From positions 1,500,949 through 1,540,234 of the forward strand of contig CP070638.1 in NCBI GenBank assembly GCA_020354025.1: a stretch of 39,286 nt of DNA. Direction: 5' to 3'. Both the position numbers and the translations under genes were made by a program. Source of the DNA: Fidelibacterota bacterium (GTDB lineage: Bacteria > Fidelibacterota > Marinisomatia > SCGC-AAA003-L08 > TS1B11). The notes beneath the pieces are model-generated. The model was not told the origin of the DNA. It saw only the letters and a program-made list of their open reading frames with translations, and did not search any database. Positions within the stretch are counted from its first letter, which is position 1. Each line of letters starts with the position of its first letter. Of the stretch, positions 1-39,286 are shown one piece after another.

Positions 1-198
1 CAAGAAAATGCCGAAGACAATAGCCCATATCACCGCCGTACCCAGGATAGCCCCGGTTCGCGTGGCCAGTATCACCTCGCCCGAGACTATGAATTCGGCG
101 CACCATATAAAAGCCGGCCCGACCAGTGCGAAAACGGCCAGGCCCGTTGGAGGTCTTTTAATCTCTGCGTTTGCGCTTGCGGTTGGCTGCTCTTTCAT
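1..198 (-). CDS. Nramp-like membrane transporter, N-terminal part (cut by window edge)
   Basis: This is the first 66 codons of a minus-strand gene that runs off the left edge. The start ATG at 198 is preceded by GGAGGA about 12 nt upstream. About 17 polar residues are followed by a hydrophobic stretch containing GPAFIWCAEF (about 27-36), then SGEVILATRTGA (39-50), then a second hydrophobic segment. The order GP-x-F-I-W, a broken helix with SGE, then RTGA resembles transmembrane helix 1 of Nramp/SLC11-family metal transporters of the APC fold. Classical Mn/Fe Nramps carry DPGN at the helix break, whereas this protein has VSGE, so the substrate may differ. The family call rests on this short piece only. 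It lies downstream of the DUF6807 gene, separated by a likely terminator, so it probably has its own promoter. Confidence 0.5.
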   Translation of the reverse strand, partial: MKEQPTASANAEIKRPPTGLAVFALVGPAFIWCAEFIVSGEVILATRTGAILGTAVIWAIVFGIFL

Positions 199-330
199 GG
201 GTCCAGAATATCCTCCGTTATGTTCCCTTGCGATAACCTGGCCGGCTGCCGGTCAGCATTTTCTTTCCGATGTCCCTATGACACCATAGGCAAGATGCGC
301 ACTGGCCGATGGATACGCTGCAATAAATGC

Positions 331-344
331 AAACTTAACAGCTC
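331..344 (-). repeat. 14-bp motif, copy upstream of the Nramp-like gene
   Basis: On the minus strand this reads GAGCTGTTAAGTTT, preceded by a C/G-rich run. An identical 14-mer with a similar GC-rich left flank lies at 1620-1633, upstream of the next minus-strand gene. It sits about 135 nt before the Nramp-like start. It could be a shared operator or promoter element, or chance. Confidence 0.35.
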
Positions 345-370
345 GGGGCCGGTTCCGCCAGAAATGCAAA

Positions 371-398
371 AGGCCCCCCGGCTACTCCCGTGGGGCCT
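371..398 (-). terminator. Likely rho-independent terminator after the DUF6807 gene
   Basis: On the minus strand AGGCCCC (398-392) pairs with GGGGCCT (377-371). CGG/CCG can extend the stem inward, and TTTTGCATTT follows immediately. It lies about 50 nt past the stop of the 449-1564 gene. The U-run is short but the position is right. The remainder of 199-448 shows no gene. Confidence 0.6.
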
Positions 399-448
399 CT
401 CACATGCTACGGGCTGTCGAATCTACCCGCGCAATCCTCAATGAATCG

Positions 449-1564
449 CTATTGTATCTTGGCGATAAAGGCCTGGTACCTGCTTTCCATGTCTTCCGGG
501 CTGACCTTGCCTGAAATGAGCGCCAGGCGGTAGCGGAAGGTGGTGGACTCGCCGTCGTCTAGGGTGAAGTTCAGTTCCTCTTGCCCCTCACTGAAGATTT
601 TCTGCCCCAGTGGATTGGCGGAGAACAGGCCGTAATCCCGGGCGTGCCAGTAGGTCGGATAGCCCACGTTTTTTGGGTGGTCCAGGATGGCCAGCGTCAC
701 CGGTTCATCGTTGACCACGCCGGTCAGCATGACCCAGCGGGCGCGCGTCCCCCAAGCGGCTGCACCTTTGACTCCTTCACTGGTGCAATACTCACCGGTC
801 ACACCGGTGTTGTCCATGACGGGCACCTCCACGGCCAGACCTTCGCTGTCGGTCAGCGTGACGGGCTTCTTGGTGGGATGCTCCAGCGCCCGGGTCACCC
901 GGATGGCAACCATACCTTCCTTAGTATCAGTAAAGCTCACCGGCCCGTTAGCGGCGGTCAGGGTGGTTATGCGGTCTACGACCCGGCAGACGGGACAGGC
1001 GTGGAAGACGAACCGGGTCTCTTCGGTGAGCAGGACGTTCCCCTGCGCATCGGCCCATTCGCAGGTCACTTCCAGGGCATTATTCTCCTCATCTATATTC
1101 TTAATGGCCTTGTGGTAGATGGTGCCCATCCGGCTGACGCGTTCTCCCGTGATCGCGTCGGAGTTGTTCCAGAAGTCGAAGCCGTTCACGTCGCCGTAGT
1201 TCAGCCAGAATCCGATGTGATGAGGATGGTCCACCCGCTCACCCGCCCGCTTCTTCAGGGGGAAGCCGCGGGTCACGTCGTTGCCCTTCGGCGTCAGGAG
1301 GGGGTAGATAACCGGCTTTTTCAGGACGCTGATCTGGTCCGAATAGAGGTAGGAGGTGAACGGCTCACCGTCAACCAGCACATCCACCTTCTGCTCGGCA
1401 TCGTTGCGGACGAGCTGGATGGCTGGTTCGCTGGGCGGCTTCTCGGCCTCGACACTTTCGACCTTGATTGCTGGCGCGGTTGCGCACGCACCCGCCAACA
1501 GCCCTATCAGCATAGCTCCTGCCGTAATGGAAATACGGGCATTGCTGGATTGCTTATTATTCAT
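449..1564 (-). CDS. Secreted DUF6807 family protein (annotated as 'methane oxygenase PmoA' family)
   Basis: A 371-residue exported protein. The N-terminus is polar, followed by a hydrophobic segment (about 13-26) ending in AGAC with Cys at 27. This is a possible lipoprotein signal, although the lipobox is imperfect. The mature part carries the DUF6807 (Pfam PF14100) signatures: DHPHHIGFWLNYGDVNGFDFW near residues 112-132, and HPKNVGYPTYWHARDYGLF followed by NPLG near 297-320. The Pfam name 'PmoA' is historical; the family is not the copper membrane subunit of methane monooxygenase, and its biochemical activity is unsettled. Members often sit among carbohydrate-use genes in Planctomycetes and Bacteroidetes. 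The ATG at 1564 has GAGGT 6-7 nt upstream. The long plus-strand frame inside it is a shadow. Confidence 0.8.
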   Translation of the reverse strand: MNNKQSSNARISITAGAMLIGLLAGACATAPAIKVESVEAEKPPSEPAIQLVRNDAEQKVDVLVDGEPFTSYLYSDQISVLKKPVIYPLLTPKGNDVTRGFPLKKRAGERVDHPHHIGFWLNYGDVNGFDFWNNSDAITGERVSRMGTIYHKAIKNIDEENNALEVTCEWADAQGNVLLTEETRFVFHACPVCRVVDRITTLTAANGPVSFTDTKEGMVAIRVTRALEHPTKKPVTLTDSEGLAVEVPVMDNTGVTGEYCTSEGVKGAAAWGTRARWVMLTGVVNDEPVTLAILDHPKNVGYPTYWHARDYGLFSANPLGQKIFSEGQEELNFTLDDGESTTFRYRLALISGKVSPEDMESRYQAFIAKIQ

Positions 1565-1619
1565 GTTATTACCTCAATCGTTGCTTAGCGGATGACACCC
1601 GGCTAACTGCTGGGGGCAT

Positions 1620-1633
1620 AAACTTAACAGCTC
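1620..1633 (-). repeat. 14-bp motif, copy upstream of the DUF6807 gene
   Basis: Minus-strand GAGCTGTTAAGTTT, identical to 331-344 and again preceded by a GC-rich run (CCGCCCG). It lies 56-69 nt before the DUF6807 start, a plausible distance for a promoter or operator. Confidence 0.35.
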
Positions 1634-1720
1634 CGGGCGGCGGATGCGGAAGGGTTTTATAACGGGCACCAGGAGACTGCCATTGAGGTGATCTGGGGGC
1701 TTGGTTTTATCACTGGATCG

Positions 1721-1770
1721 CGGCCCCTCCTCGTCGCACTGAGGCTCTCGAAGTGGGACGAGGCCAGCCG
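1721..1770. other. Strong imperfect hairpin in the divergent region
   Basis: Nested pairings are CGGC (1721-1724)/GCCG (1767-1770), CCTCGTC (1729-1735)/GACGAGG (1757-1763), CACT (1737-1740)/AGTG (1752-1755), and GAG/CTC around a 3-nt loop. About 18 base pairs form with small internal loops. No U-run follows on either strand, so it is not a standard terminator. It could be a leader structure of either gene. Confidence 0.45.
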
Positions 1771-1914
1771 TTAGCCGCTGATAGCTGATCACCAATTGAT
1801 CCTCGCGCAATCATTCCTATTCCTTAAGAAGTATTAGTGAGATATATTACCGCTGAATTTTTACATTGGTATTACCATAACAGTAGTAATATACAATTAA
1901 CAGGGGGTGCCGAC

Positions 1915-2622
1915 ATGAAAACGAAATCCCTATCTGGGAGCTTAATCAAGATAGTATTAATGGGCCTTCTCGTCCCTGGATTTGCCATCGGTCAGTATTG
2001 GGATGATGACGGTAATGACATCTATAACACGAATAGCGGTAACGTAGGTATCGGAACGACGAGTCCTGATGAAAAATTAGAAGTCACTGCTGGAAATATT
2101 AAATTAGATTGGCTGAACAGTAAATTTATCTTCGGGGACGGCAATTCTGGTCAGACTCAAAGAAGAGTTTGGGCAATTAAGGGGACGACCTACGGTTCAA
2201 ATTCTATCTTAGATTTTTTAGTTTCGACAACTCCTGGAGGAAGCCCAACCACTTCAATAATTAGTTTCAGGAATGACGGCAACGTCGGTATCGGGACGAC
2301 CAGCCCGCAGTCTAAGCTGTCCGTGAACGGCACCATTACCGCCAAAGAAGTGGAGGTGACATCAACCGGCTGGCCCGACCACGTCTTTGCCGACACCTAC
2401 CGGCTCAGGCCCCTCGCTGAGGTGGAAACCTACATCAAGGCCAATCGGCACCTGCCGGATGTCCCCTCCGCCGCCGAGGTTGAGGAGGAGGGTGTTGCTT
2501 TGGGCAAAATGCAGGCCACCCTCCTGCAGAAGGTCGAGGAGCTGACACTGTACGTGATCGACCTAAATAAAGAGAACGAGGCGCTGAAGAAGCGGGTGGC
2601 GAGCCTGGAACGGGAGCAGTAA
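1915..2622 (+). CDS. Secreted tail-fibre-like surface protein with C-terminal coiled coil
   Basis: A protein of 235 residues. I chose the ATG at 1915 because AGGGGG lies 7 nt upstream and a clean signal peptide follows (MKTKS, then hydrophobic residues 9-25, cleavage near IGQ). An in-frame ATG farther upstream would bury this signal. Two GNVGIGTTSP motifs (about 42-51 and 122-131), each followed by a KLxV strand, are typical of fibre and adhesin-like proteins of Bacteroidetes and relatives. The C-terminal third (DHVFADTYRL...LPEVE-type...NRHLPDVPS) resembles the region before the intramolecular chaperone of endosialidase-like fibres. It ends in a heptad-like Leu/Glu coiled coil (about 195-235), suggesting trimerisation. 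It is the first gene of a five-gene exported-protein operon; the next ATG is 1 nt after its stop. The first part is AT-rich and the last part GC-rich. Confidence 0.7.
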   Translation: MKTKSLSGSLIKIVLMGLLVPGFAIGQYWDDDGNDIYNTNSGNVGIGTTSPDEKLEVTAGNIKLDWLNSKFIFGDGNSGQTQRRVWAIKGTTYGSNSILDFLVSTTPGGSPTTSIISFRNDGNVGIGTTSPQSKLSVNGTITAKEVEVTSTGWPDHVFADTYRLRPLAEVETYIKANRHLPDVPSAAEVEEEGVALGKMQATLLQKVEELTLYVIDLNKENEALKKRVASLEREQ

Positions 2623-2623
2623 G

Positions 2624-3202
2624 ATGGGACGCATTGGAGCTTATGCCTGTGCTATAGGGCTGCTGCTGACGATACTGCCGGGCTTGCAGGCCCAATCCGG
2701 TACAAGACAGATCCCTCCGCCCCGCTACCTGACCGACGAGGAGGCCATCCGTATCCTGCTCCACAACATCCGGGAGGGCATCCGGCGGCAGGACCTCCTC
2801 CTGATCATCGACGGCTTTGCCAGCGAGGTCGAGATTGGCGACAGCACTACCGTCACCCTAGCCCAGGTGCGGGATAGCCTGCGGACGGCCTTTGCCGGGG
2901 CCGAGGCCCGGCGGGAAGACCCCCGTTTCCAGGCGCTGACCCCTCCCGGCGTTGAGCTAACCAGTACCTGGGATTTCGGCCTGCAGATCGACAGCGTGCG
3001 CTTCCTTGATGACCGGACCGCCGTGGCTGAGACCCAGGTCTATTTCGGCGCCGCTGAGCAGGACACCACCGCCGGCTGGCAGTTCGGCCGGAAGCGCCGG
3101 GAGACCATCCACTTTGAGAAGGTCAGCGGGGAGTGGCGGGTGAAAAGCATTGATGAATTGTTAAGAATATATTCTTTATATAGATCTAGCGGGGAAAAAT
3201 AG
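2624..3202 (+). CDS. Small exported protein, possibly NTF2-like
   Basis: A protein of 192 residues with a clear signal peptide (hydrophobic residues 5-21, cleavage after LQAQ or similar). The mature part begins with a helix (LTDEEAIRILLHNIREGIRRQD). It then has DLLLIIDGFASEV, a middle segment with alternating strands, and a final strand pattern RETIHFEKVSGEWRVKSI. Helix, 'xGF' turn, and a last strand with a W-R-V/I-x-x-I pattern are what NTF2/SnoaL-like folds look like, so this is a fold guess and not a function. Spacing to the neighbours is 1 nt on both sides, implying translational coupling. Base composition shifts to AT-rich in its last 60 nt. Confidence 0.55.
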   Translation: MGRIGAYACAIGLLLTILPGLQAQSGTRQIPPPRYLTDEEAIRILLHNIREGIRRQDLLLIIDGFASEVEIGDSTTVTLAQVRDSLRTAFAGAEARREDPRFQALTPPGVELTSTWDFGLQIDSVRFLDDRTAVAETQVYFGAAEQDTTAGWQFGRKRRETIHFEKVSGEWRVKSIDELLRIYSLYRSSGEK

Positions 3203-3203
3203 A

Positions 3204-4397
3204 ATGTTTTCTCAAAAATCAGCAGACACTAAAGGCAGAGATTGGTTGAAATCAAATACCAAAAAGTTTTACCTGTATCAATTGCTTAACCTGCTTCTTA
3301 TGCTTGGGATAATGCTCGTCAGCCACAAATGCTATCCCGAAGCGTGGTATGAACCGGATGGCTCTCCAGATTCTAGTGGTGTGGGAAGCATGACTATTTC
3401 TATTATCGACGCTCCCTCTTCATATCAGGCCAATGGCACCCAGACAAGCTATTTTGAGGTTTCTCTGCAATATGATATTGATCCAGAAGCATACCCGGGA
3501 CACAGCTGGCTCCGTCTATTGATATCTGATTATGATGAAGTAACTATAGCAAGCTCGAACTGGAGGCAAACGCTCCCCGGCGAAAACCTGCAGGATACGA
3601 TACGCTGGGGAGGCGACTGGCGGCTTGGCTCAGGTAGCTGGTACAACCTTAAAGCCGAAGTATTTAACCTGATCGGAACCAGCAAGAACAGCGCTACTTC
3701 ATATAATCGGCAGATCTCGCTTTATCCAACCACAATTCAGCTGACCGATAGATATATCGAGTATACGGGCAGCTATGATGCACCCCTGTGGGAGAAGGCC
3801 GAGTTGGAGGGGAATGGCCTGTCCCTTATAAGACAATCCTTCAACCTGGCCGGAATAAGATTAAATCTAAATTACGAAAGTGATAATTCCGACAGCGTTT
3901 ACTTTGACTTGGACTACCCCTGGGAAATAATTAGCTACCTACATTATAATAAGTATACGCAGGATCAATACCATTTAGCTGCAGCAAAAGGCATATATAA
4001 AACTTCCGACGGCGGCTCCATTGAAAATTTAGGAAATACAGCCGGAGTCACATATATTGAACAAGGCGAATATAATACCACCGGAAGCATTGTGGGATAC
4101 AGAAACTGCGTGGAATATCCTTTCCCTTCCTCTCTAAACATAGCGGTTTCTGATACAACCAGGATGACCCCGTTTAATATGATGAACGCAGTCATAGTCC
4201 ATGAGCTTGGGCACCAGGTTGGATGGGGGGATGTTAACGAACATAAGGGCAGCGGGTACACCAGGGAAAATAGTTATTGCATTATGTGGGCCGAAAAATC
4301 GGGCAACTACGATCCTACTGTTCTTCCAAGTAATATAACCATACCCAATCCGCATTTCTGTGCTGAACATTTAGATACCCTGTCACTGAGTCAATAA
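3204..4397 (+). CDS. Exported metzincin-type zinc metalloprotease (putative)
   Basis: A protein of 397 residues with a long polar N-terminus, then a hydrophobic segment (about 24-41) that acts as signal or anchor. Residues 60-180 look like a beta-rich, possibly Ig-like domain. The C-terminal part has VHELGHQVGWGD: His333, Glu334, His337, Gly340 and Asp343 fit HExxHxxGxx(H/D). Asp as third ligand is known in snapalysin-like metzincins. A Met-turn candidate SYCIMW (358-362) and a later FCAEH (386-389) complete the active-site layout. Nothing longer is recognisable, so the substrate is unknown. It may process its operon partners or cell-surface targets. The gene is visibly AT-richer than gene 2624-3202. 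It starts 1 nt after the previous stop. Confidence 0.65.
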   Translation: MFSQKSADTKGRDWLKSNTKKFYLYQLLNLLLMLGIMLVSHKCYPEAWYEPDGSPDSSGVGSMTISIIDAPSSYQANGTQTSYFEVSLQYDIDPEAYPGHSWLRLLISDYDEVTIASSNWRQTLPGENLQDTIRWGGDWRLGSGSWYNLKAEVFNLIGTSKNSATSYNRQISLYPTTIQLTDRYIEYTGSYDAPLWEKAELEGNGLSLIRQSFNLAGIRLNLNYESDNSDSVYFDLDYPWEIISYLHYNKYTQDQYHLAAAKGIYKTSDGGSIENLGNTAGVTYIEQGEYNTTGSIVGYRNCVEYPFPSSLNIAVSDTTRMTPFNMMNAVIVHELGHQVGWGDVNEHKGSGYTRENSYCIMWAEKSGNYDPTVLPSNITIPNPHFCAEHLDTLSLSQ

Positions 4398-4408
4398 GGA
4401 AATCAAAC

Positions 4409-5305
4409 ATGAACTGGAAATACCTATGGTCGTTTTTATGGCTGCTGGGCCTCCAGGTTGCCTACCCGCAAGGGCTGGATGTAACCATTGTTTTGGAGAA
4501 GTCCTCCTACCTGGTGGGTGAAGAGATATGGATGGATATCATCTGGCAGAATAATTCACCTGATACCCTATCCACCGCCAATTTTGCGTGGAATGAAGAT
4601 CTTTATATAATCGATTCGGAGGGAAAGCGGCATTTGCGTACGGGCATGTTTGTTGATTTAAGAGGACTATGGGTGCCCGATTTGCCCCCCGGGGCTACTG
4701 TAGTACATACCCTTGAATGTGCGGTAAATATGGGAGATACAAATCCAAACTATCGCCTTTCTCACCTGCCGGCTAGCAGTTACCAGATTTACATAAAGGG
4801 CGAACTGACTAAGGGCTACCAATATCCGGATTGGTTTAAAAAAATACCCTACAAATCAAACACAATCAACTTGGTCATAAATGAGCCTGTGGGAGATGAA
4901 AGGATCGTATGGGGCCTGCTTAATCAAGCCGAGGATTATATATTCGCTCAGAAAAACAAGCCTGAGGCAGACAAGCTTTATGAAACGATAATCAGTACCT
5001 ATCCCAACAGCGCCTATATCGAGAGAACGTGGCAAAAGTACGCCTCGCTTTTTAAGTACTCCGGGAGTATTGAGCAAAGGGAACAATCTGCGGTAAGACT
5101 GAAGGAATTTATAGACCGATTTCCTGATTCGATGGGTGTATCCCGTAGAGTGATCCATTTATATATGCATTCTCGTGTTAGTCCGGAACAGAAGCTCCAG
5201 CTGATGAATGAAATTTCCACGGCTCACCCCGGCACCCGGGCCGCGGCCGCGGCCAAAAGACGGTTGGATGAACTCCAAGCTAAAGCAAGCAGGGATAAAA
5301 AATGA
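4409..5305 (+). CDS. Exported protein with N-terminal Ig-like and C-terminal TPR-like regions
   Basis: A protein of 298 residues. The signal peptide is in residues 1-21 (MNWKYLWSFLWLLGLQVAYPQG). Residues about 23-160 form a beta-sandwich-like segment (VTIVLEKSSYLVGEEIWMDIIWQN...LPPGATVV...), similar in style to bacterial proteinase-inhibitor-like or Ig-like modules. Residues about 165-298 are helical with TPR/Sel1-like spacing (AEDYIFAQKNKPEADKLYE, TYPNSAYIE, RFPDSMG, AHPGTRAAAAAKRRL). This is a likely protein-interaction scaffold. It starts 11 nt after the metalloprotease stop, and its own stop overlaps the next ATG (ATGA). The pairing of an inhibitor-like module with a protease gene is suggestive but unproven. 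Confidence 0.55.
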   Translation: MNWKYLWSFLWLLGLQVAYPQGLDVTIVLEKSSYLVGEEIWMDIIWQNNSPDTLSTANFAWNEDLYIIDSEGKRHLRTGMFVDLRGLWVPDLPPGATVVHTLECAVNMGDTNPNYRLSHLPASSYQIYIKGELTKGYQYPDWFKKIPYKSNTINLVINEPVGDERIVWGLLNQAEDYIFAQKNKPEADKLYETIISTYPNSAYIERTWQKYASLFKYSGSIEQREQSAVRLKEFIDRFPDSMGVSRRVIHLYMHSRVSPEQKLQLMNEISTAHPGTRAAAAAKRRLDELQAKASRDKK

Positions 5306-7203
5306 GTAGGTTAAGTATTTTTACAGCTGTCGCTGCGGCTTCTATTGCGATATACCCGGTGGCTCTTTTACCGCAGAGTGCCTCCATGCTCAAGACCTTT
5401 CCTTTCTACGGGAGCCACTATATCCTTGATAAAGAGCTGGTTCAAGACAAGTACGGCGATGATGTCAACATGTTTGAATACCCCAAAGACTGCGCTATTG
5501 TTTATGTTAGTGAATCTACCTTTCTGGCCTTTATCATTGATCCGGCCTGGAATAGATTAATCTATGGTGAATGGACTAATGAGTGGGTAAAGCCGTATGG
5601 CTGGTATGGGTACACAGCCGATGGCACAGGCTGGAACCATCCCCGGAGGGTGGTAACCGACGGCCTGGGAAACGTCTATGTAGCCGATACCTACAACGGC
5701 CGAGTTGTCAGCCTGGAATACGATGCCACCGAAGAGGAAATAGATCCTGGCTCCTTTACCTCACTCGGTGCCAGCGTCCTTGAGCTGCCCTGGGACGTAG
5801 ACGTGGACGACCGCGGCGATACCAGCGTCAGTAACGATCACCTGTGGGTTATTGACAAGTCGCTGAACAGGGTACTGAAGTTCAACCTCAGCGGTCAGCA
5901 CCTGCTGTCTATCACATCTCTGCACAATCCTTCAACGAGTGCAACCTACAGCGACCTGAGCGGGCTATCCGGAGTGGCCGTGCGGAAAAGCGCCGCCAAC
6001 GGCAACAATTCCACTTCAAACTATCGTCTATACCTTATCGACTGGAAACAGCGCAAGCTCTTCCTGGTAGGCGCCGATAACGTATCCGGCGGCCAGGCCA
6101 CTATCTACCGGGAGACGGACACCTTTCCCGATAATTATGTTCTTACCGACATTGAGTCTGACTTCTTCGGCGACGTGTGGATCGTGAACGAGACCGGTAA
6201 CGCCATCGAGAAGTACACCTGGGACCTGAAGTACCTGGACAGCCAGAGCGGCCTTAACCGGCCCACCAGCGTGGCCAGCTCCCGGCGGCACGACCGGTAC
6301 ATGGCCATTACCGAGCGCTGGACCGAGACTACCGGCAGCCGGATCTATACCCACGGGGCCCATATCAACGACCTGTATATCAACCCCGGCAAAACCATGA
6401 CATATTTCAATTTCAAGACCACCAACTACGGTCGGGTGGCGGCCAAGGTGTATCAGGGCACGACCCTGATCAGTCACTATTACGTTGGCTTTGATGATTA
6501 TATCCGCCCCAGCGGGCAGCAAAGCGGTTATGTGTATCAACAATCGCCTGAAGAGGAATACACGTTAAAGGTCTTTGCCTACGTCTATAACGATACCAGC
6601 AAATACCATGTTGTTGAGCAGAACTTTCAGTTCCTCCCTGAATGGCCTGCCAACTTGACGCTGTCGGATATGACCATATGGGGCGAGCAATGGTATACGG
6701 TAACCAACTCTATAACAGCCGGTCCCAATTTCACTGTTGAGGATGGGGCCGACGTACATATGAGGGCAAAAAATACCATCACGCTGGTACCCGGATTCAC
6801 TGCGAAGGCTGGCAGCGAATTCAATGCGTACATTTACACTGGTTCGATACCCAAGGCGATTCCAGCAGATACATTGGTTGCAAGTGCCCCGGATAGCGGT
6901 CGTAATGATACTGAACTAACTCCAAGGAAGTACACTCTTTCCCATAACTACCCCAATCCTTTCAATCCCATCACTACCATTCGCTTCGGCTTGCCCGAGC
7001 CGGCCCACACCCGGCTTGTGGTCTATGACCTGCTGGGGCGGCAGGTAATTCGGCTGGTGGACCAGCACCTGGAGCCGGGCTACCATGCGGTGGTATGGAA
7101 TGGGAGGATCGCCGCTGGCCGCGAGGTCCCCTCCGGAATCTACATCGCCCGTATCGTGACCCCCAAGTACGTCAAAAGCATCAAGATGCTGCTGTTAAAA
7201 TAA
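5302..7203 (+). CDS. Secreted NHL beta-propeller protein with type IX-like C-terminal sorting domain
   Basis: A protein of 633 residues with a signal peptide at 1-27. Residues about 55-350 contain NHL/6-bladed propeller blades, e.g. WNHPRRVVTDGLGNVYVADT (111-130) followed by YNGRVVSLEY, and HLWVIDKSLNRVLKFNLSG. Residues about 440-510 include a segment like those called coat-hanger stacks (VHMRAKNTITLVPGFTAKAG). The last 94 residues (from about 540) are a por/type IX secretion sorting domain: NYPNPFNP at 549-556, then YDLLGRQV, then PSGIYIARI, ending in Lys. In FCB bacteria this targets proteins through the type IX system to the surface. It overlaps the previous gene by 4 nt (ATGA). Its last five codons lie inside the first unit of a 44-bp tandem repeat. 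Confidence 0.75.
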   Translation: MSRLSIFTAVAAASIAIYPVALLPQSASMLKTFPFYGSHYILDKELVQDKYGDDVNMFEYPKDCAIVYVSESTFLAFIIDPAWNRLIYGEWTNEWVKPYGWYGYTADGTGWNHPRRVVTDGLGNVYVADTYNGRVVSLEYDATEEEIDPGSFTSLGASVLELPWDVDVDDRGDTSVSNDHLWVIDKSLNRVLKFNLSGQHLLSITSLHNPSTSATYSDLSGLSGVAVRKSAANGNNSTSNYRLYLIDWKQRKLFLVGADNVSGGQATIYRETDTFPDNYVLTDIESDFFGDVWIVNETGNAIEKYTWDLKYLDSQSGLNRPTSVASSRRHDRYMAITERWTETTGSRIYTHGAHINDLYINPGKTMTYFNFKTTNYGRVAAKVYQGTTLISHYYVGFDDYIRPSGQQSGYVYQQSPEEEYTLKVFAYVYNDTSKYHVVEQNFQFLPEWPANLTLSDMTIWGEQWYTVTNSITAGPNFTVEDGADVHMRAKNTITLVPGFTAKAGSEFNAYIYTGSIPKAIPADTLVASAPDSGRNDTELTPRKYTLSHNYPNPFNPITTIRFGLPEPAHTRLVVYDLLGRQVIRLVDQHLEPGYHAVVWNGRIAAGREVPSGIYIARIVTPKYVKSIKMLLLK

Positions 7204-7364
7204 TCGTTAGAATAGTCCCGCAGGATGCGGGGCTGCTGTTAAAATAATCGTTAGAATAGTCTCGCAGGATGCGGGGCTGCTGTTAAAATAATCGTTAGAA
7301 TAGTCCCGCAGGATGCGGGGCTGCTGTTAAAATAATCGTTAGAATAGTCCCGCAGGATGCGGGG
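7189..7364 (+). repeat. 44-bp tandem repeat, four copies, spanning a stop codon
   Basis: Units start at 7189, 7233, 7277 and 7321, with a decayed fifth from 7365. Each unit holds CTGCTGTTAAAATAA, which in the first unit encodes the last residues and stop of the propeller protein. It is followed by a hairpin AGTCCCGC-AGGAT-GCGGGGCT (8 bp with one G-U). The only difference seen between copies is C to T in unit 2 (AGTCTCGC), which keeps pairing through a second G-U. There are no spacers, so this is not CRISPR. Confidence 0.9.
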
Positions 7365-7390
7365 CTGCTATTGAAATAGTATCAGAGTAG

Positions 7391-7444
7391 TCCCGCCATC
7401 AGTCCCGCTCTTAGTCCCGCTGAAAGCGGGGACAACGGCGGGGA
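7391..7444. terminator. Nested hairpin, possible terminator or decayed repeat copy
   Basis: The outer stem is TCCCGCC (7391-7397) with GGCGGGGA (7437-7444). The inner stem is GTCCCGCT (7414-7421) with AGCGGGGAC (7425-7433, one extra G). A third AGTCCCGC half-site lies between (7401-7408). These half-sites match the stem of the upstream 44-bp unit, so this segment looks like a rearranged array. No U-run follows. Confidence 0.4.
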
Positions 7445-7460
7445 AATGTGGGGGCGAGTG

Positions 7461-7532
7461 CCGCATCTCGCGCATCTCGCGCATCTCGCGCATCTCGCGC
7501 ACCTCGCGCACCTCGCGCACCTCGCGCACCAG
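7461..7532 (+). repeat. 9-bp tandem repeat, eight units in two variants
   Basis: Units read CCGCATCTC then GCGCATCTC x3 (7461-7496), GCGCACCTC x3 (7497-7523), and a partial GCGCACCAG (7524-7532). One T-to-C change separates the two blocks, showing successive local duplications by slippage. The period is a multiple of three, so a reading frame stays open without meaning. Confidence 0.9.
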
Positions 7533-7600
7533 GCGAACGACAGGCCGCCACTTATAGCTTATATTCGGGCGTTATGCTGACGCTCTCGCCATATCGTTCC

Positions 7601-7654
7601 ATGAGCACCGCTCATGGCATGGGCACCGCTCATGGCATGGGCAGCGCCCATGAC
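7601..7654. repeat. 18-bp palindromic tandem repeat, three units with covarying stems
   Basis: Unit 1 (7601-7618) has stem ATGAGC/GCTCAT. Unit 2 (7619-7636) has ATGGGC/GCTCAT, which keeps a G-U pair in RNA. Unit 3 (7637-7654) has ATGGGC/GCCCAT. Loops are ACC, ACC and AGC. Unit 1 to unit 3 is a full compensatory change through a wobble intermediate. Confidence 0.8.
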
Positions 7655-7675
7655 CTGATCTGCCCTTCGCATTTT

Positions 7676-7741
7676 GAATTTTGCATTTTGCACTCTTTTG
7701 CCCAGCATCTCGTCGGTAAAAAACTTCAGAATGCAGAATTT
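7676..7741. repeat. 15-bp inverted repeat around a 36-nt loop
   Basis: The segments 7676-7690 (core AATTTTGCATTTT) and 7727-7741 (core AGAATGCAGAATT) pair over 15 positions, using three G-U pairs when read as plus-strand RNA. TTTTGCATTTTG-like words recur nearby. It may be a degraded small mobile repeat or a terminator stem. It is AT-rich, unlike its flanks. Confidence 0.5.
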
Positions 7742-7832
7742 TGGTGGGATTTTGCGGAATTTTGCGCCGGGCTTCACCTTTTACGGGGAACCCCGGAATA
7801 GGCCCTGGAATGGACCCGTCACACCGGCCGCG

Positions 7833-9020
7833 TCATCGGTTCAGCATCTCCAGGATAGGCTTGAAGTGGGCCAGGTTGGTCTTGTGGGAGTCGTAGGAGA
7901 AGACGCAGACGGCCTCGAAGCCATAGAGCCGCGCCACGCGGATCTTCTCCGCCGTCGCCTGAGCATCCTGGTTATAGGTGGCTACTCCCATGATCACCCG
8001 GCTGCGGAAGCGCTCCGAGAGCGAGTCGGACACGATAGTCACGCTCTGCATGTACTCGTCGAGCTCCGGGGTATAGTTCATCAGGAGGGCGTAATCGAGG
8101 ATCCCGTCCCTGAGCCACTGCAGCCAGTCCTGGTAATACTTGTGGCGTGCCACCCTGGCGTTGGGCTTGACCGCCGCCGTAAGCATCACGTCCTTCCCGC
8201 TGAGGGTTATCACCGCGTGCATGGCCGTCATCAGGTCGGTGATTTTCCGGCGGCGATAGTCGTTCCAGACTTCCAGCTCCGGGCTGATGCCCTGCTCATT
8301 CCCGTTCCCCGTTGACAGGTTCTGCGCATTGTTGATGTCCCTGGGATCGAAACCGTGCCTTTTGCGGAACACTCCCAGCCCCTCCTCGTTGTAGCCATGG
8401 TCCAGGTCCGGGAAGCGGCAGTAGTCCAGGTGAAGCCCGTCGACACTGTAATTCAGGAGGATCTCCGTGAACACCGTTTGCAGGTAGCTGTTGACTTCCG
8501 GGTGTACCGGTGAGAGGAATATCCCCTCAAAGGAGTTGTTCCGTGGGGCGCTCAGATCGATGTCCCTGTGGGCGTTGCCGCCGGCGTCCACCTCCAGCCA
8601 CTCGGGATGCATCCGGTAAGCATGGCTGCCGGTCTCGGGCGGCGTGCGCGCGGACCAGAGCAGATAGGTAGTCACCCAGGCATGGACATTCAGCCCCAAC
8701 TCATGCCCCCGGCTCACCGCATAGCCCAGTGGATCAAATCGGCTGTCCCTGATGAGTGGGCTCTTGGGAACCAGCAGCGAGTTATAGTAGGCGTCGCCTC
8801 GCCCCCGCACCTGTACGAAAACGTGATTGAAGCCGCTCTCCTGGGCAAAGGTGAGGGCGGCGTCGATCTCCTCGCGGTCCACCATGCTGTCCCGCACGAT
8901 CCACAGGCCTCTGATACGCAGAGGCTCCAGCTCCTCCCCGCTGATAACTGTTATGGCAATAAAAAAGGCAGCCATAAGGGCTACCTTCCAGGACGTGGGA
9001 GTCGGGTTTTTCAAAAGCAC
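7833..9020 (-). CDS. Exported glycosyl hydrolase-like protein, GHL10/DUF187 family
   Basis: About 395 residues from the GTG at 9020. TTG at 9014 and ATG at 8975 are alternatives. A longer frame from 9119 would overlap rplQ by 68 nt and put 45 non-signal residues before the signal peptide, so I reject it. The signal peptide is VALMAAFFIAITVIS. The domain is the TIM-barrel-like GHL10 fold: RGLWIVRDSMVDREEID at the start, FNHVFVQVRGRGDAYY, LGLNVHAWVTTYLLW, HPEWL, SPVHPEVNSYL, and VDGLHLDYCRFP in the barrel centre. The family includes peptidoglycan-active DigH; the exact substrate here is unknown. It lies 31 nt after the rplQ stop with no clear terminator between, so some read-through from the ribosomal operon is likely. 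Confidence 0.75.
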   Translation of the reverse strand: MLLKNPTPTSWKVALMAAFFIAITVISGEELEPLRIRGLWIVRDSMVDREEIDAALTFAQESGFNHVFVQVRGRGDAYYNSLLVPKSPLIRDSRFDPLGYAVSRGHELGLNVHAWVTTYLLWSARTPPETGSHAYRMHPEWLEVDAGGNAHRDIDLSAPRNNSFEGIFLSPVHPEVNSYLQTVFTEILLNYSVDGLHLDYCRFPDLDHGYNEEGLGVFRKRHGFDPRDINNAQNLSTGNGNEQGISPELEVWNDYRRRKITDLMTAMHAVITLSGKDVMLTAAVKPNARVARHKYYQDWLQWLRDGILDYALLMNYTPELDEYMQSVTIVSDSLSERFRSRVIMGVATYNQDAQATAEKIRVARLYGFEAVCVFSYDSHKTNLAHFKPILEMLNR

Positions 9021-9051
9021 CCCGTCGGTTGAGTGCTGATCGAGAATCCCA

Positions 9052-9477
9052 TCATTTCTTGGATTTTTTCCCGGCTTTGGTACCCTCTTCAGTGGATTCG
9101 GCCGGGGCTGGGGCGACATCCACTAGCTCCACCATGGAAACCAGGGCTCGGTCATTGGTTCGGTTCCCCAGCTTGATGATACGGGTATAGCCGCCGGGAC
9201 GGTCAGCCATCTGCGGCGCAATCTCGTTGAAGAGGATAGCAGTCACCAGCTGCCCCTGTTTCCCTGGCAGGGCCTTGAGCACCTGACGCCGGGCGTGAAG
9301 GGTGCCCTGCTTCGCAAATGTGATCAGGGGTTCCACGAAAGTGCGCAACTCCTTGGCCTTGGCATCGGTAGTCTGGATACGCTTGTGAATAATCAGGGAC
9401 GACGCCAGATTGCGCATAAGCGCCTTCCGGTGGCTGGCGGTACGGTTCAGCTTTCGACCCCTCTTCAGATGTCGCAT
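9052..9477 (-). CDS. rplQ: 50S ribosomal protein L17
   Basis: A protein of 141 residues. It begins MRHLKRGRKLNRTASHRKAL, the family hallmark, and continues with the conserved LITFAKQGTLHARRQVL and GGYTRIIKLGNRTNDRA blocks. L17 sits near the peptide exit tunnel of the large subunit. The last 20 residues form an acidic then Lys-rich tail (ESTEEGTKAGKKSKK) beyond the core. It is the last ribosomal gene of the alpha segment, 16 nt after rpoA. Confidence 0.97.
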   Translation of the reverse strand: MRHLKRGRKLNRTASHRKALMRNLASSLIIHKRIQTTDAKAKELRTFVEPLITFAKQGTLHARRQVLKALPGKQGQLVTAILFNEIAPQMADRPGGYTRIIKLGNRTNDRALVSMVELVDVAPAPAESTEEGTKAGKKSKK

Positions 9478-9493
9478 GTCACCTCCAATACAG

Positions 9494-10459
9494 CTAGTTC
9501 CCTATGAGATTGGGATCGACTTCCATACCGAAATAGAGCCCCATCTCACCCAGCTTCTCCTGCAGTTCCGTGAGGGACTTGCGTCCGAAGTTCTTGAACT
9601 TGAGCATCTCGTTCTCTTCGTTGGTCACCAGCTCATAGATGGTCTTAATGCCAGCGGCCTGCAGGCAGTTATGACTGCGGACCGACAGCTCCATCTCGTC
9701 AATGCTCTTTCTGAGTAGGCTGCGGAGCTGGATGTCCTTGTCGTCAATTTTATCTTCCACATCGGCAATCGGGGCCGATTCCTCGAAAGTGAATATATCA
9801 GCCAGCCCATGGAGTAGTATCGCGGCATAGTTCACCGCGTCCTTGGGTGATGTGGAACCGTCAGTATGGACATCCAGGGTCAGTCGTTCCTGCTGGTCTT
9901 TCGATGCCGGAAGGGATTGAACATCGAAGGTTACGCTGGTCACCGGATTATAAACCGCATCCAAAAAGATGGTACCGATAGGGACATCGGGGAGCTTGTT
10001 TGTTTCAGCCGCCACGTACCCCTTACCACGGTTGACACGGACTTCCATCTTGACCTCTTTTTCGCCGTTGAGAGTGCAGATTTCCAGATCCGGATTTAAG
10101 ACCTCAAACTGGTCTGTCTCCTTGCCAATTTCACTGGCTTTAATGATACCTTCGCCTTTAAGAACTACGGTGGTCGGACTTGGCTTCAACTCGTTTAGCT
10201 TGAACCTGACCTGCTTGAGGTTAAGTACAATATCGGCCACATCTTCTATTACACCCGGAATTGTTGAGAAGTCGTGAAGCACACCATCGATTTTGATGGA
10301 GGTTATTGCTGCGCCCGGGATAGCGGTCAGCAGTATCCTGCGCATGCCGTTCCCCAGCGTAATGCCATAGCCTCTCTCCAATGGCTCCACGACAAGAGTC
10401 ACGTGCCGGTCGTCGTGTTCCTCTACAGTAAGATTATGCTGATCGTCCCTACCTGCCAT
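9494..10459 (-). CDS. rpoA: RNA polymerase alpha subunit
   Basis: A protein of 321 residues. The N-terminal dimerisation domain carries LERGYGITLGNGMRRILL (about 28-45), used in polymerase assembly. After an acidic linker (about 230-245) the C-terminal domain has LSVRSHNCLQAAGI and FKNFGRKSLTELQEKL, the helix-hairpin-helix surface that touches UP elements and activators. His replaces the Ala next to the DNA-binding Arg of the E. coli protein, a difference seen in other bacteria. It lies between rpsD and rplQ. Confidence 0.98.
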   Translation of the reverse strand: MAGRDDQHNLTVEEHDDRHVTLVVEPLERGYGITLGNGMRRILLTAIPGAAITSIKIDGVLHDFSTIPGVIEDVADIVLNLKQVRFKLNELKPSPTTVVLKGEGIIKASEIGKETDQFEVLNPDLEICTLNGEKEVKMEVRVNRGKGYVAAETNKLPDVPIGTIFLDAVYNPVTSVTFDVQSLPASKDQQERLTLDVHTDGSTSPKDAVNYAAILLHGLADIFTFEESAPIADVEDKIDDKDIQLRSLLRKSIDEMELSVRSHNCLQAAGIKTIYELVTNEENEMLKFKNFGRKSLTELQEKLGEMGLYFGMEVDPNLIGN

Positions 10460-10481
10460 TCAAATTTCCTTCCCTTGCACG

Positions 10482-11093
10482 TTATTTGGAATATAATTCA
10501 ACTACGAGCTGCTCGTTTACTTCTTCGGGTATTTCGTCCCGCTGAGGCCTAGCCAGAAAAACACCCGTCAACTTAGCTTTGTCTAATTGTAACCAGGGCA
10601 TCTGGTTATCATCAGTAATACGCCGCATGGCGTTGTGAATGACTTCCAATTTCTTGCTTTTTTCCCGGGCCCTGATCATGTCTCCCGGCTTGAGAATGTA
10701 TGACGGAATGTTGACTACCCGGTCATTAACAATGAAGTGCTTGTGGCTCACTAACTGCCGGGCAGCACGTCGCGTCGGTGCCAAACCTAGACGGTAGAGT
10801 GTATTGTCCAACCGGGATTCCAGCAAAATCAAAAGATTATGCCCCGTAGGGCCTTCCTGTGATGCCGCCTTCTTGAAATAATTTCTGAACTGTCGTTCCA
10901 GGACACTGTAGAGGTGCTTCATCCTCTGCTTCTCACGCAGCTGCAATCCGTAGTTGGAAATCTTCCGTCTTAAGGTGCTGCCATGCTGCCCTGGAGGATA
11001 GCTTTTCCTTGGCGAGGCGAACTTGGGCGATTCAAAAACCGGATAGTCCAACCGCCGAACGACTTTACCACGTGGTCCCAGGTACTTTGCCAT
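10482..11093 (-). CDS. rpsD: 30S ribosomal protein S4
   Basis: A protein of 203 residues. It begins MAKYLGPRGKVVRRLDYPVF and has the S4 RNA-binding motif at about 92-155 (LESRLDNTLYRLGLAPTRRA, then HFIVNDRVVNIPSYILKPGD). S4 nucleates 16S 5'-domain assembly. It has no N-terminal cysteine cluster, so it is the zinc-free type. It starts 18 nt after the rpsK stop. Confidence 0.98.
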   Translation of the reverse strand: MAKYLGPRGKVVRRLDYPVFESPKFASPRKSYPPGQHGSTLRRKISNYGLQLREKQRMKHLYSVLERQFRNYFKKAASQEGPTGHNLLILLESRLDNTLYRLGLAPTRRAARQLVSHKHFIVNDRVVNIPSYILKPGDMIRAREKSKKLEVIHNAMRRITDDNQMPWLQLDKAKLTGVFLARPQRDEIPEEVNEQLVVELYSK

Positions 11094-11111
11094 TACTTCA
11101 ATTACCCTCTC

Positions 11112-11504
11112 TTATACCCTGCGACGTTTTGGCGGACGGCAACCATTATGCGGTATGGGTGTTACATCCTTGATGGCGTTGATCTCCAGCCCAGCTACCT
11201 GGAGTGACCGTATAGCGGCCTCGCGCCCACTCCCCGGACCCTTAACTCTAACCTCCACGGTAGTCAGACCCAGGTCCATGGCTTCCTTAGCTGCCAGCAT
11301 GGCGGCTTGCTGAGCCGCAAAGGGTGTGCTCTTGCGCGATCCCTTGAATCCGCTGGTCCCGCCGCTGGCCCACGAAATAACGTTACCAAAATTATTCGTT
11401 AGCGTGATAACGGTATTGTTGAATGTCGCCTTGATATAGGCAATGCCCTCCGGCTCTACCTGAACTTTCTTTTTCTTCTTCCGTCCCGCTGGTCTTGCTA
11501 CCAA
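11112..11504 (-). CDS. rpsK: 30S ribosomal protein S11
   Basis: A protein of 130 residues starting with TTG at 11504, preceded by AGGAGT 9-10 nt upstream. A Lys-rich start ([13 protein letters not shown]) is followed by [16 protein letters not shown] and [20 protein letters not shown]-like core (here [20 protein letters not shown]). It ends in [16 protein letters not shown]11 lies in the 30S platform by the mRNA exit. Gap to rpsM is 45 nt. Confidence 0.97.
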
Positions 11505-11549
11505 GGTTCGTCAACTCCTTTTCTGTTGAACTTCCATTGAGTGAATTAA

Positions 11550-11918
11550 TTATTTGCTGCGGGTACCTATCCCGCGTTTCCGCCCTTTCCTTGTGCGCGC
11601 ATTGGTGTGAGTGCGCTGACCATGTACGGGTAGACCTCGCCGGTGGCGGAGGCCACGATAACAGCCGATATCCATTAGTCGCTTGATATTCATGTTCATT
11701 TCCGTCCGTAGCTCACCCTCCACCTTGTGTTTCTCGGCAATAACAGTACGGATCGCCACTGCCTGCTGTTCGCTGAGATCGCGGACGGGCGTCTCAAGAG
11801 GTACTTTGGCCTCAGCGAGAATCTGGCGGGAACGCGAATGACCTATACCGTAAATATATGGCAGTGCATATTCCACAGTCTTATCACGGGGTAGATCCAC
11901 TCCGGCAATTCGAGCCAT
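11550..11918 (-). CDS. rpsM: 30S ribosomal protein S13
   Basis: A protein of 122 residues. It begins [20 protein letters not shown], then [13 protein letters not shown]. The C-terminal part ([20 protein letters not shown], basic tail [11 protein letters not shown]) reaches toward the P-site tRNA. It is in the 30S head, forms bridges to the 50S, and pairs with S19. It follows rpmJ by 35 nt. Confidence 0.98.
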
Positions 11919-11953
11919 AATCTAATGTCCTTTCCTAAGTTGGCAGGCCACCA

Positions 11954-12067
11954 TTACCCCTGGCGCTGCTTGTGACGTCCGTGAACACAGATCACACGTA
12001 CTACGCCTCCACGGCGAATCACCTTGCATTTAGCACAAATCTTTTTCACAGAAGCACGTACTTTCAT
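11954..12067 (-). CDS. rpmJ: 50S ribosomal protein L36, zinc-binding form
   Basis: A short gene of 37 codons. The protein begins [19 protein letters not shown] and ends with HGRHKQRQG. Cys11, Cys14, Cys27 and His32 form the CCCH zinc site of the 'C+' type of L36. It lies between infA and rpsM, its usual place. The stop TAA is at 11954-11956. Confidence 0.97.
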
Positions 12068-12096
12068 TACCTTCCTGGTCCTTGCTGATACAGTGG

Positions 12097-12315
12097 TTAC
12101 TTATAACGGTAGATGATTCGGCCTCGAGTCAGGTCATACGGCGACAGCTCCACCGTTACCGTATCTCCCGGCAAGATTTTGATAAAGTGCATCCGCATCT
12201 TGCCCGAGACATGAGCCAGGACCTCGTGACCATTCTCCAGGCGCACCCTGAAGGTGGCGTTGGGAAGTGTCTTGATGATAGTCCCATCTACCTGGATACC
12301 TTTTTCTTTTGCCAT
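12097..12315 (-). CDS. infA: Translation initiation factor IF-1
   Basis: A protein of 72 residues, the normal length. It begins [20 protein letters not shown] and continues with [20 protein letters not shown] and the conserved [22 protein letters not shown] single OB-fold binds the 30S A site during initiation. It is 4 nt from the map stop, so likely coupled to it. Confidence 0.98.
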
Positions 12316-12319
12316 AGTA

Positions 12320-13075
12320 TCAGTTCGTTTCGTACTCCGTCAACACCTCCGGGCCATTGGCGGTGATGACGATAGTGTGTTCAAAATGCGCCGATGGTTT
12401 ACCATCAGCGGTGCAGACCGTCCAGCCGTCGTCCCGGGTGTAAACATCTTTAACACCCATATTGATCATCGGCTCGATGGCTAGACACATACCTTCCCGC
12501 AGTAGTGCACCGAATCCGGTTTGCCCGAAGTTGGGAATCTGCGGTTCCTCGTGTAGCCTGGCACCAACACCGTGTCCCACCAGTTCTCTGACTACGCCGA
12601 AACCCGCACTCTCGGCATGTTGCTGGACGGCATATCCAATATCACCCACGTTGGCGCCGGCCTGGGCCGCCGAAACACCGAGGTCAAGGCACTCCCGGGT
12701 CCTAGTTAACAGCTGCCATCGGGATTCGTCAATTTGGCCGACAGCAAAGGTGCGGGCATGATCGCCATAGTAGCCATCTTTTCGAGCACCCACGTCGATA
12801 GCCACAATCTGCCCTTCCTCTAGTGGTGTATCGTTGGGAATACCGTGGACCACCTCATCCTCGATGGAAATACACAGGGTGGCCGGATAGCCATACAATC
12901 CCTTGAAACCCGGCTCCGCCTTCTGGCGTCGAATATATGCCTCTGCGGCTGTGTCCAGCTCTATCAAGGTAACGCCGGGTTTGATCTTATCCGCCACCAA
13001 CTGCAGCGTTTCGGCAACGATGCGACAGCTCCGCCGTATCTTCTCCACCTCTCTGGGGCTGCGTATATGAATCAC
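12320..13075 (-). CDS. map: Type I methionine aminopeptidase
   Basis: A protein of 251 residues, starting with GTG at 13075. It removes the N-terminal Met of new proteins. All five metal ligands are present: Asp94 (AIDVG), Asp105 (YGDHARTF), His168 (GHGVG), Glu201 (AIEPM) and Glu232 (FEHTI). The catalytic His77 (VVHGIP) and His175 (LHEEP) are also there. There is no N-terminal extension, so it is type Ia. In many bacteria adk lies between secY and map; here it is absent and map begins 16 nt after secY. Confidence 0.97.
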
Positions 13076-13091
13076 GGAATGCTCTCAATTG

Positions 13092-14417
13092 CTAAAAACG
13101 CCGGCGGCCTCTGATCTTGCCGCTTTTCAAAAAACCGTCATAATGCCGCATTAACAGATGACTCTCGATCTGTTGCAGTGTATCCAGTCCGACACCCACA
13201 ATAATCAGGAGGCTGGTACCTCCGAAGAAGCTTGCCAGGTCATAATTTATCCCCGTAGCCTTCATCAGTATATAGGGGAAGATGGCTACCAGTGCCAGAA
13301 AAATGGAACCGGGTAGGGTAACCCGGGTCAATATGTTATCGATATACTCCGCCGTCTTCTTACCCGGCCTTACACCGGGGATAAAGCCCCCCTGTTTCTT
13401 CATGTTATCCGCCACTTCCACTGGATTGAAGGCAATGGCGGTATAGAAGTAGGTAAAGAAAATGATAATTATCCCAAATATTATCCAGTAAATGGGATGA
13501 GATATGGAGAAAATGCTCATCAATCCCTGGACAAACGCACTATCACGAAAAGCAGTGCCCAGCGTGCTGGGAATGAACATGAAGGCCTGTGCAAATATAA
13601 TGGGCATTACCCCCGCTGAGTTGATCCGTAGCGGGATATGGGTAGTCTGGCCACCGTAAACCTTACGCCCCACTACCCGCTTAGCGTACTGAACTGGGAT
13701 CCTCCTGGTCCCCTGGGTCAGGCCTACCACTAGACCTACGATGATTATCATGATACCCAAAAGGATAACATCCAGCAAGATGTTGCGCAGCTGTTGGTTG
13801 ATTAGAGTGATCTCTTTGAACAGCACATTTGGGGCTCTGGAGAGGATATTCACCATAATGATGAGAGAAATCCCGTTGCCAATGCCATGCTCAGTGATCT
13901 GCTCTCCCAGCCACATCATAAAGATAGTACCCGTTGTGACGGTAAGAACAGTCTGCAGCTGGAAGCCAATCCCTGGGCTGAGCACTACATTGCCGACGGG
14001 AGTATCCAGACCTTGTAGAAAAACCGCCACAGTAAAAGACTGGATAATGGAGATGGCTACTGTTCCGTAGCGGGTCAACTGGGTAATTTTCCGACGTCCT
14101 TCTTCACCCTCCCTCTGCAGTCGCTGGAAGTAGGGTACTACTGCCCCCATGAGCTGCAGGATGATCGAAGCGGTGATGTAGGGCATAATCCCCAAGGCGA
14201 AAACGGTTGCCTGGGCGAAGGCTCCCCCGCTGAACATATCGTATAAGCCCAACAACGTGTTGGCAAAACCCTGCATGGCAGCCTTGAGTGCTTCGCTGTT
14301 GATGCCCGGAATCGGGACATGGGCACCTACCCGGACGATGAATAGCAGACTCAGTGAGAAAAAGATACGCCGCCTGAGCTCGGGAATCTTGAAACTATTG
14401 GCGAATTTTTGGATCAT
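13092..14417 (-). CDS. secY: Protein translocase subunit SecY
   Basis: A protein of 441 residues with ten hydrophobic segments. Recognisable blocks are HVPIPGIN near residue 35 (plug/TM1 region), the TM2-TM3 block FALGIMPYITASIILQLM, the long cytoplasmic loop RRIPVQYAKRVVGRKVYGG (C4), and FNPVEVADNMKKQGGFIPGV RPGKKTAEYI (C5) with the conserved Arg that contacts SecA and ribosome. It forms the channel with SecE (encoded at 38578) and SecG. It overlaps rplO by ATGA. Confidence 0.98.
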   Translation of the reverse strand: MIQKFANSFKIPELRRRIFFSLSLLFIVRVGAHVPIPGINSEALKAAMQGFANTLLGLYDMFSGGAFAQATVFALGIMPYITASIILQLMGAVVPYFQRLQREGEEGRRKITQLTRYGTVAISIIQSFTVAVFLQGLDTPVGNVVLSPGIGFQLQTVLTVTTGTIFMMWLGEQITEHGIGNGISLIIMVNILSRAPNVLFKEITLINQQLRNILLDVILLGIMIIIVGLVVGLTQGTRRIPVQYAKRVVGRKVYGGQTTHIPLRINSAGVMPIIFAQAFMFIPSTLGTAFRDSAFVQGLMSIFSISHPIYWIIFGIIIIFFTYFYTAIAFNPVEVADNMKKQGGFIPGVRPGKKTAEYIDNILTRVTLPGSIFLALVAIFPYILMKATGINYDLASFFGGTSLLIIVGVGLDTLQQIESHLLMRHYDGFLKSGKIRGRRRF

Positions 14418-14878
14418 CCGGTGACTACTCTCCGGGGCAGGACTACCACTTTTCCACCGGACTTTTCGACTTTCTCCCTCGCTGCTCTACTGAACTTATG
14501 AGCGGCTACTTCTACTGCGCTGGAAAGCTCTCCATCACCCAACACTTTCACCGGTACATCAGTGTGCTTGATGACACCCTGCTCCTTCAAGATTACCGGA
14601 TCTACCTTCTTAATCTTCAGAGCGGCGATAGTTTCGAGATTGACTATCTGCAGCTCCCGCCTGAAGCGCGCGTTGGAAAAGCCGCGCTTGGGAATCCGTC
14701 GCTGAAGGGGCATCTGCCCCCCCTCGTACCACACCGGCCGCTTGGACCCGGAACGTGAATGCCACCCTTTATGACCACGTCCAGAGGTCTTGCCCAAGCC
14801 CGAGGCATAGCCCCGACCACGACGCTTCCGATCCCTCGACGATCCCCCGGCTGGCTTCAACTGAATAAGCGGGCTCAC
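14414..14878 (-). CDS. rplO: 50S ribosomal protein L15
   Basis: A protein of 154 residues. The start is GTG at 14878, overlapping the rpmD stop as GTGA. It begins [20 protein letters not shown] and has [18 protein letters not shown] and [17 protein letters not shown]-like (here [17 protein letters not shown]) blocks. The C-terminal domain follows from about residue 75. It binds 23S rRNA late in assembly. Confidence 0.97.
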
Positions 14879-15066
14879 GCCTCTTCCACTTTCACCAGAT
14901 GTCGAACTCGGGTGATCATACCGCGGATCGATGGGTGATCGGATTTCTCCACCGTCTGGTTCATGCGGCGGATACCCAAGGCCTTAAGGGTGTCCTTGGT
15001 CCGCTGAGGATATCCGATGCCGCTCTTGACCTGGGTAATCTTAATCTTTTTCTCCTTACGGGTCAT
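14875..15066 (-). CDS. rpmD: 50S ribosomal protein L30
   Basis: A protein of 63 residues from ATG at 15066, which overlaps the rpsE stop by one base (TGATG). A TTG one codon upstream is the alternative. Core pattern: [32 protein letters not shown], then [17 protein letters not shown], written here in two parts. L30 is a small strand-helix protein of the 50S, absent in some bacteria, so its presence here is informative. Confidence 0.95.
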
Positions 15067-15566
15067 CAACTGAAGAGCTCCTTCACCGAAACACCGCGCT
15101 TGCGGGCTACCTCAATAGCGTCTTTTAACGACGCAAGGGCCTGTTGCGTTGCACGAACCACATTAAGGGCATTGGTGGAACCGGTACACTTGGTCAGTAC
15201 ATCTGTATAGCCGGCTTGTTCGAGGACGGCCCGGATAGGTGCACTGGCAATGAGGCCGGTTCCCGGTGAGGCCGGCTTTAGCATGACTTTGCTGGCACCG
15301 AACTTGGCTATGATTTCATAGGGTATAGTACCGTTAATTATCGGCACCTTGAATAGGTTCTTCTTTGCGTTCTCCCTGGCCTTACCGATGGCCGCGGCTA
15401 CCTCGTTGGCTTTGCCGAACCCGATGCCCACATGACCCTGGCCATCGCCCACGGTAACAATGGAATTAAAACTGAATCGCCGGCCTCCGGTGACCACCTT
15501 CGCCACCCGGTTGACACGGATGAGGTTCTCTTCCTTAAGGTCCAATTCTGATGGATTAATAGCCAC
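15066..15566 (-). CDS. rpsE: 30S ribosomal protein S5
   Basis: A protein of 166 residues. It starts with GTG at 15566, with AGGCGG 4 nt before it. The double-stranded RNA-binding domain ([24 protein letters not shown], in about 10-35) carries the conserved GGRRFSF turn. The second domain has [21 protein letters not shown] and [14 protein letters not shown]-type (here [14 protein letters not shown]) motifs. It lies at the mRNA entry and affects decoding accuracy. Gap to rplR is 12 nt. Confidence 0.97.
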
Positions 15567-15578
15567 GATACCGCCTAT

Positions 15579-15953
15579 TTAGAAATTCAAGCCGCCTTCG
15601 CGAGCCCCGTCGGCGAAAGCTCTGATCCTGCCATGATAAAGATGCCCGCTGCGGTCAAAAACAACCTCCTTGATCTTCTTCTCCGCCGCCCGGTGACCAA
15701 GAACCCGACCGATTCGCTTGGCCACATCCGTCTTGCTACTGCCTGCTTGTACTTCGTCAGTGAGGGCCTTCTCAATGCTGGAAGCAGAAACCAAAGTCTG
15801 ACCAGCCAGATCGTCCACCACCTGTCCGGTGATATGTTTAGCTGATCTGGTAACCACCAGCCGGGGCTTGCCTGTATACCGATTTATTCTACTCTTTACC
15901 CGCCGGCGTCGGCGCCGTTGCACTTCCAGCTTCTTAGCGTGCGACTTGATCAT
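15579..15953 (-). CDS. rplR: 50S ribosomal protein L18
   Basis: A protein of 124 residues with a basic N-terminus (RRRRRRVKSRINRY). It continues with PRLVVTRSAKHITGQVVDDL and GHRAAEKKIKEVVFDRSGHLYHGRI, and ends DGAREGGLNF. L18 binds 5S rRNA with L5 and L25. The gene overlaps the rplF stop as ATGA. Confidence 0.97.
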   Translation of the reverse strand: MIKSHAKKLEVQRRRRRRVKSRINRYTGKPRLVVTRSAKHITGQVVDDLAGQTLVSASSIEKALTDEVQAGSSKTDVAKRIGRVLGHRAAEKKIKEVVFDRSGHLYHGRIRAFADGAREGGLNF

Positions 15954-16507
15954 AGGGTAGAAGCTTTCGCACTAACGGTTTTTCCTGCCTTCCGCCGGAC
16001 AATCTCGTCATGATAGCGCACACCCTTGCCCTTGTAAGGCTCCGGCTTGCGCAAAGACCTGATCTTCGCCGCTACTTGCCCCACCAGCTGACGGTCAATC
16101 CCTTTTACCACCACGGAGGTGTTCCTGTTTATTACTTCCAGTTCAATTCCCGGAGGAGCTTGGAAGTAAATCATGCATGAAAAGCCCAGGCTGAGTAGCA
16201 CGTTGGGACCTTTCTGTTCCACTGTGTAGCCGATTCCTACCAGGTCCAGCTGTTTGGAGAATCCCTCACTTACGCCCTTGACCATGTTGGCCAGCAAGAC
16301 ACGGGTCAGTCCGTGTAACGCCCTATGGCGCTTCTCATCGGAAGCCCTGGTAACTACCAGTTCATTATCCTGCTTCGCAACGGAAATCCCCTCCTGGTAT
16401 GTATATGAAAGATTACCCTTCGGCCCTTGGACGGTTACTGCGCGGCCTGATATCTTGACCGTTACCTCTTCAGACAAGGGTATCGGCTGTTTGCCAATAT
16501 GCGACAT
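15950..16507 (-). CDS. rplF: 50S ribosomal protein L6
   Basis: A protein of 185 residues. It begins MSHIGKQPIPLSEEVTVKIS. The N-terminal repeat has VQGPKGNLSYTYQ, and the C-terminal repeat has SLRKPEPYKGKGVRYHDEIV RRKAGKT, the conserved end near the sarcin-ricin loop. In the middle, where many L6 proteins read GYSHPV, this one reads GFSCMI, so a usually conserved His is missing. The rest is intact, so I treat it as functional. Confidence 0.97.
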   Translation of the reverse strand: MSHIGKQPIPLSEEVTVKISGRAVTVQGPKGNLSYTYQEGISVAKQDNELVVTRASDEKRHRALHGLTRVLLANMVKGVSEGFSKQLDLVGIGYTVEQKGPNVLLSLGFSCMIYFQAPPGIELEVINRNTSVVVKGIDRQLVGQVAAKIRSLRKPEPYKGKGVRYHDEIVRRKAGKTVSAKASTL

Positions 16508-16513
16508 CAGGCT

Positions 16514-16912
16514 TTACCACACATGACAAAGGACTTCCCCGCCCACTTTCAGTCGGTGGGCGATTTTATCAGAAATCACTCCCTTGGAGGTAGTAAGAAT
16601 AGCGATTCCCAGGCCTCCCCGGACGCGGGGCAGATTCTTTGCCCTGACGTATATCCGGCGCCCCGGACGGCTTATACGAGAGATTCCCTCGATCACCGGT
16701 TCACCATTATGATCATAACTGAGAAAAATCCGGAGCATTCCCTGTTTGTTATCAGCCACCAGAATAAAATCCCGTATGAAATGCTCCTGCTTCAGGATCA
16801 GGCAGATCCGTTTCTTCAGGTTGGAGGACGGGACGTCCACCCAACGCTTATCCGCCTGCTGGGCATTCCGGATCCGGGTGAGCAAATCAGCGATGGAATC
16901 AGACATGGACAT
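16514..16912 (-). CDS. rpsH: 30S ribosomal protein S8
   Basis: A protein of 132 residues starting MSMSDSIADLLTRIRNAQQA. I keep the ATG at 16912 because GGAG lies 10 nt upstream; the second ATG at 16906 is farther from it. The C-terminal block ISRPGRRIYVRAKNLPRVRG GLGIAILTTSKGVISDKIA is typical and binds 16S helix 21. The last residues are GGEVLCHVW. It follows rpsN by 13 nt. Confidence 0.97.
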   Translation of the reverse strand: MSMSDSIADLLTRIRNAQQADKRWVDVPSSNLKKRICLILKQEHFIRDFILVADNKQGMLRIFLSYDHNGEPVIEGISRISRPGRRIYVRAKNLPRVRGGLGIAILTTSKGVISDKIAHRLKVGGEVLCHVW

Positions 16913-16925
16913 ACAATCTAAACTC

Positions 16926-17111
16926 CTACCAACTGGCTTTGGTAATACCGGGTATCACGCCCTGCAAGGCCATTTCCCGGAAGCAGATCCGGCAAAGTCC
17001 ATACTTGCGCAGATACCCCCGCGAACGGCCACAATTCTTGCATCGGTTGTATCGCCGGGTGGAGAACTTCGGTTTCTGCTGGGCCTTGATTATCAATGCT
17101 TTGCGTGCCAC
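16926..17111 (-). CDS. rpsN: 30S ribosomal protein S14, type Z (zinc-binding)
   Basis: A protein of 61 residues, the short form (the long form is about 90-100). The start is GTG at 17111, sharing one base with the rplE stop (TAGTG). Cys24, Cys27, Cys40 and Cys43 (CKNC...CRIC) form the zinc ribbon. It ends [11 protein letters not shown], the usual finish. It sits in the 30S head. Confidence 0.97.
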
Positions 17112-17740
17112 TAGCCTGTATCTCCTTCAGCAGATGGTTGGGACTGGGGTCTGGGACGAAAGGGAAAGCCCAGGGCTAGCAGGAGCTCATAGGCTTCCTC
17201 GTCTGTGTTAGCTGTAGTTACCACCGTAATATCCATGCCTCGAATCTGATCTATTTTATCATAATCAATCTCAGGGAAAATGATCTGCTCATTTATGCCG
17301 AAGCTGTAGTTCCCCCGGCCATCAAAGGATCGGTTGGGCATGCCGCGAAAATCCCTTATGCGCGGTACTGCCAGACTAACGAGACGATCCAGGAAGTCAT
17401 ACATCCTCTCCCCACGCAGGGTAACTTTAGCCCCCACGGGATCCCCAGCCCTTATCTTGAAGTTTGAGATGGGTTTCCTGGCATAGGTTATAACGCCTTT
17501 TTGTCCGCTGATAACCGCCAGGTCATCTAGGGCGCTTTTGAGCATGTTGGCGTCTTCTTTTGCATTACCAAGCCCCATGTTTAGAATGATTTTCTCAAGC
17601 CGGGGGACCTGCCATATGTTTTTGTAACCAACCTGCTTCTGGAGCGCCGGCAGGATTTCTTTCCGGTAAAGCTGCTTTAGGCGCGGCGCGTAGCCGTTGG
17701 TGGTACTCTTGGTCTTCGTCTCTGCTGTGGTTTTCGCCAT
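17111..17740 (-). CDS. rplE: 50S ribosomal protein L5
   Basis: A protein of 209 residues, about 30 longer than usual. The extra parts are an N-terminal Thr/Lys-rich leader ([15 protein letters not shown]) before [13 protein letters not shown], and a C-terminal tail ([15 protein letters not shown]) after the normal end. The core has [31 protein letters not shown] and [20 protein letters not shown]5 binds 5S rRNA and contacts P-site tRNA. The ATG at 17740 is the only good start. Confidence 0.97.
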
Positions 17741-17748
17741 TGCCGGAT

Positions 17749-18057
17749 TTACTCGTTGACAGTTTCGCCGATTTTTTTTGCGAACCTTACCTTTTTACCA
17801 TCTTCCAGTTGCGTATAGCCAACGCGTGTGGGAGTATTATTCACCACCAGCATGAGGTTAGAGATATGAATAGACGCTTCCCGTTCGATAATACCACCCT
17901 GGGGAATGCTTTGCGAAGGACGGGTATGGCGCTTGATGAAGTTGATGCCCTCCACGATGGCGCGATCCCGTTTAGGCATAACCTTGAGAACCTTGCCGGT
18001 CTTTCCCCGATAATTACCGGAAATGACCTTGACAGTATCACCTTTTTTAATCTTCAT
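17749..18057 (-). CDS. rplX: 50S ribosomal protein L24
   Basis: A protein of 102 residues. It begins [20 protein letters not shown], a KOW motif, with [20 protein letters not shown] next. It then has [27 protein letters not shown], split as seen in the family. L24 is an assembly initiator near the tunnel exit. Gap to rplN is 2 nt. Confidence 0.97.
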
Positions 18058-18059
18058 CT

Positions 18060-18428
18060 TCAGATCACCTCAGGGGCCAGGGAAATGATTTTCATGTACT
18101 TCTTTTCCCGGAGCTCTCTGGCCACCGGCCCGAAAACCCGGGTCCCCCGAGGCTCTAGGAACTGATTAAGCAGCACCGCTGCATTCTCATCAAACCGGAT
18201 ATAGGAGCCATCAGACCGACGTACTTCTTTCCTGGCACGTACTACCACCGCCTTCGATTTCTCTCCCTTCTTCACCATACCACCAGGTATAGCTGACTTA
18301 ATGGTTACTACGATCAGATCACCCAGACTGGCATAGCGACGGTGAGAACCTCCCAAAACCCGGATACATAGAACCTCCTTAGCGCCCGTGTTGTCAGCTA
18401 CTTTCAGCCGGGACTCCTGTTGTATCAT
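18060..18428 (-). CDS. rplN: 50S ribosomal protein L14
   Basis: A protein of 122 residues, the usual length. It begins [20 protein letters not shown] and has [20 protein letters not shown], then [20 protein letters not shown], and [20 protein letters not shown] at the end. It forms intersubunit bridges and binds the RsfS silencing factor in other bacteria. It overlaps the rpsQ stop as ATGA. Confidence 0.98.
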
Positions 18429-18709
18429 GCCTCAACCTCAACCTCGGTTTCAACAGCGGGATGGGTTACTTCTAGGACGCGCCAGCGCTTGAGCTTGCTC
18501 AAGGGTCTGATGGCCACAATGATGACTTGATCACCGACTTGGCAGACATTCTGCTCGTCATGGGCATAGTACTTCTTAGTCCTGGTTACATATTTCCGAT
18601 AGATTGGGTATGCATACCGGCGGGTCACCAAGACAACGGCAGTCTTATCCATTTTATTACCAACTACCTCGCCGGCAAGTCGTCTCCTGCTTGATCGGGT
18701 CGTTGCCAT
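18425..18709 (-). CDS. rpsQ: 30S ribosomal protein S17
   Basis: A protein of 94 residues. The OB-fold core is [20 protein letters not shown], then [20 protein letters not shown], then [20 protein letters not shown]. The C-terminal tail is acidic (ETEVEVEA), which is unusual beside its basic core but common as an extension. It binds 16S h7 and h11. It lies 3 nt after rpmC. Confidence 0.97.
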
Positions 18710-18712
18710 CAG

Positions 18713-18925
18713 CTATTCAGTCCTTGCTTGGCGGCGTTCCAACTCATATTCCCGTAGCAAGGTCTTGACCTGAGCGACTTCGCGGCGGGTTCGGAGAATC
18801 TCATGGGGATTTTCCAACTGCTGCAGTGCTTTCTGGAATCTTAGGTTAGTAAGCTCTTCCTCCAGCTCCTGCAGGTGCTTCCGCAGATCCTCGAGTGACA
18901 TTGCCAGTAGCTCTTCCCTGATCAC
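18713..18925 (-). CDS. rpmC: 50S ribosomal protein L29
   Basis: A protein of 70 residues. I place the start at GTG 18925, which overlaps the rplP stop as GTGA and has GGGAGG 7 nt upstream. A longer frame from 18982 adds 19 residues inside rplP and does not match the family. The family pattern is [39 protein letters not shown], and [16 protein letters not shown]. It is a helical hairpin at the exit tunnel, where chaperones and SRP dock. Confidence 0.95.
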
Positions 18926-19341
18926 GCCTCCGCCTCCCGTCGGGCGACCATTTTGGTCTTTATAGGCAGTTTGTGAGAACACAGCCGGAAAGCCTCTATT
19001 GCCAGCTCTTCACTTACGCCCTCGATCTCAAACAGAATTCGGCCGGGCTTAACCACACATACCCAGTACTCCGGTGAGCCCTTACCCTTGCCCATGCGGG
19101 TCTCGGCCGGCTTCTGGGTAACGGCCTTGTCTGGAAAAATGCGAATCCACATACGGCCGAACTTCCTGACTTTTCGGGCAATAGCTACCCGGCCCGATTC
19201 AATCTGCCGGCTGGTAATCCATCCGTTTTCCAACGCCTTAAGCCCATACGTGCCGAAGGCAACCGCATCGCCCCTGGCGGCCATCCCTTTGCGATTACCC
19301 CGGTGTGGTTTGCGATACTTTACTTTTCGTGGCGCTAACAT
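18922..19341 (-). CDS. rplP: 50S ribosomal protein L16
   Basis: A protein of 139 residues. It begins [20 protein letters not shown] and has [22 protein letters not shown], split here for length, with [20 protein letters not shown] and [21 protein letters not shown]16 contacts A-site tRNA. It lies 3 nt after rpsC. Confidence 0.98.
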
Positions 19342-19344
19342 GAT

Positions 19345-19992
19345 TTAATTCTTGTAAGTTGAAGTTTTGGTGATTACCTCACCATTGCAGATCCATACTT
19401 TAATCCCGATCTTACCACCAGTGGTTCTAGCTTCTACCATCGCATAGTCAATGTCGGCACGGAGAGTATGTAAGGGCACGCGTCCTTCCCTGAAAGTCTC
19501 GGTTCGGCTCATCTCGGATCCACCCAATCGGCCAGATAGGCAAATCCGGATACCTTCCGCACCCATGCGCATAGTGGACTGGATAGATTTCTTGGCCGCT
19601 CGACGGAAGGAGATCTTTTTTACCAGCTGCTGGGCAATGCTTTCGCCAACCAACCTAGCATCCAGTTCAGGTCGTTTGACCTCACTGACATTTAGCTGCA
19701 CTTCCTTACCCAACAGGCGGTGGATCTCACTCCTGAGACGTTCCACCTCTTCACCGCCCCGGCCAATAACTATCCCTGGGCGGCTCGTATGAATTGTGAT
19801 TGTCACTTTTTTCGGGGTTCGGCTGATCTCCACCTTGGAAACACCGGCATTGTTCAGGCGATGCTGGATATACCGGCGCAGAATAATATCTTCCCCGAGT
19901 TTATCGGCAAAATTCTGCTCGTCAAACCAGGTGGAGAGCCAAGTCTTGTTGATCCCTAGCCGAAATCCGATTGGATTAGTTTTCTGACCCAA
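19345..19992 (-). CDS. rpsC: 30S ribosomal protein S3
   Basis: A protein of 215 residues starting MGQKTNPIGFRLGINKTWLS. The start is TTG at 19992, with GGAG 8 nt upstream; the nearby ATG at 19999 is out of frame. The KH domain has IHTSRPGIVIGRGGEEVERL with the GRGG loop. The C-terminal domain has ISFRRAAKKSIQSTMRMGAEG and then GIRICLSGRLGGSEMSRTE. It forms the mRNA entry with S4 and S5. Confidence 0.98.
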   Translation of the reverse strand: MGQKTNPIGFRLGINKTWLSTWFDEQNFADKLGEDIILRRYIQHRLNNAGVSKVEISRTPKKVTITIHTSRPGIVIGRGGEEVERLRSEIHRLLGKEVQLNVSEVKRPELDARLVGESIAQQLVKKISFRRAAKKSIQSTMRMGAEGIRICLSGRLGGSEMSRTETFREGRVPLHTLRADIDYAMVEARTTGGKIGIKVWICNGEVITKTSTYKN

Positions 19993-20013
19993 CGTCCATG
20001 CTCCGATTTTTTC

Positions 20014-20361
20014 TCAGGATCCTTTTTCCGCTACTACCACCGTCAGATGGCTGGTGCGCTTAAGGATGCGATTAGCCCGCCCCCTGGCTCGCGCCCGCCA
20101 GCGCTTGAAGGAGGGACCGCCATCAACGTAAGCAGTTTTAACGTACAGGCTGTTCACATCCACCTCCTTGGCCTCCGGCGCATTCATCACGTTGGCAATG
20201 GCCGAATGGAGGGCCTTCTCAATGAACTCCGACGCCTTAGTAGGCGAAAAATGGAGCACATTTAGAGCCTGGTTCACGTCCTTGCCACGTACTAGCTGCA
20301 ACACTCGGTCGATCTTGCGGTGTGATTGACGCAGATACCTGGCTCTGGCTATTCCCTCCAC
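20014..20361 (-). CDS. rplV: 50S ribosomal protein L22
   Basis: A protein of 115 residues. The start is GTG at 20361, with AGGTGG 7 nt upstream in the end of rpsS. Core motifs are ARARYLRQSHRKIDRVLQLV RGKDV, ALNVLHFSPTKASEFIEKAL, and the beta-hairpin region GPSFKRWRARARGRANRILK, which lines the exit tunnel and is where macrolide-resistance changes map. No insertion is visible there. Confidence 0.97.
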   Translation of the reverse strand: MEGIARARYLRQSHRKIDRVLQLVRGKDVNQALNVLHFSPTKASEFIEKALHSAIANVMNAPEAKEVDVNSLYVKTAYVDGGPSFKRWRARARGRANRILKRTSHLTVVVAEKGS

Positions 20362-20363
20362 TC

Positions 20364-20636
20364 TTATACCACCTTTTTCTTGTCTGGGTGGCCTCGGAAA
20401 ATCCGTGTCGGGGCGAATTCTCCTAGCTTATGGCCTACCATGTTCTCCGATACAAATACTGGAATAAACTTATTCCCATTATGCACTGCAAAAGTGTGAC
20501 CGACAAATTCTGGTGTTATTGTGGAACGCCGAGCCCAGGTTTTAATCACTTTTTTCTTCTTGGATTTGCTCAGATCTTCCACCTTCCGGACGAGTTTATC
20601 AGATACATAAGGACCTTTTCTTACCGAGCGCGCCAT
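20364..20636 (-). CDS. rpsS: 30S ribosomal protein S19
   Basis: A protein of 90 residues. It begins [20 protein letters not shown]. It continues with [40 protein letters not shown] and [20 protein letters not shown]. It binds S13 in the 30S head. It is 4 nt after rplB. Confidence 0.98.
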
Positions 20637-20640
20637 CCTG

Positions 20641-21468
20641 CTAGCTCCTTCGTTTCACAATGTAACGATCCGACGGATGGTTCTTTCTCCTAGTCTTGTA
20701 TCCCTTTGCAGGTATACCCTTGGGAGAGACCGGGTGGCGGCCACCCGAAGCTTTCCCTTCTCCACCGCCCATGGGATGATCCACGGGATTCATAGCTACT
20801 CCGCGTACCTTAGGCCTCCGCCCTAGCCAGCGGGAACGACCTGCCTTTCCCCGGTTAACGCTTTCGTGACTCTTGTTGCCAACCTCTCCAATGGTGGCAG
20901 CACAGTTTTCATGAAGCATACGGATTTCCCCAGAGGGGAGTTTCAAGGTCACCAAGGACTCTTCTTTGGCTATGATACGGGCTCCAGTGCCAGCGCTGCG
21001 AGCCAGTTGGCCGCCCTTGCCAGGCTTCAATTCAATATTATGGATCATAAGCCCTGCCGGAATCCTGGCCAGGGGCATGGAGTTACCAGGCCTCAAGGGT
21101 GCCCTTTCCCGGGAGGCGATCACCTTGTCCCCCACTTTGATCCCATCTGGTGCCAGAATATACCGCTTCTCTCCATCTATATACTGGACAAGGGCGATCC
21201 GGCAGCTGCGGTTGGGATCATACTCAATAGTACGCACGCTGCCTTCAATATCTACCTTGTCCCGCTTGAAATCAATAATGCGGTAATGACGCTTGTGCCC
21301 GCCGCCACGACGCCTTACAGTTATGCGCCCCCGGCTGTTACGTCCACCGGACTTGCGGAGTGGTTCGGTAAGCGATTTCTCAGGGGTATCGACGGTCAAC
21401 TCCTCAAACGTGGACATGGACATGAACCGCTGGCCGGGAGTAATAGGCTTCATAGTCCGTGTGGGCAT
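20641..21468 (-). CDS. rplB: 50S ribosomal protein L2
   Basis: A protein of 275 residues. The N-terminal part has [19 protein letters not shown], then [20 protein letters not shown]. The C-terminal part has [20 protein letters not shown] and [20 protein letters not shown], including the His needed for peptidyl-transferase support. L2 is central to subunit association. Gap to rplW is 2 nt. Confidence 0.98.
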
Positions 21469-21470
21469 GG

Positions 21471-21794
21471 CTACCCGGTCCCTTCCGTGCCGAATAGATC
21501 AATTTTCTGACCTTCTGCTAGGGTAATGATAGCCCGCTTCCAGTGAGAGCGCCGTCCCTGAGTCCGAATGGTGCGGCCTTTACTCCGCATGGTCATACTC
21601 TTGCTCTTGCCCACTCGATTCTGAGTGGCTACTTTCATTACCTTCACATCGAATTTTTTTTCAACCGCCGCCTTTATCTCATGCTTATTCGCCAATGGAT
21701 GTACCTCAAAAGCAAATTTTCCCTGCTCTTCTTCCAGACGGCTCATTTTCTCGGTGACTAGAGGTCTGGCGATGATATAATTCTTTAGTGACAT
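21471..21794 (-). CDS. rplW: 50S ribosomal protein L23
   Basis: A protein of 107 residues. It begins [20 protein letters not shown], then [20 protein letters not shown] and [18 protein letters not shown]. The last ten residues (LFGTEGTG region) extend past the core. L23 is the docking site for trigger factor and SRP at the exit tunnel. Gap to rplD is 1 nt. Confidence 0.97.
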
Positions 21795-21795
21795 A

Positions 21796-22425
21796 TCACG
21801 AGCCCAGCGCAGTATTTATCTTCTTAATCCCCTCTTTATCAATCAGGAGGTAATCAGAAGACCATACGTCATAGGTAGACACGTCCGCAGCCGACTTAAC
21901 CCGGACATCAGGGAGGTTCCTCGCAGCTAGCCACAGCTCGTCAGAAGGTGTTCCCGCCAATACCATGACTCGTTTACCTCTCAGTCCCAGCGCCTCCAGC
22001 GCCGAAGCCATGATCCTGGTCTTATGGTTTTCCAATTTAAGGGCTTCAACTACAATAATGCGTTCTTCCTGCTGCATGGTTGAAAGTACCGATTTCCGCG
22101 CTAGGGTTCGAACTTTGCGGTTGACCTTGAGACTGTAAGAACGCGGTTTGGGACCGAACACCACTCCGCCACCACGCCTGATTGGGGTACGTATATCACC
22201 GACCCGCGCCCGGCCAGTTCCCTTCTGCCGCCATAACTTGGCACCACTACCTTTCACTTCGGCTCGGGTCTTGGTGTTAGCAGAACCTTGGCGATTGTTA
22301 GCCAATTCCGACTTGACTGTCAGATACACGGCGTGCTCGCGGGGCTCGATCCCAAAAACTTCCTTTTTCAGGTCCACCTGACTACCCGTGCTGGAACCAT
22401 CCAGTTTGCGTACTTCGACTCTCAT
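21796..22425 (-). CDS. rplD: 50S ribosomal protein L4
   Basis: A protein of 209 residues. It contains RQGSANTKTRAEVKGSGAKL WRQKGTGRARVGDIRTPIRR GGGVVFGPKPRSY, the tunnel loop, followed by a Rossmann-like domain (RVMVLAGTPSDELWLAARNL). In E. coli L4 represses its own S10 operon. No S10-operon leader is seen here since rpsJ sits 24 nt after tuf. It shares one base with the rplC stop (TAATG). Confidence 0.97.
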   Translation of the reverse strand: MRVEVRKLDGSSTGSQVDLKKEVFGIEPREHAVYLTVKSELANNRQGSANTKTRAEVKGSGAKLWRQKGTGRARVGDIRTPIRRGGGVVFGPKPRSYSLKVNRKVRTLARKSVLSTMQQEERIIVVEALKLENHKTRIMASALEALGLRGKRVMVLAGTPSDELWLAARNLPDVRVKSAADVSTYDVWSSDYLLIDKEGIKKINTALGS

Positions 22426-23039
22426 TACTGTTTCGTTATTGTAACGGTACCGTACCTGGGTCCGGGTATCGCCCCCATTACAAGCAGTTGGTCAGCCTCG
22501 GGAATCACCTTCACCACTTCCAAATTGGTTACGGTGCACCTGGAGTTGCCACTGCGCCCTGCCATCTTCAGCCCTGGCCAGACTCGTGAAGGGTCCGAGC
22601 TGGCACCAATGGAACCACCGGCACGCAGTTGATCCTTTTTCCCGTGTGAAGCGTGACCGCCGTGAAAACCATAGCGCTTCATTACGCCAGTAAAACCTTT
22701 GCCTTTTGAAGTGCCAGTCACCTTAACCAAGTCTCCTGGAGAAAATATCTCCACGGTAATCTTATCACCGGGCTTGTATTCCTTGGATGTGCGGAATTCC
22801 CGCAGCACCCGGGCCGACTTGATACCAGCTTTTTGGAAGTGTCCCAGTAGTGGCCGAGAGGTTTTGTTTTCCTTGCGTTCGCCAAACGCTAGCTGGATCG
22901 CCTGATAGCCATCATTCTCCCTGGTTTTAACCTGGCATACAGTACAGGGTCCGGCATGAATCACCGTAACGGGAATATCCATACCCGATTCATTAAAAAT
23001 ACGGGTCATCCCCAGTTTTATGCCGATAAGTGATGTCAT
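22425..23039 (-). CDS. rplC: 50S ribosomal protein L3
   Basis: A protein of 204 residues. It begins [20 protein letters not shown], and has [40 protein letters not shown] and the long extension to the peptidyl-transferase centre ([20 protein letters not shown]). It nucleates 50S assembly. Gap to rpsJ is 2 nt. Confidence 0.98.
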
Positions 23040-23041
23040 CC

Positions 23042-23350
23042 TCAGGCCCGAATCTCGATATCCACACCAGCCGGTAAATCCAGCTTCATCAGGGCATCCA
23101 CCGTCTTGGCTGTGGAGTTATGGATGTCAATTATCCTTTTATGGATCCTGGTCTGGAACTGCTCTCTGGACTTCTTGTCCACGTGGGGAGAGCGATTCAC
23201 CGTGACGATCGTCCGCTGAGTCGGGAGAGGAATCGGACCGGAGACCAGAGCACCGGTGTTTTTCGCCGTCCGAACGATTTTTTCCGTGGACTTATCCAGA
23301 AGGATATGGTCGTAGGCTTTTAGACTAATGCGTATTTTCTGACCGGCCAT
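23042..23350 (-). CDS. rpsJ: 30S ribosomal protein S10 / NusE
   Basis: A protein of 102 residues. It begins [20 protein letters not shown] and has [28 protein letters not shown], the NusB/NusG-binding and rRNA loop, then [28 protein letters not shown]10 also acts in antitermination with NusB and links NusG to the ribosome. It starts 24 nt after tuf1. Confidence 0.98.
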
Positions 23351-23369
23351 ATTTTCAAATCGGTAGTTA

Positions 23370-23584
23370 TACGATTACTCGATCACATCAGTTACCACGC
23401 CGGCACCCACGGTATGCCCACCTTCACGGATGGCAAACCGCAACTCCTTGTCCATGGCTATCAAAGTGATCAACTCCACTTCCATGTTCACATTATCACC
23501 CGGCATCACCATCTCCACACCCTCCGGCAAACTCACCGAACCCGTCACATCCGTCGTACGGAAATAAAACTGCGGACGATAACC
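23370..23584 (-). repeat. Direct repeat: 3' end of tuf1, matching tuf2
   Basis: Over the visible overlap this matches 39072-39286 with one difference (23444 against 39146). The identity continues 5 nt past the stop codon and then ends abruptly. It marks two gene copies kept alike. Confidence 0.95.
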
Positions 23585-24565
23585 ATTGAAAAACGGCGTG
23601 TGGCGACCGCCCTCCTCCTTCTTCAAAACGTAAACCTCCGCCTTGAATCGAGTATGAGGCGTGATCGACCCCGGCTTGGCCACCACCATACCACGTCGCA
23701 AAAATTCCTTGTCAATACCGCGCAGCAGCAATCCAACATTATCTCCCGCCTCTCCCTGATCCAGAAGCTTCCGGAACATCTCAACTCCCGTAACCACCGT
23801 CTTCTCGTGAGCTCCCAAACCGATGATCTCCACCTCTTCGCCTACCTTGATCAAACCTTGCTCAACTCGGCCCGTCCCAACCGTGCCACGGCCCGTGATC
23901 GAAAATACGTCCTCCACCGGCATCAAAAACGGCTTGTCCACCGCACGCTTTGGCGTCGGAATATGCGTGTCCACCGCCTCCAGCAACTCAAGCACCGGCT
24001 CTGCCGTCGGACCAGTACCATCGCTGTTGAGAGCCTCCAGAGCCGAACCGCGAATAATCGGAATATCATCTCCAGGAAACTCGTACTGGTTCAAAAGATC
24101 ACGGAGCTCAACCTCAACCAACTCCACTAACTCCTCGTCATCCACCATGTCAACCTTGTTGAGAAATACCACTATGGAGGGCACGTTCACCTGTCGGGCC
24201 AGTAGGACGTGCTCACGCGTCTGTGGCATCGGGCCGTCTGCCGCACTCACTACCAGAATCGCACCGTCCATCTGGGCCGCGCCAGTGATCATGTTCTTGA
24301 TGTAGTCCGCATGGCCCGGACAGTCCACGTGCGCGTAGTGGCGGTTCTCCGTCTCGTACTCCACATGCGCCGTCTGGATCGTGATACCACGCTCCCGCTC
24401 CTCCGGGGCATTGTCAATCGAATCAAACGGAATAAACTGAGCCAAACCACGCTTGCTCAATATATGCGTGATCGCCGCCGTCAGCATCGTCTTGCCGTGG
24501 TCCACATGACCAATCGTCCCAATGTTCACGTGCGGCTTTGTCCGTACAAACTTTTCCTTACCCAT
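23375..24565 (-). CDS. tuf: Elongation factor Tu, copy 1
   Basis: A protein of 396 residues. It delivers aminoacyl-tRNA to the ribosomal A site as the GTP complex. G1 GHVDHGKT (19-26), G3 DCPGH (81-85, His85 is the GTPase catalytic residue), and G4 NKVD (136-139) are present. Switch I contains [11 protein letters not shown]. Domains 2 and 3 follow, with [12 protein letters not shown] and the end AGVVTDVIE. It lies between fusA (26 nt) and rpsJ (24 nt), the classical str operon position. A near-identical second copy starts the gene run at the right edge. Confidence 0.99.
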
Positions 24566-24591
24566 GTGTCAATCCCTTCTTACCTATTAGG

Positions 24592-26676
24592 TTAGGACAC
24601 TAATTTGCCCTGGATGCGTTCCATAATGCGATCCCTTATCGGTTCAGGCACCTGCATGTAGCGGGAAAACTGCATGGTAAAAATAGCCCGACCCTGTGTG
24701 AGAGAGCGCAGGTCCGTAGCATACCCGAACATTTCCACCAAGGGTGCTTCCGCCCGGACAACCTGGGCATCTTTACGTTTTTCCATCCCTTTGATATGTC
24801 CCCGGCGGCTGGTGAGATCGCCCATCACATCACCGAGATAGTCATCCATCACTACCACTTCCAGATCCATAAGGGGTTCCAACAGCACGGGGTCAGCGTT
24901 CCTGACCGCCTCCTGGACCGCCATGGATCCTGCGGTTTTGAAAGCCATCTCCGACGAGTCTACCTCATGATAGGAACCGTCGTAAAGCTCGACGATGATA
25001 TCTTCCACAGGGTATCCCGCCAGCACTCCGTTCTTCAACGCCTCCTGTACTCCCCGGTCAACCGATCGTATAAACTCTTTTGGTATAGTCCCACCGGTAA
25101 TCTGATTCACAAACTTGTAGCCCTTGCCAGATTCATTCGGTCTGACCCGGATGAAGCAGTGACCGTACTGCCCGTGGCCACCACTCTGGCGGATAAACTT
25201 TCCTTCAGCTTCGGCATCAGCGGTAATACTCTCCTTATAGGCCACTTGGGGAGCACCGATATTGGCGCGAACTTTAAACTCCCGCTTAAGACGGTCAATA
25301 ATGATTTCCAGGTGAAGCTCTCCCATTCCGGCGATGATAGTCTGGCCGGTCTCTTCATCGGTGCTGATCTGGAAGGTGGGATCTTCTTCAGCAAGCTTGG
25401 ACAATCCTTCAGATAAGACATCGCTGTCAGCCTTGGACGCCGGTTCTACTGCCACTCTGATGACTGGCTGGGGGAACTCCATTCGTTCGAGAACGACGGG
25501 ATTATTCTCATCAGTGAGGGTATCTCCGGTACGGGTATTCTTAAGACCAACGATGGCTGCTATTTCACCAGTGGATACCATGTGACGCTCTTCACGCTTG
25601 GCGGCGTGCATGAGCATAAGGCGTCCTACGCGCTCCCTTTTGCCGGTATTTGCATTCAAGATAAAGTCTCCGGTCTTTATCTGCCCCGAATAAACTCTGA
25701 AAAAAGTGAGTCTTCCCACATATGGATCGGTCATGATCTTGAATGCCAGACCACTGAATGGCGCTTCATCTGTAGGCTCTCGCTTGATCGGCTTATGGGA
25801 ATTGATATCATAGCCCACAACCGCACCGACTTCCCTCGGTGAGGGAAGGTAGTCCACCACAGCATCGAGGAGCCGCTGAATCCCCTTGTTCTTAAAGGCA
25901 GCTCCACAGAGAGTGGGTACTAGTGTGCCATCGATACACGCCTTGCGGATAGCCAGTCGGACCTCTTCACCCGTAATACTCTCCCCGGCCAAGTACTTTT
26001 CCATCAGGTGTTCATCATATGAGGCGAGTTCCTCTAGCAGATGACGCCGCCATTTATCAGCCTCCTCTAGCATATCACTGGGAATGTCGCTGTATTCGAA
26101 GTGCCGGCCATATTCATCCACATAGAGAATGGCTCGCATGTTGATTAAATCAACTAAACCAGTGTAGAGGTCTCCGGTACCGATGGGCAGCACTATCGGC
26201 ACCGGATTGGCTCCCAGACGCTCTTTCATCATACTCAGGACATTATAGAAATCAGCACCAGTCCGATCCATTTTATTCACGAAAGCGATCCGGGGAACAC
26301 GATACTTGTCTGCCTGGCGCCATACGGTCTCCGACTGGGGTTCCACGCCCCCTACGGCACAGAAAACAGCGATGGCACCATCAAGGACGCGCAGAGAACG
26401 CTCTACTTCCACAGTAAAATCAACATGGCCGGGTGTATCTATGATATTGATGCGATGGCCGTCCCAGAAGCAGGTAGTCGCGGCCGATGTAATGGTTATG
26501 CCTCGCTCTTTCTCCTGATCCATCCAATCCATCGTGGCCGCCCCATCATGGACCTCACCCATCCGATGAACTCTTCCTGTGTAGTAAAGGACACGCTCAG
26601 TAGTGGTAGTCTTACCGGCATCGATATGGGCCATGATCCCAATGTTACGAACGTGTTCTAGAGCTATTTTCTCCAT
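24592..26676 (-). CDS. fusA: Elongation factor G
   Basis: A protein of 694 residues that drives translocation with GTP. Motifs are AHIDAGKTT (G1, from residue 16), the switch I block [29 protein letters not shown] (G3) and [11 protein letters not shown] (G4). Domain IV has the loop [10 protein letters not shown], in which His is conserved. It is EF-G1 type, not the 2-type or Tet(O)-like variant, since the loop and length match. It sits in the order rpsL-rpsG-fusA-tuf. Confidence 0.98.
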
Positions 26677-26705
26677 GAGTTGAAAAAATTTTCAGCTGTT
26701 TGAAT

Positions 26706-27173
26706 CTATCTGAAGTGAGCGAAGGCCTTGTTCGCCTCAGCCATCCGGTGAGAGTCTTCCCGTTTTTTAACCGCCCCGCCATCGTTGTTGGCGGCGGCTA
26801 TGAGCTCGGCAGCTAGTCGCTCGGCCATGGTGCGCCCTTTACGTTGGCGCGCGAAATGAATGATCCAGCGCATAGCCAGCGCCTGCCGTCTCTGGCCACT
26901 TACCTCCATCGGCACCTGATAAGTGGAGCCACCGATACGCTTCGATTTGACTTCCAGCATAGGCCCCACATTTCCCAAAGCCTTCTTAAAAATTTCCACT
27001 CCATCAGCCTTGGCCTGCTTCTTGATCGTGTCCATTGCATGATAGAAAATAGACTCAGCAAGCGATTTCTTGCCCTGCTGCATCAGGTTATTTATGAACC
27101 TAGCCACCACGAGGTCGTTATAAACGGGATCGGGTGTTAGTTCTCTACGTTCCGGTTGACGCCGTCTGGGCAT
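26706..27173 (-). CDS. rpsG: 30S ribosomal protein S7
   Basis: A protein of 155 residues. It begins [20 protein letters not shown] and has [46 protein letters not shown] and [20 protein letters not shown]. It nucleates 16S 3'-domain assembly and in E. coli represses the str operon. It follows rpsL by 2 nt. Confidence 0.98.
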
Positions 27174-27175
27174 AT

Positions 27176-27550
27176 TCAGCTCTTTGGTTTCTTGGCTCCG
27201 TAGCGGGAACGACTAGTCATCCGATCCTCCACTCCGGCTGTATCCAGCACGCCGCGGATAATATGGTAGCGGACACCAGGCAAGTCTTTTACCCGCCCGC
27301 CTTCAATCAGAACAATGGAATGCTCCTGGAGGTTGTGCCCTTCACCGGGAATGTATGCCGTAACTTCAACCGTATTGGTGAGACGTACGCGGGCTACTTT
27401 CCGTAAGGCGGAATTAGGCTTCTTGGGCGTAGTAGTATACACTCTGGTACAGACTCCCCTTTTCTGGGGATTTCCCCGCAGGGCTGGAGTGGACTTGCGT
27501 TTCAATTCACGTCTCCGCCCCTTGCGAACGAGCTGATTTACCGTCGGCAC
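27176..27550 (-). CDS. rpsL: 30S ribosomal protein S12
   Basis: A protein of 124 residues starting with GTG at 27550, with GGAGG 4 nt upstream. It has [40 protein letters not shown] and [15 protein letters not shown]. The Lys residues of PKKPNS and RVKDLPG, where streptomycin-resistance changes map, are wild-type. A candidate promoter lies just upstream, at the break between rpoC and the str genes. Confidence 0.98.
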
Positions 27551-27583
27551 TATTCCTCCAATTCTATTAGAATATAGCTTCTC

Positions 27584-27613
27584 AAGTTAGGTAAATAGCT
27601 TTCTTAATGTCAA
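27584..27613 (-). promoter_or_regulatory. Candidate internal promoter before rpsL
   Basis: In the 94-nt gap between rpoC and rpsL, a perfect TTGACA on the minus strand (27613-27608) is followed 18 nt later by TAACTT (27589-27584). The -10 match is only 3 of 6. A better -10-like TATATT (27576-27571) is too far from this -35. Confidence 0.3.
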
Positions 27614-27644
27614 CGAACTTAGGAGTGTTACTTTATATGGCGGC

Positions 27645-30600
27645 CTATGCATTAATAACGGATTCCGATGCTATCGGGACCTCTTCCTCCTCCTGTTCCA
27701 CAGGTTCCGGATCCGGATTAGCTACCAGAATATTTCGGAAACTAGCCAATCCCGTACCAGCCGGGATCAGCCGGCCCATTACGATATTCTCCTTCAATCC
27801 TCGTAGGTAGTCGGTCCTCCCCTCTACCGCTGCATCAGTTAACACCCGGGTGGTCTCTTGGAATGAAGCAGCGGAGATGAAACTCTCCGTGTTCAACGAT
27901 GCCCTGGTGATACCTAGCAGCAACGGCTGAAAAGTGGCTGGCTTTGCAGCCCGTGTTTTGGCAGGCGTCTTCCCATCAGTCTTCAAGGCTTTGTTTATGG
28001 CATTGACTTCCGCCTTTGGATGAGCTTTTTCCTCTTCCAGTTCTGAATCACCGCCGTTGGTAATCACAACCTTACGTTTGAGCTCACGGTTGATCTGGTT
28101 GATTACAAAGCGATTCAACCGGTCACCTCGAAGAACACCAGCATCACCTGGATCGTTAATGCGCACCTTCTGCATCATCTGACGCACGATCACCTCAATG
28201 TGCTTGTCATTGATTCGCACACCCTGGAGGCGGTAAACCTCCTGGATCTCGTTCACCAGGTACTCCTGCACCTTGGCCGGTCCCCTGATCTGGAGAATAT
28301 CCTGCGGTGCCACCGATCCGTCGCACAGACGGTCGCCAGCCTGCACAAAATCCCCTTCGTGCACAATCACGTGCTTCCCGTAGGGAATATTATACTTCAT
28401 CTTTGAACCATCGGGGCTTTCAATCACCATCTCTCGAATTCCACGGCGGGTTCGACCGAACTTTACGTGCCCATCGATCTCGGTAACGACCGCTGGATTT
28501 GAAGGCTGCCGAGCCTCAAAGAGTTCCGCTACTCGTGGCAATCCGCCGGTGATATCCCTGGTTTTACCGATCTCACGAGAAATCTTCACTAGAATCTGAC
28601 CAGCTTCCACCCGGCTTCCGTCTTTTGCCATCAGGGTAGACTTTATCGGAAGAACTGATCCGCCACCAGTGATCACCTCGCCGTTGTCATCGATGATTTC
28701 GATGTGAGGACTGAGATTCCGGTTCTTGGACTCCACAATAACAGCCATCTTCTTACCGCCTTCAACGGCTTCTTCTACATAGGTCTCGCCTTCGATCATA
28801 TCCACAAAGCGAATCCTACCGCTGCGGCGGGCAAGAATTACATCGGTATAGGGATCCCAGGCAAGAAGCGTGTCGCCGATATCCACTTCCTGACCCTCGA
28901 CTACTGTGATCCTAGCACCATAAGGTACCGTGAGGGTGGAAAGAATCCGCTTGTTCTCATCAACGATTTCCATCTTGCCATTACGAACCAGAGCTATCCG
29001 GGAAAGCTGGCCGTTATTCTCGACCTCAGCAAAATCAAAGTTCTCGGAGAAGCGAATTGTGCCCGCTTTCTTGGCATATATTTCCGACTGTTCGATGATG
29101 CGAGCAGCTGTACCGCCGATGTGGAAAGTACGCAGTGTTAGCTGGGTGCCCGGTTCCCCGATGGATTGGGCGGCGATGATACCTACTGAATCACCGATGT
29201 TCACCTTCCGCCCGGTGGCCAGGTTAGTTCCGTAGCACATCTGACACAGACCGTATTCCTTCTCACACGTGAGGACCGAGCGAATACGCACCCCTTCCAC
29301 GCCGGCATCCGAGATTTTCCTGCCCAGGGATCGGTCAACCAGGCTCCCGGTCTTGGCCAATACCTCCCCGCTATCAGGATGAATTACATCTTCTAGGATA
29401 ACTCGCCCGATTATGCGGTCTTCCAGCGGCTCTACAATTTCCTCCCCATCCTTTAAGTCAGTTACTGTAAGCCCCTGGATGGTGCCGCAGTCTTCAATGG
29501 TTATAACCACATCCTGGGCCACATCCACCAGTCGGCGGGTGAGATATCCGGCATCTGCTGTCTTAAGGGCGGTGTCAGCCAAACCCTTCCGGGCTCCGTG
29601 GGTGGAAATGAAGTATTCCATCACCGAGAGCCCTTCTTTGAAGTTTGACTTGATGGGATTCTCGATGATCTCGTCTTTAGTGCCGGCAAGACTCTTCTGA
29701 GGCTTGGCCATCAATCCGCGCATACCGGCTAGCTGTTTGATCTGATCCTGACTGCCACGAGCGCCGGAATCGGCCATCATATATACCGGATTGAAACCCT
29801 CACGTTCCTCTTCCAGTCGTCTCATCATACTACCGGCTACAGCGTTTGTGGCGTGAGTCCAGATATCGATGATCTTGTTGTATCGCTCCCCCTCCGTTAG
29901 AATCTGGCGATCGAATTTCCGCTGGACATCCCTCACTTCTTGAGCGGCTTTTTCAATAATACTATGCTTCTCTTCAGGAATTAGAATATCCGAAAGGGCG
30001 ATGGAGGCTCCGCTCCGTGTGGCAAACTCAAAGCCCATATTTTTTAGGCGATCCAGAAATGCCACGGTCTGGTAGTTACCTAGCCGCTGGAAGCTCTGGC
30101 CAACTATACGCTCCAGGCTCTTTTTAGTAATCATTTCATCAAAGTAGCCTAACTCGGGCGGCACGATAGAGTTGAAAACGATGCGCCCAACCGTGGTGTC
30201 CTTATACCACTGCCCGTCCAACCGGACGTTCACGATTGCGTGGAGGTCTACTTCATCGTTTTCCCACGCAACGCGGGCTTCGTCAAAGGAGTAGAAGCAC
30301 TTGCCCTCGCCCTTGGCATTTTTGCGGCTGCGCGTTAGGTAATAGTACCCGAGCACCATGTCTTGTGATGGGATAGCGATGGGATTACCATGAGCGGGAT
30401 GGAGAATGTTGTGGCTGGATAGCATGAGAACCCAGGCTTCCATCTGGGCTTGGGCTGATAAAGGAACATGTACTGCCATCTGGTCGCCGTCAAAATCGGC
30501 ATTGAAGGCGGCACACACCAGTGGATGCAGCCTGATAGCACGCCCGTCAACTAGTACTGGCTGGAAAGCCTGGATACCCAGACGGTGCAACGTGGGAGCC

Positions 30601-31919
30601 CGGTTTAGAAGCACTGGATGGTCCCGGACCACATATTCCAGGACCTTCAGAACTTCCGGTATTTTCTGGTCAACCATCATCTTAGCACCGCGCGGAGTCT
30701 TGGCATAGCCCCTGAGCATTAGTTCCCGAATAACAATGGGCTTGAACAGCTCCATAGCTATCTCTTTTGGCAGGCCGCACTGGTGCAGCTGGAGTTCCGG
30801 CCCTACCACTATAACCGAGCGACCGGAGTAATCTACTCGTTTGCCCAGAAGGTTCTGCCGGAAGCGGCCCTGTTTCCCCCGGAGCATATCGCTAAGTGAT
30901 TTGAGGGGCCGCCGGGTGCCGCTGCGCACAGCCGTCCCGCGCCGGGCATTATCAAACAGGCTGTCCACCGCCTCCTGGAGCATGCGCTTCTCATTGCGCA
31001 GGATCACATCCGGCGCCTTGATTTCAAGCAGCTGCTTCAAGCGGTTGTTTCGGATAATTATCCGGCGATAGAGGTCATTCAAATCCGAAGCCGCAAAGCG
31101 CCCACCTTCAAGTGGTACCAGAGGCCGCAGCTCCGGCGGGATAACGGGGAGAGCGGTGAGAACCATCCACTCGGGCTTATTCGGTATCGATCGCTCCCGT
31201 CGAGGATCAAACATCTTCATCACCCTGAGCCGTTTCAGGGCGTCTTCGGCCTTCTGTACGGAACGTGCCTCGTTTGCCACTTTCGTCAGCTCGTCAACCA
31301 GCACGGGAATGTCCAGACGTCGTAGCATAATCCGAATCGCTTCTCCACCCATAACTGCCTGAAAATAGTTGCCTATCTCCCGCTCCTCCTCGGAAACAGA
31401 CTCCGGGCCGAACTCCGTATCCAGGGCTAGATATTCATTTTCATCAACAAGATCGCCATACTCTTTACCCGAAAGGCCTGCGTGAAGGACGACATATTTT
31501 TCATAATATATGACCTGCTCCAACTCCTTAGTGGAGTAACCAAGTAGGTAGCTGAGCTTGCTGGGAATAGACTTAAGGTACCAGATATGGGCCACCGGTA
31601 CGGCTAGGGTAATATGGCCCATACGCTCCCGACGTACCCTCTTTCGGGTTACCTCTACGCCGCAACGGTCGCAGATAATTCCGCGATATCTGATTCGTTT
31701 ATACTTCCCGCAATGGCATTCCCAGTCTTTGACTGGACCGAAAATTCGCTCACAGAAAAGGCCGTCTTTTTCCGGTTTATAAGAGCGGTAATTGATGGTC
31801 TCCGGCTTGAGAACCTCACCGTATGACTGATTAAGTATCATCTCGGGGCTCATCAGACTAAGCGTGATGGACCGGATATCCTGCTTTGAAGTTGGTTGTG
31901 TCGGCTTGATGTAAACCAA
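27645..31919 (-). CDS. rpoC: RNA polymerase beta' subunit
   Basis: A protein of 1424 residues. The start is TTG at 31919, with GGGAG about 5 nt upstream. The N-terminal zinc ribbon is Cys68, Cys70, Cys83 and Cys86 (CHC...CDRC). The catalytic loop [12 protein letters not shown] (about 472-483) holds the three Asp that bind Mg2+. The second zinc site uses the Cys in EDCGTIQG and [11 protein letters not shown]. The bridge helix and trigger loop ([14 protein letters not shown]) follow. The end carries [20 protein letters not shown] and an acidic tail. There is no split or fusion with rpoB. It starts 12 nt after rpoB. Confidence 0.99.
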
Positions 31920-31931
31920 AGTTACTCCCAG

Positions 31932-34900
31932 TTAGTCTAAGGTGATGTTCAGACCAAGCCCTTGAAGCTCTTTAAGCAGCACATTGAATGACTCAGGCAT
32001 GCTGGGCTTAGGTGTGTTTTCACCTTTTACGAGTGTATTATATAGCTTTGACCGGCCCTCCACATCGTCAGACTTTACAGTCAGAAGTTCTTGGAGGGTG
32101 TAGGCTGCGCCGTAGGCCTCCAAGGCCCAGACCTCCATTTCACCGAAGCGTTGGCCACCGAACTGAGCTTTGCCTCCCAGTGGTTGCTGGGTGATAAGTG
32201 AGTAAGGACCTGTGGATCGGGCGTGCATCTTGTCATCCACCTGGTGGCTCAGTTTCATCATGTAAATAACTCCCGCAGTGACGGGATTTTCAGTGCGTTC
32301 CCCGGTGCGTCCATCCCTTAAGTATACCTTGCCATTGGAAGGCAGTCCAGCCGCTGCCATCTCCTGCTGCACCTCATCGATGGTGGCACCGTTAAACACC
32401 GGTGAAGAATACAATTTATTCAACCTGAAACCGGCCCAGCCAAGCATGGTCTCATACAGCTGACCCACGTTCATCCGGGAGGGTACACCGAGGGGATTAA
32501 GCACAATATCCACTGGCGTCCCATCCTCCATAAAAGGCATATCCTCTTCAGGTACAATCACCGAGACGATCCCCTTATTCCCGTGACGACCAGCCATCTT
32601 ATCACCCACGGATATTTTGCGCTTGTTGGCGATATAAACCTTGGCCAACTTTAAAACACCAGGCTGAAGCTCGTCGCCGATGCGGATCTTGAAAATGTCC
32701 CTCTCCAGCTCGTCCTCAAGGTCCTTCAGAGCCTTCTTATGGCCCTCCAAAACATCTAAAATCTTCCCCCAAATCCTGGCATCATCCACCCATTGCGATT
32801 TGAGACTCAGGCGGTCGAAGTCCAAACCTGATACCTTGGCATCAGTGAGCTTGGTCTTGGCCTTGATGAGTGTCCGGTTCGTCCCCAGATCGCGGATTCC
32901 ACCGGAAAGCTGGCCGATCATCAGCTGTTTGATCAGTAGATTACGTTTCTCTAAAAAAGCAATGCGTTCTTTCCGGGCCTGGGCTTGAAGTACTTCGATC
33001 TGCTGCTTATCCTCTACCCTGCTGTGTGTACTTTTACGCTCGAACAACTGGGTTTTGATAACAGTTCCTCTGACTCCGGAATCACATCGCTTGGAAGTGT
33101 CTTTCACATCGCCAGCCTTCTCACCGAATATAGCTCGCAGTAGCTTTTCTTCCGGCGTGGGATCGGTTTCTCCTTTCGGTGTAACTTTTCCGATCAGAAT
33201 ATCACCCGGTTTGACCTCAGCGCCCACGCGGATAATTCCGTTTATATCCAGATTCCTGGTGGCCTCTTCGCTGACATTAGGGATTTCGTTAGTTAGCTCC
33301 TCAGCCCCGCGCTTGGTATCCCTTACCTCCATCTCGGACATCTTGATGTGGATCGAAGTCAGGATGTCTTCTTTGAGTAGACGCTCATTAATAACAATTG
33401 CGTCCTCGAAGTTATATCCCCGCCATGGCATGAAGGCGACTAACAGATTGCGGCCAAGGGCAAGTTCACCCTGGTCAGTCGCGCACCCGTCGGCCAATAG
33501 GACTCCCTTCTTTAGCTTCTGACCCGGATGTACCAGGGGTTTCTGGTTGATGCACGTATCCTGATTAGTCCGCAGAAACTTGTAGAGGGAGAAGGTGCGC
33601 ATGTTTTTCTCTTCTTGCAAGAGTACATCTTCGCCCTTGGTACGGGTTCGGATAGTGATGTGATCGGCTTCTACCGACTCTACTGTTCCATCAACGTCGG
33701 AATAAATAGCCGCCCTGGAATCCTGGGCTACGCGTGACTCAACACCGGTACCTACAATAGGGCGTTCTGGTTTCAGCAGGGGCACGCTCTGGCGCTGCAT
33801 ATTAGACCCCATAAGGGCCCGGTTGGCGTCGTCGTGCTCTAAGAAAGGAATCAGTGACGCAGCCACAGATACGATCTGACTGGGTGCTACATCCATATAA
33901 TCGACCAGACCAGGTGTCACTAAGGGAAAATTATCCCCTTTACGTGTAAGCACCCGGTCGGATGCAAATTGACCATTTTTTACAGGTTCATTTGCCTGGG
34001 CAATATGAACCCGGTCCTCGTCATCGGCGGAAAGGTATTCTACATTATTAGTGATTTGGTACTCGCCTTTGGAATGATTCACTATGCGATAGGGTGACTC
34101 AATAAAGCCCAGGTTGTTAACCATAGCGTGGGTAGCCAAAGAACTAATGAGTCCAATATTAGGTCCTTCGGGTGTTTCGATAGGACACAGTCGTCCATAG
34201 TGCGTATAGTGAACGTCACGGACCTCGAATCCTGCCCGCTCTCTGGTCAGGCCGCCGGGCCCCAGTGATGATATGCGCCGCTTGTGAGTGATCTCCGAGA
34301 GCGGATTCGTCTGATCCATGAACTGAGATAGCTGACTTGTTCCGAAGAAGGCGTTGAGGACTGAAGTGACGATCCGGGAATTAATCAAGTCCTGAGGAGT
34401 GAGGCTTTCGGCTTCCCGTGTACTCATCCGCTCTCTGATAGTACGCTGCATACGGCTGAGAGCGATGGAGAACTGGTTAGATAGCTGCTCACCGACAGTC
34501 CGAACCCGGCGATTACCAAGATGATCAATATCATCAGGACCGCGTTCACCCTTGCGCATTTCTATTAGGTAGCGGAGTGCTTCGACGAAATCTTCCCTGA
34601 TTAATACAGGCGTTTCGACAGGGGCGTGGAGATTGAATTTCTTATTGATGCGATAACGTCCCACCTGACCCAGGTCATACTTCTTTGGGGAGAAGAACAT
34701 CCGTTCCACGAATTTCTGGGCTACATCGATGCTTGGAGCCTCACCCGCCCGGAGGTCGCGATAGAACCGGGCCAAGGCATCCTCATGGTTTGTAGTGGGA
34801 TCCTTCTTTAAAGTATTCAGAACCATTTCTACTTCCAGGTCTTTATCCTGGCATAAGACTGAAACCATCGGCACACCGGACTTTTTAATCAGAGCATGAT

Positions 34901-35705
34901 CCTCCTTGATCAACTCTTTCCCGGCCTCAGCCACTATCTCTCCCGTCTCCGTATTCACCACATCAGCAGCCAGCTGGCGTCCGGTCAGCTTGGCAGCAGT
35001 GGTTTTTTCAATTGACAGATCTTCCAGCAGCCCAAAGGCCCGAAAGATATCCTCATTAGTGCCATAGCCGATAGCCCGCAGTAACAGAGTAGCGGGGAAT
35101 TTCCGCCGTCGGTCAATGATAGCATATAGGCAGTCGTAGATATCGGTTGTAAAGTCTACCCAAGAACCCCGGAATGGTATGATACGTGCCTGGTAAATAC
35201 TGGTGCCGTTAGGGTGCTTACTCTCCTCAAAAAAGACACCGGGGGACCGCTGGAGCTGGCTGACGATAATCCGTTCGGCACCGTTGATGATAAAGGTGCC
35301 CCGATCTGTCATATACGGTATATTACCGAAGAAAACATCCTGTTCAATGCTTTGGGCATAAACCGACTTATCCTCTTCGTCGGTGATGTGGAGGATCAAT
35401 CGAACCCGGAGAGGGACGGTGTAGCTGACACCGCGGTCTAGACACTCCCGAACTGTATATTTAGGCTTCCCAAGGTAATAGCTGACATATTCCAGCACAT
35501 AATTACCGTGGCTGTCTTCCACAGAGAACATGCCGCGGAAAACATCTTCCAAACCTTTGATTTCCCGCTTCTCTGGAGAAACTTTTTCCTGAAGAAATTC
35601 TTCATAAGAAAAGGTCTGGATCGCCAGTAGATCAGGTATGTCCACAGCCGGGCTGATATGTGTAAAGGAATACCGCTCAGGAGTGGTTTTCGCACTTACG
35701 GACAA
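31932..35705 (-). CDS. rpoB: RNA polymerase beta subunit
   Basis: A protein of 1257 residues. The start is TTG at 35705, with GGAG about 8 nt upstream. The rifampicin-binding region (about residues 450-500) reads FFGTSQLSQFMDQTNPLSEI then THKRRISSLGPGGLTRERAG. The Asp, His and Ser positions usually changed in resistant strains (E. coli 516, 526, 531) are wild-type, so sensitivity is predicted. Later motifs are PWRGYNFEDAI, VDKMHARSTGPYSLITQQPL and GGKAQFGGQRFGEMEVWALE. Length is between the E. coli and Bacillus forms. Confidence 0.99.
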   Translation of the reverse strand: MSVSAKTTPERYSFTHISPAVDIPDLLAIQTFSYEEFLQEKVSPEKREIKGLEDVFRGMFSVEDSHGNYVLEYVSYYLGKPKYTVRECLDRGVSYTVPLRVRLILHITDEEDKSVYAQSIEQDVFFGNIPYMTDRGTFIINGAERIIVSQLQRSPGVFFEESKHPNGTSIYQARIIPFRGSWVDFTTDIYDCLYAIIDRRRKFPATLLLRAIGYGTNEDIFRAFGLLEDLSIEKTTAAKLTGRQLAADVVNTETGEIVAEAGKELIKEDHALIKKSGVPMVSVLCQDKDLEVEMVLNTLKKDPTTNHEDALARFYRDLRAGEAPSIDVAQKFVERMFFSPKKYDLGQVGRYRINKKFNLHAPVETPVLIREDFVEALRYLIEMRKGERGPDDIDHLGNRRVRTVGEQLSNQFSIALSRMQRTIRERMSTREAESLTPQDLINSRIVTSVLNAFFGTSQLSQFMDQTNPLSEITHKRRISSLGPGGLTRERAGFEVRDVHYTHYGRLCPIETPEGPNIGLISSLATHAMVNNLGFIESPYRIVNHSKGEYQITNNVEYLSADDEDRVHIAQANEPVKNGQFASDRVLTRKGDNFPLVTPGLVDYMDVAPSQIVSVAASLIPFLEHDDANRALMGSNMQRQSVPLLKPERPIVGTGVESRVAQDSRAAIYSDVDGTVESVEADHITIRTRTKGEDVLLQEEKNMRTFSLYKFLRTNQDTCINQKPLVHPGQKLKKGVLLADGCATDQGELALGRNLLVAFMPWRGYNFEDAIVINERLLKEDILTSIHIKMSEMEVRDTKRGAEELTNEIPNVSEEATRNLDINGIIRVGAEVKPGDILIGKVTPKGETDPTPEEKLLRAIFGEKAGDVKDTSKRCDSGVRGTVIKTQLFERKSTHSRVEDKQQIEVLQAQARKERIAFLEKRNLLIKQLMIGQLSGGIRDLGTNRTLIKAKTKLTDAKVSGLDFDRLSLKSQWVDDARIWGKILDVLEGHKKALKDLEDELERDIFKIRIGDELQPGVLKLAKVYIANKRKISVGDKMAGRHGNKGIVSVIVPEEDMPFMEDGTPVDIVLNPLGVPSRMNVGQLYETMLGWAGFRLNKLYSSPVFNGATIDEVQQEMAAAGLPSNGKVYLRDGRTGERTENPVTAGVIYMMKLSHQVDDKMHARSTGPYSLITQQPLGGKAQFGGQRFGEMEVWALEAYGAAYTLQELLTVKSDDVEGRSKLYNTLVKGENTPKPSMPESFNVLLKELQGLGLNITLD

Positions 35706-35721
35706 AGCAAACTCTCCTTCC

Positions 35722-35736
35722 GTAGACTACGTCTAT
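35722..35736 (-). promoter_or_regulatory. Small hairpin just before the rpoB Shine-Dalgarno site
   Basis: TAGAC (35735-35731 read on minus), loop GTA, GTCTA (35727-35723) form a 5-6 bp stem in the 78-nt rplL-rpoB gap, directly before GGAAGGAGAG. In E. coli this gap holds an attenuator and RNase III site. This stem is too short for a confident call. Confidence 0.25.
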
Positions 35737-35783
35737 CGGGATTGTTAACTGATTGAGGGAAAACGGAGTTCCGCGTCAAGTGG

Positions 35784-36167
35784 CTACTTCAGCTCCACGG
35801 TCGCGCCAGCCTCTTCGAGTTTAGACTTGATGCTCTCAGCTTCATCTTTGGAGACTCCCTCTTTTACTTGGTTAGGAGCGTTGTCCACCAAATCCTTCGC
35901 CTCCTTTAAACCGAGACCGGTTAACTCACGGACCACTTTGATCACATTTATTTTTTTCTCGCCAATTTCAGCCAGAACGACGTTGAACTCGCTTTTTTCC
36001 TCAACTGGTTCGGTCGGACCGGCGGCAGGGCCAGCAGCGGCTACCGCGACCGGTGCAGTGGCTGTCACCCCGAACTTTTCCTCAATATCCTTGATCAAGG
36101 CCGCAACTTCCAGCATATTGGCCGATTCAAGGTATCCCATTACATCTTCACGCGTAATCGTTGCCAT
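35784..36167 (-). CDS. rplL: 50S ribosomal protein L7/L12
   Basis: A protein of 127 residues in the stalk. The N-terminal dimer domain ([20 protein letters not shown]) is followed by an Ala/Pro/Gly hinge (about 38-60, [18 protein letters not shown]). The C-terminal domain has [26 protein letters not shown], which recruits EF-Tu and EF-G. It lies 20 nt after rplJ and 78 nt before rpoB. Confidence 0.98.
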
Positions 36168-36187
36168 TAAAATTATGCCTCCTTAAT

Positions 36188-36709
36188 TCACTCAGTTTTT
36201 TGTTCCTTAAAACTCGATAGGGTTTGCACCAACTTCGTTATGACACCGGCTAGCGTTGAAGTCAGGCGTGACATTGGCTGCTGCATAGCCGATAATAACT
36301 GTCCCATCAGGACCTCCTTTGACGGTAGGCTGGCCAGTTCCCGTGCCTGGGCAGCTGGCACTAGCTGTCCGTCAAGAATAAGACCTGTGATCACGGGGAT
36401 GTCCTGATTATCCTTGCTGAAGGCTCGTAGAACTCTGGCTGGTGCACCGGGATCATCATGAGCAAAGGCCAGCGCCGTCTGCCCCTGAAGGTAATCCCTG
36501 ATCTCACCAATGCCCGCCTCACGTGCCGCAAGGATAGAAAGGGTCTTTTTTACAACCGTGAACTGAATATTTTCCTTGCGTAGTATTGCCCTGAGCTCCG
36601 TGGCTTTCGAGGCCGACAAACCTCGATAGTCAGCAAAATAAATTGCTGGAGTAGAGCGCATTCTGGCCGTTAGGGCTTCAACCATAGCGATTTTCCGTGG
36701 TGCTGGCAT
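36188..36709 (-). CDS. rplJ: 50S ribosomal protein L10
   Basis: A protein of 173 residues. It begins MPAPRKIAMVEALTARMRST and has YFADYRGLSASKATELRAIL, VVKKTLSILAAREAG, and a C-terminal helix (LTSTLAGVITKLVQTLSSFK) that binds L12 dimers. It is the stalk base. The gap from rplA is only 16 nt, so the long L10-binding leader known from E. coli is not present here. Confidence 0.97.
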   Translation of the reverse strand: MPAPRKIAMVEALTARMRSTPAIYFADYRGLSASKATELRAILRKENIQFTVVKKTLSILAAREAGIGEIRDYLQGQTALAFAHDDPGAPARVLRAFSKDNQDIPVITGLILDGQLVPAAQARELASLPSKEVLMGQLLSAMQQPMSRLTSTLAGVITKLVQTLSSFKEQKTE

Positions 36710-36725
36710 ACCTTGTTAACGTCCC

Positions 36726-37415
36726 TCACGCAAAGGTTGACTTATCTAGTTTTATTCCGGGACCCATGGTAGCAGAAAGGGTTAGCTTTTTCAAATAGGT
36801 TCCCTTTGTCGCTGCTGGCCTAGCCCTTAGAATCGCTCCCACGAGAGTAGATAGATTTTCCGCTAGCTGATCCGCGGAGAAAGATAGCTTGCCTATCGCG
36901 GCATGAATGATACCAAACCTGTCTACCCTGAACTCAATTTTCCCAGCCTTTAGCTCATTTATCGTTTTGGTGATCTCGTTAGTGACAGTGCCGGCCTTGG
37001 GGCTCGGCATGAGCTTGCGAGGACCTAAAATGGATCCGAGCTTACCCACATCCCGCATCATCTCCGGGGTGGCTATTACAGCATCGAATTCCAGCCATCC
37101 CCCTTTTATCTTCTCAATCAAGTCTTCCGCGCCCACATGGTCAGCGCCGGCTTCCTGGGCCTCCATCACATGTTCACCTTTAGCAAATACCAGTATCCGT
37201 ACTGATTTGCCAGTGCCATGAGGCAGGCCTACTGTCCCCCGCACCATCTGGTCGGCATGGCGGGGATCAACCCCTAAGTTGATAGCCAGCTCCACACTCT
37301 GGTCAAACTTGGTCTGAACACCTTCTTTCAAGAGCTTGAGAGCCTCCCCCGGCTTATATTCCCGGGTACGGTCGATCTTTTCAAGAGCGGCCCGGTAGGC
37401 CTTGCCATGTTTCAC
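36726..37415 (-). CDS. rplA: 50S ribosomal protein L1
   Basis: A protein of 229 residues. The start is GTG at 37415, with GGGGAG 7 nt upstream. It has [53 protein letters not shown] and [21 protein letters not shown]1 forms the mobile stalk at the E site and represses rplKA in E. coli. Gap to rplK is 3 nt. Confidence 0.98.
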
Positions 37416-37418
37416 TGA

Positions 37419-37844
37419 CTAACTCCCCACCACGATACCCATACTACGGGCTGTGCCGGCAATCATCTGTATAGCCGCCTCTTCGGTTCCGGCATTCAGG
37501 TCCGGCATTTTTATCCGCGCGATCTCCTGAACCTGTTTCATCGTCACCGTACCTACTTTTTCCCGATTAGGCTCCCCCGACCCTTTCTCCACCTTTGCTG
37601 CCTTGAGTAGAAGCATGGACGTTGGTGGTGTTTTGGTGATAAAACTGAACGACCGGTCAGCATAGACGGTGATCTCCACCGGAATAATTGTTCCCGCCTG
37701 GTTCTGGGTTTTGGCGTTGTAGGCCTTGCAGAATTCCATAATATTCACGCCGTGTTGCCCCAAAGCTGGTCCAACCGGTGGAGCCGGTGAGGCCTGGCCG
37801 GCTGGTAGCTGCAGTTTGATAAAGCCTATGATTTGCTTTGCCAT
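37419..37844 (-). CDS. rplK: 50S ribosomal protein L11
   Basis: A protein of 141 residues, which matches the usual length from the ATG at 37844 ([20 protein letters not shown]). An upstream TTG at 37874 would add ten residues and lies inside a stem, so I reject it. It has [20 protein letters not shown] and [20 protein letters not shown]. The Shine-Dalgarno match before 37844 is weak. L11 is in the GTPase centre, the thiostrepton site. Confidence 0.96.
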
Positions 37845-37856
37845 CTCAACAATCCG

Positions 37857-37896
37857 AAAAAAATCTATCGCCAAGGTCAGGAGCTATGAGCCTTGG
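37857..37896 (-). promoter_or_regulatory. Attenuator-like stem and T-run in the rplK leader
   Basis: On the minus strand CCAAGG (37896-37891) pairs with CCTTGG (37876-37871). The stem is extended by TCA/TGA across one bulge, giving about 9 bp. A run of seven T (37863-37857) follows 7 nt later. The spacing is longer than in a classic terminator. It lies 13-52 nt upstream of the rplK ATG and may tune rplK-rpoC expression, or bind L1. Confidence 0.4.
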
Positions 37897-37912
37897 GCGT
37901 GACAACAGGTGA

Positions 37913-37931
37913 GGCCGGGCAATTCTCGGCC
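37913..37931 (-). other. Second stem in the nusG-rplK leader
   Basis: GGCCG and CGGCC, separated by 9 nt, form a 5-bp GC-only stem in the 170-nt gap after nusG. Together with the stem at 37871-37896 it suggests a folded rplK leader. The only frame in the gap (about 44 codons) has no features of a gene. Confidence 0.35.
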
Positions 37932-38014
37932 GGACTAAAGAGATGCAGATAGTATCGAGGATCGGTTTCATCAATATCATCACTCTAAATTCGTGCGCCC
38001 GTTTTACTCATTGT

Positions 38015-38572
38015 TTATTTCTCAAGTTCCAGCTGCAGGAAATCTAGCTCAACGGGTGTAGGTCGCCCAAAAATGGAAACAGTAACTTTGACTTTCTGTT
38101 TATCATCGTTGACCTCCTCTACAAAGCCGGTGAAATCCACGAAGGGACCATCAATTACCTTGATGGGATCACCCACCCTGTACCTGCGAGCCATCACCTC
38201 ACGGCCTTCCTTGCCCTCGACTTCCCCAAGAATTCGCCCTATCTCGTCGTCCCGAAGCGGTACGGGTTCACCTTTCGGCCCAACAAAACTGATTATTCCT
38301 GGGACATTCTCAATGAGATAACGCACTTCCTTGGTGAGACGTAGACTAACAAGTATATACCCTGGGAAAAAGACCTTATTGCGAACACGCTTCTTCCCCT
38401 CTCGCATCTCTACTACATTTTCCGAGGGGACCAGGATTTCTCCAATCTGATCCTGCAGGTCCGCTTCCTCGGCCTCATACAAGAGGGCTTCTCGTGTCTT
38501 CTTCTCCTTGCCGGAAATCACCCTCAGTGAATACCATTCCATTTCCGCTGGGACTTTGTCGTAAGCTGCCAT
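38015..38572 (-). CDS. nusG: Transcription termination/antitermination protein NusG
   Basis: A protein of 185 residues. The N-terminal NGN domain has EWYSLRVISGKEKKTREALL and NKVFFPGYILVSLRLTKEVR, with VPGIISFVGPKGEPVPL after it. The C-terminal KOW domain has YRVGDPIKVIDGPFVDFTGF VEEVNDDKQKVKV. The NGN domain contacts RNA polymerase, and KOW contacts S10 or Rho. It lies 5 nt after secE, the normal pair. Confidence 0.98.
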   Translation of the reverse strand: MAAYDKVPAEMEWYSLRVISGKEKKTREALLYEAEEADLQDQIGEILVPSENVVEMREGKKRVRNKVFFPGYILVSLRLTKEVRYLIENVPGIISFVGPKGEPVPLRDDEIGRILGEVEGKEGREVMARRYRVGDPIKVIDGPFVDFTGFVEEVNDDKQKVKVTVSIFGRPTPVELDFLQLELEK

Positions 38573-38577
38573 GATAA

Positions 38578-38760
38578 CTACAGAATCAGAGAAACCACCC
38601 TCGATAAACTGAAATCAACCATAAATAAAAATATCACCAGCAATAATGATAGGATCAGCACAACCGCTGTAGAACCGCGTAACTCGACCAGAGTTGGCCA
38701 TGAGACTTTTTTCATCTCGAACTCAACACCTTTCAAAAACTCCTGGATCCGCTTAATCAT
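38578..38760 (-). CDS. secE: Protein translocase subunit SecE
   Basis: A protein of 60 residues, the short one-helix form. It begins MIKRIQEFLKGVEFEMKKVS. The amphipathic helix ends in the conserved EMKKVSWPTLVEL, and one transmembrane helix (about 31-51) follows. It clamps SecY. It lies 59 nt after tRNA-Trp and 5 nt before nusG. Confidence 0.97.
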   Translation of the reverse strand: MIKRIQEFLKGVEFEMKKVSWPTLVELRGSTAVVLILSLLLVIFLFMVDFSLSRVVSLIL

Positions 38761-38819
38761 ATGTAAGATTCGTTTTCTGTTGCTTGAGTCTGCAAATCCG
38801 CTTAAACACTATATCAGTG

Positions 38820-38892
38820 CAGGTGAGGCAGGAATCGAACCCGCAACCGCCGGTTTTGGAGACCGGTGCTCTACCAATTGAGCTACTCACCT
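38820..38892 (-). tRNA. tRNA-Trp (anticodon CCA)
   Basis: A 73-nt cloverleaf. The acceptor stem is AGGTGAG/CTCACCT with discriminator G. The D arm is GCTC...GAGC, and the anticodon stem CCGGT/ACCGG holds loop CTCCAAA with anticodon CCA. The T arm is GCGGG-TTCGATT-CCTGC. The CCA end is not encoded. It lies between rpmG (12 nt) and secE, so it must be cut out of the long mRNA. Confidence 0.97.
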
Positions 38893-38904
38893 ATCGATAT
38901 ACAG

Positions 38905-39066
38905 CTACTTTGTTTCCCGATGGACGGTATGCCCTCGGCACCAGCGGCAGTACTTGCGAAACTCCAGACGGTCTGGGTGCGTCCTGCGATTCTTGGTCGT
39001 GGTATACCGAGAACGCTTGCAGTCAACACATTCCAGAATGACCAGGTCTCGCTTGCTGTTACCCAT
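38905..39066 (-). CDS. rpmG: 50S ribosomal protein L33, zinc-binding form
   Basis: A short gene of 53 codons. It begins [20 protein letters not shown] and ends HTVHRETK. Cys13, Cys16, Cys40 and Cys43 form a zinc ribbon, so it is the C+ form. The region [17 protein letters not shown] matches the family. It is 10 nt after the tuf2 stop, with no clear Shine-Dalgarno site, so coupling to tuf2 is likely. Confidence 0.95.
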
Positions 39067-39071
39067 TGCGG

Positions 39072-39286
39072 TACGATTACTCGATCACATCAGTTACCAC
39101 GCCGGCACCCACGGTATGCCCACCTTCACGGATGGCAAACCGCAATTCCTTGTCCATGGCTATCAAAGTGATCAACTCCACTTCCATGTTCACATTATCA
39201 CCCGGCATCACCATCTCCACACCCTCCGGCAAACTCACCGAACCCGTCACATCCGTCGTACGGAAATAAAACTGCGGACGATAACC
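39072..39286 (-). repeat. Direct repeat: 3' end of tuf2, matching tuf1
   Basis: It matches 23370-23584, base for base except 39146 (T here, C at 23444). It is a direct repeat 15.7 kb from tuf1 and could recombine, deleting the block between. Confidence 0.95.
39077..39286 (-). CDS. tuf: Elongation factor Tu, copy 2 (partial, C-terminal end)
   Basis: This is the last 69 codons and the stop of a second tuf gene. It enters from the right edge and ends in AGVVTDVIE. It is not a pseudogene as far as seen; it is only cut by the window. The one change against copy 1 is GAG to GAA in KELRF, silent. Its place before rpmG-tRNA-Trp-secE is the tufB location of many bacteria. The promoter of the long gene run should lie outside the window. 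Confidence 0.97.

Follow-up and report, generated by a model that had tools for sequence, protein, structure and literature searches.

Layout of the locus

The window, that is, the whole 39,286-nucleotide stretch of DNA analysed, belongs to a single-contig genome of 3.4 Mb from the phylum Candidatus Neomarinimicrobiota. Positions 1915-7203 hold five plus-strand open reading frames, at 1915-2622, 2624-3202, 3204-4397, 4409-5305 and 5302-7203. The junctions measure 1, 1 and 11 nt, followed by a 4-nt overlap, exactly as an earlier note on this DNA had described them. No intrinsic terminator-like site was found on the plus strand within the operon, and promoter-like sites are not in excess there (6 found vs 7.5 expected). 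The operon is flanked by a DUF6807 gene (449-1564) and a GHL10 gene (7833-9119) on the other strand; the rest of the window is filled by an adjoining ribosomal protein cluster, and the neighbouring genes are cellular. Just upstream of the window (L034), several sulfatase-like genes with Tat-like N-termini (by eye) lie on the minus strand beside the DUF6807 gene.

Signal peptides had been claimed for all five products. Read by eye, the N-termini of genes 1, 2, 4 and 5 are indeed ordinary Sec signal peptides, with Gln at, or close to, the probable cleavage site, while that of gene 3 is less clear. Most exported proteins of four other loci (L030-L033) likewise have Gln at the probable signal peptidase I site or close to it. 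This 'Q-rule' was described for Bacteroidetes and stated not to be valid across the FCB group, in a paper that does not mention Marinimicrobia (PMC5837995).

Gene 1 encodes a fibre protein with two parts of different composition. The variable head (1915-2277, plus strand) comprises a signal peptide (..GFAIG/QYWDD) and a VGIGTTSP repeat, and has AT-rich third codon positions (GC3 of 0.25-0.55 in 20-codon bins). The constant tail (2278-2622, plus strand) extends from GNVGIGTTSPQSKL to HLPDVPSAAEVEEEGVALGKMQATLLQKVEELTLYVI, contains a coiled coil and has a GC3 of 0.70-0.93. The fibre-like VGIGT repeats match PHROG tail fibre 18345 (E 1.5e-10) which, with the coiled coil, bears out the earlier description as a tail-fibre-like coiled-coil protein. 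A phage origin of the operon was considered and rejected, the tail-fibre matches covering just the short VGIGT repeats. None of the phage records searched for the NHL protein of gene 5 holds one, and the viral contigs searched gave weak generic matches, with no close relatives of that protein.

The constant part of gene 2 (2624-3160, plus strand) encodes an exported, tentatively NTF2-like protein up to GEWRVKS, with GC3 mostly at 0.70-0.95. In the remaining tail (3161-3202, plus strand) GC3 drops to 0.17 and the similarity of relatives stops, making this a likely exchange joint. The protein has no Pfam match up to E 10 and no NCBIfam family; its best PDB profile match is to the NTF2-fold protein 3h51, weakly (E 0.99), and a low-confidence predicted model (pLDDT 42) has a topology compatible with NTF2. 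The NTF2-like assignment made earlier is thus possible on topology and finds no family match. Across the phylum, gene 2 has matches in 4 of 245 genomes. In three of them it lies next to the NHL gene; in the fourth (G003) it is reduced to a stub that contains a stop codon, and no other cassette gene adjoins it.

Gene 3 (3204-4397, plus strand) encodes a zinc peptidase with a complete HExxHxxGxxD motif (HELGHQVGWGD; H333-E334..H337..G340..D343, at 4200-4232) and a Met-turn CIM (4278-4286). Among the Pfam and NCBIfam peptidase models none scores above its cut-off, M6 (TIGR03296) reaching 18.4 of 110.8 bits (E 0.0016) and Reprolysin_3 14.1 of 22.4. Relatives were found neither in 100 related genomes nor in genome contigs, the latter in a scan reaching close relatives, and the class of the protein therefore rests on the motif: the metzincin call agrees with motif and Met-turn, while the M6 model stays below cut-off. 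The structure model has a pLDDT of 34. A long charged N-region is followed by a hydrophobic stretch and then Cys43, and the product is possibly a lipoprotein or membrane-anchored.

The product of gene 4 (4409-5305, plus strand) is exported. Its TPR part, at about 4916-5011, passes the Pfam cut-off for TPR_6 and gives a profile match to CpoB/YbgF structures (E 3-5e-5), so that the TPR half of the earlier Ig/TPR description holds; the N-terminal region is putatively beta/Ig-like.

Gene 5 (5302-7203, plus strand) encodes an NHL protein whose first about 110 residues are less conserved. As previously proposed, it combines an NHL repeat (about 5635-5709) with a type IX sorting domain (about 6949-7188); a 3-coathanger domain lies between them (about 6706-6834). 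The sorting domain matches TIGR04183 (type A) with 34.8 bits against a cut-off of 23, and genes 1-4 have no match to this model. Searched against the host genome, gene 5 returns 75 matches, nearly all (about 70) to the sorting domain, and a 2183-aa frame with SprA_N (PF14349) above cut-off provides a type IX translocon gene. Across the GTDB collection, strong relatives of the long NHL region are confined to two further genomes, G009 (TS1B10-1, same family as the window genome) and G066 (NIOZ-UU60, same class), and the genomes with such relatives are those in which gene 2 relatives lie beside the NHL gene.

A tandem array of a 44-bp unit (7188-7396; 4.8 copies, 94% identical) begins within the last codons of gene 5, and its copies repeat those codons and the stop (CTGTTAAAATAA). 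Two further arrays lie beyond it, one of 7.4 copies of a 9-bp unit (7462-7528) and one of 2.9 copies of an 18-bp unit (7600-7652). At several places in the host genome, short stretches outside long frames encode only the last 26-48 residues of the sorting domain (near G000:C1 1368178, which is L030:4179-4262, and near 1395718, 967505, 114060 and 1756394), as if such DNA were spread in pieces.

Related cassettes and sister operons

Five cassettes from three genomes were compared, three of them from G009. Their common frame consists of a fibre, an NTF2-like protein and an NHL propeller bearing a type IX sorting domain; one zinc peptidase and its matching partner occupy a slot between the NTF2 and NHL genes. 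In G009:C8, unit 1 comprises a fibre, NTF2, a lipoprotein-like HExxH zincin, an Ig/TPR protein (25% identity to gene 4) and an NHL fragment. Unit 2 has an NTF2 remnant, an M15 peptidase, an FG-GAP propeller and a complete NHL protein with 54% identity to gene 5. The G009:C16 cassette starts with a fibre gene that contains an in-frame TAG; NTF2, an M74-like peptidase, a PD40 propeller and an NHL fragment come after it, and downstream of the cassette lie a META-domain lipoprotein and a trypsin-like protein that carries a sorting domain. The G066 cassette runs from NTF2, with no fibre gene before it, through M15 and FG-GAP to NHL at the contig end. In two of the three G009 fibre genes (L069/L085 and L074), the conserved tail contains one in-frame TAG, which may reflect decay, sequencing error or readthrough.

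The slot is occupied by HExxH zincins in two cassettes, M15 in two and an M74-like peptidase in one, the M15_3 and M74 assignments of the relatives passing Pfam cut-offs. The likeness between the window zincin and that of G009:C8 is confined to the HExxH motif region, and the two would be either very far apart or of separate origin. In all five cassettes the peptidase has, by eye, a Cys at the end of a hydrophobic stretch, which suggests lipid anchoring. Partner type tracks peptidase type, zincin occurring with Ig/TPR twice and M15 with FG-GAP twice; between cassettes, the M15 pair shares 43% and the FG-GAP pair 24% identity. Where the peptidase changes, the Ig/TPR partner is replaced by an FG-GAP or PD40 propeller, which does not fit the scaffold role earlier suggested for the TPR protein.

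A second genus shows the same gene order, again with tight or overlapping junctions, at a protein identity of about 54%, and hence the arrangement is more than chance. Adjacency and export are common near type IX genes, which would suit chance neighbours under one promoter; given this recurrence, we regard such an explanation as highly improbable. The recurrence of the frame genes in tight order, the SprA gene in the genome and the type IX tail on the last gene support the earlier proposal of a co-expressed surface operon. The frame genes stay together in order, as does the zincin/TPR pair in one relative, so the homologues are not always apart; the five do not form a fixed set, and in L078 the Ig/TPR protein is found with no peptidase nearby.

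The fibre tail reaches beyond these cassettes. In the window genome, a sister operon (L030:7939-11748) combines a fibre tail (72% identical) with a lipoprotein and an M4 thermolysin-like protease bearing coathanger and sorting domains. Further sister operons occur in G009 and G004, some of them broken, with tandem truncated copies; one has a trypsin-like protease, its lipoprotein being a META-domain protein. In the sister operons the type IX tail and coathanger sit on the M4 or trypsin-like protease, in contrast to the window cassette, where the sorting domain is on the propeller protein. Gene 1 and the sister-operon tails share 61-80% identity over aligned columns. Counting fibre loci of the family with readable downstream genes, which leaves out G005 and G006 as these stop at contig ends, eight of nine are followed by a peptidase gene or fragment; downstream of the ninth (G007) lie a lipoprotein and a short fragment.

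These loci bear directly on the model put forward in the earlier note, in which the protease matures the fibre while the propeller and TPR proteins act as scaffold. Beyond the fact that the genes share an operon, little speaks for it: the nearly constant fibre tail precedes zincin, M74-like, M4 and trypsin-like peptidases alike, and fibre maturation is accordingly considered very unlikely. At the level of sequence, it is the fibre tail, the NTF2-like protein and the NHL protein that are the constant parts, the peptidase and TPR protein being interchangeable cargo.

Two other loci were observed. In the window genome, a 751-aa fibre-like protein precedes an exported protein of 183 aa that has a type IX tail (L031:4444-7348). 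In the distant G230 (L124, G230:C52, 1195-9507), the same fibre tail is followed by a 155-aa sorting-domain protein and then a 2176-aa protein with a SpvB/Rhs-like N-terminus (by eye), and thus by different cargo.

Probable exchange joints

The cassettes G009:C8 and C16 share an 884-bp block of 86% DNA identity that comprises just the fibre tail and the NTF2 gene. At the 5' edge, high similarity starts at GGCAACGT(C/A)GGCATAGGGAC, corresponding to GNVGIGT in the fibre, although a laxer search extends the block into the fibre head at about 80%. The 3' edge lies at GGAGAATGGCG (GEWR; GGEWR), about 50 nt before the NTF2 stop codon. A chimeric frame in G009:C8 (L068:9228-9701) joins NHL residues about 34-112 to NTF2 residues 132-185, and is most plausibly a scar left by deletion between two tandem units; G009:C8 was therefore counted as two cassettes. 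The NTF2 remnant of this chimera loses similarity at the same GGEWR point as C8 and C16. Beyond it the three NTF2 3' ends are unrelated and lead into three unrelated peptidases.

Measured in 20-codon bins, the GC3 of the window jumps from 0.25 to 0.90 at 2275, within the fibre gene, and drops from 0.70 to 0.17 at 3164, at the NTF2 end. Both steps coincide in place with the joints of the relatives, although each is a single event and could be due in part to local selection. That joints occur at the same two places in the G009 blocks and in the GC3 profile of the window is the strongest evidence for an exchange of cargo on a fixed frame.

The joints also help in weighing a simpler possibility, namely an ordinary exoenzyme operon of a heterotroph, in which type IX proteins and peptidases come together through normal gene turnover, with neither dedicated exchange nor a common complex. 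The about 70 sorting-domain matches in the host genome agree with this, as do the M4 and trypsin-like enzymes of the sister operons, typical of protein digestion, and the many Por-tail proteins of SAR406 genomes (PMC5596340). However, gene turnover does not readily account for the sharp joints that fall at identical positions in three cassettes, for the pairing of peptidase and partner types, or for frame NTF2 and NHL genes found in these operons only. We consider it the less probable explanation, albeit one to be taken seriously.

Proposed role and relation to known systems

We propose, with a probability of roughly one half, that the operon is a modular, type IX-linked surface operon with a constant frame, an exchangeable peptidase/partner slot and a variable fibre head. 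The proposal builds on what can be read from the sequences, namely the modular arrangement, the peptidase/partner pairing, the joints, the sorting domain and the translocon. On the sequence evidence, cargo has been replaced at two joints, one within the fibre gene (GNVGIGT) and one close to the NTF2 stop codon (GGEWR), and deletions have fused tandem units. The type IX system would bring the NHL protein to the cell surface, where it would serve as a common platform. The peptidase would be the active part, probably lipid-anchored and working in or outside the outer membrane, with its partner presumably acting as a cognate helper or inhibitor that chaperones, restrains or aims its peptidase type. 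The fibre head may provide attachment.

M15 and M74 peptidases cut peptidoglycan, and M4, trypsin-like and most metzincin peptidases cut proteins; hence, the common theme is hydrolysis of outside polymers. The likely job of the operon would be attack on an external polymer, i.e. protein for the window zincin and peptidoglycan cross-bridges for the M15/M74 versions. We infer external proteolysis or cell-wall attack, and nutrition and antagonism fit alike.

The nearest known idea is that of polymorphic toxins, including the TANFOR toxins of Bacteroidetes, which like this operon combine a constant export part with an exchangeable active part (PMC3482391; PMC7073777). Furthermore, T9SS-secreted proteins are enriched near TANFOR genes and peptidases occur among the toxins (PMC3482391; PMC7073777). 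The operon differs in using separate genes, polymorphic toxins being C-terminal domains of one large protein, and in having neither a TANFOR or Rhs domain nor a recognised immunity gene.

The operon might also be a conflict system of this kind, with the peptidase as antibacterial effector, the fibre head finding the target, and the partner or NTF2 protein protecting the producer. The exchange of active and attachment parts on a constant frame, the tandem decaying copies, the peptidoglycan-cutting M15 and M74 families and the SpvB/Rhs-like cargo in G230 are all in keeping with such a role. In contrast, searches of the operon against Pfam, NCBIfam, PHROGs and PADLOC matched neither a C-terminally fused toxin domain nor a known toxin or immunity family, and propellers or TPR proteins would be unusual for immunity; we hold the conflict role to be rather unlikely. 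Equally speculative is the idea of a hitherto unknown type of polymorphic weapon or predation device at the cell surface, with peptidase, partner and fibre head swapped as modules at fixed joints in cell-wall- and protein-cutting versions. A defence system was rejected, there being no PADLOC match.

Type IX-secreted metallopeptidases (NCBIfam T9SSA_dep_M36 and T9SSA_dep_M6i) resemble the modular operon in their type A sorting domain, coathanger and a nearby exported zinc peptidase. They differ from the window cassette in that its sorting domain is borne by the propeller protein and not by the peptidase. FCB fibre proteins with VGIGT repeats and an HLPxxPS..LLxKxEELTLY tail share the repeats, conserved tail and coiled coil of gene 1; among three genomes scanned outside the phylum, Flavobacterium bizetiae carries the same tail. 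Unlike gene 1, those fibres do not precede a peptidase, but are lone small fibres or the ends of 1700-1800-residue proteins beside other exported proteins.

In the open-licence papers searched we found no description of the operon, of coathanger domains, or of Neomarinimicrobiota with the phrase type IX secretion. A modular, apparently recombining exported-peptidase operon, sampled here in three genomes, is thus undescribed in that literature. If the proposed model is true, active parts would be swapped on an unchanging export frame not just as C-terminal toxin cassettes, for which this is known, but also as whole genes of a type IX-linked operon, and this in a phylum that has hardly any laboratory members. 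The roles of the NTF2-like and NHL proteins become testable because both never change, and the joints give a genome-mining route to new peptidases beside the fibre tail and NTF2 gene.
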